From the NCBI RefSeq assembly GCF_009660225.1, contig NZ_CP045920.1, positions 1,488,001 through 1,552,000 on the forward strand: DNA of 64,000 bases, in the 5' to 3' direction. This stretch comes from Pseudactinotalea sp. HY158. GTDB taxonomy: Bacteria > Actinomycetota > Actinomycetes > Actinomycetales > Beutenbergiaceae. Below are positions 1-64,000 of the stretch, piece by piece (the stretch's first letter is position 1; each line of letters opens with the position of its first letter). The position numbers and the translations under genes are program-made. Under the pieces are notes generated by a model. It saw only the letters and a program-made list of their open reading frames with translations, searched no databases and had not been told where the DNA came from.

Positions 1-2
1 CG

Positions 3-650
3 CTGCGCACCGTGTTCATCTTCATCGGTGCCGCGGCCATCGAGCAGTGGTCGTTCGTCTTCTACATCTTCGGGGCGTTCCTGCTGTGGACGGCGTACTC
101 GCAGGTGCGCACCTCGAGCACCGAGGGTGAATACCACGAGAACGCGATTCTGCGCTGGACCCGGCGGATCTTCCCGACCACGCCGAACTACGTGCAGGAC
201 CGGATGTTCCACCGCATCGAGGGCAAGCTGTACATCACCCCCATGCTCATCGTGATGATCGCGATCGGCTCGGCGGACGTGCTCTTCGCGGTCGATTCGA
301 TTCCCGCGATCTTCGGCCTGACCGACCACGTATTCCTCATCTTCGCCGCGAACGCGTTCTCGCTCCTCGGCCTGCGCCAGTTGTTCTTCCTCATCGACGG
401 CCTGCTCGACAAGCTCGTCTACCTCAATTACGGGCTCGCCGCGATCCTCGCCCTCATCGGCGCCAAGCTCGTGATCCACGCGCTGCACACGAACGAGCTG
501 CCGTTCATCAACGGCGGCGAGCCGGTGCTCGGCGTCCCGGAGATTCCGACGACGCTCTCGCTCGTGCTCATTCTCGGGATCCTCGCGGTCACCACGGTGC
601 TCTCGCTCACGGTCGGCAAGTCCAAGACGATCGAGCACCCGACGGTCTGA
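3..650 (+). CDS. TerC family integral membrane protein (5' end outside window)
   Basis: The reading frame is open from the left edge, so the N-terminus is missing; 215 residues are visible. Several hydrophobic helices fit the TerC family (PF03741), multi-pass inner-membrane proteins linked to tellurite resistance and, in some bacteria, to metal loading of exported proteins. Family hallmarks are the segment LRTVFIFIGAAAIEQW at the very start and SADVLFAVDSIPAIFG near residue 97, which carries membrane-embedded acidic residues. The protein ends in a short polar tail. The substrate cannot be read from sequence. The next gene starts 170 bp downstream under its own candidate promoter. Confidence 0.88.
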   Translation: MRTVFIFIGAAAIEQWSFVFYIFGAFLLWTAYSQVRTSSTEGEYHENAILRWTRRIFPTTPNYVQDRMFHRIEGKLYITPMLIVMIAIGSADVLFAVDSIPAIFGLTDHVFLIFAANAFSLLGLRQLFFLIDGLLDKLVYLNYGLAAILALIGAKLVIHALHTNELPFINGGEPVLGVPEIPTTLSLVLILGILAVTTVLSLTVGKSKTIEHPTV

Positions 651-808
651 CCCCTCGCCTTCCCCGCCGGCGTGCCCGACCTACTGCCGGCCGCCTCCCC
701 GAGGTCTCACGGTGGCCTCGAGGTTCCGTGGGTTCCCCGGGTTCCCGCGGGATCCGGGCCGTCGTCCCCGTCGTCCCGCTGTCCGGGGTGAATGTCGGTG
801 CTCGGTTC

Positions 809-823
809 TAGGGTTGTTTCATG
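809..823 (+). promoter_or_regulatory. Candidate leaderless promoter of the DUF222/HNH gene
   Basis: A TAGGGT hexamer at 809-814 is followed by 6 nt and then ATG at 821, with no Shine-Dalgarno sequence between. This is the usual geometry of actinobacterial leaderless transcripts. No clear -35 box is visible. Confidence 0.5.
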
Positions 824-3316
824 AGCACGAAGGCGGCCCGGCAGATGCGAGCGAGGCGAGCGGAGATCGCCTCGATCGCGTCCGAGGACGCGGTACTGGA
901 CCGGGTCCGCCAGGTGCGCAAGGTCCAGGCGGGTGCGGAGGCCGATCTGTTCTTCCTGGCGATCGAGATCGCCCAGCGCAGCCCGGTCACCGAAGAGTGC
1001 GGGGCGTGGTCGTGCCACACCGATCTGGCCCTGGGGGTCTCGTATTGTGATTCGGTGGCGAACTGGTTCGCGGCCGTGACCGGCTTCTCCACCGACGCCG
1101 CCCAGGCGATGCTCCTCGAAGCCCTCGAGGTCGCCGAACGCCTGCCGCTGTTGTATGGGCGGGTGCTCGATGGGCGTACCCGGGCGCACACGGCCCGGCT
1201 CGTGGCCGAACAGACCCTCGGTTTGACTGTGGAGGCGGCCCGGTTCGTCGATGTCCAGGTCGCTGCCGCCGGGGCGATCCGGGGCCGATACGCGATCAAG
1301 GGTCTGGTGCGGGAGGCGATGATCACCCACATGCCCGACCAGTACGCCGACCTGCAGCGGGCGCAGGCCGATCCGCGCCGGGCCGATGTCCATATCGGCA
1401 CCGACGGCACCGGCCGCATCGACGCGATCGTGTCCACGTTCGCGGCCCTCGATCTGGAGCAGAGCCTGGTCTTCGGGGCCGCGCAACTCAAGGCCGCCGG
1501 ATCCGGTGAGGTCCTCGATGCCCGACGCTCCCTCACCTTCGAGGGCATCATCGCCGCCACCCACCACCCCAAACCGGCCCGACAGGACGCCCTCGACCTC
1601 ACCGCAGGGCAGCCAGACCAGCAGGTTCAGCAGGCCCGGGGGACCCGGCAGGCTCAGGGACCGGCGGCGGGGGCGCCGGACTGCACGGGCGGCACCAACG
1701 TCATGGCCGCGGGCACGGGCGCGAGTCCAGCCGTGGGAGGCGCGCCCGGAGCGGCGGCGGCCGGAGCTGCGGCGGACCCGACCGGCGAGGCGCCTGCCAC
1801 CGCTGCGGGCGGTGGTGTGTCCTGCGGGCCTGCGTGGTCGGGTCGGGGTGTGCCGCGGGCGAAGGTCGTCATGTACCTGCACATGAACGCCTCCGCATTC
1901 TGGCCCGACGGCAGGCCACCCGACCGACCCGATCCTCATTCTGGAAGCCGACCACCCGATCGTCATCCCGACGGCCCATCCCCTGATCATCCCGATCGTC
2001 ATCACGGTGGCCTATCCGCCGGTGGATCGTGCTCTGATCCGCCGCGCACGGCCGATCCCGAACACGTAGCCGGCGCGGCCTGTCCCGATCGCCGGCCCGG
2101 CGGCCTATCCCCTGATCATCCCGATCACCATCACGGCGGCCTGCCCGCCGGCGGCGCGTCTGTCGATGGCTCCTGCGCGGGCGCGGCAGGAACGGCCTGT
2201 CCCGAGCACGCCACCGGTCCGGCCTATGTCGCGGGGCGGTTGGCCCGTGAACCCGTGCGCATTGAGGGGCCGGGGATCCCGCCCGGGCTCGTGATCACCG
2301 CCGCCGAGGTCGCGGCCATGTTCACCGCGCCCCACGACGCGGCCATGCCCGACAGCGCGCCCGTTGACGGACCACGGGGCTCTGATAGGCCGCGCGGGTC
2401 CGGTGGGCCGTGGGGGTCCGGTGGGCCGCGCGGGTCTGGTGGGTCGTGGGGGCCGCAGATATTCGTGCGTCCGGTCATCGACCTCGAAACCGAACACGAA
2501 GTGACCGGCTATGCCGCCGGAGACGTGATCAAGGACCACCTCCACCTACGCGATCGAACCTGCGCCTTCCCCAAGTGCGCCCGCCCGGCGCGGGCCTGCG
2601 ATGCCGACCACATCGACCCCTGGAAGACCGATGCCCAGGGCGACCCGGCCGGCGGGCCCACCTGCACCTGCAACCTCGCGAGCCTGTGCCGCCGGCACCA
2701 TCGCTGGAAGACCCACAACCATCCCGGGCAGCCGCAGGGACGCGGCTCCTGGTCCTACGTCACGCTCGGACCCGGAACCTACTACTGGAGCGGCCCCATG
2801 GGCCTACGGTTCCTACGCACCCCGACCGGCACGACCGAGGTCACCGACCAGGCCTGGCACCGCCGTGACCTCCGTGCGCTCCAGGGCCTCCAGGGGCCCG
2901 GCGCACCCCAGAGCCACGAGGCGCTCCCGGACCTCCAGGCGCTCGGCGCCGTTTCCGGCCGCGAGCCGGACTTGGATCGCCCGGATCGCCCGGCTCGCCC
3001 GGATCGCCCGGCTCATCGGACTCTTCCGGGCAACGAGACTCTCCCGGGACTCGAGGAGGCCCCGGGACTCGAGGCCGACACGGCGCTCGGCGCACGCGAG
3101 AACCCCGCCGCTCGCACGGATCTCGAAGCTCACCGGGGTCACCCGAACACTGCGGCAGGACCGGACTCGCGGGCTCGCCGTGACGACCTCGACGAGGCCT
3201 TCATGGACGCCCTCGACTACGAATACGGCAATGCCGACAGTGACGTCGACCCCAGCGAGGCCGACCTCGAGGCCATCCTCGCCGATCGGCCCCCGTCGCC
3301 GCCCTCCGGACTGTGA
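821..3316 (+). CDS. DUF222 / HNH endonuclease domain protein (13E12 repeat family)
   Basis: 831 residues. The N-terminal third matches the DUF222 domain of 13E12 repeat proteins. The C-terminal part carries an HNH nuclease motif at about residues 577-632: a Cys pair (CAFPKCARPARACDADHIDP) and then LCRRHHRWKTH with the metal-binding His residues. Such genes are typically multicopy in actinobacteria and are thought to be mobile or intron-like; their role is unproven. Between the domains, roughly residues 340-545, lies a Pro/Gly/His/Asp-rich low-complexity linker with an in-frame 129-bp duplication and a Gly-Ser-Pro-Arg repeat. The tail after the HNH motif is also repetitive (Arg-Pro-Asp). At 831 residues it is longer than most family members because of these insertions. 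The frame is intact. Confidence 0.85.
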   Translation: MSTKAARQMRARRAEIASIASEDAVLDRVRQVRKVQAGAEADLFFLAIEIAQRSPVTEECGAWSCHTDLALGVSYCDSVANWFAAVTGFSTDAAQAMLLEALEVAERLPLLYGRVLDGRTRAHTARLVAEQTLGLTVEAARFVDVQVAAAGAIRGRYAIKGLVREAMITHMPDQYADLQRAQADPRRADVHIGTDGTGRIDAIVSTFAALDLEQSLVFGAAQLKAAGSGEVLDARRSLTFEGIIAATHHPKPARQDALDLTAGQPDQQVQQARGTRQAQGPAAGAPDCTGGTNVMAAGTGASPAVGGAPGAAAAGAAADPTGEAPATAAGGGVSCGPAWSGRGVPRAKVVMYLHMNASAFWPDGRPPDRPDPHSGSRPPDRHPDGPSPDHPDRHHGGLSAGGSCSDPPRTADPEHVAGAACPDRRPGGLSPDHPDHHHGGLPAGGASVDGSCAGAAGTACPEHATGPAYVAGRLAREPVRIEGPGIPPGLVITAAEVAAMFTAPHDAAMPDSAPVDGPRGSDRPRGSGGPWGSGGPRGSGGSWGPQIFVRPVIDLETEHEVTGYAAGDVIKDHLHLRDRTCAFPKCARPARACDADHIDPWKTDAQGDPAGGPTCTCNLASLCRRHHRWKTHNHPGQPQGRGSWSYVTLGPGTYYWSGPMGLRFLRTPTGTTEVTDQAWHRRDLRALQGLQGPGAPQSHEALPDLQALGAVSGREPDLDRPDRPARPDRPAHRTLPGNETLPGLEEAPGLEADTALGARENPAARTDLEAHRGHPNTAAGPDSRARRDDLDEAFMDALDYEYGNADSDVDPSEADLEAILADRPPSPPSGL
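1979..2236 (+). repeat. In-frame 129-bp imperfect tandem duplication inside the HNH gene
   Basis: The motif tcccctgatcat recurs at 1979 and 2108, 129 bp apart, with similar flanks. The encoded units are rich in Pro-Asp-His-His-Gly-Gly. Because 129 is a multiple of three, the reading frame is kept. A second, shorter Gly-Ser-Gly-Pro repeat follows at about 2365-2457. Confidence 0.75.
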
Positions 3317-3469
3317 CCCTGCGCCGAGCCAGCCTGGCGTGAACCGTCTTCGCGGTGGGGCCGCAGCCACGAGAGAGAGTGGCTCGTTCGGTCGTCGAAG
3401 GCGGCGCTGAAGGGCGCCTCACGGTGTCTCGGGCCTGACGCTGCTTCGACGGCGCCGCGGCCGGAGTGG

Positions 3470-3751
3470 CTACTCGGCGAAGACCCCGATGACCGGGTTC
3501 CACTCCCGCACCGTGCGCTCGGCGATCACGCCGGCCGCACGGAACGGATCTGCCTCGAGGAGGTCGAGCACCGCCTGGCGGGAGTCGGCGCGCAGAAGGA
3601 TGAGCGCTCCCGCCTCTCCGTCGAGCCACGGCCCCGAGGCCACGAGCTCACCGGTGGCCGCGAGGGCGGCGAGGAACGCGCGGTGGTCGGGGCGCACCCG
3701 GTCGGCCGTCTCGGCGGTGACCGGGTCATAGGTGTACGTGACTACGAACAT
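3470..3751 (-). CDS. YciI-like (YCII-related domain) protein
   Basis: 93 residues forming one YCII-related domain (PF03795), a small alpha/beta fold of the ferredoxin-like type. Diagnostic parts are DHRAFLAAL with the conserved His near residue 23, then [18 protein letters not shown], and the ending ADPFRAAGV, all typical of the family. Most members have no assigned reaction; some act as small dehydrochlorinase-like enzymes or as fused accessory domains. It converges with the HNH gene and diverges from uvrA, so it is probably monocistronic. The start is the only ATG that gives a full-length domain. Confidence 0.82.
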
Positions 3752-3921
3752 GAGCTGCGTCGTCCATTCGAAAGCGTTGCGTGGAGGGCGGGGCGGACCG
3801 CCCCACCGATGACGATCCGGATGCTACTCCCGTCCTCGCGACCCGGGGCGCGGCCGGTGCGGTGACCGCCGCAAGCAGGCACACGAGGTTCGAACGGCTG
3901 TACGAGCCGCGTTCGGGCGTC

Positions 3922-3934
3922 TACCATGGACGCC

Positions 3935-3937
<3 letters not shown>
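3922..3937 (+). promoter_or_regulatory. Candidate leaderless promoter of uvrA
   Basis: TACCAT at 3922-3927 followed by 7 nt and GTG at 3935. The first possible ATG (3926) lies inside the hexamer, which favours GTG 3935 as start. No LexA-type SOS box was recognised by eye. Confidence 0.45.
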
Positions 3938-6901
<2,964 letters not shown>

Positions 6902-7260
6902 GGATGACCTTCCGGCCTGACTTCGCCTACCGAATGGTGCTTCTGGCACCGCCCCCGGCGGATTTCGGTGCACGATCTACCGTTCGACCGGCCGGGTCAG
7001 GCTAGCCAGGATATTCGGGGTCAGCGGATGCCCGCGCAGGTCGGTCAGTGCCTCGAGTCCGGATATTCGTTCAGCGCTCGGACCGCTTCGTGTCACATTG
7101 TGGTCCAGGTTGACCCCGCCGCCGAGCGCATGTCACCGCCTCAGTGAGGGAGCGGCTCGCGCCGAGCGGTGAGGCTCACGAGGCGGGTGCCTCGTCGAAG
7201 GCGCAGAAGATCGAGACGGCCACAGCCTGACGGGTTCGAGTCGCTGAGCGGCCAGTGACG
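6902..7260. other. Intergenic stretch between convergent uvrA and DUF4342 genes
   Basis: No convincing gene is seen in this 359-bp region. It holds a short direct repeat (ggatattcg followed by tcagcg) at 7009 and 7061 and a perfect 7-bp hairpin at 7178-7195 (acgaggc/gcctcgt, loop gggt). The hairpin lies 66 bp past the DUF4342 stop and might be a weak terminator for either strand. Nothing else stands out. Confidence 0.5.
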
Positions 7261-7590
7261 CTAGGAGTGGCCTAGGTCCGCCTCGTCGTCCGGGTCGGCG
7301 GGTGCGTCGCCCTCGCTCGTGCCGACCCGCTCGACGCCCACGGTCACGCTCGTGAGCAGCGCCGCGACGGCGCCGACGGCCACGAGCACCGGGGCGAGGA
7401 TCGCGGCGGCCGCTGTGACCGCGACCCCGGCCGTGAGCGGGATCTCCAGCAGCGTGCGCCCCGAGTCGTTCTTGATGTAGACCCGGCGCACGTTCCCCTC
7501 GGCGACGAGCTCCTTGACCTTCGCCACGAGATTGTCGCCCGCGACCTTGAACTCCTCGTACCAGGCCTCGCCCTGCTTGGAATCGTTCAT
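7261..7590 (-). CDS. DUF4342 domain-containing small membrane-associated protein
   Basis: 109 residues from ATG 7590. The core [18 protein letters not shown] followed by [20 protein letters not shown] is characteristic of DUF4342 (PF14242), whose function is unknown. A hydrophobic, Ala/Val-rich stretch near residues 55-85 suggests membrane association, and the C-terminus is strongly acidic. An upstream in-frame start at 7656 would add 22 residues encoded by the 16-bp repeats; these do not look like protein-coding sequence, so the shorter form is chosen. A weak purine-rich stretch (gagag) lies upstream of ATG 7590. Confidence 0.75.
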
Positions 7591-7609
7591 GGGATCATGT
7601 CCGCTCTCT

Positions 7610-7657
7610 GTGTTCGGGGACCACTGTGTTCGGGGAACACCGTGTTCGGGGATCATC
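7610..7657. repeat. Three tandem 16-bp repeats upstream of the DUF4342 gene
   Basis: The core gtgttcgggga occurs at 7610, 7626 and 7642 with an exact 16-bp period; the 5-bp remainder varies. The array lies 20 bp upstream of the DUF4342 start on the minus strand and about 30 bp past the osmC stop. It could be an iterated operator for the DUF4342 gene, or simple slippage. Confidence 0.8.
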
Positions 7658-7690
7658 GAGGATGCTGGTCGGGTGAGGCCCGCCGGTGGC

Positions 7691-8179
7691 TCAGGGCTGC
7701 TCGGGCGCGGCGACGATCGTGGTCACCGGCGAGATCCGCACGGGGAAGTTGACCGAGCGGGAGATGAAGCAGTACGCGTGGGCGTCGGCGTGGATGCGGG
7801 CCACGGCCTCCTCGTCCACCTCGTCGGCGACGGTGAGCTGGGGATGCAGGGTCACGCCGATGAACTGGCCGCCGCCGACCGACTGGATGCGCATCGCGCC
7901 GATCGCCCGGTCGGAGTAGCCCACCACCCGCACGCCGGCGCGGGCGGCCATCTGCAGCGCCCAGAGCATGTGGCACTGCGAGAGGGAGGCCACGAAGAGC
8001 TCCTCGGGGGCGTAGCGGGACTCGTCGCCGCGGAAGGCCGGGTCGGAGGACCCCTCGATCGCGGGCTTCCCGGCGACCACGACCTCGTGGTCGCGGGCGT
8101 AGGAGGTATAGGACTCGGTGCCGGACGTCCCGGCCCCGGTCCACAGCACGTTCACCGTGTAGGAGTGCACGCCGCTCAT
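7691..8179 (-). CDS. OsmC family peroxiredoxin-like protein
   Basis: 162 residues. OsmC/Ohr proteins reduce organic hydroperoxides with two active-site cysteines. Both are visible: [11 protein letters not shown] near residue 68 and [14 protein letters not shown] near residue 138. The conserved Pro-Glu-Glu segment before the first Cys ([15 protein letters not shown]) is also present. It belongs to the general OsmC/YhfA-like branch; the true subclass would need a tree. The start is ATG 8179; an in-frame GTG 6 nt upstream is possible but does not suit the TAGCGT box 6 nt before the ATG. The gene diverges from uvrC with only 33 bp between start codons. Confidence 0.88.
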
Positions 8180-8191
8180 GACCACACGCTA
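8177..8191 (-). promoter_or_regulatory. Candidate leaderless promoter of osmC-like gene
   Basis: On the minus strand TAGCGT (8191 to 8186) is followed by 6 nt and ATG at 8179. The box lies 8 bp from the oppositely oriented uvrC box, so the two promoters overlap. Confidence 0.4.
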
Positions 8192-8199
8192 GCGCGAAC

Positions 8200-8215
8200 T
8201 AGGCTGTCGGGTATG
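8200..8215 (+). promoter_or_regulatory. Candidate leaderless promoter of uvrC
   Basis: TAGGCT at 8200-8205, 7 nt, then ATG at 8213, with no Shine-Dalgarno sequence. Confidence 0.45.
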
Positions 8216-10252
8216 GCCGATCCGTCCACCTATCGCCCCAAGGCGGGGGAGATCCCCGCCGAGCCCGGGGTGTACAAGTTCCGCGACGCGGTCGGCCGAG
8301 TCATCTACGTGGGCAAGGCGAAGTCGCTCCGGCAGCGGCTCTCCTCCTATTTCCAGAATCCCGCCGGCCTGCATCCGCGCACCTTCCAGATGGTCACCAC
8401 GGCCGCGAGCGTCGAGTGGACCGTCGTGGCCACCGAGGTGGAATCCCTCACCCTCGAATACGCGTGGATCAAGGAGTTCGACCCGCGGTTCAACGTCAAG
8501 TACCGCGACGACAAGTCCTACCCCTACCTCGCGGTCACCATGGGCGAGACGATCCCGCGCGCGCAGGTCATGCGCGGAGCGAAGAAGCCCGGCACCCGCT
8601 ACTTCGGGCCGTACTCCCACGCGTGGGCCATCCGGGAGACCGTCGACCTGCTGCTGCGGGTGTTCCCGATCCGCTCCTGCTCGGCCGGGGTGTACCGGCG
8701 CGCGGAGCAGTCGGGCCGGCCGTGCCTGCTCGGCTACATCGACAAGTGCGCGGCGCCGTGCGTGGGCCGGATCAGCCCCGAGGATCACCGCGACCTGGCC
8801 GAGCAGTTCTGCGACTTCATGGCCGGGGCGACCGGACCGTACACGCGCCGGCTCGAGGCCGAGATGCGGGAGGCCTCGGCGGAGCTCGACTTCGAGCGGG
8901 CCGCGAGGCTCCGCGACGACCTGGCCGCGCTGACCAAGGTGGTCGAGAAGAACGCCGTCGTGTTCTCCGACGGCACGAGCGCCGACATCTTCGCGATGGC
9001 CGCCGACGACCTCGAGGCCTCCGTGCAGGTGTTCCACGTGCGGGAGGGCCGGGTGCGCGGCCAGCGCGGCTGGGTGACCGAGCGGGTCGAGGACGCCTCG
9101 GAGGCCGAACTCGTCGAGATCCTGCTCCTGCAGGTCTACGGGGACGCCCCGGCCGGCGACCGCGACGCCACCCCGAAGGAGATCCTCGTCCCCACCGAGC
9201 CGACCGATCACGCCGAGCTCGAACGCTTCCTCACCGCCAAGCGGGGCGCCAAGGTGCGCATCCGCACCCCGCAGCGCGGCGACAAGCGGGCCCTGGCCGA
9301 GACCGTGCGTCGCAACGCCGACCACGCCCTCGCGCTGCACAAGACCCGCCGCGCCGGCGACCTGACGGCCCGCTCGCAGGCGCTCGCGGACCTGCAGGAG
9401 CACCTCGACCTGGACACCTCGCCGCTGCGGATCGAGTGCTATGACGTCTCCCACACCGGCGGCACCAACCAGGTGGCCTCGATGGTCGTGTTCGAGGACG
9501 GCCTGCCCCGCAAGGGCGAATACCGCCGGTTCAACATCCGCGGCGCGGACGGCGAGGGTGCCCGCGACGACACCGAGGCCATGGCCGAGGTGATCACCCG
9601 CCGGTTCCGGCACTACCTGCGCGACCACTCCGGCAGCCCGGCCCGCAGCGACGGCAGCTGGGTGCTCACCGAGGAGGAGGAGGCCGCCGCCCGGGCCAGC
9701 GAATCGGCCGCCACGGGCGGCGAGCCGGACGCCCCGGGCGAGGCTGCGTCGTCCACAGGCACGGAGGCCGCCGGGCCGGGGCGCGCACGCCGATTCGCCT
9801 ACCCGCCCAACCTCGTGGTCGTCGACGGCGGCCGGCCGCAGGTCGCGGCCGCCGCGCGCGCCCTGGACGAGCTGGGGATCACGGACGTCGCCCTCGTCGG
9901 TCTCGCGAAACGGCTCGAGGAGGTCTGGCTCCCCGACGACGACTATCCGGTCGTGCTGCCGCGCACGGCCCCCGGCCTCTACCTGCTCCAACGCCTCCGC
10001 GACGAGGCGCACCGGTTCGCCATCACCCACCACCGCAAGCGGCGCTCGACCGGGATGACCCGCTCGGAGCTCGACGCCGTGCCCGGGCTCGGCCCCGCGC
10101 GGCAGCGGGCCCTGCTCGCGGCGTTCGGCTCCGTCCGGGCGCTGCGCCGGGCCACCCCGGAGGAACTGGCCACGGTGACGGGAATCGGGCCTGCGCTCGC
10201 CCAGGCCATCGTGGTGGCGCTGCACGCGGGCCCGTCCGCGCCTCCGTCGTGA
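8213..10252 (+). CDS. uvrC: UvrABC system protein C
   Basis: 679 residues. UvrC makes both incisions around a lesion after UvrA/UvrB damage recognition. Visible parts: GIY-YIG nuclease at residues 13-95 ([19 protein letters not shown]), a UVR UvrB-binding motif near 220-250 ([19 protein letters not shown]), the RNase H-like second nuclease domain from about 400 ([22 protein letters not shown]), and two helix-hairpin-helix motifs at the C-terminus ([24 protein letters not shown]). A roughly 40-residue acidic, Ala/Glu/Gly-rich insertion near 480-520 splits the RNase H domain, as in other actinobacteria. The open frame runs upstream to 7514, but that part is antisense to osmC and is not used. 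First gene of the uvrC-rapZ-yvcK-whiA cluster. Confidence 0.97.
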
Positions 10253-10264
10253 CATCCTGGGGGC

Positions 10265-11212
10265 ATGACCGCCCCGAGTGACCCGTCCAACCCGCTCACC
10301 GTGCCCACCGGCGTCCCGGTGCTCGAGCAGCAGGCGGCCCCGGTGCCGGACGTCCGCCCCGAGATCATCATCATCACCGGCATGTCCGGCGCGGGCCGTT
10401 CCCGGGCGGCCGCCGTGCTCGAGGATCTCGACTGGTACGTCGTCGACAACCTGCCGCCGAAGCTGCTCGCCGTGCTCTCGGGGATGATGAGCCAGGGCTC
10501 CGGCGGCGTGCACCGGCTCGCGGCCGTCGTCGACGTGCGCTCGGGCCAGTTCTTCGAGGACCTCGTGGGCGCGCTGGCCGACCTGCGCTCCCAGAACATC
10601 GACTACCGGATCGTCTTCCTCGACGCCGACGACTCCGAGCTCGTGCGCCGCTACGAGTCGAACCGGCGCCCCCACCCGCTCCAGGGGCAGGGTCGGATGC
10701 TCGACGGCATCACCCACGAGCGCACCCTGCTCGCCCACCTGCGCACCCGCGCCGACGTGACGATCGACACGACGGACCTGTCCGTGCACGACCTGGCCCG
10801 GATGGTCCGCGACGTCGTGGCCGGCGAGACCGACCGGGCGCTGCGGATCAACGTCGTCTCCTTCGGGTTCAAGTACGGGCTGCCGCTCGACGCCGACCAC
10901 GTGGTCGACGTGCGCTTCATCTCCAACCCGTACTGGGTCACGGAACTGCGCAACCTCACCGGCAAGGACGCCCCGGTGCGCGACTACGTGCTCGGCCGCA
11001 GCGGCGTCGAGGTGTTCATCGAGAGGTACGTCGAACTCCTCGCCGGGGTGCTCGACGGCTACGTGCACGAGCAGAAGCCGTACGTGACGATCGCGGTGGG
11101 CTGCACCGGCGGCAAGCACCGCTCCGTCGCCATCACCGAGGCGATCGCCGCCGGGCTGCGCGCCGCGGGCCAGAGCGTGCGCACCCTCCACCGGGACCTG
11201 GGGCGGGAATGA
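10265..11212 (+). CDS. rapZ: RapZ/YvcJ family nucleotide-binding protein
   Basis: 315 residues. This P-loop ATPase/GTPase family is RapZ in enterobacteria (an RNase adaptor controlling glmS through small RNAs) and YvcJ in Firmicutes; the actinobacterial role is less clear. Walker A is GMSGAGRS near residue 40, with the typical DNLPP motif after it and the conserved FGFKYGLP and GCTGGKHRSV segments in the C-terminal half. It starts 12 bp after uvrC and overlaps yvcK by 4 nt, so it is translationally coupled. The N-terminal 35 residues are a nonconserved extension. Confidence 0.93.
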   Translation: MTAPSDPSNPLTVPTGVPVLEQQAAPVPDVRPEIIIITGMSGAGRSRAAAVLEDLDWYVVDNLPPKLLAVLSGMMSQGSGGVHRLAAVVDVRSGQFFEDLVGALADLRSQNIDYRIVFLDADDSELVRRYESNRRPHPLQGQGRMLDGITHERTLLAHLRTRADVTIDTTDLSVHDLARMVRDVVAGETDRALRINVVSFGFKYGLPLDADHVVDVRFISNPYWVTELRNLTGKDAPVRDYVLGRSGVEVFIERYVELLAGVLDGYVHEQKPYVTIAVGCTGGKHRSVAITEAIAAGLRAAGQSVRTLHRDLGRE

Positions 11213-12228
11213 GCCTGCCCGCCACGCCCCGGCACCTCCCCCCGGGGGTGACGCCGCCCACGCGGCCGGCGCCGCTCAAGGTCACGGCCCTCGGCGGCGG
11301 GCACGGGCTCGCCGCCACGCTCTCGGCGCTGCGCCACCTCACCTCCGACCTGACGGCCGTGGTCACGGTCGCGGACGACGGCGGCTCCTCGGGGCGGCTG
11401 CGGCAGGAACTCGACGTGCTCCCCCCGGGCGACCTGCGGATGGCGCTGTCGGCCCTGTGTGACGTGTCCGACTGGGGGCAGACCTGGCGCGACGTGCTCC
11501 AGCACCGCTTCACCAGCTCGGGCCCGCTCAACGGGCATGCGGTGGGGAACCTGCTCATCGTCGCGCTGTGGGAGCTGCTCGGCGACCAGGTGGCGGGCCT
11601 CGACCTCATCGCTCGGCTCCTCGACGCCGACGGCCGGGTGCTGCCGATGGCCGCCGTGCCGCTCGAGATCGAGGCGGAGATCAGCCACCCCGGCTGGCCC
11701 GGCACCCAGCTGATCCGGGGCCAGAGCCGCGTGGCCGTGACGTCCGGTCGGGTGCACCAGGTGCGCCTCTGCCCGCCCGACGCGCCCGCGTGCCCGGAGG
11801 CCGTGACCTCGATCCGGCGCAGCGACTGGGTCGTGCTCGGACCCGGCTCCTGGTACACGTCGGTCATGCCACACCTGCTCGTGCCCGAGCTCGCCGATGC
11901 GCTGCGCGCCACGCGCGCTAAACTGGCCCTGACGCTGAACCTGGCCTCGCAGCCGGGGGAGACCGCCGGCTTCTCAGCAGCCGATCACGTCCGGTCGTTC
12001 CGGGAGTACGCTCCCGCTCAGCACATCGATGTCATCATCGCCGACCCCAGCGCGGTGGAGGACGTGGACGACCTGGCCGACAGTGCCAAGGAAGTAGGAG
12101 CTCGGGTGTTATTGCGCCAGGTGAGTGCCGGGGACGGGACCCCGCGGCACGACAATCTACGGTTGGCCGCCGCGTATCGGGACGCCTTCGAGCGGACCAT
12201 GGGCGACGTCGGGGAGCACGCCGAATGA
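11209..12228 (+). CDS. yvcK: YvcK/CofD-like gluconeogenesis factor
   Basis: 339 residues. YvcK (CuvA in mycobacteria) binds UDP-sugars and is required for cell shape and growth on gluconeogenic carbon. Hallmarks: [15 protein letters not shown] near residue 27, [16 protein letters not shown] with the CofD-like phosphate loop, [22 protein letters not shown], and [19 protein letters not shown]. The first ATG overlaps the rapZ stop (ATGA) and its own end overlaps whiA by 4 nt. The rapZ-yvcK-whiA trio is a strongly conserved Gram-positive cluster. Confidence 0.94.
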
Positions 12229-13226
12229 CCGCGCCGGCATCGGCCATGTCGCTCACGGCGACCGTCAAGGACGAACTGGCCCGGCTGCAGATCGAGCGGG
12301 TCTCCGCGCGGAAGTCGGAGGTGGCCGCGACCCTGCGGTTCGCCGGCGGGTTGCACATCATCTCCGGCCGGATCGTCATCGAGGCCGAACTCGACACCGG
12401 GATCGCCGCGCGCCGGCTGCGGGTCGCGATCGCCGAGGTGTACGGGCACGCGAGTGAGGTGATCGTCGTCTCCGGCGGCGCGCTCCGGCGCGGGAACCGC
12501 TACGTCGTGCGCGTCGTCAAGGACGGCGAGGCCCTCGCCCGCCAGACCGGTCTCCTCGACTCCCGCGGCCGTCCCGTGCGCGGCCTGCCGCCGCAGGTGG
12601 TCTCCGCCTCGCTCACCGACGCGGTCGCCGCCTGGCGCGGGGCGTTCCTCGCCCGCGGCTCCCTCACCGAGCCCGGCCGGTCCAGTTCGCTCGAGGTCAC
12701 CTGCCCCGGACCGGAGGCCGCGCTCGCGCTCGTCGGTGCGGCCCGCCGCTTCGACGTGGGGGCCAAGGCCCGGGAGGTCCGCGGGGTCGACCGGGTCGTG
12801 ATCCGCGACGGCGACGCCATCAGCGCCATGCTCACCCGGATGGGCGCCCACGAGGCCGTGCTCGCCTGGGAGGAGCGACGGATCCGCCGGGAGGTGCGCG
12901 GCACCGCCAACCGGCTCGCGAACTTCGACGACGCGAACCTGCGCCGATCCGCCCAGGCCGCCGTCGCCGCGGGCGCCCGCGTGCAGCGCGCGTTCGAGAT
13001 CCTCGGCAAGGACGTGCCCGATCACCTCCGCCAGGCCGGCACCCTGCGGCTCGAACACAAGCAGGCCTCCCTCGAGGAGCTCGGCCAACTCTCCGAGCCC
13101 CCGCTGACCAAGGACGCGATCGCCGGGAGGATCCGCCGTCTCCTGGCGATGGCCGACAAGCGGGCGCACGAGTCCGGGGTGCCCGACACCGAGGCGGGCC
13201 TGACCCCCGACATGCTCGACCTGTAG
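12225..13226 (+). CDS. whiA: Sporulation/cell division transcription regulator WhiA
   Basis: 333 residues. WhiA has a LAGLIDADG homing-endonuclease-like N-terminal domain ([20 protein letters not shown] is the remnant segment) and a C-terminal helix-turn-helix ([20 protein letters not shown]). In Streptomyces it activates sporulation septation genes with WhiB; in non-sporulating actinobacteria it is kept as a division regulator. The annotated ATG overlaps yvcK by 4 nt; an ATG at 12246 would give the more usual N-terminus ([11 protein letters not shown]). A hairpin at 13252-13282 ends the unit. Confidence 0.95.
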
Positions 13227-13251
13227 GCCCGACGTGCGGCATCGACGCGCG

Positions 13252-13282
13252 CCGCGGGTGAGACTCCGGTCTCACTCCGCGG
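13252..13282 (+). terminator. Hairpin after whiA
   Basis: ccgcgggtgaga pairs with tctcac-t-ccgcgg (one bulged t, 6-nt loop ctccgg), 25 bp past the whiA stop. There is no U-tract, as is common in high-GC actinobacteria. It separates the uvrC-whiA unit from gap. Confidence 0.7.
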
Positions 13283-13312
13283 CACCCGTATCCGCGGCGC
13301 GCCAAGACGTAG

Positions 13313-14464
<1,152 letters not shown>

Positions 14465-14492
14465 CACACAGCTTGACCAACCAGTGATCGCT

Positions 14493-14526
14493 GCGCCCGC
14501 GGATCCCTCGAGGGGTCCGCGGGCGC
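14493..14526 (+). terminator. Strong gap-pgk intergenic hairpin (terminator or attenuator)
   Basis: A 15-bp stem with one G-U wobble and tcga loop (arms 14493-14507 and 14512-14526). It ends only 8 nt before the pgk ribosome-binding site, so it may reduce read-through from gap to pgk or protect the gap mRNA 3' end. Confidence 0.75.
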
Positions 14527-14543
14527 ACTGATGCGGAGGATTC

Positions 14544-15743
14544 ATGAAGACCATCGATTCGCTCGGCGACCTGCGCGGCAAGCGCGTGCTCGTCCGTGCC
14601 GACTTCAACGTGCCCCTCGACGGCACGACCATCACCGACGACGGCCGCATCCGCGCCGCCCTGCCCACCATCACGGCGCTCACCGGCGCCGGAGCCCGGG
14701 TCGTCCTCATGGCCCACCTCGGCCGCCCCAAGGGGCAGGTCGACCCGGCCTACTCGCTCGCCCCCGTCGCCGCCCGCCTCGGCGAGCTCCTCGGCGCGCC
14801 CGTCACTCTCGCAGACGACCTCGTGGGTCCCTCGGCCCGGGCGGTGACCGCCGGTCTCGCCGACGGCCAGGTCGCCCTGCTCGAGAACGTCCGCTTCGAC
14901 GCCCGTGAGACCTCCAAGGACGAGGCCGCCCGGGCCGAGCTCGCCGGCGAGCTGGCCGCCCTGGCCGACGCCTACGTCTCGGACGGGTTCGGGGTCGTGC
15001 ACCGCAAGCAGGCGAGTGTCTACGACATCGCCACGCTGCTGCCGGCCGCCTCGGGACTGCTCGTGGCCAAGGAGATCGCGGCGCTGAGCAAGGCCACCGA
15101 GGACCCGGCCCGGCCGTACGTCGTCGTGCTCGGCGGCTCCAAGGTCTCCGACAAGCTCGGCGTGATCGAGAACCTGCTGACCAAGGCCGACCGGCTCCTC
15201 ATCGGGGGCGGCATGGTGTTCACGTTCCTCGCCGCCCAGGGCCACGACGTGGGCAAGTCCCTGCTCGAGGCCGACCAGATCGAGACGGTCCGCGGATACC
15301 TCGCCACCGCCGCCGAGCGCGGCGTGGAGATCGTGCTGCCCGCCGACATCGTCGTGGCGCCCGAGTTCAAGGCCGACGCCCCGGCGACCGTCGTGGCGGC
15401 CGACGCGATCCCCACGGACCAGCTCGGCCTGGACATCGGCCCGGACGCCTCGGTGGCGTTCGCCGACGCGATCCGCGACGCCAAGACGGTCGTGTGGAAC
15501 GGTCCCATGGGCGTGTTCGAGTTCGCCGCGTTCGCGGGCGGCACCAAGGCCGTCGCGGCCGCGATGGTCGAGGCGACCACGGCCGGCGCGTTCTCGATCG
15601 TCGGCGGTGGCGACTCCGCCGCGGCCGTGCGGCTCCTCGGCTTCGACGAGGCCGGCTTCTCCCACATCTCCACCGGCGGTGGGGCCTCCCTCGAGTTCCT
15701 CGAGGGCAAGACCCTGCCCGGAATCGACGTCCTCACTCACTGA
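14544..15743 (+). CDS. pgk: Phosphoglycerate kinase
   Basis: 399 residues, normal length. Transfers phosphate from 1,3-bisphosphoglycerate to ADP. N-terminal substrate domain motifs [13 protein letters not shown] and HLGRPKG; hinge and C-terminal nucleotide domain motifs [26 protein letters not shown] and [11 protein letters not shown]. Start ATG is preceded by ggagg (14535-14539) at good spacing. Second gene of the triose-phosphate operon; tpiA follows after 12 bp. Confidence 0.98.
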
Positions 15744-15755
15744 AAGGGGGCCCAC

Positions 15756-16553
15756 GTGGCCACCACCCGTACCCCGCTCATGGCGGGCAACTGGAAGATG
15801 AACCTGGACCACCACCAGGCCACGCACCTCGTGCAGAAACTCGCCTGGACCCTGGGCGACGTCAAGCACGACTTCAGCGCCGTCGAGGTCGTCGTCGCGG
15901 CGCCGTTCACGGACCTGCGCTCGGTCCAGACCCTCGTGGACGCCGACAAGCTGAGCATCGGCTACGCCTCCCAGGACATCTCCGCCCACGCCTCCGGCGC
16001 CTACACCGGCGAGATCTCCGCGACGATGCTCGGCAAGCTCGGCGTGAGCTACGCCGTCATCGGGCACTCGGAGCGCCGTCAGTACCACGGCGAGGACGAG
16101 GCCGTCGTCAACGCCAAGGCGACGGCGGCACTCGCGGCCGACATCACCCCGATCGTCTGCGTCGGGGAGGGCCTCGAGGTGCGCAAGGCCGGCGAGCACG
16201 TGCCCCACACCCTCGCCCAGGTCGACGGCGCCCTCGCCGGCATCTCCGCCGGCGACGTGGCCCGCAGCGTCATCGCGTACGAGCCCGTGTGGGCGATCGG
16301 AACCGGCGAGGTCGCCACTCCCGAGGACGCGCAGGAGGTCTGCGCCGCGATTCGCGGGCGTATCGCCGAGCTGTACTCGGCCGAGACCGCCGATGCCGTG
16401 CGGATCCTCTACGGCGGGTCGGTCAAGTCCGGCAACGTCGCGGCCCTCATGGTCAAGGAGGATGTCGACGGTGCTCTCGTGGGCGGCGCGAGCCTCGACG
16501 CCGAGGAGTTCGCGGCGATCGTGCGTTACCAGTCGCACACGACCGGCGCCTGA
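15756..16553 (+). CDS. tpiA: Triose-phosphate isomerase
   Basis: 265 residues. Interconverts dihydroxyacetone phosphate and glyceraldehyde-3-phosphate. Active-site residues are visible: Lys in MAGNWKMN, His in [12 protein letters not shown], Glu in [11 protein letters not shown], and the phosphate-binding YGGSVKSGN and VGGASL loops. GTG start with a purine-rich tract (aaaggggg) upstream. A perfect hairpin 17 nt after the stop ends the operon. Confidence 0.98.
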
Positions 16554-16570
16554 GTCGCTCCACCGCCATC

Positions 16571-16598
16571 GCCGGCCGGGACACGCCTCCCGGCCGGC
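16571..16598 (+). terminator. Terminator hairpin of gap-pgk-tpiA operon
   Basis: Perfect 10-bp stem gccggccggg/cccggccggc with an 8-nt loop. No U-tract follows. Confidence 0.75.
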
Positions 16599-16723
16599 GA
16601 CGGCGCGCGGTCGCGGCGGTGCTCGTCGCGGCGCCGCCGGATATCGCGTAAACTATCCACGTCCCTAGAATCCAGGTCACTTAGTCGTGCCCCGGATCAC
16701 CCCGAACCAACAGAGGAAACCGA

Positions 16724-16969
16724 GTGGACGCGCTTCGCCTCACCCTCCAGATCCTGCTCATCATCACGAGCCTGCTGCTCGTGCTCAGCGTGCTCATGCA
16801 CAAGGGCCGCGGCGGCGGGGTCTCCGACATGTTCGGTGGCGGTGTCTCCTCGCGCATGGGCTCCTCCGGTGTGGCCGAGCGGAACCTCAACCGGATCACG
16901 ATCGGCTGCAGCGCCGTCTGGGTCATCGTGATCGTGCTGTTGAACCTTGCGGGCAAGTTCGACTTCTGA
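16724..16969 (+). CDS. secG: Preprotein translocase subunit SecG
   Basis: 81 residues with two transmembrane helices (about 5-25 and 58-78) joined by a Gly-rich cytoplasmic loop (HKGRGGGVSDMFGGG), the signature of SecG in the SecYEG channel. GTG start preceded by gaggaaac. As in other actinobacteria it sits after tpiA. An AT-rich spot (cgtaaactat, about 16646) upstream may hold its promoter. Confidence 0.93.
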   Translation: MDALRLTLQILLIITSLLLVLSVLMHKGRGGGVSDMFGGGVSSRMGSSGVAERNLNRITIGCSAVWVIVIVLLNLAGKFDF

Positions 16970-17003
16970 GTCGAGTCGGTTCCACCTCTGAAGGAGTCTC
17001 CCT

Positions 17004-17354
17004 GTGGTCACAGGCGGTAATGCTATTCGAGGGTCCCGCGTCGGTGCGGGGCCGATGGGCGAGGCCGAGCGGGGCGAGGCGGCCCCACGGGTCTGGGTCT
17101 CGTACTGGTGCGCGACCGGGCACGAGGTGCGCCCGAGCTTCGCCGGCGAACCGGGGATGGCGATCCCCGAGACGTGGGACTGCCCGCGGTGCGGACTTCC
17201 CGCCGGGCAGGACCAGCAGAATCCGCCGGCCCCGCCGCGGAACGAGCCCTATAAGACCCACCTGGCCTATGTGAAGGAACGACGCTCCGAGGAGGACGGC
17301 GCCGCCCTGCTCGAGGAGGCGCTCGCCGCGCTCCGCGCCCGCCGCGGCGGCTGA
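17004..17354 (+). CDS. rbpA: RNA polymerase-binding protein RbpA
   Basis: 116 residues. RbpA is an actinobacterial transcription factor that binds RNA polymerase and the principal sigma factor and stabilises open complexes. Zinc-type ligands are visible: WCATGHEVRPSF and CPRCGLPAGQD. The C-terminal helix EEDGAALLEEALAALRARR fits the sigma-interacting domain, and PYKTHLAYVKERRS is the basic linker. Translation starts with a GTG about 9 nt after gaaggag. The N-terminal 25 residues are variable. Confidence 0.92.
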   Translation: MVTGGNAIRGSRVGAGPMGEAERGEAAPRVWVSYWCATGHEVRPSFAGEPGMAIPETWDCPRCGLPAGQDQQNPPAPPRNEPYKTHLAYVKERRSEEDGAALLEEALAALRARRGG

Positions 17355-17371
17355 CACAGCCGACTTTCCGA

Positions 17372-17407
17372 AACGCCCGCCGCACCCCGTGAGGGGCGGC
17401 GGGCGTT
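17372..17407 (+). terminator. Terminator of rbpA
   Basis: Perfect 12-bp outer stem aacgcccgccgc/gcggcgggcgtt, with more pairing inside the 12-nt loop (cccc/gggg), 17 nt past the rbpA stop. Confidence 0.8.
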
Positions 17408-17422
17408 CGTGCGCCTGCCGGC

Positions 17423-17884
17423 ATGCTGCCCCGTCGGTGTGGGGAGACTTGCTGGTGTCGGGCACCGGGGATCGTCCCCGATCCTGCCCGTGGGCCGGGT
17501 GTCGACTCGGTGCGTGGTGGGGAGCCGGTGCGCTGCGCCGAGGAGTTTCCCCGCGGGGTCGGCTGGGCGGAGTCTGATGCTGCCGCGTCGGTGCGGGGAG
17601 ACTTGCTGGTGTCGGGCACCGGGGATCGTCCCCGATCCTGCCCGTGGGCCGGGTGTCGACTCGGTGCGTGGTGGGGAGCCGGTGCGCTGCGCCGAGGAGT
17701 TTCCCCGCGGGGTCGGCTGGGCGGAGTCTGATGCTGCCCCGTCGGTGTGGGGAGACTTGCTGGTGTCGGGCACCGGGGATCGTCCCCGATCCTGCCCGTG
17801 GGCGGGGTGTCGACTCGGTGCGGGGTAGGGAGCCGGTGCGGTGCACCGAGGAGTTTCCCCGCGGACTCGGCTGGGCCGATCTGC
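17423..17884. repeat. Three tandem 154-bp repeats between rbpA and pgl
   Basis: Copies begin at 17423, 17577 and 17731 (each starts atgctgcc). Copies 1 and 2 are nearly identical; copy 3 diverges in its last third, near the pgl stop. Every copy carries the small palindrome cggggatcgtccccg. The period (154) is not a multiple of three, so the reading frames through the array change between copies, arguing against protein coding. The block fills the whole 3' space between convergent rbpA and pgl. Confidence 0.9.
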
Positions 17885-17895
17885 CGGAGGCGGCC

Positions 17896-18648
17896 TCAGG
17901 CCGTGCGACTCGCGGCCGCCGGGTCGAGGATCCACAGCGTGACCTCCCGGCCACGCGCCCCGGCCGCGGGCGTCGTGGAGACCGGCTCGTCCCGCAGGGC
18001 GGAGGCGATGGCGTCGGCCTTGCCCGCACCCCATGCGGCCAGCCACACCTGCCGGGCCGTGTTGATCGACTCGAAGGTGAGGGAGACACGCTCCGGTGGG
18101 GGCTTGGGGGAGTCCGCCTCGACGACTGTCACACCGGTCGCCGTCAGGCCGGCGTGCCCCGGGAACAGGGAGGCGATGTGCCCGTCCGGACCCATCCCCA
18201 GCAGCACGACGTCGAACACCGGCTGCGGCTCGCCGTCGGCGGCGAAGCGGGCGAGCTCGGCCGCGTACCGATCGCCGGCCTCCGCCAGGGTGAGCCCCTC
18301 GTCGGAGGCGGGCATCGGGTGCAGGTTCTCCGCCGGCAGGTCGATCCGGTCGAAGAGCGCGTCGCGGGCCTGGACGGCGTTCCGGTCGGCGTCGGCGGCG
18401 GGCACGAACCGTTCGTCGACCCACCACACGTGCACGGAGCCGAGATCGACCAGGTCGAGCAGGTCGGATTCGGCGACCGCGCCGAGCACCTCGGTGCCCA
18501 CGGAACCGCCCGAGACGGCGATGTGCACGTGCTCGCGCACGGCCTGGGCGTCGATCAGGGCGAGCAGCAGCCGGGCTGCGGTCGCGCGGGCGAGGGCGCG
18601 GGCATCGGGGTGGACGATGACGGCGCGCTCACGGGCCGGGGCGCTCAT
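17896..18648 (-). CDS. pgl: 6-phosphogluconolactonase
   Basis: 250 residues (DevB/SugarP isomerase-like fold). Hydrolyses 6-phosphogluconolactone, the second step of the oxidative pentose-phosphate pathway. Motifs: HIAVSGGSVGTEVL near residue 45, VWWVDERFVPAADADRN, and GMGPDGHIASLFPGH with the catalytic His. Start ATG overlaps the opcA stop by 4 nt. Last gene of tkt-tal-zwf-opcA-pgl. Confidence 0.95.
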   Translation of the reverse strand: MSAPARERAVIVHPDARALARATAARLLLALIDAQAVREHVHIAVSGGSVGTEVLGAVAESDLLDLVDLGSVHVWWVDERFVPAADADRNAVQARDALFDRIDLPAENLHPMPASDEGLTLAEAGDRYAAELARFAADGEPQPVFDVVLLGMGPDGHIASLFPGHAGLTATGVTVVEADSPKPPPERVSLTFESINTARQVWLAAWGAGKADAIASALRDEPVSTTPAAGARGREVTLWILDPAAASRTA

Positions 18649-19595
18649 GGCAGGACCTCCTCGGAGATGGTGATGGCGGACAGTCCCTGCGTCAGGGTGG
18701 CGCCGTAGATGGTGTCGGCGTCGAGTCGGCGCAGATCCTCCATGAGGCAGTCGGCCGTGGTCCGCAGCGGCATCGCGATCTGCTGCTCGGGCTGCCCGGG
18801 GGCGGTGATCGTGAGCACGGCGCTGCCCTCGGGACGCCGCATGCAGATCATCCCGGCCTGGCGGAAGAGCCGGAACGCCGTGATCGCCGTCGCGTCCTCC
18901 TCGTGCACCACCCGGACCGGCACACCGAGGGCGTAGGCGAACCAGGCGGCGAACAGGCGCACGGACGGTCGGCGCGCATTGCCGCACACCTCGACCGAGT
19001 CGACCGCCTGATGCGGAGGCTGGTCGAGGGCGGCGGCGGCGAGCCCGCGCCACAGGGTGGTGCGGGCCCACGACAGATCGGTGTCGCCGGGGGCGTAGTT
19101 CTCGGCGAGGGCGTACAGGTCGCCGATCGGGTCGTCGCCGGCGAGCACGTCGCTGATGCGCCGCTGGGCGATCGCGCCGATGAGGCTGCCGCTCATGCTC
19201 TCGGGTGCCCGATTGCGCCACCAGACCGCGATCGGCGTGTCCGGCAGCAGCAGCGGATTGACGAGGGTGTCGGGCGAGAGGTGTTCCTCGATCGAGGTGT
19301 GCAGCACGACCACCTCACTCGCCCCCGCATCGGCCCCGAGGCGGATCTGGGCGTCGATCCGGCCGCCGTTCTCCGGCTGAGAACCGTCGACGACGATGAC
19401 CCGGCTCGGGTGCTCGCGGCTCGCATCGTTCGCCGCTGCGATCGTGCGTTCGACGTCGCCGCCGGTGGCGACGACGATGAGGGTGAGCACGCGACCGAGT
19501 GCGACGACCCCGCCCTCCTCCCGCAACTCGAGCAGCTTGGAGCCGATCTCGCCGGTGTTCGTTCCTTCGAGCGTGACGATCACGGTCGCCTCCAT
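18645..19595 (-). CDS. opcA: Glucose-6-phosphate dehydrogenase assembly protein OpcA
   Basis: 316 residues. OpcA is required for activity or assembly of glucose-6-phosphate dehydrogenase in cyanobacteria and actinobacteria. Recognised from the family pattern (VLTLIVVATGG, LPDTPIAVWWRNRAPE, SWARTTLWRGLAAAALD, VRLFAAWFAYALG) and from its place directly after zwf. Its start overlaps the end of zwf by 16 nt and its stop overlaps pgl by 4 nt, so the three are tightly coupled. Confidence 0.95.
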   Translation of the reverse strand: MEATVIVTLEGTNTGEIGSKLLELREEGGVVALGRVLTLIVVATGGDVERTIAAANDASREHPSRVIVVDGSQPENGGRIDAQIRLGADAGASEVVVLHTSIEEHLSPDTLVNPLLLPDTPIAVWWRNRAPESMSGSLIGAIAQRRISDVLAGDDPIGDLYALAENYAPGDTDLSWARTTLWRGLAAAALDQPPHQAVDSVEVCGNARRPSVRLFAAWFAYALGVPVRVVHEEDATAITAFRLFRQAGMICMRRPEGSAVLTITAPGQPEQQIAMPLRTTADCLMEDLRRLDADTIYGATLTQGLSAITISEEVLP

Positions 19596-21118
19596 TTCCG
19601 GCCGTCCCGGGCCAGCATCGCGTCGGCGGAGGCCGGCCCCCACGTGCCGGGACGGTACGTGTCCGGCCGGTCGTGAGTGGCCCAGTACTCCGTGATGGGA
19701 TCGAGGATCTCCCACGACAGCTCCACCTCGCGCTGGCGCGGGAACAACGGCGGGTCGCCGAGGAGGACGTCGAGGATGAGCCGCTCGTAGGCCTCGGGGG
19801 AGGCCTCCGTGAACGCGTGCCCGTAGCCGAAGTCCATGGTCACGTCGCGCACCTCCATCGAGGTGCCCGGCACCTTGGAGCCGAACCGGATCGTCACCCC
19901 CTCGTCGGGCTGGACCCGGATGACGACGGCGTTCTGCCCCAGCTCCTGAGTGGCCTCGGAGTCGAAGGGCAGGTGGGGCGCCCGCTTGAACACGACCGCG
20001 ATCTCGGTGACGCGGCGGCCGAGCCGCTTGCCGGTACGGAGGTAGAACGGCACGCCGGCCCACCGGCGGGTGTCGATGTCGAGCCGCATCGCGGCATAGG
20101 ACTCGGTGACGGACTCGGGGTTCATCCCCTGCTCGTCGAGGAACCCGACCACCTCGTGTCCGCCCTGCCAGCCGCCCAGGTACTGGCCCCTGGCGGTGTG
20201 CGCGGCCAGATCCTCGGGCAGCCGCACGGCCGAGAGGAGCTTCTCCTTCTCGGCCCGCAGATCGTCCGCGTCGAAGGAGACCGGCTCCTCCATCGCGGTG
20301 AGCGCGAGCAACTGGAGCAGGTGGTTCTGGATCACGTCCCGGGCTGCGCCGATGCCGTCGTAGTAGCCGGCTCGGGAGCCGATGCCGATGTCCTCGGCCA
20401 TCGTGATCTGCACGTGGTCGACGTAGTTGTTGTTCCAGATCGGTTCGAACATCTGGTTCGCGAAGCGCAGCGCGAGGATGTTCTGCACCGTCTCCTTGCC
20501 GAGGTAGTGGTCGATCCGGAAGACCGCATCGGGGGGGAACACCTCGGAGACCACGTCGTCGAGCGCCTGGGCGCTGAGCAGGTCGTGCCCGAACGGCTTC
20601 TCGATGATGACCCGCCGCCACGAGCCCTCCCCGCCCCGGGACAGCCCGGACTCGGCGAGCTGGCGGCAGACGAGGGGGAACTGACCCGGCGGGACCGACA
20701 GGTAGAACGCGTGGTTCCCGCCCGTGCCCCGCTCGGTGTCGAGCTCCCGGACCGTCTCGGCGAGCTTCTCGAACGCGTGATCGTCGCCGAACTCGCCGGA
20801 GACGAACCGCACGCCCTTGCAGAGCTGCTCCCACACCTCCTCACGGAATTCGGTGCGGGCGTAGGTGCGGACCGCGTCGTGCGCGATCTGCTGGAAGTCC
20901 TGGGTCTCCCAGTCCCGGCGGGCGAACCCGGTGAGGCCGAAGCCGGGTGGCAGGAGTCCGCGGTTGGCGAGGTCGTAGACCGCCGGCATGAGCTTCTTCG
21001 TGGCCAGGTCGCCGGTGACCCCGAAGATCACCAGCGAACACGGGCCCGCGATCCGGGGTAGACGGCGGTCGCCCTCCAGCCGGAGCGGATTGGCGCCGGC
21101 GGCGGACGGCCCTGCCAT
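19580..21118 (-). CDS. zwf: Glucose-6-phosphate 1-dehydrogenase
   Basis: 512 residues. Oxidises glucose-6-phosphate to 6-phosphogluconolactone with NADP+. N-terminal Rossmann motif VIFGVTGDLATKKLMPAVY; active site RIDHYLGKETVQN near residue 205; C-terminal substrate and structural motifs GVPFYLRTGKRL and DPITEYWATHDRPDTYRPG. The start overlaps the last base of the tal stop codon. Confidence 0.98.
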   Translation of the reverse strand: MAGPSAAGANPLRLEGDRRLPRIAGPCSLVIFGVTGDLATKKLMPAVYDLANRGLLPPGFGLTGFARRDWETQDFQQIAHDAVRTYARTEFREEVWEQLCKGVRFVSGEFGDDHAFEKLAETVRELDTERGTGGNHAFYLSVPPGQFPLVCRQLAESGLSRGGEGSWRRVIIEKPFGHDLLSAQALDDVVSEVFPPDAVFRIDHYLGKETVQNILALRFANQMFEPIWNNNYVDHVQITMAEDIGIGSRAGYYDGIGAARDVIQNHLLQLLALTAMEEPVSFDADDLRAEKEKLLSAVRLPEDLAAHTARGQYLGGWQGGHEVVGFLDEQGMNPESVTESYAAMRLDIDTRRWAGVPFYLRTGKRLGRRVTEIAVVFKRAPHLPFDSEATQELGQNAVVIRVQPDEGVTIRFGSKVPGTSMEVRDVTMDFGYGHAFTEASPEAYERLILDVLLGDPPLFPRQREVELSWEILDPITEYWATHDRPDTYRPGTWGPASADAMLARDGRKWRRP

Positions 21119-22221
21119 CAACGACCCATCTCGGCGGAGACGGTGTCGATGAGGGACTGCCACGACTTCTCGAACTTCTCCACGCCCTCGGCCTCGAGCT
21201 CGGCCATGACGGCGTCCAGGTCGATGCCGAGTTCGGTCACGGTCGCCATCGCCGCCCGGGCCTCGTCGTAGTGGCCGCGAACGGTGTCCGCGCCCGCGCG
21301 CGAGTGGTCGAGCACCGCCTCGAGGGTCGCGTGTGGCATCGTGTTCACCACGTCGTCGGTCACGAGCTCGTCCACGTACTTCGTGTCGGAGTACTCCGGG
21401 TTCTTCGTGCCGGTGGAGGCCCACAGCGGCCGCTGGGCGTGCGCCCCGGCCGCCGCCAGGTCGGCGAACCTCGGAGCCGAGAAGATCTCCTCGTACACCT
21501 CGTAGGCGAGGCGCGCGTTCGCCACGGCGATCGTTCCTCGGGCGGCGAGCGCCTCCGGGGATCCGATCCGGTCGAGCCGGTCGTCCACCTTCACGTCGAT
21601 CCGGGAGAGGAAGATCGAGGCGGTCGAGCGGATCGTGCCCGGGTCGATGCCCGCGGCCCGCGCCTGCTCCAGGCCGTCGACGAACGCGGTCGCCACCGCC
21701 CGGTATCGGTCGAGGGAGAAGATGAGCGTGACGTTCACGCTGATCCCCGCAGCCGTGGCCGCGGTGATCGCGGGCAGCCCCTCGACCGTGGCCGGGATCT
21801 TGACCATGAGGTTGGGTCGGTCGACGATCCGGGCGAGCTCGAACGCCTGGGCGACCGAGCCGTCCGTGTCGTGGGCCAGCCGCGGATCGACCTCGATCGA
21901 GACGCGACCGTCCTTGCCGCCGGTCGCCTCGTACGTGGGCAGGAACAGGTCGCACGCCGCCCGGACGTCATCGGTCGTGATGGTCGTGACGGCCTCCGCC
22001 ACGCTCACCCCGCGGCCCGCCAGGTCCGCGAGCTGCTCGGCGTAGGCCGTGCCGTCCCCGACCGACTTCTGGAAGATCGTCGGGTTGCTCGTCACGCCCA
22101 CGACGTTCTTCGTCGCGATGAGGTCCGCGAGGCTGCCGTCACCCAGCGCCTCCCGGGAGAGGTCGTCGAGCCAGATCGCCACGCCCGCGTCGTTGAGTCT
22201 GTCCAAAGCTGTCTTCGTCAC
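21118..22221 (-). CDS. tal: Transaldolase
   Basis: 367 residues, the long actinobacterial (mycobacterial-type) form. Transfers a dihydroxyacetone unit between sugar phosphates. N-terminal GVTSNPTIFQKS, Schiff-base Lys in LMVKIPAT near residue 140, and GISVNVTLIFSLDRYR are diagnostic. GTG start 22221 has gaggag 6 nt upstream. Lies 39 bp after tkt. Confidence 0.97.
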   Translation of the reverse strand: MTKTALDRLNDAGVAIWLDDLSREALGDGSLADLIATKNVVGVTSNPTIFQKSVGDGTAYAEQLADLAGRGVSVAEAVTTITTDDVRAACDLFLPTYEATGGKDGRVSIEVDPRLAHDTDGSVAQAFELARIVDRPNLMVKIPATVEGLPAITAATAAGISVNVTLIFSLDRYRAVATAFVDGLEQARAAGIDPGTIRSTASIFLSRIDVKVDDRLDRIGSPEALAARGTIAVANARLAYEVYEEIFSAPRFADLAAAGAHAQRPLWASTGTKNPEYSDTKYVDELVTDDVVNTMPHATLEAVLDHSRAGADTVRGHYDEARAAMATVTELGIDLDAVMAELEAEGVEKFEKSWQSLIDTVSAEMGR

Positions 22222-22260
22222 CGTAGCTCCTCGATCGTTGAGTTCGTTGGTCTACCCGTG

Positions 22261-24369
22261 TCAACCGGCGTCGGCCGCGATCGATTCCTTCGCCGCGGCC
22301 ACGACGGCCTCGGGGGTGAAGCCGAACTCGCGGAACAGCGTGGCAGCGTCCGCCGAGGCGCCGAAGTGCTCGATCGAGACGGCCCGGCCCGCGGTGCCGA
22401 GGTACTTGAACCACGGCATCGCCACGCCCGCCTCGATGCTCACGCGGGCCCGGACGGCCGCCGGCAGCACGGACTCGCGGTACTCGGCGTCCTCGGCGTC
22501 GAACCACTCGAGGCACGGCGCGGACACGACCCGGGTGCCGATCCCGGCGGCCTCGAGCTGCTCCCGGGCGGCCACGGCGTGCTGAACCTCGGAACCGGTG
22601 CCGATGAGGATGACGTCCGGGGTGGGCGTGGAGGAGTCGATGAGCACGTACGCGCCCCGGGCGACGCCGTCCACACTCGCGAAACCGTCCGTCCCGCGCG
22701 GGAAGGTGGGCACGCCCTGGCGGGTGAGGGCGAGGCCGGCGGCGTGGCCGGGGCGGCGCAGCACCTCGGCCCAGGCCGCGGCGGTCTCGTTCGCGTCCGC
22801 GGGCCGCACGACCGACAGCTGCGGGATCGCCCGGAGCGCGGCGAGATGCTCGATCGGCTGGTGGGTGGGGCCGTCCTCCCCGAGTCCGATGGAGTCGTGG
22901 GTCCACACGAAGATGCTCCCGGCCTCCTGCAGGGCCGCGAGCCGCACGGCCGGGCGCATGTAGTCGGAGAACGTGAGGAACGTGCCGCCGTAGGCGCGGG
23001 TGAGGCCGTTGATCGAGATGCCGTTGAGGATCGCGGCCATGGCGAACTCGCGGATCCCGAAGTGCAGGGTGCGCCCGTACTCGTCGCCCTGGAACGTGTC
23101 GCTCGAGCGCTCCGCCGGGAAGAACGAGGGCACGTCCGGCATCGTCGTGTTGTTCGACCCGGCCAGGTCGGCCGAGCCGCCCCACAGTTCGGGCAGCTCC
23201 GGGGCGAGGGCGGCGAGCACCTTGCCGGAGGCGGCGCGGGTGGCCACGGCCGTGCCCGCGGGGAAGTGCGGGAGGACGGCGTCCCAGCCGCCCGGCAGCT
23301 CGCGGGCGCGCAGACGGTCGAGCAGGGCCGCCCGCTCCGGGTTCGCCTGCCGCCACGCCTCGTAGCTCACGTCCCACTGCGCCCGCAGCGCGGCGCCGCG
23401 CTCGACCAGGCCGCGGGTGTGGTCGATGACGTCGGCGGGCACGTCGAAGATCCCCGCGGGGTCGAGGCCGAGGTTCTCCTTCAGGCCCGCGACCTCCTCG
23501 GTGCCGAGCTTGGCGCCGTGGGCGTCGCCGGTGTCCTGCTTGGTCGGGCTCGGCCAGGCCATGATGGTCTTGAGGCGGATGAACGAGGGGCGGTCCCGCT
23601 CGGCCTTCGCGGCCACGAGCGCGGCGTGCAGGGCGTCGACGTCCTCGAAGTACTCGGTGCCGCCGTGGGTCCAGTCGACCTCCTGCACGTGCCAGCCGTA
23701 GGCCTCGTAGCGGGCGCAGACGTCCTCGGTGAACGCGATCGAGGTGTGGCCCTCGATCGAGATGCGGTTGTCGTCCCAGATCGTGATGAGGTTGCCGAGG
23801 TTCTGCGTGCCGGCGAGGGAGGAGGCCTCGGAGGAGACGCCCTCCTGCAGGCAGCCGTCGCCCACGACGCAGTAGACGTGGTGGTCGAACGGGGAGGTTC
23901 CGGGCGCGGCGTCGGGGTCGAGGAGCCCGCGCTCACGGCGCGCGGCCATCGCGACCCCGACGGCCATCGCGATCCCCTGACCGAGCGGCCCGGTGGTCAC
24001 CTCGATGCCCGGGGTGTGGTTCACCTCGGGGTGCCCGGGGGTGCGCGAGCCCCACGTGCGCAGGTGCTCGATGTCGTCGAGCTCGAGGCCGAAACCGCCC
24101 AGGTACAGCTGGATGTACTGGAGCAGGCAGGCGTGGCCGTTCGAGAGCACGAAGCGGTCGCGGCCGAGCCAGTGCGGGTCGGCCGGGTCGGAGGTCATGA
24201 CGTGCTGGTAGAGCAGATAGGCCGCGGGGGCCAGGCTGATCGGCGCGCCGGGGTGGCCGCTGCCGCACTTCTCGACCGCGTCGGCGGCGAGTGCCTTGGC
24301 CACGGCCACGGCCTTGACATCGACCTCGGACCAGTTGAGGGAGGCGACCTTCGGGGCGGAGACGTTCAC
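22261..24369 (-). CDS. tkt: Transketolase
   Basis: 702 residues. Thiamine-diphosphate enzyme of the non-oxidative pentose-phosphate pathway. Motifs in order: GSGHPGAPISLAPAAYLLY near residue 36, the ThDP motif GDGCLQEG...NLITIWDDN, EFAMAAILNG (catalytic Glu), TFSDYMRPAVRLAAL, and HDSIGLGEDGPTHQPIEHL. GTG 24369 is chosen because ggaaag lies 8 nt upstream; the 37-residue upstream extension has no family match. First gene of the leftward pentose-phosphate operon. Confidence 0.97.
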   Translation of the reverse strand: MNVSAPKVASLNWSEVDVKAVAVAKALAADAVEKCGSGHPGAPISLAPAAYLLYQHVMTSDPADPHWLGRDRFVLSNGHACLLQYIQLYLGGFGLELDDIEHLRTWGSRTPGHPEVNHTPGIEVTTGPLGQGIAMAVGVAMAARRERGLLDPDAAPGTSPFDHHVYCVVGDGCLQEGVSSEASSLAGTQNLGNLITIWDDNRISIEGHTSIAFTEDVCARYEAYGWHVQEVDWTHGGTEYFEDVDALHAALVAAKAERDRPSFIRLKTIMAWPSPTKQDTGDAHGAKLGTEEVAGLKENLGLDPAGIFDVPADVIDHTRGLVERGAALRAQWDVSYEAWRQANPERAALLDRLRARELPGGWDAVLPHFPAGTAVATRAASGKVLAALAPELPELWGGSADLAGSNNTTMPDVPSFFPAERSSDTFQGDEYGRTLHFGIREFAMAAILNGISINGLTRAYGGTFLTFSDYMRPAVRLAALQEAGSIFVWTHDSIGLGEDGPTHQPIEHLAALRAIPQLSVVRPADANETAAAWAEVLRRPGHAAGLALTRQGVPTFPRGTDGFASVDGVARGAYVLIDSSTPTPDVILIGTGSEVQHAVAAREQLEAAGIGTRVVSAPCLEWFDAEDAEYRESVLPAAVRARVSIEAGVAMPWFKYLGTAGRAVSIEHFGASADAATLFREFGFTPEAVVAAAKESIAADAG

Positions 24370-24412
24370 GGGGCCTACTTTCCAGCCGATGTGGCTCTGA
24401 CGTTCGAGAATC

Positions 24413-24456
24413 GCGCCGACGCACGATCGGCGCGCGGATCCATTCCATCGAGGATA
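24413..24456 (-). promoter_or_regulatory. Candidate tkt promoter and leader hairpin
   Basis: Reading leftward, TATCCT (24456 to 24451) could be a -10 box for tkt. Downstream in the leader is a perfect 7-bp hairpin, gcgccga/tcggcgc at 24413-24433 with a 7-nt loop, 44 bp before the GTG. No known riboswitch is recognised. Confidence 0.3.
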
Positions 24457-24527
24457 GTGGCTGCGATCGTCCGGCCGCACGGGCGTCCACTCCTCGTCGT
24501 CGGCTTCGGTCCCCGGTGGGCGTCGCC

Positions 24528-24533
24528 TAGACT
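24528..24533 (+). promoter_or_regulatory. Candidate -10 box for ctaB
   Basis: TAGACT lies 66 bp before the ctaB GTG, in the divergent spacer shared with tkt; aggag follows at 24587-24591 as ribosome-binding site. Confidence 0.4.
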
Positions 24534-24599
24534 GGAGGGGTTCGCATCGTGCTGGGTGACCGCGCAGAGGTCGCCCGTTGATCTCAGGAGTTCTCAGAC

Positions 24600-25559
24600 G
24601 TGGCGCATCCTCCCGTTTCGACCGCGCCGAACCTCGGAAGCCGGCGCTCCGGAGCGGTGAGCGTCCGCGATCGCATCGGCGGCTTCGTCGCGTTGACCAA
24701 GCCGCGCATCATCGAGCTCCTGCTCGTGACCACCGTGCCCACGATGGTCCTGGCGGCCGGGGGCTGGCCCGGGGAGGGTGCGCTCGACGGCCTCCTGCTC
24801 GTGATCGCGACCGTGATCGGCGGCACCCTCGCGGCCGGCAGCGCGAACACGTTCAACATGTGGTACGACCGCGACATCGACGCGATCATGAGCCGCACGC
24901 AGAAGCGTCCGCTCGTGACCGGGGTCGTGAGCCCGGTCGCCGCGCTCGTGTTCGCCTTCGTGCTCGCCGCGGCCTCGGTGCTGTGGCTCGGGCTCCTCGT
25001 CAACTGGCTCGCGGCCTGGCTCGCCCTCGCCGCGAACGCCATGTACTCGATCGGGTACACGATCCTCCTCAAGCGCCACACCACCCAGAACATCGTCTGG
25101 GGCGGCGCGGCCGGCTGCATGCCCGTGCTCATCGGCTGGGCGGCCGTGACCGATTCGCTCGGCTGGGCACCCGTGCTGCTGTTCGGGATCATCTTCTTCT
25201 GGACCCCGCCCCACTACTGGCCGCTGAGCATGAAGTTCAAGAAGGACTACGCCGACGCGGGTGTGCCGATGCTGCCCGTCTCGGCTCCGGCCCCGCTCGT
25301 GGCCTGGCAGATGGTCGCCTACGCGGCGGCGATGATCGGCTGCTCCCTCGCGCTCGTCCCGGTCGCCGGGATGGGTTGGTTCTACGGGATCGTGGCGCTC
25401 GCCGCGGGTGCCTGGTTCGGCCTCCTGTGCGTGCAGCTGTGGCGCCGGGCACGCTCCGGTGCGCGCAAGCTGCTCGCGATGAAGGTGTTCCACGGCTCCA
25501 TCACGTATCTCACGATCGTGTTCCTGGCCGTGCTCGTCGATCCGTTCCTGCCCTTCTGA
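24600..25559 (+). CDS. ctaB: Protoheme IX farnesyltransferase (haem O synthase)
   Basis: 319 residues, UbiA prenyltransferase superfamily, about nine membrane helices. Attaches a farnesyl group to haem B, giving haem O, the precursor of haem A for the aa3 oxidase encoded later in the window. The Asp-rich motif [19 protein letters not shown] (near residue 85) binds the prenyl diphosphate; the second motif region is [23 protein letters not shown] start with aggag at 8-nt spacing. The tkt/ctaB divergent arrangement is conserved in actinobacteria. Confidence 0.95.
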
Positions 25560-25573
25560 GCCGTGCCGGCGCG

Positions 25574-26530
25574 ATGACCAGCCCCGGGACCGCTGGGGAC
25601 CTCCCGGCCGGACTGGGCACGCCGCTGCGCCAGTACCTCGACCATCTCGCGGTCGAGCGCGGCGCCTCGAGCCATACCCAGGCGGCGTACCGCCGCGACC
25701 TGCAGCGCTACGTGCGGTATCTGCAGGAGCGGGGTGTGGACGACGTCGCCCGCGTCCGGGAGCGGGACGTCGCCGAGTACGTCGAGGCCCTCCGTACGGG
25801 TACGGACGGCGGCAGCGCGCTGTCCGCCTCGTCCACGGCCCGGGCGGTGGTCGCCGTGCGCGGCTGGCACCGGTTCCAGCTGCAGGAGGGGCGGTCCGCC
25901 GAGGATCCGTCGCGGCGGGTGCGGCCCCCGGGCGGGATGAAGGCGCTGCCCAAGGCGATCGGGCTCGACCAGGTGAACCGGCTGCTCTCGGGCGCCGAGG
26001 CGGCCCCGGACCCGCTCGGCCTGCGCGATCGCGCGCTGGTCGAGGTGCTCTACGGCACGGGGGCCCGGATCAGCGAGGCGGTCGGTCTGGCGGTCGACGA
26101 CGTCGAGACGGGGCAGGCCCCCGCGATCCGGCTCTTCGGCAAGGGCCGCAAGGAGCGGGTCGTGCCGATCGGGCGGTACGCGGTCGAGGCGATCGAGGCG
26201 TACCTCGTGCGGTGCCGACCCGTGCTCATGCAGGCCGGCGGCGGACACGGCGCGCTGTTCGTCAACCAGCGGGGCAATCCGCTGTCCCGGCAGAGCGCCT
26301 GGGCGATCCTGCAGGCGGCGGCCGACCGCGGCGGCCTCGACGCCCACATCTCCCCGCACACCCTGCGACACTCCTATGCCACGCACCTGCTCTCCGGCGG
26401 CGCCGATGTACGGGTGGTGCAGGAGCTCCTCGGTCACGCCTCGGTGGCCACGACCCAGATCTACACGATGGTCAGCCCCGACACGCTCCGGGAGATCTAC
26501 ACCGCGGCTCACCCCCGCGCCCTCGGCTGA
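25574..26530 (+). CDS. xerD: Tyrosine site-specific recombinase XerD
   Basis: 318 residues. With XerC it resolves chromosome dimers at dif. N-terminal SAM-like core-binding domain (LRQYLDHLAVERGASSHTQAAYRRDL) and C-terminal catalytic domain with the Arg in GTGARISEAVGL, Lys in FGKGRKERVVPIG, HTLRHSYATHLLSGG, LLGHASVATTQIYT with the Tyr nucleophile near residue 300. Placement shortly before parA-scpAB matches the XerD locus of other actinobacteria rather than a phage integrase. It starts 14 bp after ctaB. Confidence 0.93.
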   Translation: MTSPGTAGDLPAGLGTPLRQYLDHLAVERGASSHTQAAYRRDLQRYVRYLQERGVDDVARVRERDVAEYVEALRTGTDGGSALSASSTARAVVAVRGWHRFQLQEGRSAEDPSRRVRPPGGMKALPKAIGLDQVNRLLSGAEAAPDPLGLRDRALVEVLYGTGARISEAVGLAVDDVETGQAPAIRLFGKGRKERVVPIGRYAVEAIEAYLVRCRPVLMQAGGGHGALFVNQRGNPLSRQSAWAILQAAADRGGLDAHISPHTLRHSYATHLLSGGADVRVVQELLGHASVATTQIYTMVSPDTLREIYTAAHPRALG

Positions 26531-26645
26531 GACGCGCCCTCGGCTGAGACGGTTCCCTCGGTCGGGACGTGACCGCCGCGTCGGTTCCGCACGCGGATCG
26601 CCGCAGCCGTATCCCCGCGCGGGAGTCGGGCGTAGAACTGAAGAC

Positions 26646-28307
26646 ATGGCCGAGCGAGACACCGGGCGAGGTAGCGGGCGAGATGCCGGGCAGGACGACG
26701 GGCGAGACACCGGGCGCGTCGACGGTGGCTCCGCGGTGGCCGTCCACCGACGGACGTGGCGGCTGGAGGACGTCACGGTCGCCGATCCGGAGGCGATGCG
26801 CCGATCGGTGACCGGGACCGCGGTCGGCAACTTCATGGAGTGGTACGACTTCGGCGTCTACGCCTATCTCGCGACCGTCATCGCCCAGGTGTTCTTCCCC
26901 TCGGGCGCCTCGGGCACGGCCTCGTTGATCGGCACCTTCGGGATCCTCGCCGCCTCGTTCCTCGTGCGCCCGCTCGGAGGGTTCGTGCTCGGCCCGCTGG
27001 GCGACCGGATCGGACGCCGGCGGGTCCTCATGGTCACGATCACGCTCATGGCCTGCGCGACCACGGCGACGGGCCTCCTGCCGGGTTATGACAGCTGGGG
27101 CCCGTGGGGGAGCGGCATCGGCTTCTGGGCGGCGATCCTGCTCCTGGTCACCCGGATGGTGCAGGGCTTCTCGACCGGCGGCGAGTACGTCGGGGCGATG
27201 ACCTACATCGACGAGCACGCCCCGGATCGTCGCCGCGGATTCCTCGCGGGCTTCCTGCCCGTGGGCACCCTGTCCGGCTACATCTGCGGCGCGGCGCTGG
27301 TCACCGGGTTGACGGCGGGCCTCTCCCAGGACGCGATGCTCGCGTGGGGATGGCGGATCCCGTTCCTGCTCGGCGGGCCGCTCGGCCTCGTCGCGCTGTA
27401 CATGCGGCTGCGGCTCCAGGAGACGCCGGCCTTCGAGAAGCTCACCGAGGAGGAGAAGGCGGGCTCCGAGGGCGGCGGGGCCCAGCAATTCCGACAGACG
27501 GTCGTCGAGCAGTGGCCGCGGCTGCTCGTGTGCATGGGGCTCGTGCTCACGTTCAACGTGACGAACTACATGCTCAGCGGGTACCTGCCGACCTACCTCG
27601 AGAGCATCGCCTCCCTCTCGAGCACCGTCGCGCTCGTCATCGTCACCGCGGTCATGCTCGTGCTGGCGGCGGCGGTGCTGTTCGTGGCGCGGCTCTCCGA
27701 TGCGGTCGGGCGCAAGCCGGTCATGTGGACCGGCTGCGGGCTTCTCGTCGTGGCCTCGATCCCGGCGTTCGCGCTCATGCGTTCCGGTGAGCATCTCGTG
27801 GTGTTCCTCGGGGTGCTGATCGTCGGCATCATGTTGTTGTGCTTCAACAGCACGGAGCCCTCGACCCTGCCCGCGCTGTTCCCCACGAACGTGCGCTATG
27901 GGGCGCTGGCGGTGGCCTTCAACATCTCCGTCTCGGCCTTCGGCGGCACGACGCCGCTCATCTCCGAGGGGCTCGTCTCCTGGACCGGGAACGAGATGAT
28001 GCCCGCCTACGTCCTCATCGTCGCCGGCATCGTGGGAATCGTGTGCGTGTTCTTCACGCCCGAGACCGCGCGCCGGCGGCTCCCCGGCGGGAGCCCGACC
28101 GTCGCCACGGACGACGAGGCGCGCTATGTCGCCGAGACCGGCACGATCGAGGATCCGGGGGAGTCCGCGGGTGGGATCACCGAGACCGAGGCCGGCACAG
28201 AGAACACAGAGAACACAGAGAACACAGTGGGCAGAGAGGGCCCAGAGGGCCCAGATGGCACAGAGGGCCCAGACGGCACAGAGGGCACCGAGCGCGAGCG
28301 GCGCTGA
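26646..28307 (+). CDS. MHS-family (ProP-like) major facilitator transporter
   Basis: 553 residues with 12 predicted membrane helices between about residues 60 and 490. The motif NFMEWYDFGVYAYLA at the first helix and GDRIGRRRVLM in loop 2-3 identify the metabolite:H+ symporter family (ProP, KgtP, ShiA). The substrate (compatible solute or dicarboxylate) cannot be fixed from sequence. Unusual soluble tails: the N-terminal about 30 residues are Asp/Gly/Arg repeats encoded by a degenerate 12-bp unit, and the C-terminus has (Glu-Asn-Thr)n then Glu-Gly-Pro repeats. The start ATG 26646 is the most downstream that keeps helix 1 with a cytoplasmic tail; GTG codons upstream are possible. Confidence 0.88.
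   Translation: MAERDTGRGSGRDAGQDDGRDTGRVDGGSAVAVHRRTWRLEDVTVADPEAMRRSVTGTAVGNFMEWYDFGVYAYLATVIAQVFFPSGASGTASLIGTFGILAASFLVRPLGGFVLGPLGDRIGRRRVLMVTITLMACATTATGLLPGYDSWGPWGSGIGFWAAILLLVTRMVQGFSTGGEYVGAMTYIDEHAPDRRRGFLAGFLPVGTLSGYICGAALVTGLTAGLSQDAMLAWGWRIPFLLGGPLGLVALYMRLRLQETPAFEKLTEEEKAGSEGGGAQQFRQTVVEQWPRLLVCMGLVLTFNVTNYMLSGYLPTYLESIASLSSTVALVIVTAVMLVLAAAVLFVARLSDAVGRKPVMWTGCGLLVVASIPAFALMRSGEHLVVFLGVLIVGIMLLCFNSTEPSTLPALFPTNVRYGALAVAFNISVSAFGGTTPLISEGLVSWTGNEMMPAYVLIVAGIVGIVCVFFTPETARRRLPGGSPTVATDDEARYVAETGTIEDPGESAGGITETEAGTENTENTENTVGREGPEGPDGTEGPDGTEGTERERR
28198..28290 (+). repeat. Short tandem repeats in the 3' end of the transporter gene
   Basis: A 9-bp unit (gaacacaga) repeats three times, followed by degenerate gagggcccaga/ggcacagag units. 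They encode the low-complexity Glu-Asn-Thr and Glu-Gly-Pro/Thr tail. Confidence 0.7.
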
Positions 28308-28386
28308 GCCGTTCGGGAGGGCGGCCCGAACGAGACGGATTGCGCGTCGTCCGGCGGTGTGCTTTGGCGCGGGAGCGTTCGGCCAG

Positions 28387-28403
28387 TAGGTTACGAAGTG
28401 ATG
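28387..28403 (+). promoter_or_regulatory. Candidate leaderless or near-leaderless promoter of parA
   Basis: TAGGTT at 28387-28392 lies 5 nt before GTG 28398 and 8 nt before ATG 28401; no Shine-Dalgarno sequence is seen. Confidence 0.35.
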
Positions 28404-29240
28404 AGCACCGACGATCTTGCGCCCGTTCCGAACTTCCCGGAGCCCCCTGCCCTGACCGGGCACGGCCCGGCGCGGATTATTGCCATGTGCAACCAGAAGG
28501 GCGGCGTCGGCAAGACGACCACGACCATCAACCTGGGTGCGGCGCTCGCCGAGTGCGGTCGCCGCGTGCTCATCGTGGACTTCGATCCCCAGGGCGCGGC
28601 CTCCGCCGGCCTCGGCGTCAGCGCCCACGAGCTCGACGAGTCGATCTACACCGTGCTCATGTCGCCCCGCTCGGACGTGCGCGAGGTCATCCACCGCACC
28701 TCGGTCGAGGGCCTCGACGTCGTGCCCGCGAACATCGACCTGTCGGCCGCCGAGGTGCAGCTGGTCTCCGAGGTCGCCCGCGAACAGGCGCTCACGCGGG
28801 TGCTGCGGCCCGTGCTCGACGACTACGACGTCATCCTCGTCGACTGCCAGCCCTCCCTCGGGCTCCTCACCGTCAACGCCCTCACGGCCGCACACGGGGT
28901 GATCATCCCGCTCGAGACCGAGTTCTTCGCGCTGCGGGGGGTCGCCCTCCTGGTCGAGACCATCGACAAGGTGCGCGACCGCCTCAACCCGCGCCTGCAC
29001 ACCGACGGCATCCTCGCCACGATGTACGACGGGCGCACGCTGCACGCCCGGGAGGTGCTCGAGCGGGTGCGCGAGGCGTTCGGCGACAAGGTCTTCACCA
29101 CGGTGATCGCCCGCACGATCAAGTTCCCGGACGCCTCGGTGGCCACCGAGTCGATCCTCACGTATGCGCCCACCCACGCCGGGGCCCACGCCTACCGGGC
29201 GCTCGCGCGCGAACTCATCTCCCGTGGCGACGTCGCCTGA
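28401..29240 (+). CDS. ParA/Soj family ATPase upstream of scpAB
   Basis: 279 residues. Deviant Walker A KGGVGKTTTTINLG near residue 35, Walker A' VDFDPQGAASAGLG, and Walker B VILVDCQPSLG, all typical of ParA. No parB follows; instead scpA and scpB do, so this is the second, SMC-linked ParA paralogue of actinobacteria rather than the origin-proximal parAB pair. The exact role (nucleoid dynamics or condensin support) is inferred from context. An in-frame GTG one codon earlier (28398) is possible. It overlaps scpA by 17 nt. Confidence 0.92.
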   Translation: MSTDDLAPVPNFPEPPALTGHGPARIIAMCNQKGGVGKTTTTINLGAALAECGRRVLIVDFDPQGAASAGLGVSAHELDESIYTVLMSPRSDVREVIHRTSVEGLDVVPANIDLSAAEVQLVSEVAREQALTRVLRPVLDDYDVILVDCQPSLGLLTVNALTAAHGVIIPLETEFFALRGVALLVETIDKVRDRLNPRLHTDGILATMYDGRTLHAREVLERVREAFGDKVFTTVIARTIKFPDASVATESILTYAPTHAGAHAYRALARELISRGDVA

Positions 29241-30039
29241 CCCGCCTGCAGACCCCCGGCGCGAATTCGAGGTCACGCTCGAGAACTTCTCGGGCCCCTT
29301 CGACCTGCTCCTGCAGCTCATCGCCCGCCGGCGGCTGGACGTGACCGAGGTGGCGCTCGCCGTCGTCACGGACGAGTTCATCTCCTATATCCGCGGCCAG
29401 GGCGGCTGGGACCTGTCGCAGGCGAGCGAGTTCCTCGTCATCGCCGCGACCCTCCTCGACCTCAAGGCCGCGCGGCTGCTGCCCTCGGGCACGGTCGACG
29501 ACACCGAGGACCTCGAACTCCTCGAGGCCCGGGACCTGCTCTTCGCCCGGCTGCTGCAGTATCGGGCATTCAAGGAGGTGGCCGGCTGGCTCGAGGGGCG
29601 CTGGCACGACGAGGGCCGCTCCCTGCCCCGTGAGGTCGGACTCGAACCGGCCTTCGCTGCGGTGCTGCCCGAGCTGGTCATGCAGATCGGGGCCGAGGAC
29701 CTGGCCCGCCTCGCGGCGGGCGCCATGGCGCCGAAGGAGCCACCCCCGGGCGTGGACCTGACGCACCTGCACCATCCGGTGGTGAGCGTGCGGGAGCAGG
29801 CCGCGGTCCTCGTCGAGCGGTTGCGACGGAGCCGGGCGGCCACCTTCCGGGATCTCGTGGCCGACGCCGAGTCGCTCGGCCACGTCGTGGCCCGCTTCCT
29901 CGCGCTGCTCGAGCTCTTCCGCGAGCAGCTCGTGGGCTTCGAGCAGGCGGTCCCGCTCGGCGATCTCACCGTGCGCTGGACGGGGCAGGACGAGGGTACC
30001 GTGAACATCGGCGACGATTTCGACGAGGAGCGCTCATGA
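29224..30039 (+). CDS. scpA: Segregation and condensation protein A
   Basis: 271 residues, the kleisin subunit of the SMC-ScpAB condensin. N-terminal kleisin motif VTLENFSGPFDLLLQLI and VALAVVTDEFISYI, then SEFLVIAATLLDLKAARLLP, are diagnostic; the C-terminal winged helix is around residues 200-255. GTG 29224 lies within the end of parA (17-nt overlap) and is preferred over further upstream codons, which only extend into antisense-like sequence. Overlaps scpB by 4 nt. Confidence 0.95.
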   Translation: MATSPDPPADPRREFEVTLENFSGPFDLLLQLIARRRLDVTEVALAVVTDEFISYIRGQGGWDLSQASEFLVIAATLLDLKAARLLPSGTVDDTEDLELLEARDLLFARLLQYRAFKEVAGWLEGRWHDEGRSLPREVGLEPAFAAVLPELVMQIGAEDLARLAAGAMAPKEPPPGVDLTHLHHPVVSVREQAAVLVERLRRSRAATFRDLVADAESLGHVVARFLALLELFREQLVGFEQAVPLGDLTVRWTGQDEGTVNIGDDFDEERS

Positions 30040-30635
30040 GGAGCCCAGCGAGCACCGGGCCGCAGCAGGACGACGACACGGGGGCCGACCAGGGCGCCGG
30101 GGGTGTGCCCGCCGCGATCGAGGCGATCCTCATGGTCGCCGACGAGCCCGTGTCCGCTACGCGCCTGGCCGCGGTGCTCGCGGTGCCGCGGGCCGTGGTG
30201 CTCGAGGCCCTGCACGCGCTGTCCGGGCAGTACGCGGGCCGCGGCTTCGTGCTGCGGGAGGTGGGCCGCGGCTGGCGGTTCTACTCCCACCCGGACTACG
30301 CCGACGTCGTCACCGAGTTCGTGCGGGACGGTCAGACGGCGCGGCTCACCCAGGCGGCGCTCGAGACCCTCGCGGTCGTCGCCTACCGCCAGCCGATCTC
30401 CCGCGGCCGCATCGCCGGCATCCGCGGCGTGAACGTCGACTCCGTCGTGCGGACGCTCACGACCCGGGGGCTGGTGACCGAGACGGGGACCGACGTCGAG
30501 ACCGGTGCCGTGCTCTACGCCACGACCGACGTGTTCCTCGAGCGGCTAGGATTGCGCGGTTTGGACGAGTTGCCGCCGCTGGCGCCGTACCTGCCCGAGG
30601 TCGAGGCGCTGGACGACGTCGACGCGCCGCGATGA
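30036..30635 (+). CDS. scpB: Segregation and condensation protein B
   Basis: 199 residues. Two winged-helix domains: AAIEAILMVADEPVSATRLAAVL near residue 26 and TQAALETLAVVAYRQPISRGRIAGIRGVNVD near residue 105, the classic ScpB signature. Partner of ScpA in condensin. The N-terminal 24 residues are a polar, Asp/Gly-rich extension. Confidence 0.95.
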   Translation: MRSPASTGPQQDDDTGADQGAGGVPAAIEAILMVADEPVSATRLAAVLAVPRAVVLEALHALSGQYAGRGFVLREVGRGWRFYSHPDYADVVTEFVRDGQTARLTQAALETLAVVAYRQPISRGRIAGIRGVNVDSVVRTLTTRGLVTETGTDVETGAVLYATTDVFLERLGLRGLDELPPLAPYLPEVEALDDVDAPR

Positions 30636-30696
30636 GTCCGATCGGCGAGGCGGGCGCCGCCGTGGCGGCCCGCGACCGGCGAACGAGGAGACGAGC

Positions 30697-31440
30697 ATGA
30701 CCGACCGACACGAACCCACCGGGGTGCGACTGCAGAAGGTGCTCGCGGGGGCCGGGGTGGGCTCGCGCCGCGCCTGCGAGGTGCTCATCGCCGCCGGCCG
30801 GGTGAGCGTCGGCGGCGTGACCGTGCGCGAGCTCGGCACCCGGGTCGATCCCGCGACGGCCGTCATCCACGTCGACGGGCTGCGGGTTCAGCTGGACGAG
30901 GGGCTGGTGACGCTCGCGCTCAACAAGCCGCGCGGCGTCGTCTCCACGATGAACGACGAGCGGGGCCGGCCCGACCTGTCGGAGTTCGTGGGCGCCCGCC
31001 CGGAGCGGCTCTTCCACGTGGGCCGCCTCGACGCCGAGACCGAGGGCCTGCTGCTGCTGACGAACGACGGGGAACTGGCGCACCGGCTCGCCCACCCCTC
31101 CTACGAGGTGAGCAAGACCTACGTCGCCCGGGTGCAGGGGCGCGTGAGCCGTGGCCTCGGGCGGCGGCTGCTCGCGGGCGTCGAGCTCGAGGACGGGCCC
31201 GCGGCCGTGGACCGGTTCACCGTGCTGGAGCAGGCCGCGGACGCCTCGCTCGTGCAGGTCGTGCTCCACGAGGGCCGCAACCACATCGTGCGCCGGCTGC
31301 TGGCCGAGGTGGGCCACCCCGTGACCCGGCTCTCCCGCACCGACTTCGGGCCGATCCACCTCGGCACCCTCAAGCCCGGTCGCACCCGGGTCGTCGGCGG
31401 ACAGGAGCTCGGCCGGCTCATGCGCGCCGTCGACCTGTGA
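30697..31440 (+). CDS. RluB/RsuA-family rRNA pseudouridine synthase
   Basis: 247 residues. N-terminal S4 RNA-binding domain (LQKVLAGAGVGSRRACEVLI, residues 10-60) followed by the catalytic domain with NKPRGVVSTMNDERGRP and the active Asp in HVGRLDAETEGLLLLTNDG. C-terminal EGRNHIVRRLLAEVGHPVTRL binds the target. Family members modify the large or small rRNA; RluB-type specificity (23S, near position 2605) is the most likely in this neighbourhood but is inferred. Located 61 bp after scpB. Confidence 0.92.
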   Translation: MTDRHEPTGVRLQKVLAGAGVGSRRACEVLIAAGRVSVGGVTVRELGTRVDPATAVIHVDGLRVQLDEGLVTLALNKPRGVVSTMNDERGRPDLSEFVGARPERLFHVGRLDAETEGLLLLTNDGELAHRLAHPSYEVSKTYVARVQGRVSRGLGRRLLAGVELEDGPAAVDRFTVLEQAADASLVQVVLHEGRNHIVRRLLAEVGHPVTRLSRTDFGPIHLGTLKPGRTRVVGGQELGRLMRAVDL

Positions 31441-31510
31441 CGGGTGTGATGACCCGCACACCCGCCCGGCGCGTCCACCCGGTACGAGCCCGGCGATCGG
31501 GTCGGACGAG

Positions 31511-31525
31511 TAGGGTCGTGGGGTG
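31511..31525 (+). promoter_or_regulatory. Candidate leaderless promoter of tyrA
   Basis: TAGGGT at 31511-31516, 6 nt, then GTG 31523; no Shine-Dalgarno sequence. Confidence 0.5.
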
Positions 31526-32638
31526 ACCAGCGAACCAGCGGCCACCGTCGGCCCCGTTCTCATCATCGGAAGCGGCCTGCTCGGAGCCAGCATCGGACTG
31601 GCCCTGACGGCGCTCGGGGTGAGCGTGCGCATCCGCGACGCCTCGCCGGTAGCGCAGGCGCTCGCCCGGGACCTGGGCGCCGGGGAACTCGACGCCCCCG
31701 GGGCCGAGCCGCCGACGCTCGTCGTCGTGGCGACCCCGCCCGACGTGACCGCGGGCATCGTCGGGTCGGCGCTGCACACGTTCCCGCGCGCGGTCGTCAC
31801 CGACGTCGCGAGCGTCAAGGGCGTGATCCTCGAGGAGTTGCGCGACTTCGCCACCCTCGACCTCAGCCGCTATGTCGGCTCCCACCCGATGGCCGGCCGT
31901 GAGAAGTCCGGCGCCTCGGCAGCGACCGGCGAGCTCTTCGCGGGCCGCCCCTGGGTGATCTGCGCCCACGAGGACGCAGATCCGGCCGCCGTGCTCGCCG
32001 TGCGCAACCTCGCGGGCGACCTCGGGGGCGCCCCCGCCTACCTCGGCGCGCGCGAGCACGACGACGCCGTCGCGCTCGTCTCCCACATGCCGCAGCTCGT
32101 CGCCTCGCTCGTGGCCGCCCGGCTGCTCGAGGCACCCGAACCCGCCCTCGGCCTGGCCGGGCAGGGCGTGCGCGACCTCACCCGGATCGCGGCGAGCGAC
32201 GCGAAACTGTGGACCGCGATCATCACCGGGAACGCGTCGTCGGTACGGACCGTCATGCGCGAGCTGCGCGACGACCTCGACGGCCTCCTCGAGGCCCTCG
32301 ACCGGGCCGCCGAGGACGGCCCGCTCGCCGTCGGCGCCATGCACGGGATCGCCGGGGTGATCTCGGCGGGCAACGACGGCGTGGGGCGGATCCCCGGCAA
32401 GCACGGCGGAGCCCGCAAGCGGTACACCGAGGTGATCGTGCTCGTGCCCGACCAGCCGGGCGAACTCGGTCGGCTGTTCGGCGAGGTGGGGGAGATCGGC
32501 GTGAACATCGAGGACTTCGCCATGGAACACTCACCGAAGCAGAAGGTCGGCATGGCGATCGTCTCCGTCGTTCCGGCGGCGGCGCAGCAACTGGAGGATG
32601 CATTGACCGAGCGTGGGTGGCGGGTGGTGTCGGCGTGA
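31523..32638 (+). CDS. tyrA: Prephenate dehydrogenase with C-terminal ACT domain
   Basis: 371 residues. Oxidative decarboxylation of prephenate toward tyrosine. Rossmann motif VLIIGSGLLGASIGLAL near residue 13, SHPMAGREKSG for substrate binding, and HDDAVALVSHMPQLVAS. The last about 75 residues (VIVLVPDQPGELGRLFGEVGEI onward) form an ACT domain, suggesting feedback control by an aromatic amino acid. The stop overlaps cmk by 4 nt. Confidence 0.94.
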   Translation: MTSEPAATVGPVLIIGSGLLGASIGLALTALGVSVRIRDASPVAQALARDLGAGELDAPGAEPPTLVVVATPPDVTAGIVGSALHTFPRAVVTDVASVKGVILEELRDFATLDLSRYVGSHPMAGREKSGASAATGELFAGRPWVICAHEDADPAAVLAVRNLAGDLGGAPAYLGAREHDDAVALVSHMPQLVASLVAARLLEAPEPALGLAGQGVRDLTRIAASDAKLWTAIITGNASSVRTVMRELRDDLDGLLEALDRAAEDGPLAVGAMHGIAGVISAGNDGVGRIPGKHGGARKRYTEVIVLVPDQPGELGRLFGEVGEIGVNIEDFAMEHSPKQKVGMAIVSVVPAAAQQLEDALTERGWRVVSA

Positions 32639-33297
32639 CGACCGTGGCGATCGACGGACCCTCCGGATCCGGCAAGTCGACCATCTCCCGGGCGATCGCC
32701 CGGGAACTGGGCATGGGCTACCTCGACACCGGGGCCATGTACCGATGCGCCACCTGGTGGTGCCATCGCCGCGGGGTCGACCTGACCGACCGGGCGGCCA
32801 CGGCGGCCGCGGTCGCCGCGGTGCCCTGGATCATCGGCACGGACCCACTCGACCCGCGCTTCGTCGTCGACGGCGTCGACGTGACCGGCGCGATCCGCGA
32901 GACCCGCATCGCGACCGAGGTCTCGAAGGTCGCCACCAACCTGGCCGTCCGGGCCTGGATGAAGGAGGCGCAGCGCGCGATCATCGCCGCCGCGCCGGCC
33001 GGCATCATCGCCGAGGGGCGCGACATCACCACGGTCATCGCCCCCGATGCCGACGTGCGGATCCTGCTCGTGGCCGACGAGTCCGCCCGGCTCGCGCGGC
33101 GCGCCCGGGAGGTCCACGGCAGCGACGATCCGGCGGCCCTGGCCGCGACCGCCGACCAGGTGGTGCGCCGCGACGCCGACGACTCGACCGTCTCGAACTT
33201 CCGGATGGCGGCCGACGGGGTGATCACCGTCGACTCGACGCACCTGACCCTGCCCGAGACGATCGCGGCCGTGCGCGAGCTGGTGCTGGGCGCATGA
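32635..33297 (+). CDS. cmk: Cytidylate kinase
   Basis: 220 residues. Phosphorylates CMP and dCMP. P-loop AIDGPSGSGKSTISRAIA at the N-terminus, LDTGAMYRCATWW, and GIIAEGRDITTVIAPDADV identify it. GTG start overlaps the tyrA stop (GTGA), and its end overlaps plsC-like by 4 nt. Confidence 0.96.
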   Translation: MTTVAIDGPSGSGKSTISRAIARELGMGYLDTGAMYRCATWWCHRRGVDLTDRAATAAAVAAVPWIIGTDPLDPRFVVDGVDVTGAIRETRIATEVSKVATNLAVRAWMKEAQRAIIAAAPAGIIAEGRDITTVIAPDADVRILLVADESARLARRAREVHGSDDPAALAATADQVVRRDADDSTVSNFRMAADGVITVDSTHLTLPETIAAVRELVLGA

Positions 33298-33998
33298 GCC
33301 GGGCGGCCGGCAAGCCCACCCCGGGCCAGTCCATCCGCCCCGAGGACATCCGCCGATGGGGAACCGCGTGGTCGCGGCGCGTGGGCCAGTTCCTCGCCCG
33401 GATCGTGTGGAACACGACGATCATCGGGGCCGAGAACATCCCCGCCACGGGCCGGATCATCGTGGCGGCGAACCACACGGGCATCATCGACGGGCCGGTG
33501 TTGCACGGCGCGTTGCCGCGCCGGTCGCACTTCATCATCAAGGAGGAGGCGTTCTCCGGCTTCATCGGGATCCTCATGCGCGGGGCCGGGCAGATACCGG
33601 TCGACCGCAAGAGCGGCCGGGCGGCGCTGACGACCGCCCTCGCGCTGCTGAACGAGGACCGGCTCGTGGGCGTGTTCCCGGAGGGCACTCGCGGCCGCGG
33701 CGATGTGACCGACGCGAAGGCCGGGGTCGCGTGGCTCGCGGTCCGGGCGCAGGCTCCGGTCGTTCCCGTCGCGATCCTCGGCACCCGTCGGCCCGGCGAC
33801 AAGCGCGGCCACGTGCCGGGATTCCGGGCCCGCCTGGCCGTCGTGATCGGCGAGCCGTTCGTCGCGGCCGACCCCGCGCTCGGCACGGGCCGTGCGGCCG
33901 TCACCGCCGCGGTCGAGCAGGTGCGCACCCACATGGCCGACAACGTCGCGGCCGCGATCGCCCGGACCGGGATCGACCTGCCCGAGTCCGCCGAGTGA
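33294..33998 (+). CDS. 1-acyl-sn-glycerol-3-phosphate acyltransferase (PlsC-like)
   Basis: 234 residues. Acylates lysophosphatidate or a related lysophospholipid at the membrane. Block [17 protein letters not shown] (catalytic NHx4D form), block [16 protein letters not shown], block [14 protein letters not shown] and block [14 protein letters not shown] are all in order. Positioned between cmk and der, as is common in actinobacteria. Confidence 0.9.
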
Positions 33999-34044
33999 CA
34001 CCGGCGGGAATGCGAGCCCGGCCCGAGCCTGTCAGAATACGGTG

Positions 34045-35586
34045 GTGACGACCTCCGAGCCGACCTCCGCCCCGCAGCCCCTCGATGCGTGGGACCCCGC
34101 CGAGACCGAGAGTATGGACGCGCGCTTCGACGTGGCCGAGAGCGCTGACGACGTCCGTCACGCCGAGGCCCTGCGTGCGGGACTCGCGGACTACCTCCTG
34201 GACGATGCCGACGCCGCGCTCCTCGACGCGCACGAGGGGGAGCAGGCCGAGAACGACGGTGAGGGGCCGCTGCCGGTGCTCGCCATCGTGGGGCGGCCGA
34301 ACGTGGGCAAGTCCACGCTGGTCAACCGGATCCTCGGGCGTCGCGAGGCCGTCGTCCAGGACACCCCGGGGGTGACCCGAGACCGGGTCTCGTATTCGGC
34401 CGAGTGGTCCGGGCGGCGCTTCACCGTGGTCGACACCGGCGGCTGGGAGCGGGGAGCCAAGGGGCTGCCCGGACGGGTCGCGGACCAGGCCGAGGCGGCG
34501 ATCGAGCTGGCCGATGCGGTGCTGTTCGTGGTCGACGCGAGCGTCGGCGCGACCGATGCCGACGAGCACGTGGTCAGGCTGCTGCGGCGTACGAAGAAGC
34601 CGAGCCTGCTCGTCGCGAACAAGGTGGACGACCAGCGCTCCGAGGCCGACGCCCTCGCGCTGTGGAACCTCGGCCTCGGCGAGCCGTTCCTCGTCTCCGC
34701 GCTGCACGGTCGCGGCTCGGGGGATCTGCTCGACCGGGTGCTCGAACTCCTGCCGGCCCGATCGGCCGTCGGCGACGCGCTGCCCCAGGGCGGGCCTCGC
34801 CGCGTCGCCCTCGTGGGCCGTCCGAACGTGGGCAAGTCCTCCCTCCTGAACAAGCTGACCGGCACCGACCGGGTCGTGGTCGACTCGGTCGCCGGCACCA
34901 CCCGCGACCCGGTCGACGAACTCGTGAGCCTCGCGGGCCGCGACTGGTGGTTCGTCGACACCGCGGGCATCCGCCGGCGCGTGCACCAGACCTCGGGGCC
35001 CGACTTCTACGCCTCGCTGCGCACCCAGGCCGCACTCGAGAAGGCCGAGGTCGCGGTGGTGCTCATCGACGCCTCCCAGCCCGTGACCGAGCAGGACATC
35101 CGGGTGGTCCAGCAGACCGTCGACGCCGGCCGGGCACTCGTGGTCGCCTACAACAAGTGGGACCTCCTCGACGACGACCGCCGGATGCTCCTCGAACGGG
35201 AGATCGAGCGGGAGATGGTGCAGCTCACCTGGGCCCCGCGGATCAACTTCTCGGCGCGGACAGGCTGGCACACCGACCGGCTCGTGCGGGCGCTCGACAC
35301 GGCCCTGGCCTCGTGGGATCAGCGGATCCCGACCGGCCGCCTCAACGCCTTCCTCGGTGAACTCGTGGCGGCCCACCCGCACCCGGTCCGGGGCGGGAAG
35401 CAGCCGCGGATCCTGTTTGCGACCCAGGCGTCGAACCGGCCGCCACGGTTCGTGCTCTTCGCCACCGGATTCCTCGAGCCGACGTATCGCCGGTTCATCG
35501 AGCGCCGCCTGCGCGAGGCGTTCTCCTTCGAGGGGAGCCCGATCGAGCTGAGCGTGCGGGTGCGGGAGAAGCGCCGCCGGCGCTGA
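34045..35586 (+). CDS. der: Ribosome biogenesis GTPase Der (EngA)
   Basis: 513 residues. Two GTPase domains in tandem ([15 protein letters not shown] near residue 90 with DTGGW and [19 protein letters not shown] near 265 with DTAGI and NKWD) followed by the KH-like domain. Der acts in late 50S assembly. The first about 80 residues are an acidic extension absent from most non-actinobacterial Der proteins. Start is GTG 34045 or the adjacent GTG 34042; no Shine-Dalgarno sequence is evident. Confidence 0.96.
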
Positions 35587-35680
35587 GGAGCCGGCCACCG
35601 GGCGGATGGACGACGCGGGCTCGGGTTGACGGCGCGGGGCACCCGACGTAGTCGCCGGCCGGGCGGGCCGGGAGGACCGA

Positions 35681-36105
35681 TCACGCCGGCAGCGGAGCGC
35701 GGGTCGCCGCCGAGGCGAAACCGAGCCACGTGTGGCGGTTCCCGGCCCAGCACCATCCGATCTTCGGGGCGTTCCGGTGGTCGGGACCGTCCCTGCCCGT
35801 GCGGTTGCCGATCCACAGCGCCGGCGTGCGCGAATCGAGGCGCCCGTTCGGCTTGCTCAACTGGATCGGGGCCGGCGGTTCCGTTCCATCAATGGGCAGG
35901 AAGTCGTCGACGTCGGTCATATCCGAGACCACGAACCCCGGCTTGCCGCGACGGGTGATCAACGGTGCGAGGCTCGAGGCCGGTGCACGGTGCGGGTGGA
36001 GCGCGAGGAGCGTGCTGCGAGAGTGTCCACGCCGAGGTCGATCAAGCGCTCGGCCTGATCGGGCAGGGAGGGCAGGAAGGGTAGGGCAGCAGGCTGGACG
36101 GTCAC
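35681..36105 (-). pseudogene. Decayed DUF5701-like gene
   Basis: On the minus strand, reading from GTG 36105, one frame gives LPDQAERLIDLGVDTLAARSS and then runs to a stop at 35959. A second frame, over about 35681-36020, gives LAPLITRRGKPGFVVSDMTD, then DDFLPIDG, then APKIGWCWAGNRHTWLGFAS to the end. Together these look like the start, middle and C-terminal signature of DUF5701 proteins (from memory), but joined only by a frameshift, and the stretch between IDG and the PALWIGN motif seems too short, implying an internal deletion. No single intact frame covers it. The rest of the 756-bp gap between der and the DUF6318 gene shows nothing else convincing. Confidence 0.6.
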
Positions 36106-36307
36106 CACTCACCTTGCGACAGGGTCCGCGGTGGACATGCCAACGAAGGCGGATGGCCGCCCATTCTCGCCGTTGCCCGCAGGACTCCCGGCCGCTCGTC
36201 CTGCCGGCCTGCCCGGCCGGGCGCCCGTCCCCGCGGATCACGACGCCCATCGAGCGTGGAGTCGACGGAGGCTGGATTCCGAGTTGTCCACAGGGCCACC
36301 GAAACTG

Positions 36308-36345
36308 CTGACGAATCTGGCCGGGTTGTCTACCGTGGGGTGATG
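36308..36345 (+). promoter_or_regulatory. Candidate promoter (leaderless) of the DUF6318 lipoprotein gene
   Basis: CTGACG (36308-36313), 17-bp spacer, TACCGT (36331-36336), 6 nt, ATG 36343. This is the best matched -35/-10 pair noticed in the window. Confidence 0.5.
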
Positions 36346-36996
36346 CCGACCGGCGCGGGTAGCAGAGTCGTGGGCCTCGGGGCGGCGTTCCTTGCGGGGG
36401 CGCTGCTGATGGCGGGGTGCTCGAACGGAGATGATCCGCCCGTCGACCCGGCGACTGTGGAGGTCTCCGATCCGGCGACGGATCGGGCGGCCGATCCCAC
36501 GAGCCCCGAACCGACGAGCCCCGAACCGACGGCCACCGACGAGCCGGTGCCCGAGCCGAGTCCGTATCCCGAGCCGGAACGGCCCGCGGCCATGGACGAC
36601 ACGGGGGAGAAGGGAGCCATCGCCGCGGCCGAGTACTTCATCGACCTGTACAACTACGCGGCGTCGACGGGGGACGTTGGAGAATTCCAAGGGATCAGCC
36701 ATCCAAACTGTGGTTTTTGCGCCGGAATGGTAGAAATGTTCAACGAAATCTATGGCGAGGGGAGTTGGCTCAAAGGATACAACGCGCGGATTGTTGATGT
36801 GACCGCTGAGCCGACGGTGGACGGGCTGGCGTATGAGGTCACATTCGGTCTCAGTCTCGACGCGGGGCGAGTGTATTCCGAATCCGGTCTCCTGGAGGAG
36901 TATCCAGAACTGAGTGAGGAGGGAGCGCGAATAGGTGTTCAACGATTCAATGACTGGAAGATACTGAGCGTTTATTCCGGAGAGGCGATCGAATGA
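36343..36996 (+). CDS. DUF6318-type lipoprotein
   Basis: 217 residues. Signal peptide with lipobox LLMAGC (Cys near residue 26), then a Pro/Glu/Thr-rich linker of about 55 residues containing SPEPTSPEPT, then a globular domain: AAEYFIDLYNYAASTGDVGE, HPNCGFCAGMVEMF, YGEGSWLKGY. That pattern fits DUF6318, a family of actinobacterial lipoproteins of unknown function with a conserved Cys-x2-Cys. It overlaps the next gene by 4 nt (ATGA), so the two are made together. From about 36660 on, G+C falls to roughly 55 percent, well below the neighbours. Confidence 0.78.
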   Translation: MPTGAGSRVVGLGAAFLAGALLMAGCSNGDDPPVDPATVEVSDPATDRAADPTSPEPTSPEPTATDEPVPEPSPYPEPERPAAMDDTGEKGAIAAAEYFIDLYNYAASTGDVGEFQGISHPNCGFCAGMVEMFNEIYGEGSWLKGYNARIVDVTAEPTVDGLAYEVTFGLSLDAGRVYSESGLLEEYPELSEEGARIGVQRFNDWKILSVYSGEAIE

Positions 36997-37793
36997 AGAT
37001 GTTCGCCTCCCTTGCGCTCTGCGTCGCCGGAGTCGTTCCCAGCGGATTCGGTGATTCTCCGTGCCGATGGTGTGCAAATACCGATGGAAACAAGGTTGAC
37101 ATAGTGACGGGCGAGACGTCTGATGGGTCGGAGGCTGACGTACCTCGCCGGGAACATGTTGATTGGAATCCGGGTCCCGGCGATGTGTCGTTTGTGGTGC
37201 CGGAGCGGGATGAGCCGATGGACCCATCGTTGGCGGCGTGTATGAGTGATGCCGAGCGGCGGATCTGCATTCCGGATTTCGATTTCGGGGAGGGGCCCGA
37301 GGTCGAGGATCTGGGGGAGGAGCCCAGTGAGGTCGATATCGTCGAGGTGATCCTTGCCCGGATGGAGCGGGAGATGGCGAGTTTCACGATTGCGCCGGCG
37401 CCGGTGATCGTGCAGCCTGCGGGCGGGGAGGTGCTGGTAGGGATGTACACGATCTTCTACACCGACCCGGCCGTGCAGCGATTCTCCACGACGTTGCTCG
37501 ATCACGGCGTGGTGCTCGAAGTGGAGCCGGTGCTCTACGAGTGGGACTTCGGCGACGGCTCCGAGGTCTTCGTCACGAGCGACCCGGGTCGGGCGTATCC
37601 GCAGCACACGATCACCCACACCTACACGACCTCCGGCACGGTCGCCCCGGAGCTGACCACCCGGTGGGTCGGTCGGGTGTGGATCGAGGGAATCGGGGGC
37701 TGGTTCGCCGTGCGCGGGCAAGGAGTCACACTCGACCAGGGGGACCCGGTCGAGGCGGTCTCCAAGCAGAACCGACTCGTGCCCGGTGTCTAG
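36993..37793 (+). CDS. Hypothetical secreted protein with PKD-like domain
   Basis: 266 residues, no confident family. The N-terminus (MKMFASLALCVAGVVPSGFG) may be a short signal peptide followed by a Cys-x2-Cys. The C-terminal half has YEWDFGDGSEVFVTSDPG, then HTITHTYTTSGT, the strand pattern of a PKD (polycystic kidney disease) beta-sandwich domain used in extracellular binding. The middle region is acidic. Translationally coupled to the DUF6318 lipoprotein, so they probably act together at the cell surface; what they do is unknown. The first 150 bp share the low G+C of the previous gene. Confidence 0.65.
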   Translation: MKMFASLALCVAGVVPSGFGDSPCRWCANTDGNKVDIVTGETSDGSEADVPRREHVDWNPGPGDVSFVVPERDEPMDPSLAACMSDAERRICIPDFDFGEGPEVEDLGEEPSEVDIVEVILARMEREMASFTIAPAPVIVQPAGGEVLVGMYTIFYTDPAVQRFSTTLLDHGVVLEVEPVLYEWDFGDGSEVFVTSDPGRAYPQHTITHTYTTSGTVAPELTTRWVGRVWIEGIGGWFAVRGQGVTLDQGDPVEAVSKQNRLVPGV

Positions 37794-37928
37794 CGGCCGA
37801 CAAGGAGGAACGGGCGACCGGGCGGGGTGTCCGGGCACGGGGTGGGTACCCCGAACCGTCGGGCCCGCGGGTGTCGGTCACGAGTCGAGCCGCGGCGGCC
37901 CAGCTGCGCATCTGGGAGACTGGGTCAC

Positions 37929-39086
37929 GTGCATGTGCTCATCGCCCCCCACAGTTTCGGTCCCCTTCTTCCCTCGACCGTCGCGACCGAGCACCTGGAG
38001 GCCGGCTGGCTCGAGGCTCGGCCCGACGACCGGGTCGAGGGTCTGCCCATGTCGGACGGCTCGGCCGGCTTCCTCGAGGCCCTCGCCCCGCTCGGGGAAC
38101 TCGACGTCCTCACGGTGCCGGCCGCGTCCGGGGAGCCCGGGCCGATCGGCGTCGTCCGCACGGCCGCGGGCGCGGTCTACCTGACGACCGAGAGCTGGAA
38201 CGCCCCGGCGGCGAGACCCGATCCCACCCGGGCGAACAGCCGTGGCCTCGGCGAGGCGATCGGCCGCGCCATCACCGCCGGGACCCGCCGGATCGTCCTC
38301 GCCGCCGGGGACGTGCCCTGGCACGACGGCGGAACCGGTCTCGTCGAGGGCCTCGCCGCGACCCTCGGGCTCGAGCGCGCGGGGGATCCGGCCGCATCGC
38401 TGCCCGCGGGCACCGCCGGTGCCGACGCGCTGGCGCATCTCGAGGCCGCGGCGCGGGCGCTGGCCGGAGTCGAACTGGTCGTTGCCGCCCAGACCGACGC
38501 GCCCCTGCTCGGCCTGCACGGCGCGGGCGCGGGGCTCGCGGCCCGCGGCATCGACCCGGCTCGGGCCCAGGCGATCGAGGCCCGCACCACCCGGTTCATC
38601 GCCGCCGCCGAGGCGCTCGCGGCGCGCTGGGCGCCGCGGAACCTGCTCGCCACGGGCGGTGAGACGAACGAGCGGCGCCCCTCGCGTCGTCCCTCCTCCG
38701 GCGCCGGCGGCGGCGCGGCCTTCGTGCTCGGCCTGCTCGGCGCCCGGACCCTGCCGGGGGCATGGGTCGTGGCGGAGGAACTGCGCCTGAGCGGGGCGAT
38801 CGCCCGGGTCGACCTGGTCGTGACCGGCGCCCGGGTGCTCGCCGACCGCGAGCTCTCCCACGGTGTCGTCGCCGAGGTCGGCTCGCGCGCCGAGCCGCAC
38901 GCCCTGCCGGTCGTGGCCATCGGCGGTCGGATCGACGCGACCTTCCGCCAGCTCGCGACCGTCGGTGTGCACGGTTCCTACCCGGTGATCGACACCGGGC
39001 CCGGCGAGGTCCCCGACCTCGAGGCGATCACGCCGCAGGCCCTTCGGGCCCGGGCGGCCCGAGTCGCCCGCAGCTGGTCCCGGTGA
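37929..39086 (+). CDS. Glycerate kinase (GarK/GlxK family)
   Basis: 385 residues. Family members phosphorylate D-glycerate. Recognised from LIAPHSFGPLLPSTVATEHLEAGW at the N-terminus, then RRIVLAAGDVPWHDGGTGLVEGLA, SGAGGGAAFVLGLLGAR and LVVTGARVLADRELSHGV; the Ser-Phe-Lys of canonical members reads Ser-Phe-Gly here, so substrate choice is less certain. GTG 37929 is the start with gggag upstream. The overall length is normal for the family. Confidence 0.82.
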   Translation: MHVLIAPHSFGPLLPSTVATEHLEAGWLEARPDDRVEGLPMSDGSAGFLEALAPLGELDVLTVPAASGEPGPIGVVRTAAGAVYLTTESWNAPAARPDPTRANSRGLGEAIGRAITAGTRRIVLAAGDVPWHDGGTGLVEGLAATLGLERAGDPAASLPAGTAGADALAHLEAAARALAGVELVVAAQTDAPLLGLHGAGAGLAARGIDPARAQAIEARTTRFIAAAEALAARWAPRNLLATGGETNERRPSRRPSSGAGGGAAFVLGLLGARTLPGAWVVAEELRLSGAIARVDLVVTGARVLADRELSHGVVAEVGSRAEPHALPVVAIGGRIDATFRQLATVGVHGSYPVIDTGPGEVPDLEAITPQALRARAARVARSWSR

Positions 39087-39221
39087 CCGGTGACACGATT
39101 CGACGAATTCCCAGGTCGTTGGCGTACATTTGGATGCGTGCCCAGGCGAGCCGGGAGGCGCGCCGGGGCATTCGGGTGTTCGCCCCACCGAACCCATGGG
39201 TAACCGCGAGAGAAGAAGATC

Positions 39222-39575
39222 ATGAGCCAGACTGACACCGACACCTTCGCCCACGACGTGCTCCTCACCGACACGGCCGCCGCGAAGGTGCGTTCGCTCC
39301 TCGAGCAAGAGGGCCGCGACGACCTGTTCCTGCGCATCGGCGTTCAGCCGGGGGGATGCTCCGGCCTCATCTATCAACTGCACTTCGACAACCGCAACCT
39401 CGACGGCGACGCGGTGCGCGACTTCGACGGGGTCTCGGTCGTCGTGGACAAGATGAGCGTTCCGTACCTCGAGGGGGCGACGATCGACTTCGCCGACACG
39501 ATCTCCCAGCAGGGCTTCACCATCGACAATCCCCAGGCCGGCGGCTCGTGTGCCTGCGGCGACTCCTTCCACTGA
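39222..39575 (+). CDS. erpA: Iron-sulfur cluster insertion protein ErpA
   Basis: 117 residues, A-type Fe-S carrier. The three cluster-ligating cysteines are present: GGCSGLIY near residue 45 and SCACGDSF at the C-terminus. It delivers Fe-S clusters to apo-proteins. ATG start with a purine-rich agaagaag 3 nt upstream. It lies shortly before the respiratory genes, in keeping with actinobacterial gene order. Confidence 0.93.
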   Translation: MSQTDTDTFAHDVLLTDTAAAKVRSLLEQEGRDDLFLRIGVQPGGCSGLIYQLHFDNRNLDGDAVRDFDGVSVVVDKMSVPYLEGATIDFADTISQQGFTIDNPQAGGSCACGDSFH

Positions 39576-39585
39576 CAGGTCATAG

Positions 39586-40560
39586 ATGAATCGAACACTT
39601 CGCCGGCTGCTGCCGGTGCTCTTCAGTGCTGCCCTCGTGGTCACGGCATGTTCGACCGGCTCCGGCGAGTCCGCCGGGGAGAGCGACAGTCCCACGGGCG
39701 ATGGCACGAGCACGGCCGACGCGTCGTCCGAGATCGGTGACGGCACCGGCGTCGCCATGCCCGAGGTGAGCGGCGACTTCGGCGACGCCCCCGAGTTCAC
39801 GTGGCCCGACGGCGACCCGGACGCGAACCTGCAGGTCCAGGTGCTCTCCGAGGGAGACGGCTCGCAGGTCGAGGCGCAGTCGGTGGTCGCGGCGAACTAC
39901 GCCGGCTACGTCTGGGGCAGCGACACCGCCTTCGACAGCTCCTTCGCCCGCGGCGGCTCGACCGGGTTCTCCCTCAACCGGGTGATCCAGGGCTGGTCGC
40001 AGGGAATCCCCGGCCACACGGTCGGCTCGCGGCTGCTCATCACCGTGCCCCCCAGCCTCGGCTACGGAGAGAACGGGAACCCGCAGGCCGGAATCGGCGG
40101 CACGGACACGATCGTGTTCGTGGTCGACATCGTCGCCGCCTACGGTCCGGAGCAGTTCGGCGATCCCGACGCGGCCGCGGTCGCCGACGAGGCCGACCTG
40201 CCCGTGACCGTCGAGGGCGCCCCCGGGAAGCCGTTCACCGTCACGATCCCCGAGGGGGCCGAGGTCCCGACCGACTCGCGCATGATCCAGCTCACCGAGG
40301 GCACGGGGGAGACCATCGAGGCCGGCCGGACCGTCGTGGTCACCTACTCGCGCACCGACTGGGAGACCGGCCAGGGGCTCGGCTCCTGGCAGGAGGAGAC
40401 CGGGCCGGGTCGGGGCCCGGCGACCGTTCAGGTCGGGGCCGGCGACCTGTGGGACGACGTGGCCGGGATGACCGTCGGCTCGCGGATCCTCGTGATCGAG
40501 CCTGCGACCGAGCAGGCGCCGGCCATGGCCATGGTCGCCGAACTCATCGGGGTCGTCTAG
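39586..40560 (+). CDS. FKBP-type peptidyl-prolyl isomerase lipoprotein
   Basis: 324 residues. Signal peptide with lipobox VVTAC (Cys 22), a Ser/Thr/Gly linker, a complete FKBP domain at about residues 100-185 (VVAANYAGYVWG, FDSSFARGG, VIQGWSQGIPG, LGYGENG), and a second FKBP-like repeat at about 235-324 in which the substrate-pocket residues are largely lost (VVTYSRTDWETG, MTVGSRILVIEP). It likely folds exported proteins at the outer face of the membrane. It starts 10 bp after erpA and ends at a very strong terminator. Confidence 0.9.
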   Translation: MNRTLRRLLPVLFSAALVVTACSTGSGESAGESDSPTGDGTSTADASSEIGDGTGVAMPEVSGDFGDAPEFTWPDGDPDANLQVQVLSEGDGSQVEAQSVVAANYAGYVWGSDTAFDSSFARGGSTGFSLNRVIQGWSQGIPGHTVGSRLLITVPPSLGYGENGNPQAGIGGTDTIVFVVDIVAAYGPEQFGDPDAAAVADEADLPVTVEGAPGKPFTVTIPEGAEVPTDSRMIQLTEGTGETIEAGRTVVVTYSRTDWETGQGLGSWQEETGPGRGPATVQVGAGDLWDDVAGMTVGSRILVIEPATEQAPAMAMVAELIGVV

Positions 40561-40569
40561 CTTTCATCG

Positions 40570-40616
40570 GACGTCGGGGCCGGGCCGGTCGGTGTGACCG
40601 GCCCGGCCCCGACGTC
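40570..40616 (+). terminator. Terminator after the FKBP gene
   Basis: Perfect 21-bp stem (arms 40570-40590 and 40596-40616) with a 5-nt loop ggtgt, 9 nt past the stop. No U-tract. Confidence 0.9.
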
Positions 40617-40732
40617 GTCCTCACGCATGCCAGTGACCCGTACCGGGGACCCGCGCCGGCGAACCGCCCGTTTGCTGACGAACCCGCGGCGATATTCCGG
40701 GTGTGGTGGCCTCGCGTGAGGGTGGGGGGCGA

Positions 40733-40738
40733 TAGAGT
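40733..40738 (+). promoter_or_regulatory. Candidate -10 box of the ctaCDF operon
   Basis: TAGAGT about 97 bp before ctaC; no clear -35 box. The leader between contains a small ctgct/agcag hairpin and the ribosome-binding site aaagg. Confidence 0.35.
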
Positions 40739-40834
40739 GTGGAGGTGTCATGCCGTCACCATCGCGCCCGTTGTGGAGCGCGGGGGTCGACTGCTGCTGA
40801 GCTAGCAGAACCAGAGATCGAAAGGTCCTCGACT

Positions 40835-41707
40835 GTGTCATCCCTCCAGCCGCGACAGAAGCGTCGTCGGGCTCTTACGCTGACCGCCGCGGGTTCCGCG
40901 TCGGCGGTTCTCCTCGCCGGTTGCTCCGTCGACCCGGCACGCGGCTTCCTCCCCGGAAACGACGGCACCACCAACCTCACCGGGATGATCACGGATCTCT
41001 GGGTGGGCGCCTGGATCGCGGCGCTGGGCATCGGCGCGCTCGTCTGGGGCCTGCTCATCTGGTGCATCATCGTGTACCGCAAGCGCAAGAACGACAACAC
41101 GCTGCCGGTCCAGCTGCGCTATCACCTCCCGCTCGAGCTGCTCTACACGTTCGTGCCGCTCGTCATGGTCGGCGTGCTGTTCTACTTCACGGTGCAGACC
41201 CAGAACGAGATCACCGACACGAGCAAGGAAGCCGACGTACACATCCAGGTGTACGGGAAGCAGTGGTCCTGGGACTTCAACTACCTGGACGAGCAGGTGT
41301 GGGACGCGGGCGTCGAGGCCAAGCTCGACGGCACGATGGCCCCCGCGGACGACCTGCCCACCCTCTACCTGCCGGTGGACAAGCGGGTCGAGTTCACGCT
41401 CGACTCCCGCGACGTCATCCACTCGTTCTGGGTGCCGGCGTTCCTGTACAAGCTCGACGTCTTCCCCTACATGACCAACACGTTCCAGGTCGTTCCCGAG
41501 GAGGAGGGGACCTACCTCGGCAAGTGCGCCGAACTGTGCGGAGAGCTCCACGGCTACATGCTGTTCAACGTCAAGGTCGTCTCGGAGGCGGAATACCAGG
41601 ACCACATTCAAAAGCTGCGCGATCTGGGTCAGACCGGCGTGCTGGACGAGTCGTACGACCGCGCCGTGACGTCGCAGTACGCCGACGCGGCCACGAAGGA
41701 GAAGTGA
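40835..41707 (+). CDS. ctaC: Cytochrome c oxidase subunit II
   Basis: 290 residues. Lipoprotein signal with lipobox VLLAGC, two transmembrane helices (about 55-80 and 97-120), then a periplasmic cupredoxin domain with the CuA ligands: His in [11 protein letters not shown] and [12 protein letters not shown] (Cys-x3-Cys-x3-His-x2-Met). It accepts electrons from the cytochrome c domains of QcrC. GTG 40835 is preferred because the upstream extension is not protein-like and aaagg precedes it. Confidence 0.96.
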
Positions 41708-41709
41708 TC

Positions 41710-43431
41710 ATGGCTACGCAGGAAGCCGTCGAGGTAACCCCGGGCCTGACCCCCGAGCGCCGACAGCTCGGCCGCACGATCGTCAAGTGGACCACGAGCA
41801 CCGATCACAAGGTGATCGGGTACATGTACATCATCACCACGTTCGTGTTCTTCTGCTTCGGCGGGCTGCTCGCGTTGATGATCCGGGCCGAGCTCTTCGA
41901 GCCCGGAACGCAGATCGTTCAGAGCGCCGGGCAGTTCAACGAGCTGTTCACGATGCACGGCACGATCATGCTGCTGCTCTTCGCCACCCCGCTGTTCGTC
42001 GGCTTCGGCAACATCATCGTGCCGCTGCAGATCGGCGCCCCGGACGTCGCCTTCCCGCGCCTGAACATGTTCGCCTACTGGCTCTACCTGTTCGGCGGGC
42101 TCATCACCGTTGCCGGGTTCTTCACCCCGGGCGGGGCCGCGAGCTTCGGCTGGTTCGGCTACGCGCCGCTGGCCGACGCCACGTTCTCCCCCGGAGCCGG
42201 CGGCGACATGTGGGTCATGGGACTGGCGATGACCGGTTTCGGCACGATCTTCGGATCGGTCAACTTCATCACGACCATCCTGTGCATGCGGGCCCCGGGC
42301 ATGACCATGTTCCGGATGCCGATCTTCACCTGGAACATCTTCATCACCTCGGTGCTCGCGCTCATGGCCTTCCCCGTGCTCGCCTCCGCCCTGTTCGGCC
42401 TCGGTTCCGACCGCATCCTCGGATCGCAGATATTCGCCCCCGAGAACGGGGGAGCGATGCTGTGGCAGCACCTCTTCTGGTTCTTCGGGCACCCCGAGGT
42501 CTACATCATCGCGCTGCCGTTCTTCGGGATCGTCTCCGAGATCTTCCCGGTGTTCTCGCGCAAGCCGATCTTCGGCTACAAGGGTCTCGTCTTCGCCACG
42601 ATCTCGATCGCGGCGCTGTCGGTCACAGTGTGGGCGCACCACATGTACGCGACCGGCGCGGTGCTGCTGCCGTTCTTCTCCGTGATGACGATGCTCATCG
42701 CCGTGCCCACCGGGGTGAAGTTCTTCAACTGGCTCGGAACGATCTGGCGCGGCAAGCTCACGTTCGAGACCCCGATGCTCTGGTCGATCGGCTTCCTCGC
42801 CACGTTCCTCTTCGGCGGTCTCACGGGCGTGATCCTCGCCTCCCCGCCGCTCGACTTCCACGTCACCGACACCTACTTCGTCGTGGCCCACTTCCACTAC
42901 GTCGTGTTCGGCACCGTGGTGTTCGCGATGTTCGCCGGATTCTACTTCTGGTGGCCGAAGTGGACGGGCCGCATGCTCGACGAGCGGCTCGGCAAGATCC
43001 ACTTCTGGATGCTGTTCTTCGGCTTCCACGGCACGTTCCTCATCCAGCACTGGCTCGGCGTCATGGGCATGCAGCGGCGCATTCCGGACTACCTGCCCGA
43101 GCCCGACTTCGTCATCATGAATCAGATCTCGACCGTGTCGGCGTTCTTGCTGGCGGTCTCCACGCTGCCGTTCATCTACAACGTGTACAAGACGTGGAAG
43201 CACGCGCCGCTGGTGAACATGGACGATCCGTGGGGCTACGGCATGTCGCTCGAGTGGGCGACCTCCTCGCCCCCGCCGCGACACAACTTCGTCAAGCTGC
43301 CGCGGATCCGTTCCGAGCGTCCGGCATTCGACCTGCACCACCCGGAGGTCGCCTCGATGGACTTCGTGGACCCCCAGGTTCTCGTCGGCGCCGGGGCCGG
43401 TGCCGGGAGCGTCGAGGAGGAGAGCAAATGA
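41710..43431 (+). CDS. ctaD: Cytochrome c oxidase subunit I (aa3-type)
   Basis: 573 residues, 12 membrane helices. Haem and copper ligands are visible: [14 protein letters not shown] (low-spin haem a), [13 protein letters not shown] (CuB His plus the cross-linked Tyr), WAHHMYATG (CuB), and [10 protein letters not shown] (haem a3 and haem a). The GHPEVY glutamate marks an A-type oxidase D-channel. The C-terminal about 60 residues form a polar tail. Starts 3 bp after ctaC and overlaps ctaF by 4 nt. Confidence 0.98.
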
Positions 43432-43862
43432 GTATCAAGACCCCCAAGCCCCGCACCCCGATGGGCGACGAGTCGCTCTTCTTCCTCGGGCTCACGGCCT
43501 TCTTCGTGGTCGTCAGCCTCCTGTACGGCTTCTGGTCGTATTGGGAGCCGGTCGGCACGACCGCACTCGCGCTGCTCGCCGGGCTCAACGGCTTCGCCGG
43601 CTTCTACCTGCTCAAGCTCACGCGTGAGATCGACGACCGGCCCGAGGACAATCCGCTCGCCGAGGTCGAGGACTACGCCGGCGAATACGGCCGATTCTCC
43701 CCGTGGTCCTGGTGGCCGCTCGTGCTCGGCATCGCCGTGAGCCTCATCTTCCTGGGGCCGGCGCTCCACCAGTGGTGGCTCATGGGCATCGGCGGCGCGA
43801 TCGGAGCCATCGGGCTCATCGGTCAGGTCTTCGAGTTCAGCCGCGGGCACCACGCCCACTGA
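43428..43862 (+). CDS. ctaF: Actinobacterial cytochrome c oxidase subunit IV
   Basis: 144 residues with four predicted helices (about 18-36, 42-62, 91-110 and 114-134). It matches the actinobacterial subunit IV family (PF12270) found only with aa3 oxidases of this phylum: [30 protein letters not shown] and [12 protein letters not shown]. The start codon overlaps the ctaD stop (ATGA). A perfect hairpin follows 26 nt after the stop. Confidence 0.93.
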
Positions 43863-43887
43863 CACCCACTGACACACCGCAGCGTCC

Positions 43888-43923
43888 GAGAAGGGGCCCC
43901 ACCGCCTGGTGGGGCCCCTTCTC
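43888..43923 (+). terminator. Terminator of ctaCDF
   Basis: Perfect 16-bp stem (gagaaggggccccacc and its complement) with loop gcct. Confidence 0.88.
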
Positions 43924-43961
43924 GCTTGGGATCGGGCCGGCGTCGCTGCCTCACCACGCTC

Positions 43962-44001
43962 GCTGCTGTGTCCTGGGAGTGGCTGCTGTGTCCTGGGAGC
44001 G
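43962..44001. repeat. 20-bp direct duplication between two terminators
   Basis: gctgctgtgtcctgggag plus two bases occurs at 43962 and 43982, back to back with one mismatch, in the non-coding space between ctaF and sodA. The rest of the 321-bp gap holds only the two terminators and a GC-rich imperfect palindrome near 44001-44030. Confidence 0.8.
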
Positions 44002-44058
44002 GCCGGCGTCCTCGGACACGGCCGGCCGAGTCTGGCAACCTCGAGGCATCCAGACATG

Positions 44059-44096
44059 CGAGGAGGGCCCCCACCGTGTGGTGGGGGCCCTCCTCG
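44059..44096 (-). terminator. Terminator of sodA
   Basis: Perfect 17-bp stem (arms 44059-44075 and 44080-44096) with loop gtgt, 88 bp beyond the sodA stop. The inner arm (ggggcccacc-like core) resembles that of the ctaF terminator. Confidence 0.85.
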
Positions 44097-44183
44097 TCAC
44101 CTCCGGGACAGCCAGCCGGCGGGGATGAAGCCCGCGGCGGCGTGCCGGCCGGTGTCTCGTATTCGCCGGTGTCGTGCGGCGTC

Positions 44184-44801
44184 TCAGGCGAGGCTGGAGC
44201 CGCCCTGGCGGGCGCGCTCGAACCGGGCGGCGACGTCCTGCCAGTTGGCGATGTTCCAGAACGCCTTGATGTAGTCCGCCTTGACGTTGAGGTAGTCCAG
44301 GTAGAACGCGTGCTCCCACATGTCGAGCATGAGCACCGGCTGGATGCTCACCGGCACGTTCGACTGCTGGTCGAAGAGCTGGAAGATCGAGAGCCGCTGG
44401 CCGAGGGTGTCCCAGCCGAGCACGGACCATCCGGATCCCTGGATCCCGGCCGCGTTGGCCGCGAAGTGCTTCTGGAAGGCATCGAAGGAACCGAAGTACT
44501 CGTCGATCGCCGCCCGCAGCTCGCCCTCGGGCTCGCCGCCACCCTCGGGGGAGAGGTTGTTCCAGAACACGGTGTGGTTGATGTGACCACCCAGGTTGAA
44601 CGCGAGGTTCTTCTCGTACAGGTTGACGGCGGCGAGGTCGCCGGCCGAGCGGGCCTCGGAGAGCTTGTCGAGCGCCGTGTTCGCGCCGCCCACGTAGGCC
44701 GCGTGGTGCTTGTCGTGATGCAGCTCCATGATCTTGGCCGAGATGTGAGGCTCCAAGGCCGCATAGTCGTAGGGCAGTTCCGGAAGCGTGTACTTAGCCA
44801 T
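44184..44801 (-). CDS. sodA: Superoxide dismutase (Mn/Fe family)
   Basis: 205 residues. Dismutates superoxide. Metal ligands: His in [12 protein letters not shown] near residue 27, His in [12 protein letters not shown] near 75, and Asp/His in [14 protein letters not shown] near 160-165. Residues around the ligands ([16 protein letters not shown]) fit the Mn- or cambialistic type; the metal is not proved. Start ATG 44801 has gaaggag 8 nt upstream. There are only 29 bp between this start and the strong hairpin that ends qcrB. Confidence 0.96.
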
Positions 44802-44830
44802 CGTTTCTCCTTCTCGATTGGGTGTCACAA

Positions 44831-44876
44831 CCGCGACAACACCGGCATCTTCGAGAAGATTCCGGTGTTGTCGCGG
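44831..44876 (-). terminator. Large inverted repeat between qcrB and sodA
   Basis: 15-bp perfect outer stem (ccgcgacaacaccgg and its complement), one mismatch, then a 5-bp inner stem atctt/aagat around loop cgag. It starts 22 nt beyond the qcrB stop and ends 29 bp before the sodA ATG. Confidence 0.85.
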
Positions 44877-44897
44877 CGTCACGGGCGCTGATGGGGA

Positions 44898-46562
44898 TCA
44901 GCGCGAGATCTCCGTGGGCTCCTCGCTCACTTCGATCGCGTTCGGTCCGGCGTCGTGGTGGGCACGCGCCTGGGCATACTCGGCGGCGGAGACGGGCTCG
45001 ACCCTGTCCTCGAAGAACCAGCGAGACAGGTTCCGGCGACGCAGGTCGCGCTTGTACCCGGGCCGGGCGACGCCGTTGGAGTCCTCGGCCGGCTCGATCT
45101 CCACCGGCCGGTAGACGTGGTGGCTGACGCGGGCCCAGATCTCGTACTCCGACAGCGGCTCGTGCACCTCGTAGTAGCGGCCCTCCGGGGAACGGCGCAC
45201 CGTCCCCGTCTCGTGGCCGTGCAGGACGACCTCGCGATCCTTGCGCTGGAGCGCGAGGCAGATCCGCTTCGTCACGATGAACGAGACCACCGGGAGCACG
45301 AAGAACAGCACTCGGAAGGCCCACGTGATCTCGTTGAGGTTGAGGTGGAAGTGGGTGGCCATGATGTCGTTCGCGCCCGCCCCCAGGAGCACGAAGAACG
45401 CGGCGAGAACCGCCACGCCGAGCCCGGTGCGGGTCGGAACGTTCCGGGGCCGGTCGAGGATGTGGTGCTCGCCGGTGTCCTTGGTCACGAGCCGCTCGAT
45501 GAACGGGTACGCACCGAAGAACGTGATGAGCACCCCGGGCACGATCGCACCCGGAATGAGCACGTTGAGCGAGAGCGTGTACCCGCCGATGACGAACTCG
45601 GTCTGGCCGGGCATGAGGCGCAGCGACCCCTCGAGGAACAGCATGTACCAGTCGGGCTGGGCACCGGCGGAGACCAGCCCCGGGTCGTACGGACCGTAGA
45701 CCCACACCGAGTTGATGCTCATGAACGCCCCCATGAGGGCGAGCGCTCCGAACACCATGAAGAAGAAGCCGCCGGCCTTCGCGGTGTAGATCGGGAACAG
45801 CGGGAACCCGACGACGTTCTTGTTGGTGCGGCCGGGCCCGGGGTACTGGGTGTGCTTCTGCCAGAACACCAGGAACAGGTGCACGGCGATGAGCGCCAGG
45901 ATGATCCCGGGGATGAGCAGGATGTGCACCGTGAACATGCGGCTGATGATGTCGTCGCCGGGGAACTCGCCCCCGAAGATCATGTAGCTCAGGCGCGAGC
46001 CGAGGATCGGGATGGAGCGGACCACACCCTCGAGGATGCGCAGGCCGTTGCCGGAGAGCACGTCGTCGGGAAGGGAGTAGCCCGTGAGGCCCGCGAGCAT
46101 GCCGAGCACGAGCATCGAGAAGCCGACGAGGTAGTTGAGCTCGCGCGGCTTGCGGAATGCTCCGGTGAAGAAGATCCGCAGCATGTGCACCGTGATGGCG
46201 GCCATGAACAGCAGCGCGGCCCAGTGGTGGATCTGGCGCATGAGCAGGCCGCCGCGCACCTCGAAGGACATGTGGACGGTCGAGGCCATGGCCTCGGACA
46301 TCTCCATCCCCTGCAGCGAGGTGGGCAGTGCGTCGGTCGGGTAGACGGTCTCGGCCATCGAGGGCACGAAGAACATCGTGAGGAACGTACCCGACAGGAG
46401 CAGCACGATGAAGCTGTAGAGGGCGATCTCGCCGAGGAGGAACGACCAGTGGTCGGGGAAGATCTTGCGGGCGAGACCCTTGATCATCCCGGCTGCACCG
46501 ACGCGCTCGTCGAGGAAGTCGAGCGTGGGCTCGGCCTTGCTCAGGTCGATGTTCGTGCTCAT
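44898..46562 (-). CDS. qcrB: Ubiquinol/menaquinol-cytochrome c reductase cytochrome b subunit
   Basis: 554 residues. Membrane subunit of the cytochrome bcc complex that oxidises menaquinol. Eight or nine helices; haem-b His pairs in RQIHHWAALLFMAAITVHMLR and HILLIPGIILALIAVHL; the quinol-site PDW motif in GAQPDWYMLF. The long hydrophilic C-terminal extension of about 130 residues is typical of actinobacteria. Start overlaps the qcrA stop by 4 nt. The protein is the target of Q203-type inhibitors in mycobacteria. Confidence 0.97.
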   Translation of the reverse strand: MSTNIDLSKAEPTLDFLDERVGAAGMIKGLARKIFPDHWSFLLGEIALYSFIVLLLSGTFLTMFFVPSMAETVYPTDALPTSLQGMEMSEAMASTVHMSFEVRGGLLMRQIHHWAALLFMAAITVHMLRIFFTGAFRKPRELNYLVGFSMLVLGMLAGLTGYSLPDDVLSGNGLRILEGVVRSIPILGSRLSYMIFGGEFPGDDIISRMFTVHILLIPGIILALIAVHLFLVFWQKHTQYPGPGRTNKNVVGFPLFPIYTAKAGGFFFMVFGALALMGAFMSINSVWVYGPYDPGLVSAGAQPDWYMLFLEGSLRLMPGQTEFVIGGYTLSLNVLIPGAIVPGVLITFFGAYPFIERLVTKDTGEHHILDRPRNVPTRTGLGVAVLAAFFVLLGAGANDIMATHFHLNLNEITWAFRVLFFVLPVVSFIVTKRICLALQRKDREVVLHGHETGTVRRSPEGRYYEVHEPLSEYEIWARVSHHVYRPVEIEPAEDSNGVARPGYKRDLRRRNLSRWFFEDRVEPVSAAEYAQARAHHDAGPNAIEVSEEPTEISR

Positions 46563-47623
46563 CGCTCACGCTCCCAGAAGCTCGGGCCGACGGCCTCGTC
46601 GAAGTCGTCCATCGCGTAGAGGTAGCCCTCGTCGTCGACCGCGATCGGCAGCTGCGGCAGCGCGCGCTTGGCCGGCCCGAAGACGACCTTGGCGTGGTCG
46701 GTCACATCGAAGGTGGACTGGTGGCACGGGCACAGCAGATGGTGCGTCGTGCGTTCGTACAGCGCCACGGGGCAGCCGACGTGGGTGCAGATCTTCGAGT
46801 AGGCGATGATGCCCTCGTAGGTCCAGTCCTCGCGCCCGGGCAGGGGGGTGATGATCTCGGGATCCACGCGGACGAGGATCACCGCCGCCTTGGCCTTCTC
46901 GGTCAGGAAGTCCGGATCGTCGTGCAGGCCCGCGGGGAGGACGTGCACGATGTTGCCGTTCGTGATGTCCGAGGCCTTGAGCTTGCGGTTCGAGGGGTCG
47001 ACCGTGATGTACCGGTACTTGCCCTCGTGATAGTGCTCCGGGTTGCCGTTCTCGACGGGCCGCCACGCGGTGCGCTTGAACTTCTCCACGTCCCAGTCGC
47101 CGCCGAGGTTTCCGATGAGCGGCACGAGGAACGTGAGCGGCGCGATCGCCACGGCGGTGCCGAGTGCGCCCTTGAGGAGCGGGCGGCGGGCGATCTTCGA
47201 TTCCGAGATCCCCTCCCGCAGCATCTCGAGTGCCTCCGCGCGGGTCGGCTTGTCCGAGACCATCGGGTGCCGGGGCTCCGACTTCTCCCGGTCGTCCATG
47301 AGCGACTTGGCCCAGTGGATCGCACCGATTCCGATGCCGAGCATCCCGATGCCCAGGCCCGCGCCGATGCTCAGGGTGGACATCCGCACGTTGAACAGCT
47401 TGACGCCGTCGAGCGGGAACGCGAAGTAGCCGACGATCCCGCCGATCGTGGCGAGGATCGAGATCGTGAAGATGAAGACGACCTGCCGCTCGGCACGCTT
47501 GGCGCCCCGTGGGGAGGTGTCACTCAGGCGCGGACGGTGCGGTTCCATCCCGGGATTCGAGAAGCCCGGGGGAGTGAGGTCGCCGCCGTCGGCGTCGGTG
47601 GTCTGCAGGGAATCCTTGGTCAT
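46559..47623 (-). CDS. qcrA: Rieske iron-sulfur subunit of the bcc complex
   Basis: 354 residues. Three N-terminal membrane helices (about 47-68, 79-100, 152-172), an actinobacterial feature, then the Rieske domain with cluster ligands CTHVGCPV and CPCHQSTFD near residues 285-310. The Arg pair before helix 3 (KIARRPLLKGALG) fits a Tat-type insertion signal. Overlaps both qcrC and qcrB by 4 nt. Confidence 0.96.
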   Translation of the reverse strand: MTKDSLQTTDADGGDLTPPGFSNPGMEPHRPRLSDTSPRGAKRAERQVVFIFTISILATIGGIVGYFAFPLDGVKLFNVRMSTLSIGAGLGIGMLGIGIGAIHWAKSLMDDREKSEPRHPMVSDKPTRAEALEMLREGISESKIARRPLLKGALGTAVAIAPLTFLVPLIGNLGGDWDVEKFKRTAWRPVENGNPEHYHEGKYRYITVDPSNRKLKASDITNGNIVHVLPAGLHDDPDFLTEKAKAAVILVRVDPEIITPLPGREDWTYEGIIAYSKICTHVGCPVALYERTTHHLLCPCHQSTFDVTDHAKVVFGPAKRALPQLPIAVDDEGYLYAMDDFDEAVGPSFWERER

Positions 47624-48399
47624 GAGGAACGTGCTCCGATCCACACGGCTGCGCCGATGAGCCCGCCGATACCGATGACGAACACCCACACGGCCTCGGA
47701 GACCGGCCCGATGGAGCCGAGTGAGAACCCGCCCGGGTTCGCCTCGCGAGTGGTCATGAGGTAGGAGATGATGTCGCGCTTCTCGTCCGGCGTGACGACG
47801 GCGTCGTTGAATCCGGGCATCGCCTGCGGACCGGTGAGCATGGCCTCGTAGATCTCGGTGGGAGTGGCCTCGTCCAGCGGCGGGGCCTCCTTGCCGTGGG
47901 TCAGGGCGCCACCCGCGCCGACGGCGTTGTGGCACATCGCGCAGTTCGTCAGGAAGAGCACGTGACCGGCGGCGGCATCGCCCTTGGCCGGGTCGACCTG
48001 GGTGTCCGAGGGGATCGACGGCCCGGGGCCCAGCTCGGCGATGTACGCGGCGAGGTCGAGTGCCTGGGCGTCGGTCAGCTGCGGCGGCTTGGTGGGCGCC
48101 TGCGGGCCGTGCTCGGCCATCGGCATCCGGCCGGTCGTCACCTGGAAGTGCACCGATGCGGCACCCACTCCGATGAGGGAGGGTCCGTATTCACCGCCCT
48201 CGGCGTCGAGGCCGTGGCAGGTGGCGCAGTTGGCCACGAAGAGCCGCTGGCCCTCCTCGGCGCTGGCGTTGCTGAGTGGGTCGGCCTGGGCGGAGCTGGG
48301 GCTCAGTACGGCGTAGCCGACGCCGACCAGCATCAAAGCCAGCATCATGAGCACGGCCGGCGCGAGCCGGTGTCGTCTGCCCTTGGCTAAAGCTGTCAC
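47620..48399 (-). CDS. qcrC: Dihaem cytochrome c subunit of the bcc complex
   Basis: 259 residues. N-terminal helix (LAPAVLMMLALMLVGVGYAVL), two c-type haem motifs CATCH (near residue 58) and CAMCH (near 156), each with a distal Met ligand candidate, and a C-terminal helix that anchors it. The two haems replace a soluble cytochrome c and pass electrons to CuA of CtaC, forming a bcc-aa3 supercomplex. GTG 48399 is preferred over TTG 48447 because agagga precedes it at about 10 nt. Confidence 0.95.
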   Translation of the reverse strand: MTALAKGRRHRLAPAVLMMLALMLVGVGYAVLSPSSAQADPLSNASAEEGQRLFVANCATCHGLDAEGGEYGPSLIGVGAASVHFQVTTGRMPMAEHGPQAPTKPPQLTDAQALDLAAYIAELGPGPSIPSDTQVDPAKGDAAAGHVLFLTNCAMCHNAVGAGGALTHGKEAPPLDEATPTEIYEAMLTGPQAMPGFNDAVVTPDEKRDIISYLMTTREANPGGFSLGSIGPVSEAVWVFVIGIGGLIGAAVWIGARSS

Positions 48400-48488
48400 G
48401 TTTCGTCGTCCTCTGGGATCAATCGGATGAGCGGGGTACGAGGTCAATCGGGTCGCGCGGTGGCGATGGTCGAGGGGTTACGGGCGGC

Positions 48489-49133
48489 CTAGGTGAAGTA
48501 CGGGAGGATGTAGATCGTTCCGAACAGGGCGATCCACACGATGTCCACGAAGTGCCAGTAGTAGGAGATGGCGACCGCGCTGCTCGCGTCGTGGTGGTTG
48601 AACCGCTTAGTCGCGAACGAACGCCCGAGCAGGTAGAGGAACGCGATGAGGCCGCCGAGCACGTGGAGGCCGTGGAAGCCCGTGGCCAGGTAGAACGCCG
48701 AGCCGTAGCTGGAGTTCTGGATGCTGATGCCGTGGTCGACGAGCTCGGCGTACTCGAAGATCTGCCCGCCGACGAAGAAGGCGCCCATGACGTAGGTGAG
48801 GGTGAGCCATTCGTTCATGCCCCACTTGTTCACCTGGAACAGCGTTCCCATGCGGCGCGGCTGGAGTCGCTCCGCCGCCCACACGGCCATCTGGCACGTC
48901 ACCGACGACAGCACCAGCACGGTGGTGTTCGCGGTCGAGAACACCACGTTGAGTTGACTGTGGGCATCGTTGAACACCTCCGCCCCGGCCACCGAGCGGT
49001 GGCTGAAGTAGATGGCGAAGAGTCCGGCGAAGAACATCAGTTCGCTGGACAGCCAAACGATCACCCCGACCTTGGTCAGGTCGGGGCGGTTCACGGTGAC
49101 TGGAGTGCGCACAGCGCCAGTTGCAGACGACAC
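48489..49133 (-). CDS. ctaE: Cytochrome c oxidase subunit III
   Basis: 214 residues, about five helices (short actinobacterial form). Motifs [47 protein letters not shown] and [24 protein letters not shown] are diagnostic. First gene of ctaE-qcrC-qcrA-qcrB on the minus strand. GTG 49133 gives the family N-terminus (a CATAAT box lies 6 nt upstream, suggesting leaderless initiation). Longer upstream frames are shadows. Confidence 0.95.
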
Positions 49134-49478
49134 CCTGTCATTATGGCGTCTCTTGGGAGTGCTTGGGGCCAGCACCACGCCCGAACTTCGATTCGGCGGC
49201 ATTCCGGCGCAGATCTCGGCACGACACGCCGACGTCGTGTCAGCAAGGGGCCGTTCGGACCCCACAGGTCGCCCCGGAGCAACCCCGGTGCCGGCGTTCG
49301 GGTGGTCCGTGTCACGTTCGGGAGTGACGTGCGCCGGCCGTCGCCGGCCGCGGAGGCGATCGCTCGCCCGTCCACGCGCCGACCGCTCGGAGGGCGGGCG
49401 GCGCCCGGGAAGCACTAGGGTGTGGATGTCGTATCCCCGGGGCCCGAGCTCGCGGCCCAGAACGAGAAGAAGGTAGTC
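49134..49478. other. Divergent intergenic region between ctaE and receiver-like gene
   Basis: No gene is supported in these 345 bp. On the right, TAGGGT (49416-49421) and the ribosome-binding site agaagg (about 49466) serve the rightward gene; on the left, the ctaE start region has CATAAT. Short inverted repeats (gacacg/cgtgtc near 49229-49250; gtcac/gtgac near 49310) are possible operator sites but are weak. Confidence 0.45.
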
Positions 49479-49913
49479 ATGACCGCCGCGCACGAGACCA
49501 CCCCGACTCCGGACAACGAACCCGCGCGCATCCTGCTCTACAGCGATGACCGGGCCACCCGCGACGAGATCCGCACCCTCGTGGGACGGCGCGCCTCGAT
49601 CGACACCCCGCGGATCGAGTGGACCGAGACCGCCACGGCCGCCGCCGTGGTCTCACGGGTGGAGAACGAGACGTTCGACCTGCTCATCCTCGACGGCGAG
49701 GCCGGAAAGGTCGGCGGCCTCGGTCTCACCCGCACGCTCAAGAGCGAGGTCTTCGCACTGCCGCCGGTGCTCGTGACGATCGCCCGCCAGCAGGACGCCT
49801 GGCTCGCCTCGTGGAGCGAGGCCGAGAGCGTCGTCTCCTATCCGCTCGATGCGGTCGTTCTGCAGGAGGCCGTCGCGGAGCAGCTTCGCGCGAGGACGAC
49901 GCAGCGCTCATGA
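49479..49913 (+). CDS. Atypical response-regulator receiver-like protein
   Basis: 144 residues. After a 20-residue polar start, the sequence [20 protein letters not shown] and [22 protein letters not shown] follows the receiver fold (acidic pair near residue 27 and a possible phospho-acceptor Asp near residue 70). The later invariant Thr/Ser-Lys pair is not clear ([14 protein letters not shown]), so phosphorylation may not work normally. No output domain. Its stop overlaps the trpD start (ATGA), so the two are coupled. A similar small protein beside trpD is known in actinobacteria but its function is not. Confidence 0.75.
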
Positions 49914-50983
49914 GCGCGGACACCCCCGCCGCCCTGACCTGGCCGGGCCTGATCACCGATCTCATCGCGGCCCGTGACCTGAGCGCGCACCAGACCTCGT
50001 GGGCGATGCGCCGGGTCATGAGGGGGGAGGCCGACCCGATCGCCCTCGCCGGGTTCCTCGTGGCGCTGGCCGCGAAGGGTGAGACCGTCGCGGAACTGCG
50101 CGGTCTCGCGGACGAGATGCTCGCGCACGCCGTGCCGGTCGCGGTCGCCTCGACCCGGACGGTCGACATCGTCGGCACGGGAGGAGACCGGCACCGCAGC
50201 GTGAACATCTCGACGATGGCCGCGCTCGTCGTGGCCGGTGCGGGACTGCCCGTGGTCAAGCACGGCAACCGGGCGGCGAGCTCGGCGAGCGGCAGTGCCG
50301 ACGTGCTCGAGGCGCTCGGGATCAAGCTGCGGCTCACGCCCGAGCGGGCGGCCGAGCTCGTCGACGAGGTCGGGATCACCTTCCTCTTCGCCCAGCAGTT
50401 CCACCCGGCGTTCCGGCACGCCGCCGCCGCGCGGGCCGGGCTCGGGGTCGCCACCGCCTTCAACGTGCTGGGCCCGCTGACGAACCCGGGCCGGCCCGGG
50501 GCCGGGGCGATCGGGGTCGGCAACGAGCGGATGGCTCCGCTCATGGCGGGGGTGTTCGCCGAGCGGGGCAATCACACCCTGGTCTTCCGCAGCGACGACG
50601 GCCTCGACGAACTGTCGCCGACCTCTCCCGCACACGTGTGGGAGGTGACCGAGGCGACCGGCGGTGTCGTGGTGCCGGGCCGGATCGATCCGGCCCGTGA
50701 CCTCGGGCTCGCCCCGGCCACCCTGGACGACCTGCGCGGCGGTGATCCGACGTTCAACGCCGCCGTGGCACGCAGGCTGTTCGCCGGGCAGGGCGGTCCC
50801 GTTCGCGATGCCGTCATGCTCAACGCCGCAGCCGCGTTCGTCGCCGACGCCACCCTGCCCGGCACCCGGGAGGGCACCCTGCCGGAGCGGCTCACCGCCG
50901 GCCTCGGGCATGCGGCCGCGAGCCTCGACGAGGGTGCCGCGGCCGACGTCCTCGCCGCCTGGGTGAGCGCCTCGCAGCGCTGA
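49910..50983 (+). CDS. trpD: Anthranilate phosphoribosyltransferase
   Basis: 357 residues. Transfers phosphoribose from PRPP to anthranilate in tryptophan synthesis. PRPP loop DIVGTGGDRHRSVNISTMAA near residue 85, KHGNRAASSASGSADVLEALG, and FLFAQQFHPAFRHAAAARAGLG are diagnostic. It stands apart from other trp genes, next to ctaE, as in Mycobacterium and many other actinobacteria. Confidence 0.95.
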   Translation: MSADTPAALTWPGLITDLIAARDLSAHQTSWAMRRVMRGEADPIALAGFLVALAAKGETVAELRGLADEMLAHAVPVAVASTRTVDIVGTGGDRHRSVNISTMAALVVAGAGLPVVKHGNRAASSASGSADVLEALGIKLRLTPERAAELVDEVGITFLFAQQFHPAFRHAAAARAGLGVATAFNVLGPLTNPGRPGAGAIGVGNERMAPLMAGVFAERGNHTLVFRSDDGLDELSPTSPAHVWEVTEATGGVVVPGRIDPARDLGLAPATLDDLRGGDPTFNAAVARRLFAGQGGPVRDAVMLNAAAAFVADATLPGTREGTLPERLTAGLGHAAASLDEGAAADVLAAWVSASQR

Positions 50984-51022
50984 GCCGCGACGCTGTGCCG
51001 GACGGGGAGCGAGCCGGGCGTG

Positions 51023-51301
51023 CTAGTCGAGTCCGAGGTTGTAGGCGGCCTCGAGGTCGTGCTGGGAATAGGCCTGGAAGGCGATGTAGGTCTGGGTGCG
51101 CAGGACGCCGTCGACCTTGCCGATCCGGTCGGCGATGATGCCCGAGAGCTCCTCGTGCTCACGCACGCGCACCATGGCGATGAGGTCGACGTCTCCGGTG
51201 ACGGAGTAGACCTCGCTCACGCCGGGGATCTCGGCGACGGCCTGAGCCACCTCGGGGATCCGGTCGGCCTCGGTGTCGATGAGCGCGATGGCGGTGAGCA
51301 T
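51023..51301 (-). CDS. Stand-alone Lrp/AsnC ligand-binding (RAM) domain protein
   Basis: 92 residues. Consists only of the C-terminal alpha/beta (RAM) domain of Lrp/AsnC regulators: AIALIDTEADRIPEVAQAV, VYSVTGDVDLIAMVRV, and LRTQTYIAFQAYS. No helix-turn-helix is present, so it cannot bind DNA alone; such proteins oligomerise and bind amino acids and may modulate a full-length partner. ATG 51301 is chosen because upstream codons extend into low-complexity Arg/Pro sequence and ggag lies upstream (gaggcagacATG). Confidence 0.85.
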   Translation of the reverse strand: MLTAIALIDTEADRIPEVAQAVAEIPGVSEVYSVTGDVDLIAMVRVREHEELSGIIADRIGKVDGVLRTQTYIAFQAYSQHDLEAAYNLGLD

Positions 51302-51407
51302 GTCTGCCTCCTGGGACGTAGTGGTGGGTCCATCATGCCGTGCGGGCCGCCCGCACCGCACACCGGCCCGTCGGCCCGGCGCACGGGTCCGGTCCGGACT
51401 CACGGGC

Positions 51408-53225
51408 TCACGGGCTCACGCGATCGAGCCAGTGGGCGCCACCCCGGATCGGCGTGGCCCATCCGCCGTCGGGTGAATCGAATGCGATGAGCCGCACGCC
51501 GGGACGCTCGAGCCACGTGAGCAGCAGTTCGCTCTCCGGCACGTCGGCGGCGCCGCCGCGACCGGTCGGCGGATCGACGTGGGCGGCGGTGGCCTCGAGG
51601 GCGGAGACCACCGGCATGGGGTCGAGGCCGGCCGGGCCGAACGCGGTTCCGCACAGCCGGCCGTGCCGGGAGATCATGAACTCCCAGCCGCCCCGTGCCT
51701 CCGCGGCCGCCCGAGTGCCGCGCGCGATCCAGGTGTGCTCGCTCGGCGGCACCCACCGGGCGGCGATCACCTGCGACGCGCGCACGAGTGGATCGAGGCG
51801 CTGGGTGCGCCGGATGCCCCCCAGCAGGGCGGCGAGCTGGTCGCGCAGCACCGCCGCCTCCTCGAAGCGCTCGCCGGCGGAGAGCTCTCCCATCCGCCGC
51901 AGGAGTTCGCTCACCACCGGCTCCGGGTCCGTGGTGAGGGCGGCGGCGGCCGCAGCGACCACCTCGTGATAGGTCAGGGCCGCCGACTCGTCGGCGCACG
52001 GAGCGCTGCAGCGGCCGATCTGCCCGAGCATGCACGGGCTGCGGCCGGCGATGGGGAGCCGCGGCAGGCGGTCGGTGCAACCCCGCAGCCCGAGGCCCGT
52101 GGCCGCCTCGAGGGCCTGCTCGGCCGACTGCCGGGAGGCGAAGGGGCCGACGGCCACCGCCCCCGCGGGAACCGAGCGCACGATCGACAGCCGTGGGAGG
52201 GCCTCGTCGGTCAACCGCAGCCACGGCAGCCGATCGGGCCGCTTGGAGCGGCGGTTGTACGGCGGTGCGTGTGTGGCGATGAGCCGCAGCTCGCGCACCT
52301 GTGCCTCGAGCGGCGTGGCGCACTCGACCACGTGAACGCGGGTGGCGAGGTCGACCATCTCTCCCATGCGCCGCCGCTTCTCGGAGGCGGTGAAGTATTG
52401 ACGCACCCGCCGGCGGAGGTTCGTGGCGGTGCCGACGTAGAGCACCTCCTCCCGCGGGCCGAGGAAGAGGTAGACCCCCGGAGCGGACGGCAACCCGTCG
52501 GCGAGCGAGACCTTCCGGCGTCGCGCCGGCGGCACGGGATCGGTGGCGGTGGCGAGGTCGTCGAGATGGGTCACCCCGAGCGAGCCCAGGCGCTCGAGCA
52601 GGGCGTGGAGCACGTCGACCGTGGCCCGGGCGTCGGTCAGCGCCCGGTGGTCGGGTTCGATGGTGGCGTGGAAGAGTCGGGCGAGGGTCGAGAGCTTGTG
52701 GTTCGGCGCCTCGTCCTTCGGAACCACGGCTCGTGCCAGTTGCACCGTGTCGACCACCTGCGGGCCGGGCCAGCGCAGCTCCATCGCCCGCGCCGCCGCC
52801 CGGAGGAACCCGACGTCGAAGCGGGCGTTGTGCGCGACGAGGACCGCCCCGCGCGCGAACTCGAGGAACGCCGGGAGCACCTCGCCGATCGGTGGGGCGC
52901 CCACGAGCATCGTGTTCGTGATCCCGGTGAGCACCGTGATCATCGGCGGGACCGGCCGCCCCGGGTCGACGAGCGTGCCGAACTCGCCGAGCACCTCCCC
53001 GCCCCGGACCCTGACCGCGCCGATCTCGGTGATCGCATCGGCCGTGGCCGAGCCCCCGGTGGTCTCGAGGTCGACCACCACGAACGTCACCTCGGACAGG
53101 GGCGGGCCCAGATCCTCGAAACTCAGCTGCCGTGCCACCGCGCCCGGCTGCACCTCGAGCCCGTCCGAGACGTCCGTGGTACCCGGAACGTGCCGGCCCG
53201 GCGGTGGCGTGAGCAGGTTGGTCAT
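51408..53225 (-). CDS. DEDD (DnaQ-like) exonuclease fused to UvrC-like GIY-YIG protein
   Basis: 605 residues. N-terminal DnaQ-type 3'-5' exonuclease at about 45-210: VVDLETTGG with the Asp-x-Glu pair, VAHNARFDVGFL, and HRALTDARATVDVL. Then a UvrC-like part: GIY-YIG domain PGVYLFLGPREEVLYVGTATNLRRR near residue 250, Cys cluster and UVR-like segment near 450; the RNase H and HhH parts of UvrC are absent. Family members (mycobacterial Rv2191 type, E. coli Cho-like nuclease part) are implicated in alternative excision repair; the exact role here is inferred. ATG 53225 is preferred to GTG 53255. Confidence 0.92.
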   Translation of the reverse strand: MTNLLTPPPGRHVPGTTDVSDGLEVQPGAVARQLSFEDLGPPLSEVTFVVVDLETTGGSATADAITEIGAVRVRGGEVLGEFGTLVDPGRPVPPMITVLTGITNTMLVGAPPIGEVLPAFLEFARGAVLVAHNARFDVGFLRAAARAMELRWPGPQVVDTVQLARAVVPKDEAPNHKLSTLARLFHATIEPDHRALTDARATVDVLHALLERLGSLGVTHLDDLATATDPVPPARRRKVSLADGLPSAPGVYLFLGPREEVLYVGTATNLRRRVRQYFTASEKRRRMGEMVDLATRVHVVECATPLEAQVRELRLIATHAPPYNRRSKRPDRLPWLRLTDEALPRLSIVRSVPAGAVAVGPFASRQSAEQALEAATGLGLRGCTDRLPRLPIAGRSPCMLGQIGRCSAPCADESAALTYHEVVAAAAAALTTDPEPVVSELLRRMGELSAGERFEEAAVLRDQLAALLGGIRRTQRLDPLVRASQVIAARWVPPSEHTWIARGTRAAAEARGGWEFMISRHGRLCGTAFGPAGLDPMPVVSALEATAAHVDPPTGRGGAADVPESELLLTWLERPGVRLIAFDSPDGGWATPIRGGAHWLDRVSP

Positions 53226-53298
53226 GGCCGCCAGGGTACGAGCCGCCGCCGACACGCCGACACGCCGACCTCGGGTGGCGGGCGGCCTGCCGCGGGGT

Positions 53299-55125
53299 CT
53301 AGCGGCCGGTCTCCGTGTGGCGCTCGGCGGCGGCCCGTTCGTACAGGGCGTCGATCACGCCGGCGTAGTCGGCGAGCACGCGGGAGCGCTTCACCTTGAG
53401 AGACGGGGTGAGGTAGTCGTTGGCGATCGTGAAGTCGCTCGTGAGAACCTCGAACCTGCGGATGGACTCGGCGCGGGACACGTGCTTGTTGTTGCGGGCG
53501 ACCGCCCGATCGAGCGCGGCGAGCACCTCCGGGTTCTCGGCCGCCTCCGCCACGGTCAGCTCCGGCAGCCCCTTGTTGGCGAGCCAGGAGGGCAGCATCT
53601 CCGCGTCGAGGGTCAGGAGTGCGGCGATGAACGGACGCTGATCGCCCACGACGATGCATTGACTGATGAGCGGATGCCCGCGCAGCGCGTCCTCCATGGC
53701 CGATGGGACGACGTTCTTGCCGCCCGCGGTGACGATGATCTCCTTCTTCCGGCCCGTGATCCGCAGGTAGCCGTCCGCGTCGAGCTCGCCCAGGTCGCCG
53801 GTGTGGAACCAGCCGTCCTCGATGGCGGCGGCACTCGCCTCGGGATTGTCGTGATAGCCCCGGAACACGGCGATGCCCCGGGCGAGGATCTCCCCGTCGG
53901 TGTCGATCCGCAGGCTGATCCCCGGCAGCGCGGGGCCGACGGTGCCGATCTTGACACCCTCGGGCACGTTGACGCTCACCGGCGCCGTCGTCTCGGTCAG
54001 GCCGTAGCCCTCGAGCACCTGGATTCCGACGCCCCGGAAGAAGTGGCCGAGCCGCTCCCCGAGCGGGGCGCCGCCGGAGATCGCGAAGTCGACCCGGCCG
54101 CCGAGGGCCTCGGCGATCTTCTTGAGCACGAGGGCGTGGGCGAGCCTGTGCCGCAGGCGCAGTCCGAGGCCGGGGCCGCCCGGGACGTCCAGCGCCCGCG
54201 AGTAGTCGCCGGCGACCTGAGCCGCCCACCGGAAGATCTTCACCTTGCCGCCGGCCGCGGCCTTCGCCTCCGACGCGTTGTACACCTTCTCGAAGACCCG
54301 GGGCACGGAGAGGATGAACGTCGGCTTGAACGTGGCGACGTCCGCCATGAGCGTGGCCGTGTCCGGCGTGTGGCCGACCGGCCTGCCCGCCGCGATGCAC
54401 AGCACCTCGACGAACCGGGCGAAGACGTGCGCCAGCGGCATGAACAACAGCGTGCGCGAGTTCGGGCCGAGGATGGTCGGGCCGAGCGCTCCGAGCGCGT
54501 TCCGGGAGAGCTCGACGAAGTTGCCGTGGGTGAGCTCGGCGCCCTTGGGTCGCCCGGTCGTGCCGGAGGTGTAGATGATGGTGGCCAGGTCGTCGAGGCG
54601 GGCGGCGTCGCGGCGCTCGCGCACCTGATCCGCGGTCACGTCGGCGCCCGCCTGCCGCAGCGCCTCGATCCCGTCCGCCTCGATCTGCCACACGTGCTCG
54701 AGCGTGGGGACGTCCGCTCGGGCCTCCTCGACGACCTCGGCGTGGGTGGCGTTCTCGACGACGATCGCCTTGGTCGATGAGTTCGCGAGGATCCAGGCGG
54801 TCTGGTCGACCGACGAGGTCTCGTACACGGGCACGGAGACCGCGCCGGCGTACCAGATCCCGAAGTCGAGCATCGTCCATTCGGCGCGGGTCCGGGCCAT
54901 GATCGCGACCCGGTCGCCCGGCCCGACACCCGAGGCGATGAGCCCACGGGCGATGTCGGTCGCGCTCCGGTGCAGCTCGGCGGCCGTGATCGGCAGCCAG
55001 GCGCCGTTCTCCTGCCGTTCGAGCAGGACCTTTCCGGGGTCGGTCGCGGCATGATCGGCCAGGAGGTCGCCGATCGAGAGTTCGGACGGCGTCTCGACCA
55101 GGAGCGGCACGGACGTAGTTTCCAC
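53299..55125 (-). CDS. AMP-dependent long-chain acyl-CoA ligase (FadD15-like)
   Basis: 608 residues. Adenylate-forming enzyme: A3 motif YTSGTTGRPKGAELTHGN near residue 185, GGAPLGERLGHFF, A5 YGLTETTAPVS, A7 GWFHTGDLGELDADGY, A8 RITGRKKEIIVTAGGKNV and the C-terminal catalytic Lys region LKVKRSRVL. Activates fatty acids to acyl-CoA. Position beside the DEDD-UvrC fusion and aroG matches the FadD15 locus of mycobacteria. GTG start with ggag 5 nt upstream. Confidence 0.93.
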   Translation of the reverse strand: METTSVPLLVETPSELSIGDLLADHAATDPGKVLLERQENGAWLPITAAELHRSATDIARGLIASGVGPGDRVAIMARTRAEWTMLDFGIWYAGAVSVPVYETSSVDQTAWILANSSTKAIVVENATHAEVVEEARADVPTLEHVWQIEADGIEALRQAGADVTADQVRERRDAARLDDLATIIYTSGTTGRPKGAELTHGNFVELSRNALGALGPTILGPNSRTLLFMPLAHVFARFVEVLCIAAGRPVGHTPDTATLMADVATFKPTFILSVPRVFEKVYNASEAKAAAGGKVKIFRWAAQVAGDYSRALDVPGGPGLGLRLRHRLAHALVLKKIAEALGGRVDFAISGGAPLGERLGHFFRGVGIQVLEGYGLTETTAPVSVNVPEGVKIGTVGPALPGISLRIDTDGEILARGIAVFRGYHDNPEASAAAIEDGWFHTGDLGELDADGYLRITGRKKEIIVTAGGKNVVPSAMEDALRGHPLISQCIVVGDQRPFIAALLTLDAEMLPSWLANKGLPELTVAEAAENPEVLAALDRAVARNNKHVSRAESIRRFEVLTSDFTIANDYLTPSLKVKRSRVLADYAGVIDALYERAAAERHTETGR

Positions 55126-55197
55126 TAGGACTCCAACGGGCTCAGGATGTGATGCGCACCACCCTACCCGGCGGTCGCGATGCTGCAGGACCTTCGT

Positions 55198-55737
55198 CTA
55201 GACGACGGCCCCGTCGTCGCCCTCCTCGCGGCGGTGGCGCGGCAGCCGCCTGGCCAGGACGAGCCCCCCGAGCACCGCGACGACGATGCCGGAGATCCAG
55301 GCGATCGCCGGTGCCGAGGGCCACAGGATCGCGAACACGAGCAGCGCGAGCGGGCCGCCGACCGTGGCCACCCAGGCCGAGACGAGGAAGGGGTCGGAGA
55401 CGTCGATCGGATCCGGCTCCGGTGGCTCGTACCCCTCCGGCTCGGGCGCGACGCTGAAATCGCGCGGGCCGCCGAGGTCCGAGGCGTTCTCCGGCCCCGG
55501 CTGGATCGCCGCGGGCGTGAGCCCGCTCGGGCCCAGCTCCGCGGTGATCTCGGCGAAGGCCGCGTCGATCTCCGCACGGGTGCGGGCGTCGCGCAGGCGC
55601 TCGCGCGGGTCGCCGGGTTCGGGCGCCTGTTCGTGGGCGAGGTCGTCCGATCCCGCCCGGGCCCCATCGGGCCGTTCGAGCCGGTCGGGCTCGTCGGGCC
55701 CACCGGGGAGCGCTCCCTCGCCGCCGTCGTTCACCAT
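55198..55737 (-). CDS. Hypothetical two-helix membrane protein
   Basis: 179 residues, no recognised family. The first about 110 residues are polar and acidic, rich in Pro, Asp and Glu, including RTRAEIDAAFAEITAELGP. Two hydrophobic helices follow (about 122-140 and 143-162), and the C-terminus is Arg-rich then acidic. The layout suggests a cytoplasmic tail plus a membrane hairpin. Located between the acyl-CoA ligase and the CDF transporter, in the same direction but with short gaps. ATG start; a Shine-Dalgarno sequence is not clear. Confidence 0.6.
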   Translation of the reverse strand: MVNDGGEGALPGGPDEPDRLERPDGARAGSDDLAHEQAPEPGDPRERLRDARTRAEIDAAFAEITAELGPSGLTPAAIQPGPENASDLGGPRDFSVAPEPEGYEPPEPDPIDVSDPFLVSAWVATVGGPLALLVFAILWPSAPAIAWISGIVVAVLGGLVLARRLPRHRREEGDDGAVV

Positions 55738-55784
55738 GGCCCCAGCCTAATCGTGCCGGTCGTCGCCGGGTACCGCGTGGCGGC

Positions 55785-56855
55785 TCATCGGCCGTTCGAA
55801 CGGTCGCCGGGATGGTCCTCGCGGTGCCCGGCCGGGCGCGCGGGGTAGGCGTGCACGATCGCCCGCGACAGTCTTGGGACGGCGCCGCGGAGGTCCGCTT
55901 CCGCGCGGTGCGCGATCTCGTGCGCCGCGGACAGGCTCGCTCCGGCGTCGACGTCCACGTCGGCCTCGGCGCGGATCTCGTGACCGATCCACCGCATCCG
56001 GAGCCCGGGAACCGCGACGACGCCGGGGACGGCCAGCACGGTCGCCTCGGCCCGGTCGACCAGCTCGGGATCGATCCCGTCCATGAGCCGGCGGAGCACG
56101 TCGCGCCCGGCGGTGCGCAGCACGAGCAGGATCGCCACGGTGATGACCAGGCCGATGACCGGATCGGCCCAGGACCATCCGAGCGCCACCCCGCCGGCTC
56201 CGACGAGCACGGCGAGGGAGGTGTAGCCGTCGGTGCGGGCGTGGAGGCCGTCGGCCACGAGCGCGGCCGAGCCGATCGCCCGGCCCTCACGGATCCGGAA
56301 CAGGGCCACGGCCTCGTTGCCGAGGAATCCGAAGAATCCGGCGGCGGCGACCCAACCGAGGTCCTGGACCGGGGCCGGGTGGAGCAGTCTCTCGACCGCC
56401 TGCCAGCCGGCCATGAGCGCGGACAGGGCGATCATCGCGACGACGACCAGGCCCGCGAGGTCCTCGGCGCGGCCGTAGCCGTGGGTGTAGCGTCGCGTGG
56501 CCGCCCGGCGGCCGAGCGCGAACGCGATCCACAGCGGTACCGCTGTCAGGGCATCGGAGAGGTTGTGGATCGTGTCGGCCAGGAGGGCGACCGATCCCGA
56601 GAACGAGACGATGACCAGCTGCGCGGCTGCGGTGAGGCCCAGCCCGGCGAGGCCGATCTTGACCGCGCGGATGCCGCGGGCACTCGATTCGATCGCCGGG
56701 TCGATCGAATCCGCGGCGTCGTGGGAGTGCGGCCGCAGCGCGTGGGCGAGTCGCCGCCGTCGACCGGCCCCGTGGTCGTCACCGTGACCGTGATCGTGAC
56801 CGGACCCGTGGTTGGACCCGGTCGCACCCTCGGCGTGGCCAGGCGGGGCGGTCAC
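55785..56855 (-). CDS. Cation diffusion facilitator (CDF) metal exporter
   Basis: 356 residues, six helices then a cytoplasmic ferredoxin-like domain. Metal sites: ADTIHNLSDALTAVP in helix 2 and VADGLHARTDGYTSLAV in helix 5 (His/Asp pairs), plus an N-terminal His-rich segment GHDHGHGDDHG. Belongs to the CzcD/ZitB-like Zn/Cd/Co exporters. GTG start overlaps the arsR stop by 4 nt, so the regulator and the pump are one transcript. The substrate is most likely Zn(II) or Co/Cd, not proved. Confidence 0.9.
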   Translation of the reverse strand: MTAPPGHAEGATGSNHGSGHDHGHGDDHGAGRRRRLAHALRPHSHDAADSIDPAIESSARGIRAVKIGLAGLGLTAAAQLVIVSFSGSVALLADTIHNLSDALTAVPLWIAFALGRRAATRRYTHGYGRAEDLAGLVVVAMIALSALMAGWQAVERLLHPAPVQDLGWVAAAGFFGFLGNEAVALFRIREGRAIGSAALVADGLHARTDGYTSLAVLVGAGGVALGWSWADPVIGLVITVAILLVLRTAGRDVLRRLMDGIDPELVDRAEATVLAVPGVVAVPGLRMRWIGHEIRAEADVDVDAGASLSAAHEIAHRAEADLRGAVPRLSRAIVHAYPARPAGHREDHPGDRSNGR

Positions 56856-57253
56856 CGCATGGCCTCTCGCCGGATCGCGGCGAGGTCGCGTGCCTCGGGG
56901 CGGTGGTGGGCGGGGACGCCGTCGGCCGCATGCTCGGCGTTGTGGACGGCGTCGCGCACCAGGTCTGCGACGTGCGCGTCGTCCACCCGGTAGAACACGA
57001 GGTTCCCCTCGCGGCGGGTCCGGACCATCCGAGCCATCCGCAACTTCGCCAGGTGCTGCGACACCGCCGGGCCGGACTTCCCGACCCGCCCGGCGAGGTC
57101 GCCGACCGACAGCTCCCCCTCCCGCAGGGCCCACAGCAGCCGGATCCGCGTGCCGTCGGCGAGCATCCGGAAGACCTCGACCGCGAACTCCACCTGTTCG
57201 TCCGGCAACTCGGCCTCGTCCGGCGACTCGACCACCTTAGTATCTGCGTCCAT
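56852..57253 (-). CDS. ArsR/SmtB-family metal-sensing repressor
   Basis: 133 residues. Winged helix with recognition region GELSVGDLAGRVGKSGPAVSQHLAKL (near residues 46-71) and VFY wing. The C-terminal alpha-5 site DDAHVADLVRDAVHNAEH resembles the zinc site of SmtB/CzrA (Asp-x-His then two more ligands), but one usual His is replaced by Asn with a His one position earlier. It probably represses its own operon with the CDF exporter through the operator at 57237-57266. The ATG sits inside that operator. Confidence 0.9.
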   Translation of the reverse strand: MDADTKVVESPDEAELPDEQVEFAVEVFRMLADGTRIRLLWALREGELSVGDLAGRVGKSGPAVSQHLAKLRMARMVRTRREGNLVFYRVDDAHVADLVRDAVHNAEHAADGVPAHHRPEARDLAAIRREAMR

Positions 57254-57266
57254 GCGCAGATACTAA
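57237..57266 (-). promoter_or_regulatory. 12-6-12 perfect inverted repeat over the arsR start: operator plus leaderless promoter
   Basis: ttagtatctgcg (57237-57248) and cgcagatactaa (57255-57266) are perfect complements around the 6-nt spacer tccatg. On the minus strand the right arm supplies TAGTAT (57265 to 57260), 6 nt before ATG 57253, so transcription probably begins at the start codon. A repressor bound here would cover the -10 box, the start point and codons 1-6. Confidence 0.75.
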
Positions 57267-57341
57267 CCGGACCGGTGGTGCGGGCGCCATGCGCGCATGG
57301 GCCGTGACGGAGCCGGCTTCGGGCGCGGTTGCAGCGCCCAA

Positions 57342-57347
57342 TAGGAT
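57342..57347 (+). promoter_or_regulatory. Candidate -10 box for the phosphofructokinase gene
   Basis: TAGGAT, 36 bp before ATG 57383; ribosome-binding site aaagg at about 57372. No clear -35 box. Confidence 0.4.
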
Positions 57348-57382
57348 GGGGGCGTCTCCAGCTCCCAAAGCAAAGGTGTTCA

Positions 57383-58609
57383 ATGTCTGCCGCTATCCGC
57401 AAGGTCGCGCTGCTCACGGCCGGTGGCTTCGCGCCGTGCCTGTCCTCCGCCGTCGGCGGCCTGATCGAGCGCTACACCGAGAAGTACCCGGATGTCGAGA
57501 TCATCGCCTACCAGTACGGCTACCACGGCCTGCTCACGGGCAACTCGGTCACGATCACCCCCGAGGCGCGCGCGAACGCCGCCCGGCTGCACGACTTCGG
57601 CGGCAGCCCGATCGGGAACTCCCGCGTGAAGCTGACCAATGCGAAGAACCTCGTCGAGCGCGGCCTCGTGCGCGAGGGCCAGGATCCGCTGCAGGTCGCG
57701 GCCGAGCAGCTGCGCGCCGACGGCGTCGACGTGCTCCACACCATCGGCGGCGACGACACGAACATCACCGCGGCGAGCCTGGCGGAGTATCTCGAGAACA
57801 ACGGCCACCACCTCACGGTCGTGGGCCTGCCGAAGACGATCGACAACGACATCGTGCCGATCCGGCAGTCCCTCGGTGCCCAGACCGCCGCCGAGCAGGC
57901 CTCCGTCTACGCCCAGAACATCATCGGCGAGCACCGCTCCAACCCGCGGATGCTCATCGTGCACGAGGTCATGGGCCGGCACTGCGGCTGGCTCACCGCC
58001 GCCGCCGCGCGCGACTACCGCGACTGGCTCGAGACCCAGGAGTGGAACCCCGACCTGGGCCTGACCAAGGACCGCTGGGACGTCCACGCCGTGTTCCTGC
58101 CCGAGCTCGCCATCGACATGCACGCCGAGGCCGACCGGCTGCGCGGGATCATGGACGAGATCGGCAACGTGAACATCTTCCTGTCCGAGGGGGCGGGGGT
58201 GCCGGAGATCATCGCCGAGCTCGAGGCCGCCGGCGTCGAGGTGCAGCGGGACCCGTTCGGGCACGTCAAGCTCGACACGATCAACCCCGGCGCCTGGTTC
58301 GCCGACCGGTTCGCCCAGCTCATCGGCGCCGAGAAGACCATGGTGCAGAAGTCGGGCTACTTCTCCCGCTCGGCCAAGGCGAACGCGACCGACCTCGCCC
58401 TCATCGCGAGCATGGTCGAGGTGGCGGTCGAGGCCGCCGTCGCCGGCACCGCCGGGGTCGTCGGCCACGACGAGGAGCGGGGCGAGGAACTGCGGGTCAT
58501 CGAGTTCCCGCGGATCGCCGGCGGAAAGGCCTTCGACATCGACGAGCCGTGGTTCACCGAGCTCCTCGCCGGGATCGGCCAGGCGCACGCCCCCGCCGCC
58601 GCCCACTGA
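57383..58609 (+). CDS. pfp: 6-phosphofructokinase, PPi-type by sequence
   Basis: 408 residues. Phosphorylates fructose-6-phosphate. GGFAPCLSSAVGGL replaces the ATP-type GGDxPG start, GGDDTNITAASLAEYL carries the Asp (instead of Gly) that blocks ATP binding, and GLPKTIDNDIVPIRQSLG has Lys where ATP enzymes have Gly; MGRHCGWLTA is conserved. These residues mark the pyrophosphate-dependent enzyme, which is reversible. Actinobacteria are known to have PPi-type forms (for example Amycolatopsis). ATG start with aaagg 7 nt upstream. A 20-bp terminator follows. Confidence 0.9.
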   Translation: MSAAIRKVALLTAGGFAPCLSSAVGGLIERYTEKYPDVEIIAYQYGYHGLLTGNSVTITPEARANAARLHDFGGSPIGNSRVKLTNAKNLVERGLVREGQDPLQVAAEQLRADGVDVLHTIGGDDTNITAASLAEYLENNGHHLTVVGLPKTIDNDIVPIRQSLGAQTAAEQASVYAQNIIGEHRSNPRMLIVHEVMGRHCGWLTAAAARDYRDWLETQEWNPDLGLTKDRWDVHAVFLPELAIDMHAEADRLRGIMDEIGNVNIFLSEGAGVPEIIAELEAAGVEVQRDPFGHVKLDTINPGAWFADRFAQLIGAEKTMVQKSGYFSRSAKANATDLALIASMVEVAVEAAVAGTAGVVGHDEERGEELRVIEFPRIAGGKAFDIDEPWFTELLAGIGQAHAPAAAH

Positions 58610-58648
58610 CGGCGACCGGCCGGTTCCGCGCGGGAACCGAAGCCGACC

Positions 58649-58701
58649 GCGTACGGACGGCGCCCCTCGCCCTGGCAGGGTGAGGGGCGCCGTCCGTACG
58701 C
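58649..58701 (+). terminator. Terminator of the phosphofructokinase gene
   Basis: Perfect 20-bp stem (58649-58668 with 58682-58701) and further ccct/aggg pairing within the loop. Only 45 bp separate its end from the aroG start. Confidence 0.9.
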
Positions 58702-58734
58702 CGGACGATGGTCGGTGCCGCGTGGGTCAGCACC

Positions 58735-58749
58735 TATGCTGGAGGCGTG
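58735..58749 (+). promoter_or_regulatory. Candidate leaderless promoter of aroG
   Basis: TATGCT at 58735-58740, 6 nt, then GTG 58747. A ggagg lies inside the 6 nt but only 1 nt from the GTG, too near to be used as a normal Shine-Dalgarno sequence. Confidence 0.5.
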
Positions 58750-60099
58750 ACCGTAGATTCTTCCTCCGAGGTGCTCGCCGGCCTGGACTCGTGGCGCGAC
58801 CTGACCGCGCACCAGCAGCCCTCCTGGCCGGACGCCGGTGAACTCGCCCGCGTGAGCGTCGAGCTCTCCCAGCAGCCGCCGCTCGTGTTCGCCGGCGAGG
58901 CGGACCGACTGCGCGAGCGGATGGCGGCGGCGGGCCGCGGCGAGGCGTTCGTGCTCCAGGGCGGCGACTGCGCCGAGACCTTCGCCGAGCTCACGGCCGA
59001 CAACATCCGCGACAAGGTCAAGACCATCCTGCAGATGGCGGTCGTGCTCACGTACGGCGCGTCGATGCCGATCGTCAAGATGGGCCGGATGGCGGGGCAG
59101 TTCGCGAAGCCGCGATCCTCCGACACCGAGACCCGCGACGGCCTCACCCTGCCGGCCTACCGCGGCGACATCATCAACGGGTTCGAGTTCACCCCCGAGG
59201 CCCGGATGCCCGACCCGCACCGGCTGCTCGAGGCCTACCGGAACTCGGCCTCGACCCTCAACCTCATCCGGGCGTTCACGCAGGGCGGCTTCGCCGACCT
59301 GCGGCAGGTGCACGAGTGGAACCGGGGCTTCATGGCCAACCGGTCCTACTCGGCCTATGACGCGTTCGCCCGCGAGATCGACCGGGCGATCCGGTTCATG
59401 CAGGCCGCCGGCGCCGACTTCGACGCCCTCAAGACCGTCGAGTTCTACTCCTCGCACGAGGGCCTGCTGCTCGACTACGAGCGCCCCCTGACCCGGGTCG
59501 ACTCCCGCACCGGGGAGCCGTACGCGTGCTCCGGGCACTTCCTGTGGGTGGGGGAGCGGACCCGCCAGCTCGACGGCGCCCACGTCGAGTTCTTCTCGCG
59601 CGTGCGCAACCCGCTCGGGGTCAAGCTCGGCCCGACCACGACCGGCGCCGACGCGATCGCGCTCATGGACCGGCTCAACCCCGACGGCGAGCCCGGCCGG
59701 CTCACCTTCATCACGCGCATGGGTGCCGGCAGGATCCGCGACGTCCTGCCGACGCTCGTCGAGGAGGTCACGGCCGACGGCCGCCCGGTCACGTGGATCT
59801 GCGACCCGATGCACGGCAACGGCATCACCTCCGAGAACGGCTACAAGACCCGCCGGTTCAGCGACGTGATCGACGAGGTGCGCGGGTTCTTCGACGTGCA
59901 CCGCTCCCTGGGCACCGTTCCCGGCGGGCTGCACGTCGAGCTCACCGGTGACGACGTGACCGAGGTGCTCGGCGGGACCGAGGCGATCGACGACCTCGGC
60001 CTCACGCGCAACTACACGACCCTCGTGGACCCCCGGCTCAACCACCAGCAGTCCCTCGAGATGGCCTTCCTGGTGGCGGAGATGCTCCGCGAAAGCTGA
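58747..60099 (+). CDS. aroG: Class II 3-deoxy-7-phosphoheptulonate (DAHP) synthase
   Basis: 450 residues. First step of the shikimate pathway. Plant-like class II motifs: LQGGDCAETFAELTADNIRDK near residue 72, VVKMGRMAGQFAKPRS-type segment, EFYSSHEGLLLDYE, and DPMHGNGIT with the metal His. GTG 58747 gives the family start (VLAGLDSWRDLTAHQQPSWPD shortly after). Supplies chorismate for TyrA and TrpD encoded elsewhere in the window. Confidence 0.96.
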   Translation: MTVDSSSEVLAGLDSWRDLTAHQQPSWPDAGELARVSVELSQQPPLVFAGEADRLRERMAAAGRGEAFVLQGGDCAETFAELTADNIRDKVKTILQMAVVLTYGASMPIVKMGRMAGQFAKPRSSDTETRDGLTLPAYRGDIINGFEFTPEARMPDPHRLLEAYRNSASTLNLIRAFTQGGFADLRQVHEWNRGFMANRSYSAYDAFAREIDRAIRFMQAAGADFDALKTVEFYSSHEGLLLDYERPLTRVDSRTGEPYACSGHFLWVGERTRQLDGAHVEFFSRVRNPLGVKLGPTTTGADAIALMDRLNPDGEPGRLTFITRMGAGRIRDVLPTLVEEVTADGRPVTWICDPMHGNGITSENGYKTRRFSDVIDEVRGFFDVHRSLGTVPGGLHVELTGDDVTEVLGGTEAIDDLGLTRNYTTLVDPRLNHQQSLEMAFLVAEMLRES

Positions 60100-60102
60100 G
60101 CG

Positions 60103-60723
60103 ATGCCCATTGTCCCCGGCGATCCCGGTGAGTCATCCCCGTGGGCGGGACGGCGCGTCCCGCCCGGGCAACGGGTGCAGGCCGAGGCGCCGATCATGCA
60201 CTACGGGCCCGTGCCCAAGCCGGCGCGGCGGCCGTGGACCTTCACCGTGGGCGGGGCGACCCGCTCGGGGCGGGAGCGTGTCCTCGGCCTCGACGAGGTG
60301 CTCGCCCTGCCGGCGCTGGAGCGCGTGGCCGACATGCACTGCGCGACCCACTGGACCGTGCTCGACCAGCACTGGTCCGGGGTGAGTGCCGCCGCGATGG
60401 TCGCGCTCGCGCCGGCCGCGGAGGGGGTGACCTCCGCGCTCGTGTTCGCCGAGTTCGGCTACGCCGCGAACGTGCCCCTGGAGGAGCTCGCCTCGGGCGA
60501 GGCGATCCTCGCCACGCACCTGGACGGCGTCCCCCTGAGCCTCGAACGGGGCGCGCCGCTGCGCCTCGTCATTCCGCAGCTGTACACGTGGAAGGGGCCC
60601 AAGTGGCTCCGCGGCTGGAACTACCTGCGTCCGGGCGATCCGGATCTCGGGTTCTGGGAGGACCACGGCTATCACCGCCACGGCGGGGTGTGGCGGGAGG
60701 AACGCTACGACTATCAGGGGTGA
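60103..60723 (+). CDS. Molybdopterin-dependent oxidoreductase, sulfite-oxidase fold
   Basis: 206 residues. Single molybdopterin-binding domain (PF00174). The Cys that ligates Mo is in ADMHCATHWTVLDQHWSGV near residue 77; GAPLRLVIPQLYTWKGPKW and LGFWEDHGYHRHGGVW are typical of the stand-alone YuiH-like group. There is no Tat signal or haem domain, so it is cytoplasmic; the substrate is unknown. It begins 3 bp after aroG, hence cotranscribed. Confidence 0.88.
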   Translation: MPIVPGDPGESSPWAGRRVPPGQRVQAEAPIMHYGPVPKPARRPWTFTVGGATRSGRERVLGLDEVLALPALERVADMHCATHWTVLDQHWSGVSAAAMVALAPAAEGVTSALVFAEFGYAANVPLEELASGEAILATHLDGVPLSLERGAPLRLVIPQLYTWKGPKWLRGWNYLRPGDPDLGFWEDHGYHRHGGVWREERYDYQG

Positions 60724-60738
60724 GGCGGGGGAGCGCCG

Positions 60739-62688
60739 TCAGACGACCGTGAGCACGATGACGGTGTCGCGCGGCTTCATCTCGCCGGCGGCCACGGACT
60801 GCGACTGCACGAGGCCGAGCAGGCCGCCGAGGGCGTTGCTGCGCTCGACCTCGAAGCCCGCCTCCTCGAGGATCTCCTTCGCCGCCTCGAACCGCTTGCC
60901 GAAGACGCCGGGCACCTCGAACAGCTCGGGGCCCTGGGAGAGCACGACGGTCACCTCGTCGCCCTCGTGGCCCTCGCTGCCGGCCGCGGGCTCCTGGCTC
61001 AGTACGTTCCCGGCGGGGACGTCGTCGGAGAACTCCGCCTCCTCCGCCTCGACGTAGACGAGGCCCGTGTCCTCGAGGTCGGCGCGGGCCTCCTCGGCGG
61101 AGGAGCCCTCGACGTTGATGATCGTCACGGGCGCGGGCCCGCCGGAGAGGGTGAGCGCGAGCGCCTCGTCGTGGCGCAGGGACGTTCCCGGATCGGGTCC
61201 ACCGGAGAGATAGCGGCCGGCCTCGACCTCGGTGCTCCAGTCCGACGCGAGCGTGAGCGCGCCGGCCTCGCCGTCCCAGCCGGCCTCGGCCAGGGCGGAG
61301 CGGATGCCCTCCTCGTCGAGCCCGGTGAGCTCGGGCATCTCGATCATGCGGATGCCGTCGGAGAGCACGAGCGTGACCTCGGCGTCCAGGAGGACGCGGG
61401 TGCCGGCCGACGGATCCGTGGTGATGACCCGGCCGCGGGCGACGTCGTCGGAATAGGCGCGCTCGGTCTCGCTGCGCAGGCCGGCGAGCTCGAGCGCGGA
61501 GGCCGCACTCGCCGCATCGCCGCCCGCGACCTCCGGGACGGTCGTGTACGCGCCGGGGCCGTGCTCGAAGTACCACCAGGCGCCGGCCCCGAGCGCCGCG
61601 ACGAGGAGGAGCAGGAGGAGCACGAGGACCGGCCACCGCCGCCGCCGGCGGGGCAGCGCGGCGGTGTCCCCGGGGCCGGCGCCCGCGGACTCGGGGTTGA
61701 CGGCCCCGATCGGGAGGGCGATCGTTCCGCCCCCCTCACGACCGTCGGCGAGGGCGAGGGTCGCGTCGTCCGCCGGCCCCTCGTCGCTGCCGGGGACGTC
61801 GGCGCGCACGGCGAGACTGTCGGCGTCGAGCCGACGGCGCAACTCGAGCGCGAGGTCGAGGGCGGCACCGGCGCCGGCCGGTCGATCGGCCGGGTCCCGG
61901 GCCGTGAGGGTCGCCACGAACTCGTCGACCTCACGGGGCAGCTCCGGCGCCTGCGAACTCGGCACCGGCAGGTCCTCGTGCACGTGCTGATAGGCGACCT
62001 GGATCGCGGTCTCGCCCTCGAAGGGCTGCCGGCCGGTGAGGAGCTCGTAGCACAGCACCCCGACGGCGTAGACGTCCGCGCGGGCATCCGCCCGGCCGTC
62101 GGTGATGATCTCCGGTGCCAGGTAGGCGACCGTGCCGAGCAGGGTGCCGGTGCTCGCGGCGGTCGCCTCGGTCGCGGCCCGGGCGAGGCCGAAGTCGGCG
62201 ACCTTGATGCCGCCGACCCCGCCGGCACCCGCGTTCGTCGCGACGAGCACGTTCTCGGGCTTGATGTCGCGGTGCACGAACCCCGCCCGGTGGGCCGCCG
62301 CGAGGGCGTCGAGGATCGCGATCGTCACGTCGAGGGCGACGCCCACGCTCAACGCGCCCGCACGGCCGAGCAGTCGGCGAAGGTTCGTGCCCTCGACGTA
62401 CTCCATCGTCAGGTAGGACGTCTCGCCCTCGCTGCCCTGGTCGAACACCTGGACGACGCCGGGGTGGGCGAGCCGGGCGGCCGCACGGGCCTCCCGCCGG
62501 AACCGGGCCGCGACGTCCGTGCCCTCCGCCAGGTGGGGGTGCATGAGTTTGAGCGCGACCTCGCGGTCGAGCCGGCGATCGCGGGCGCGATAGACCGTGG
62601 CCATCCCGCCGCGGGCGATCCTGGCGACGACCTCGTAGCGACCGTCGATCAGCCGGCCGATCAGAGGATCTGTCACAGTGGTCGCCAC
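60739..62688 (-). CDS. Serine/threonine protein kinase with four PASTA domains (PknL/PknB-like)
   Basis: 649 residues. Kinase domain at about 14-280: Gly loop ARGGMATVYRARD, Lys in VALKLM, HRDIKPENVLV, DFGLARA, and APEIITDGRADARADVYAVG. A Ser/Pro/Ala juxtamembrane region, one helix near 350-370 (WPVLVLLLLLLVAALGAGAWW), then four extracellular PASTA repeats to the end; these bind peptidoglycan or muropeptides. Adjacency to aroG and to a cell-wall enzyme resembles the PknL locus of Corynebacterium and Mycobacterium, but the domain layout is closer to PknB. GTG start, leaderless. Confidence 0.94.
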   Translation of the reverse strand: MATTVTDPLIGRLIDGRYEVVARIARGGMATVYRARDRRLDREVALKLMHPHLAEGTDVAARFRREARAAARLAHPGVVQVFDQGSEGETSYLTMEYVEGTNLRRLLGRAGALSVGVALDVTIAILDALAAAHRAGFVHRDIKPENVLVATNAGAGGVGGIKVADFGLARAATEATAASTGTLLGTVAYLAPEIITDGRADARADVYAVGVLCYELLTGRQPFEGETAIQVAYQHVHEDLPVPSSQAPELPREVDEFVATLTARDPADRPAGAGAALDLALELRRRLDADSLAVRADVPGSDEGPADDATLALADGREGGGTIALPIGAVNPESAGAGPGDTAALPRRRRRWPVLVLLLLLLVAALGAGAWWYFEHGPGAYTTVPEVAGGDAASAASALELAGLRSETERAYSDDVARGRVITTDPSAGTRVLLDAEVTLVLSDGIRMIEMPELTGLDEEGIRSALAEAGWDGEAGALTLASDWSTEVEAGRYLSGGPDPGTSLRHDEALALTLSGGPAPVTIINVEGSSAEEARADLEDTGLVYVEAEEAEFSDDVPAGNVLSQEPAAGSEGHEGDEVTVVLSQGPELFEVPGVFGKRFEAAKEILEEAGFEVERSNALGGLLGLVQSQSVAAGEMKPRDTVIVLTVV

Positions 62689-62700
62689 GTGCGCAGTCTA
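62686..62700 (-). promoter_or_regulatory. Candidate leaderless promoter of the PASTA kinase gene
   Basis: On the minus strand TAGACT (62700 to 62695), 6 nt, GTG 62688; no Shine-Dalgarno sequence. Confidence 0.5.
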
Positions 62701-62726
62701 CGGCGCCGCCCGGCGGGACTCCCGCC

Positions 62727-64000
62727 TCAGCCGAAGCGTGTCATGAGGCTCGTGACGTTGGCGACGTAGGAGCGGGTGTCCGAGGCCAGGCCGTACTTCT
62801 GCACCGACCCGAGCCCCTGGTAGTAGCCGCCGATCGCCTCGTCGGTGCTGTCGGCGTGGTCGGTGAGCCACTTGATGAAGCGCACCCCGGCGGTCACGTT
62901 GTCCCGGGCGTCGAGCAGGTTGAGCTCGCGTCCGACCATCCCGCCGATCCACGCGCCCGTGCTCGGGATCACCTGCATCGTGCCGATCGCGTTCGCGGGG
63001 GAGACCGCCCGCTGGTTGATCCCGGACTCCTGCTGGGCGATCGCCAGCGCGAGGGCCGGGTCCACGCCGTACTGGCGGGCGGTGGAACGGATGAGGTCGC
63101 GCAGCTGCGAACTCGAGGGCACGTTCATCGCCAGCAGGGCGTACTTGTTGTCGTTGGCGGCGCGCACGACGTCGTCCGGGTAGGTGTAGTGCAGGAACGT
63201 GTTCGGCACGAGCTGCGGTCGATCCGCGCCGGCCGGCGACGAGCCGGAGCCGCCGCCGGAGCCGGGGATCGTCAGGGTCTGACCGACGTAGATCGTGGCG
63301 GCGGAATTGAGGCCGTTCGCCTTGACGATCGCCGCGACGGTCGATCCGTAGCTGCGGGCCAGCGCCCCGACCGTGTCGCCGGAGACGACCTTGTGCCTGC
63401 CGGCCGACGAGGCTCCCGTGGAGGACGAGGACCCCGAGCCGCCCGAGGACGACGAGGACGGGGGCGCGGCGGTCGTCGAACCGCCCGCTGAGCCGGGGAT
63501 CGTCAGGGTCTGACCGACGTAGATCATCGCCGCGGCGTTGAGCCGGTTCGCCCGGACGATCGCGCCGACGCTCGAGGAGTACCGGATCGCCAGCGCCCCG
63601 ACGGTGTCGCCGGAGACGACCTTGTGCTTGGCGGTCGACGAGGCTCCCGTCGAGGGGGCGGACGTCGACGGCTTCTGGGCGGGCTGCCGGGGCGAGGTCG
63701 CCGGGGTGCTGCCGGCCGGGATCGTCAGCCGCTGACCGATGCGGATGAGGGCCGAACGATCGAGGTCGTTGGCGCGGACGATCGCGGGGACCGAGCTGCG
63801 GTAGGTCTTCGCGAGTGCCCAGACCGTGTCGCCGGCGACCACCCGGTGCGTGATCGTGCCCGGCTTCTTCGCGGTCGGCACGGCGCTCACGGCCCGGTTC
63901 GCGGCGGTCGGCGTCGTCGCCGTCGTCGGGGTCGTCGTCGGGGTGTGCTGCGGCGCCGAGCGAACGAAGGCCGGCGGGACGGACCGCGGCGCCTCGTGGG
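62727..64000 (-). CDS. LysM-repeat lytic transglycosylase (5' end outside window)
   Basis: The frame stays open to the right edge, so the N-terminus (signal or anchor) is missing; 424 residues are visible. A Thr/Pro-rich stretch precedes three LysM peptidoglycan-binding domains (HRVVAGDTVWALAKTY, HKVVSGDTVGALAIRY, HKVVSGDTVGALARSY), separated by Ser/Gly/Thr linkers, then an SLT transglycosylase domain with catalytic Glu in IAQQESGINQRAVSPANAIG and GGYYQGLGSVQKYG. Cuts glycan strands outside the membrane. LysM copies 2 and 3 are near-identical in DNA (231 bp apart). The neighbouring PASTA kinase suggests a link to wall control. Confidence 0.9.
   Translation of the reverse strand, partial: HEAPRSVPPAFVRSAPQHTPTTTPTTATTPTAANRAVSAVPTAKKPGTITHRVVAGDTVWALAKTYRSSVPAIVRANDLDRSALIRIGQRLTIPAGSTPATSPRQPAQKPSTSAPSTGASSTAKHKVVSGDTVGALAIRYSSSVGAIVRANRLNAAAMIYVGQTLTIPGSAGGSTTAAPPSSSSSGGSGSSSSTGASSAGRHKVVSGDTVGALARSYGSTVAAIVKANGLNSAATIYVGQTLTIPGSGGGSGSSPAGADRPQLVPNTFLHYTYPDDVVRAANDNKYALLAMNVPSSSQLRDLIRSTARQYGVDPALALAIAQQESGINQRAVSPANAIGTMQVIPSTGAWIGGMVGRELNLLDARDNVTAGVRFIKWLTDHADSTDEAIGGYYQGLGSVQKYGLASDTRSYVANVTSLMTRFG
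63261..63640 (-). repeat. Duplicated LysM coding segments
   Basis: Two segments beginning gccggggatc (63261 and 63492) are 231 bp apart, in frame (77 codons), and highly similar over about 140 bp. They encode LysM domains 3 and 2. Confidence 0.8.

What the first reader, a model, noticed from the sequence alone, without database searches (positions are those of the whole stretch)
17423..17884. Three 154-bp tandem repeats at the convergent rbpA/pgl junction
The unit is long, nearly identical in copies 1 and 2, and its period is not a multiple of 3, so selection for protein is unlikely. Each copy holds the palindrome cggggatcgtccccg. Long non-coding tandem repeats are rare in compact actinobacterial genomes. 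It could be a family-specific repeat element, a multi-hairpin transcription barrier between convergent operons, or the template of a small RNA.
Basis: seen in the sequence. Interest (0 to 1): 0.65.

Follow-up and report, generated by a model that had tools for sequence, protein, structure and literature searches.

The report
Phased palindrome arrays with a nuclease
The three tandem repeats are one of about thirteen scattered arrays of a 39-base palindrome whose copies sit at fixed helical distances; similar arrays occur in a few distant bacteria, several of them right beside a gene for a DNA-binding nuclease (DUF559) that may spread them.

Summary
The 3 x 154 bp repeat is real (window 17423-17884), but the basic unit is smaller: a 39-bp dyad, GGGGA-N30-CCCC, twice per 154 bp in opposite orientation. 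This genome holds 13 arrays of such dyads plus 3 single sites, mostly near stop codons, half of them between convergent genes. Core length is nearly fixed; spacings are 60-62, 71-73, 81 and 92 bp, steps of one helical turn. The 23 family relatives searched lack them. Unrelated genomes (an Acidimicrobiia MAG with 151 copies, Nitriliruptoraceae, Patulibacter, Actinotalea) carry arrays with other inner sequences but like geometry. RAYT-driven REPs are unlikely: no Y1 transposase in nine array genomes. Instead, all 5 DUF559-like genes in 80 blindly found repeat loci lie within 150 bp of an array, and flanks of plasmid DUF559 genes share a repeat in 14 of 21 cases (1.6 expected). Most of the actinobacterial partner proteins join an AbiEi-type winged helix to a DUF559 nuclease; published AbiEi operators (23-bp half-sites, 3 or 13 bp apart) fit the dyad and spacings. 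Best reading: dispersed AbiEi-like operator arrays spread by a homing-type nuclease. Binding and cleavage are inferred. 75 of the 80 loci, and the window, show no such gene.

The parts
17423..17884 (.). tandem array, three 154-bp copies
   Evidence: TRF; direct comparison
17441..17479 (+). dyad module, copy 1, GGGGA-N30-CCCC, 39 bp
17514..17552 (-). inverted second dyad of copy 1, degenerate at one end
   Evidence: placed by position, 73 bp after module 1; sequence printed; not picked up by the scans
17595..17633 (+). dyad module, copy 2
17668..17706 (-). inverted second dyad of copy 2, degenerate at one end
   Evidence: placed by position; sequence printed; not picked up by the scans
17749..17787 (+). 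dyad module, copy 3
17822..17860 (-). inverted second dyad of copy 3, full 39-bp form
   Evidence: (E 0.153)
17372..17407 (+). GC-rich hairpin right after the + strand gene, a separate terminator-like structure with no T run
   Evidence: sequence, pairing; one search finds no T-tailed terminator
   Evidence: ORF; NCBIfam 0 families
17896..18648 (-). pgl, 6-phosphogluconolactonase, 3' end 12 bp from the array
   Evidence: TIGR01198 E 8.5e-62

Best explanation
The array is one member of a dispersed family of operator-like dyads. Shown: a dyad of nearly fixed 39-bp core length, placed in tandem with centre spacings that step by one DNA turn, scattered over many loci of this genome, mostly near stop codons, absent from the 23 family relatives searched, and recurring with like geometry but other letters in a few distant genomes. 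Also shown: in several lineages such arrays abut a DUF559-type gene, and many plasmid DUF559 genes are flanked by shared repeats. Inferred: the AbiEi-type winged helix of the actinobacterial AbiEi-DUF559 protein binds the two roughly 23-bp half-sites of each dyad, and neighbouring dyads on the same face of DNA are bound together. Inferred: the Vsr-like nuclease domain cuts at or near these sites, and break repair copies the dyad into new places and expands it in tandem, a homing-like counterpart of the REP-RAYT pair. Gene ends are then the tolerated landing sites. The window array would be a non-autonomous copy; the candidate enzyme of this genome lies 1.5 Mb away (called at C1 3004183-3005067, its N-terminus probably longer), within about 320 bp of a single dyad.
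For: Dispersal: 81 model hits in own genome at E<=1, both strands counted, from the 150 candidates that the tool scored; 55 two-dyad matches versus 0 for the reversed pattern. Length: 40 of 44 GGGGA..TCCCC pairs at 39 bp in own arrays; in the Acidimicrobiia MAG loci 86 of 86 arm pairs that had a partner at 43 bp, 5 arms without one. Phasing: own spacings 60-62 (19), 71-73 (20), 81 (2), 92 (2); locus-level R 0.93 at 10-10.5 bp, no equal in 100,000 uniform draws; listed MAG spacings 61-63 (55), 72 (6), 124 (1). Partner: 5 of 80 blind repeat loci hold a DUF559-like ORF and all 5 lie 13, 18, 27, 60 and 121 bp from the array, chance about 7e-6 by random placement. In own genome and in the MAG at least one AbiEi-DUF559 gene lies beside dyads. 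Flank repeat shared across the gene in 14 of 21 plasmid DUF559 loci, P 1.8e-11. The Tsukamurella plasmid gene has on both sides a 41-bp dyad with quite different ends. AbiEi operator geometry from PMC7319586 (passages): 23-bp repeats 3 bp apart; Rv2827c 13 bp apart, 4 bp between pairs. A DUF559 gene is assigned to the EDxHD homing-endonuclease family in PMC9403480 (one passage).
Against: 75 of 80 repeat loci, among them all 24 of the MAG, and the 64-kb window hold no DUF559-like ORF. Seven of 21 plasmid loci do not beat all controls in the flank test (L190, L195, L197, L201, L208, L209, L210), and only 7 of 21 do on a general palindrome score; 4 of 12 have no C/T-armed hairpin near the gene. 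The Patulibacter ORF is cut by the contig end and its AbiEi match is below cut-off; the Actinotalea protein has no Pfam DUF559 match. Four AbiEi antitoxin operons gave upstream dyads of 12-14 of 23, a level reached elsewhere in the same loci 99, 11, 2 and 35 times, so no independent support. PMC7319586 reports positive cooperativity for AbiEi but negative for Rv2827c, so joint binding cannot be assumed. Arrays within one genome may share descent, so spacings are not fully independent; four of the five window spacings rest on modules placed by position. No binding or cutting is shown. The structure model was poor (mean pLDDT 45.6).
Confidence: 0.5

Rival explanations
1. Host-maintained 3'-end elements: phased operators of an unknown nucleoid or roadblock protein that end transcription or absorb supercoils between convergent genes, like gyrase-bound BIMEs of E. 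coli (recalled). DUF559 genes merely share the same safe landing sites.
For: 8 of 16 own sites and 10 of 19 two-sided MAG loci are convergent, only 1 in each divergent; 11 of 16 own sites lie 3-44 bp from a stop codon; MAG arrays can fill the whole gap, e.g. 16/16 bp. Dyad symmetry acts in both directions.
Against: Sporadic presence (2 of 394 class genomes and 2 of 396 phylum genomes, own included; 0 of 99 relatives of the MAG) fits a mobile family better than a housekeeping one. A separate terminator-like hairpin already follows the + strand gene. One array is in frame inside dnaX.
Confidence: 0.25
2. REP/BIME elements spread by a Y1 (RAYT) transposase.
For: Short extragenic palindromes, gene-end location, inverted pairs in two arrays.
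Against: No PF01797 match in own genome or in 8 other array genomes, mostly draft MAGs, while 5 of 14 control genomes ring; no one-sided GTAG/CGTC tag.
Confidence: 0.05
3. RNA hairpins selected in transcripts (terminator, mRNA shield or small RNA).
For: The + strand window unit folds at -91.3 kcal/mol, z -3.7; in own genome alone G-U exceeds A-C on the sense strand, 11 versus 7 in 6 loci.
Against: Over both genomes no sense-strand G-U excess, 18 versus 22 in 14 loci; no covariation, no U tract, no Rfam family, near-exact length and helical spacing that RNA would not need.
Confidence: 0.1
4. Local slippage array or assembly artefact with no wider meaning.
For: The 154-bp unit itself occurs only here.
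Against: Its 39-bp core recurs in 13 arrays with quantised spacing; copies differ at up to 15 sites.
Confidence: 0.02

Closest known systems
REP / BIME elements with RAYT (GTAG and CGTC families)
   Same: short palindromes, many copies, extragenic, mostly at convergent or unidirectional gene ends, inverted pairs in two arrays, an enzyme gene beside repeats in some genomes
   Different: no Y1 transposase found, no one-sided tetranucleotide tag, symmetric 39-bp core dyad, tandem arrays with helical spacing; partner is a DUF559 (Vsr-like) protein
AbiEi / Rv2827c operators of type IV toxin-antitoxin operons
   Same: inverted 23-bp half-sites 3 bp apart (49 bp in all), a 10-bp step to 13 bp, pair period 63 bp by my arithmetic from PMC7319586; most partner proteins carry an AbiEi winged helix
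   Different: here dispersed over many loci at gene ends and in longer arrays, not confined to one promoter; the protein is fused to a nuclease domain; whether a toxin gene goes with it was not tested
EDxHD / DUF559 homing endonucleases
   Same: DUF559 genes sit as insertions in operons (suf, hpa, paa, pnt)
   Different: here linked to repeats; the homing reaction was not shown
MIRU / VNTR tandem intergenic repeats (recalled)
   Same: tandem intergenic units of 60-100 bp at many loci
   Different: no phased dyad is described for those, to my recollection

Membership tests
REP/RAYT | REP-associated Y1 transposase in the genome | tested here: not met
   0 of 1 own genome, 0 of 8 array genomes, mostly draft MAGs; E. 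coli control positive
REP/RAYT | GTAG or CGTC tag at one end | tested here: not met
   alignments show symmetric GGGGA/CCCC or ACGTGGGGAC/GTCCCCACGT ends; tag definition from PMC3733652 (start of abstract, passages)
REP/RAYT | short extragenic palindrome at gene ends | tested here: met
   exceptions: dnaX array and the permease tail, one divergent own locus
BIME | palindromes in alternating orientation | tested here: inconclusive
   two arrays (window, 2244454) alternate; the other own arrays read head-to-tail by eye
CRISPR array | identical repeats with unique spacers | tested here: not met
   spacers repeat within arrays
intrinsic terminator | hairpin followed by a T run | tested here: not met
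   0 found in 17300-18000
AbiEi operator | paired 23-bp inverted half-sites bound by an AbiEi protein | tested here: inconclusive
   13-18 of 23 half-site positions symmetric in 20 chosen modules, while single background positions reach 14-16; binding not testable; four AbiEi operons gave no clear dyad
DUF559 / MTES_1575 nuclease | Pfam match over cut-off in the partner protein | tested here: met
   own protein 41.7 bits versus 38.2 (PF18741) and 38.4 versus 20.6 (PF04480), AbiEi_4 25.9 versus 25; PF04480 over cut-off also in L073, L182, L199, L074, L095; not met for L103, L200 and the truncated L080
EDxHD homing endonuclease | sequence-specific cut followed by homing | not testable with these tools
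   only a passing statement in PMC9403480

The most novel reading that the evidence does not exclude
DUF559 (Vsr-like) nucleases, alone or fused to an AbiEi winged helix, are the mobilisers of a second great class of dispersed bacterial palindromes, independent of RAYT transposases, across Actinobacteria, Cyanobacteria, Deinococcus, Proteobacteria and Planctomycetes. Each genome's dyad letters follow its own nuclease while, in the AbiEi-fused branch, the 39-49 bp geometry and the 10-bp phasing are set by the protein.
Probability: 0.35. Interest if true: 0.92.

Novelty: new variant of a known kind. Interest (0 to 1): 0.8.

Why it matters
Many extragenic palindrome families have no known driver. 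A repeat family with rigid, protein-like geometry and a recurrent nuclease neighbour gives a direct, testable candidate, assigns a possible role to a large domain family of unknown function (DUF559), and would extend the REP-RAYT idea to a different enzyme fold and to break-driven spread.

Tried and rejected
Protein reading: the period 154 is not a multiple of 3; two period-72 arrays elsewhere do read in frame. CRISPR: spacers are not unique. Phage origin of the unit: no match among phages, none for the 3-dyad pattern in viral contigs; the unit was not searched against plasmids. RNA family: none up to E 1. RAYT: none. Covariation of the dyad as RNA: below shuffles. A common function of the flanking genes: none seen; 30 neighbouring ORFs scanned, 3 without a family, two integrase-core genes beside the 3.002-Mb dyads, the rest ordinary. 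IS ends around the 3.002-Mb dyads: no clear terminal repeats. AbiEi operons as an independent geometry check: inconclusive. Structure prediction of the Nitriliruptoraceae partner protein from two sequences: too poor to use, so no fold search was run; the PDB sequence search of the own protein gave only a weak match, 3hrl, E 0.014. Tandem-repeat search around 11 plasmid DUF559 genes found arrays near only L200 and L201; the flank-sharing test replaced it.

DUF559 as a word start occurs in 14 held papers, none with it in title or abstract (listing). I saw DUF559 passages of PMC12907096, PMC9403480, PMC6712171 and PMC9927313 (the last is DUF5590, another domain), MTES_1575 passages of PMC3710099 and PMC9879509, passages of PMC3733652 and PMC7319586, and passages, outline and abstract of PMC12306157. 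None of the DUF559 or MTES_1575 passages links the domain to palindromic repeats. I cannot say it is not in print elsewhere: most subscription papers and bioRxiv preprints are not held.

Full report
What is there. The 3 x 154 bp repeat is confirmed at 17423-17884. The whole unit occurs nowhere else in the 3,652,490-base, one-contig genome, but a 39-base piece of it does. Reading the weak hits showed arrays of imperfect palindromes. The module is GGGGA-N30-CCCC; 20 copies from five loci give the consensus GGGGAAACTCCCCGGTGCCGGGCACCAANGANNTTCCCC. Watson-Crick pairing about the module centre is 61% of positions and 19-26% when the centre is moved by four to eight bases.

How many. A model of these modules gave 81 matches at E<=1, both strands counted, among the 150 candidates that the tool scored. 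A local scan of the fetched loci gave 13 arrays of two to seven modules and three single sites, one of them weak. Array starts on C1: 1341865, 1397736, 1505441 (window), 1845721, 1897226, 2059407, 2244454, 2364534, 3002478, 3279525, 3385367, 3531871, 3618703; single sites 2564427, 3005390, 3427817. The two-module pattern matched 33 + 22 times and its reversed control 0 times. In the window each 154-bp copy holds one forward module and one inverted module 73 bp on; only copy 3 keeps the inverted one at 39 bp, and only that one was picked up by the scans.

Geometry. In own arrays 40 of 44 GGGGA..TCCCC pairs lying 15-60 bp apart are exactly 39 bp long. All 43 own spacings fall in 60-62, 71-73, 81 or 92; none lies in 64-70. 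Four of the five window spacings use the inverted modules of copies 1 and 2 placed by position. The model search scored single modules, so spacing was not selected by it. Locus by locus (15 values) the spacings are concentrated at a period of 10-10.5 bp (R 0.93; no equal in 100,000 uniform draws at 10.5 bp, none in 4,000 with the period free). Shared descent of arrays within one genome weakens the independence of these values.

DNA or RNA. The window unit on the + strand folds better than shuffles (z -3.7; - strand -0.8). Against an RNA role: no covariation, no sense-strand excess of G-U over A-C mismatches in 14 tandem loci (18 versus 22, my sum over; own genome alone 11 versus 7, the MAG 7 versus 15), no Rfam match, no T-tailed terminator. 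I take the constraint to be on double-stranded DNA.

Place. By a home-made codon-score gene caller, 8 of 16 own sites lie between convergent genes (one overlaps the + strand ORF), 7 between genes on one strand and 1 between divergent genes; 11 of 16 lie 3-44 bp from a stop codon. Neighbours are mostly ordinary genes such as purB, leuA/recO and a COX15/CtaA gene; 3 of 30 proteins had no match and two are integrase-core genes. In the Acidimicrobiia MAG SSF4 10 of 19 two-sided loci are convergent, 8 tandem, 1 divergent; 6 more lacked a neighbour on one side, one of them lying inside dnaX. The rbpA/pgl stops are about 23 bp apart in relative G016 and 541 bp apart here.

Who else has it. No match to the module model in 23 other genomes of the family at E<=0.01, 150 candidates scored in each. 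The three-module pattern hit 2 of 394 genomes of the class and 2 of 396 of the phylum, own genome included in both; the reversed control was 0 in all rows. A scan of GTDB r220 contigs gave 82 stretches, 80 of them returned as loci. Besides unrelated repeats these include 24 loci of Acidimicrobiia MAG SSF4, 8 of Nitriliruptoraceae MAGs, one Patulibacter, two Actinotalea and one more Acidimicrobiia locus. Where listed, their spacings are 60-63 or 71-74, with other inner letters (cut in the middle, and 40). SSF4 then proved to have 151 modules with the arms CGTGGGGAC..GTCCCCACG (reversed control 0), and 99 relatives had none of a slightly looser form. Among the spacings I could list there (the tool's lists are capped), 55 were 61-63, 6 were 72 and 1 was 124. 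The outer ten bases on each side are invariant in 25 of 25 modules aligned; GGGGA and CCCC were chosen by the search, ACGT and the rest were not.

The partner gene. Around the own 3.005-Mb dyad a gene with a DUF559/MTES_1575 domain turned up. A search of all then-held ORFs with it found relatives beside arrays in Nitriliruptoraceae (L073), Patulibacter (L080) and SSF4 (L182, where the array overlaps the end of the ORF); a profile added Actinotalea (L103), Oscillatoria (L074) and a Phycisphaerae MAG (L095). In the 80 blind loci, 5 have such an ORF and all 5 lie within 150 bp of the array; 75, among them the 24 of SSF4, have none in the stretch held. Random placement gives a product of 6.6e-6. 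Pfam places AbiEi_4 and DUF559 over cut-off in L073, L182, L199 and the own protein; L200 shows the DUF559/MTES_1575 end only, both scores below cut-off; L103 has AbiEi_1 only; L080 is cut and below cut-off; L074 and L095 are DUF559 without AbiEi.

A wider test. I fetched 22 plasmid DUF559 loci chosen by hand; L196, a domain inside a 4.9-kb BREX-region gene, was left out of the test. In 14 of 21 the best match between upstream and downstream flanks beat all 12 random controls of the same locus; 1.6 expected, P 1.8e-11. For C/T-armed hairpins the density was 12 in 3,840 bp near the gene against 17 in 144,816 bp elsewhere; 8 of 12 loci had one, 4 had none (L196 included). The general palindrome score was less telling, 7 of 21. 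Several genes interrupt operons: suf and pnt in Sphingomonas, hpa in three Deinococcus plasmids at differing spots, paa in another. The Tsukamurella gene is flanked on both sides by a dyad of 41 bp end to end, TGCGGTGGAT..ATCCACCGCA: close to the usual size with different letters. Outer lengths of the other actinobacterial dyads in that call run from 45 to 49 bp.

Mechanism. PMC7319586 (passages) states that AbiEi monomers bind two 23-bp inverted repeats 3 bp apart with positive cooperativity, and that the Rv2827c promoter has 23-bp repeats 13 bp apart within pairs and 4 bp between pairs, bound with negative cooperativity. A 49-bp dyad with half-site interval 26 would make our spacings 26+36, 26+46, 26+55 and 26+66, i.e. 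half-site gaps near 3+10n. This agreement is numerical and was noticed after the fact. Half-site symmetry over 23 bp in 20 chosen modules is 13-18 of 23; single background positions reach 14-16. PMC9403480 assigns a DUF559 gene to the EDxHD homing-endonuclease family (one passage; the original work is not read).

Limits.

Noticed in passing
L108 7335-7517 (Acidimicrobiia MAG SSF4): A period-72 dyad array lies in frame in the linker of dnaX, adding 24-residue repeats; of the two spacing classes only 72 is a multiple of three.
   Followed up: partly
L071 1737-1919 (own genome C1 1397736): A period-72 array is read in frame as a C-terminal tail of an ABC permease ORF.
   Followed up: no
own genome C1 1-1341864: No array or site was found in the first 1.34 Mb from the dnaA end of the contig, though they run through the remaining 2.3 Mb (dnaA recognised by eye).
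   Followed up: no
L188 3562-9162 (own genome near 3.0 Mb): IS21-type (IstB, Mu-like) and IS3-like integrase genes lie beside the 3.002-Mb dyads and the DUF559 gene.
   Followed up: partly
L201 6313-7974: A Photobacterium DUF559 gene is followed by a large complex array with periods near 148 and 297 bp, rich in hairpins.
   Followed up: no
L198 5770-6610: The cyanobacterial DUF559 gene on pAQ6 is flanked by many CCCCTAAATCCCC..GGGGACTTT repeats, a common cyanobacterial repeat as far as I recall.
   Followed up: no
window 28194-28292: Eleven tandem copies of a 9-bp unit GGCACAGAG (TRF).
   Followed up: no
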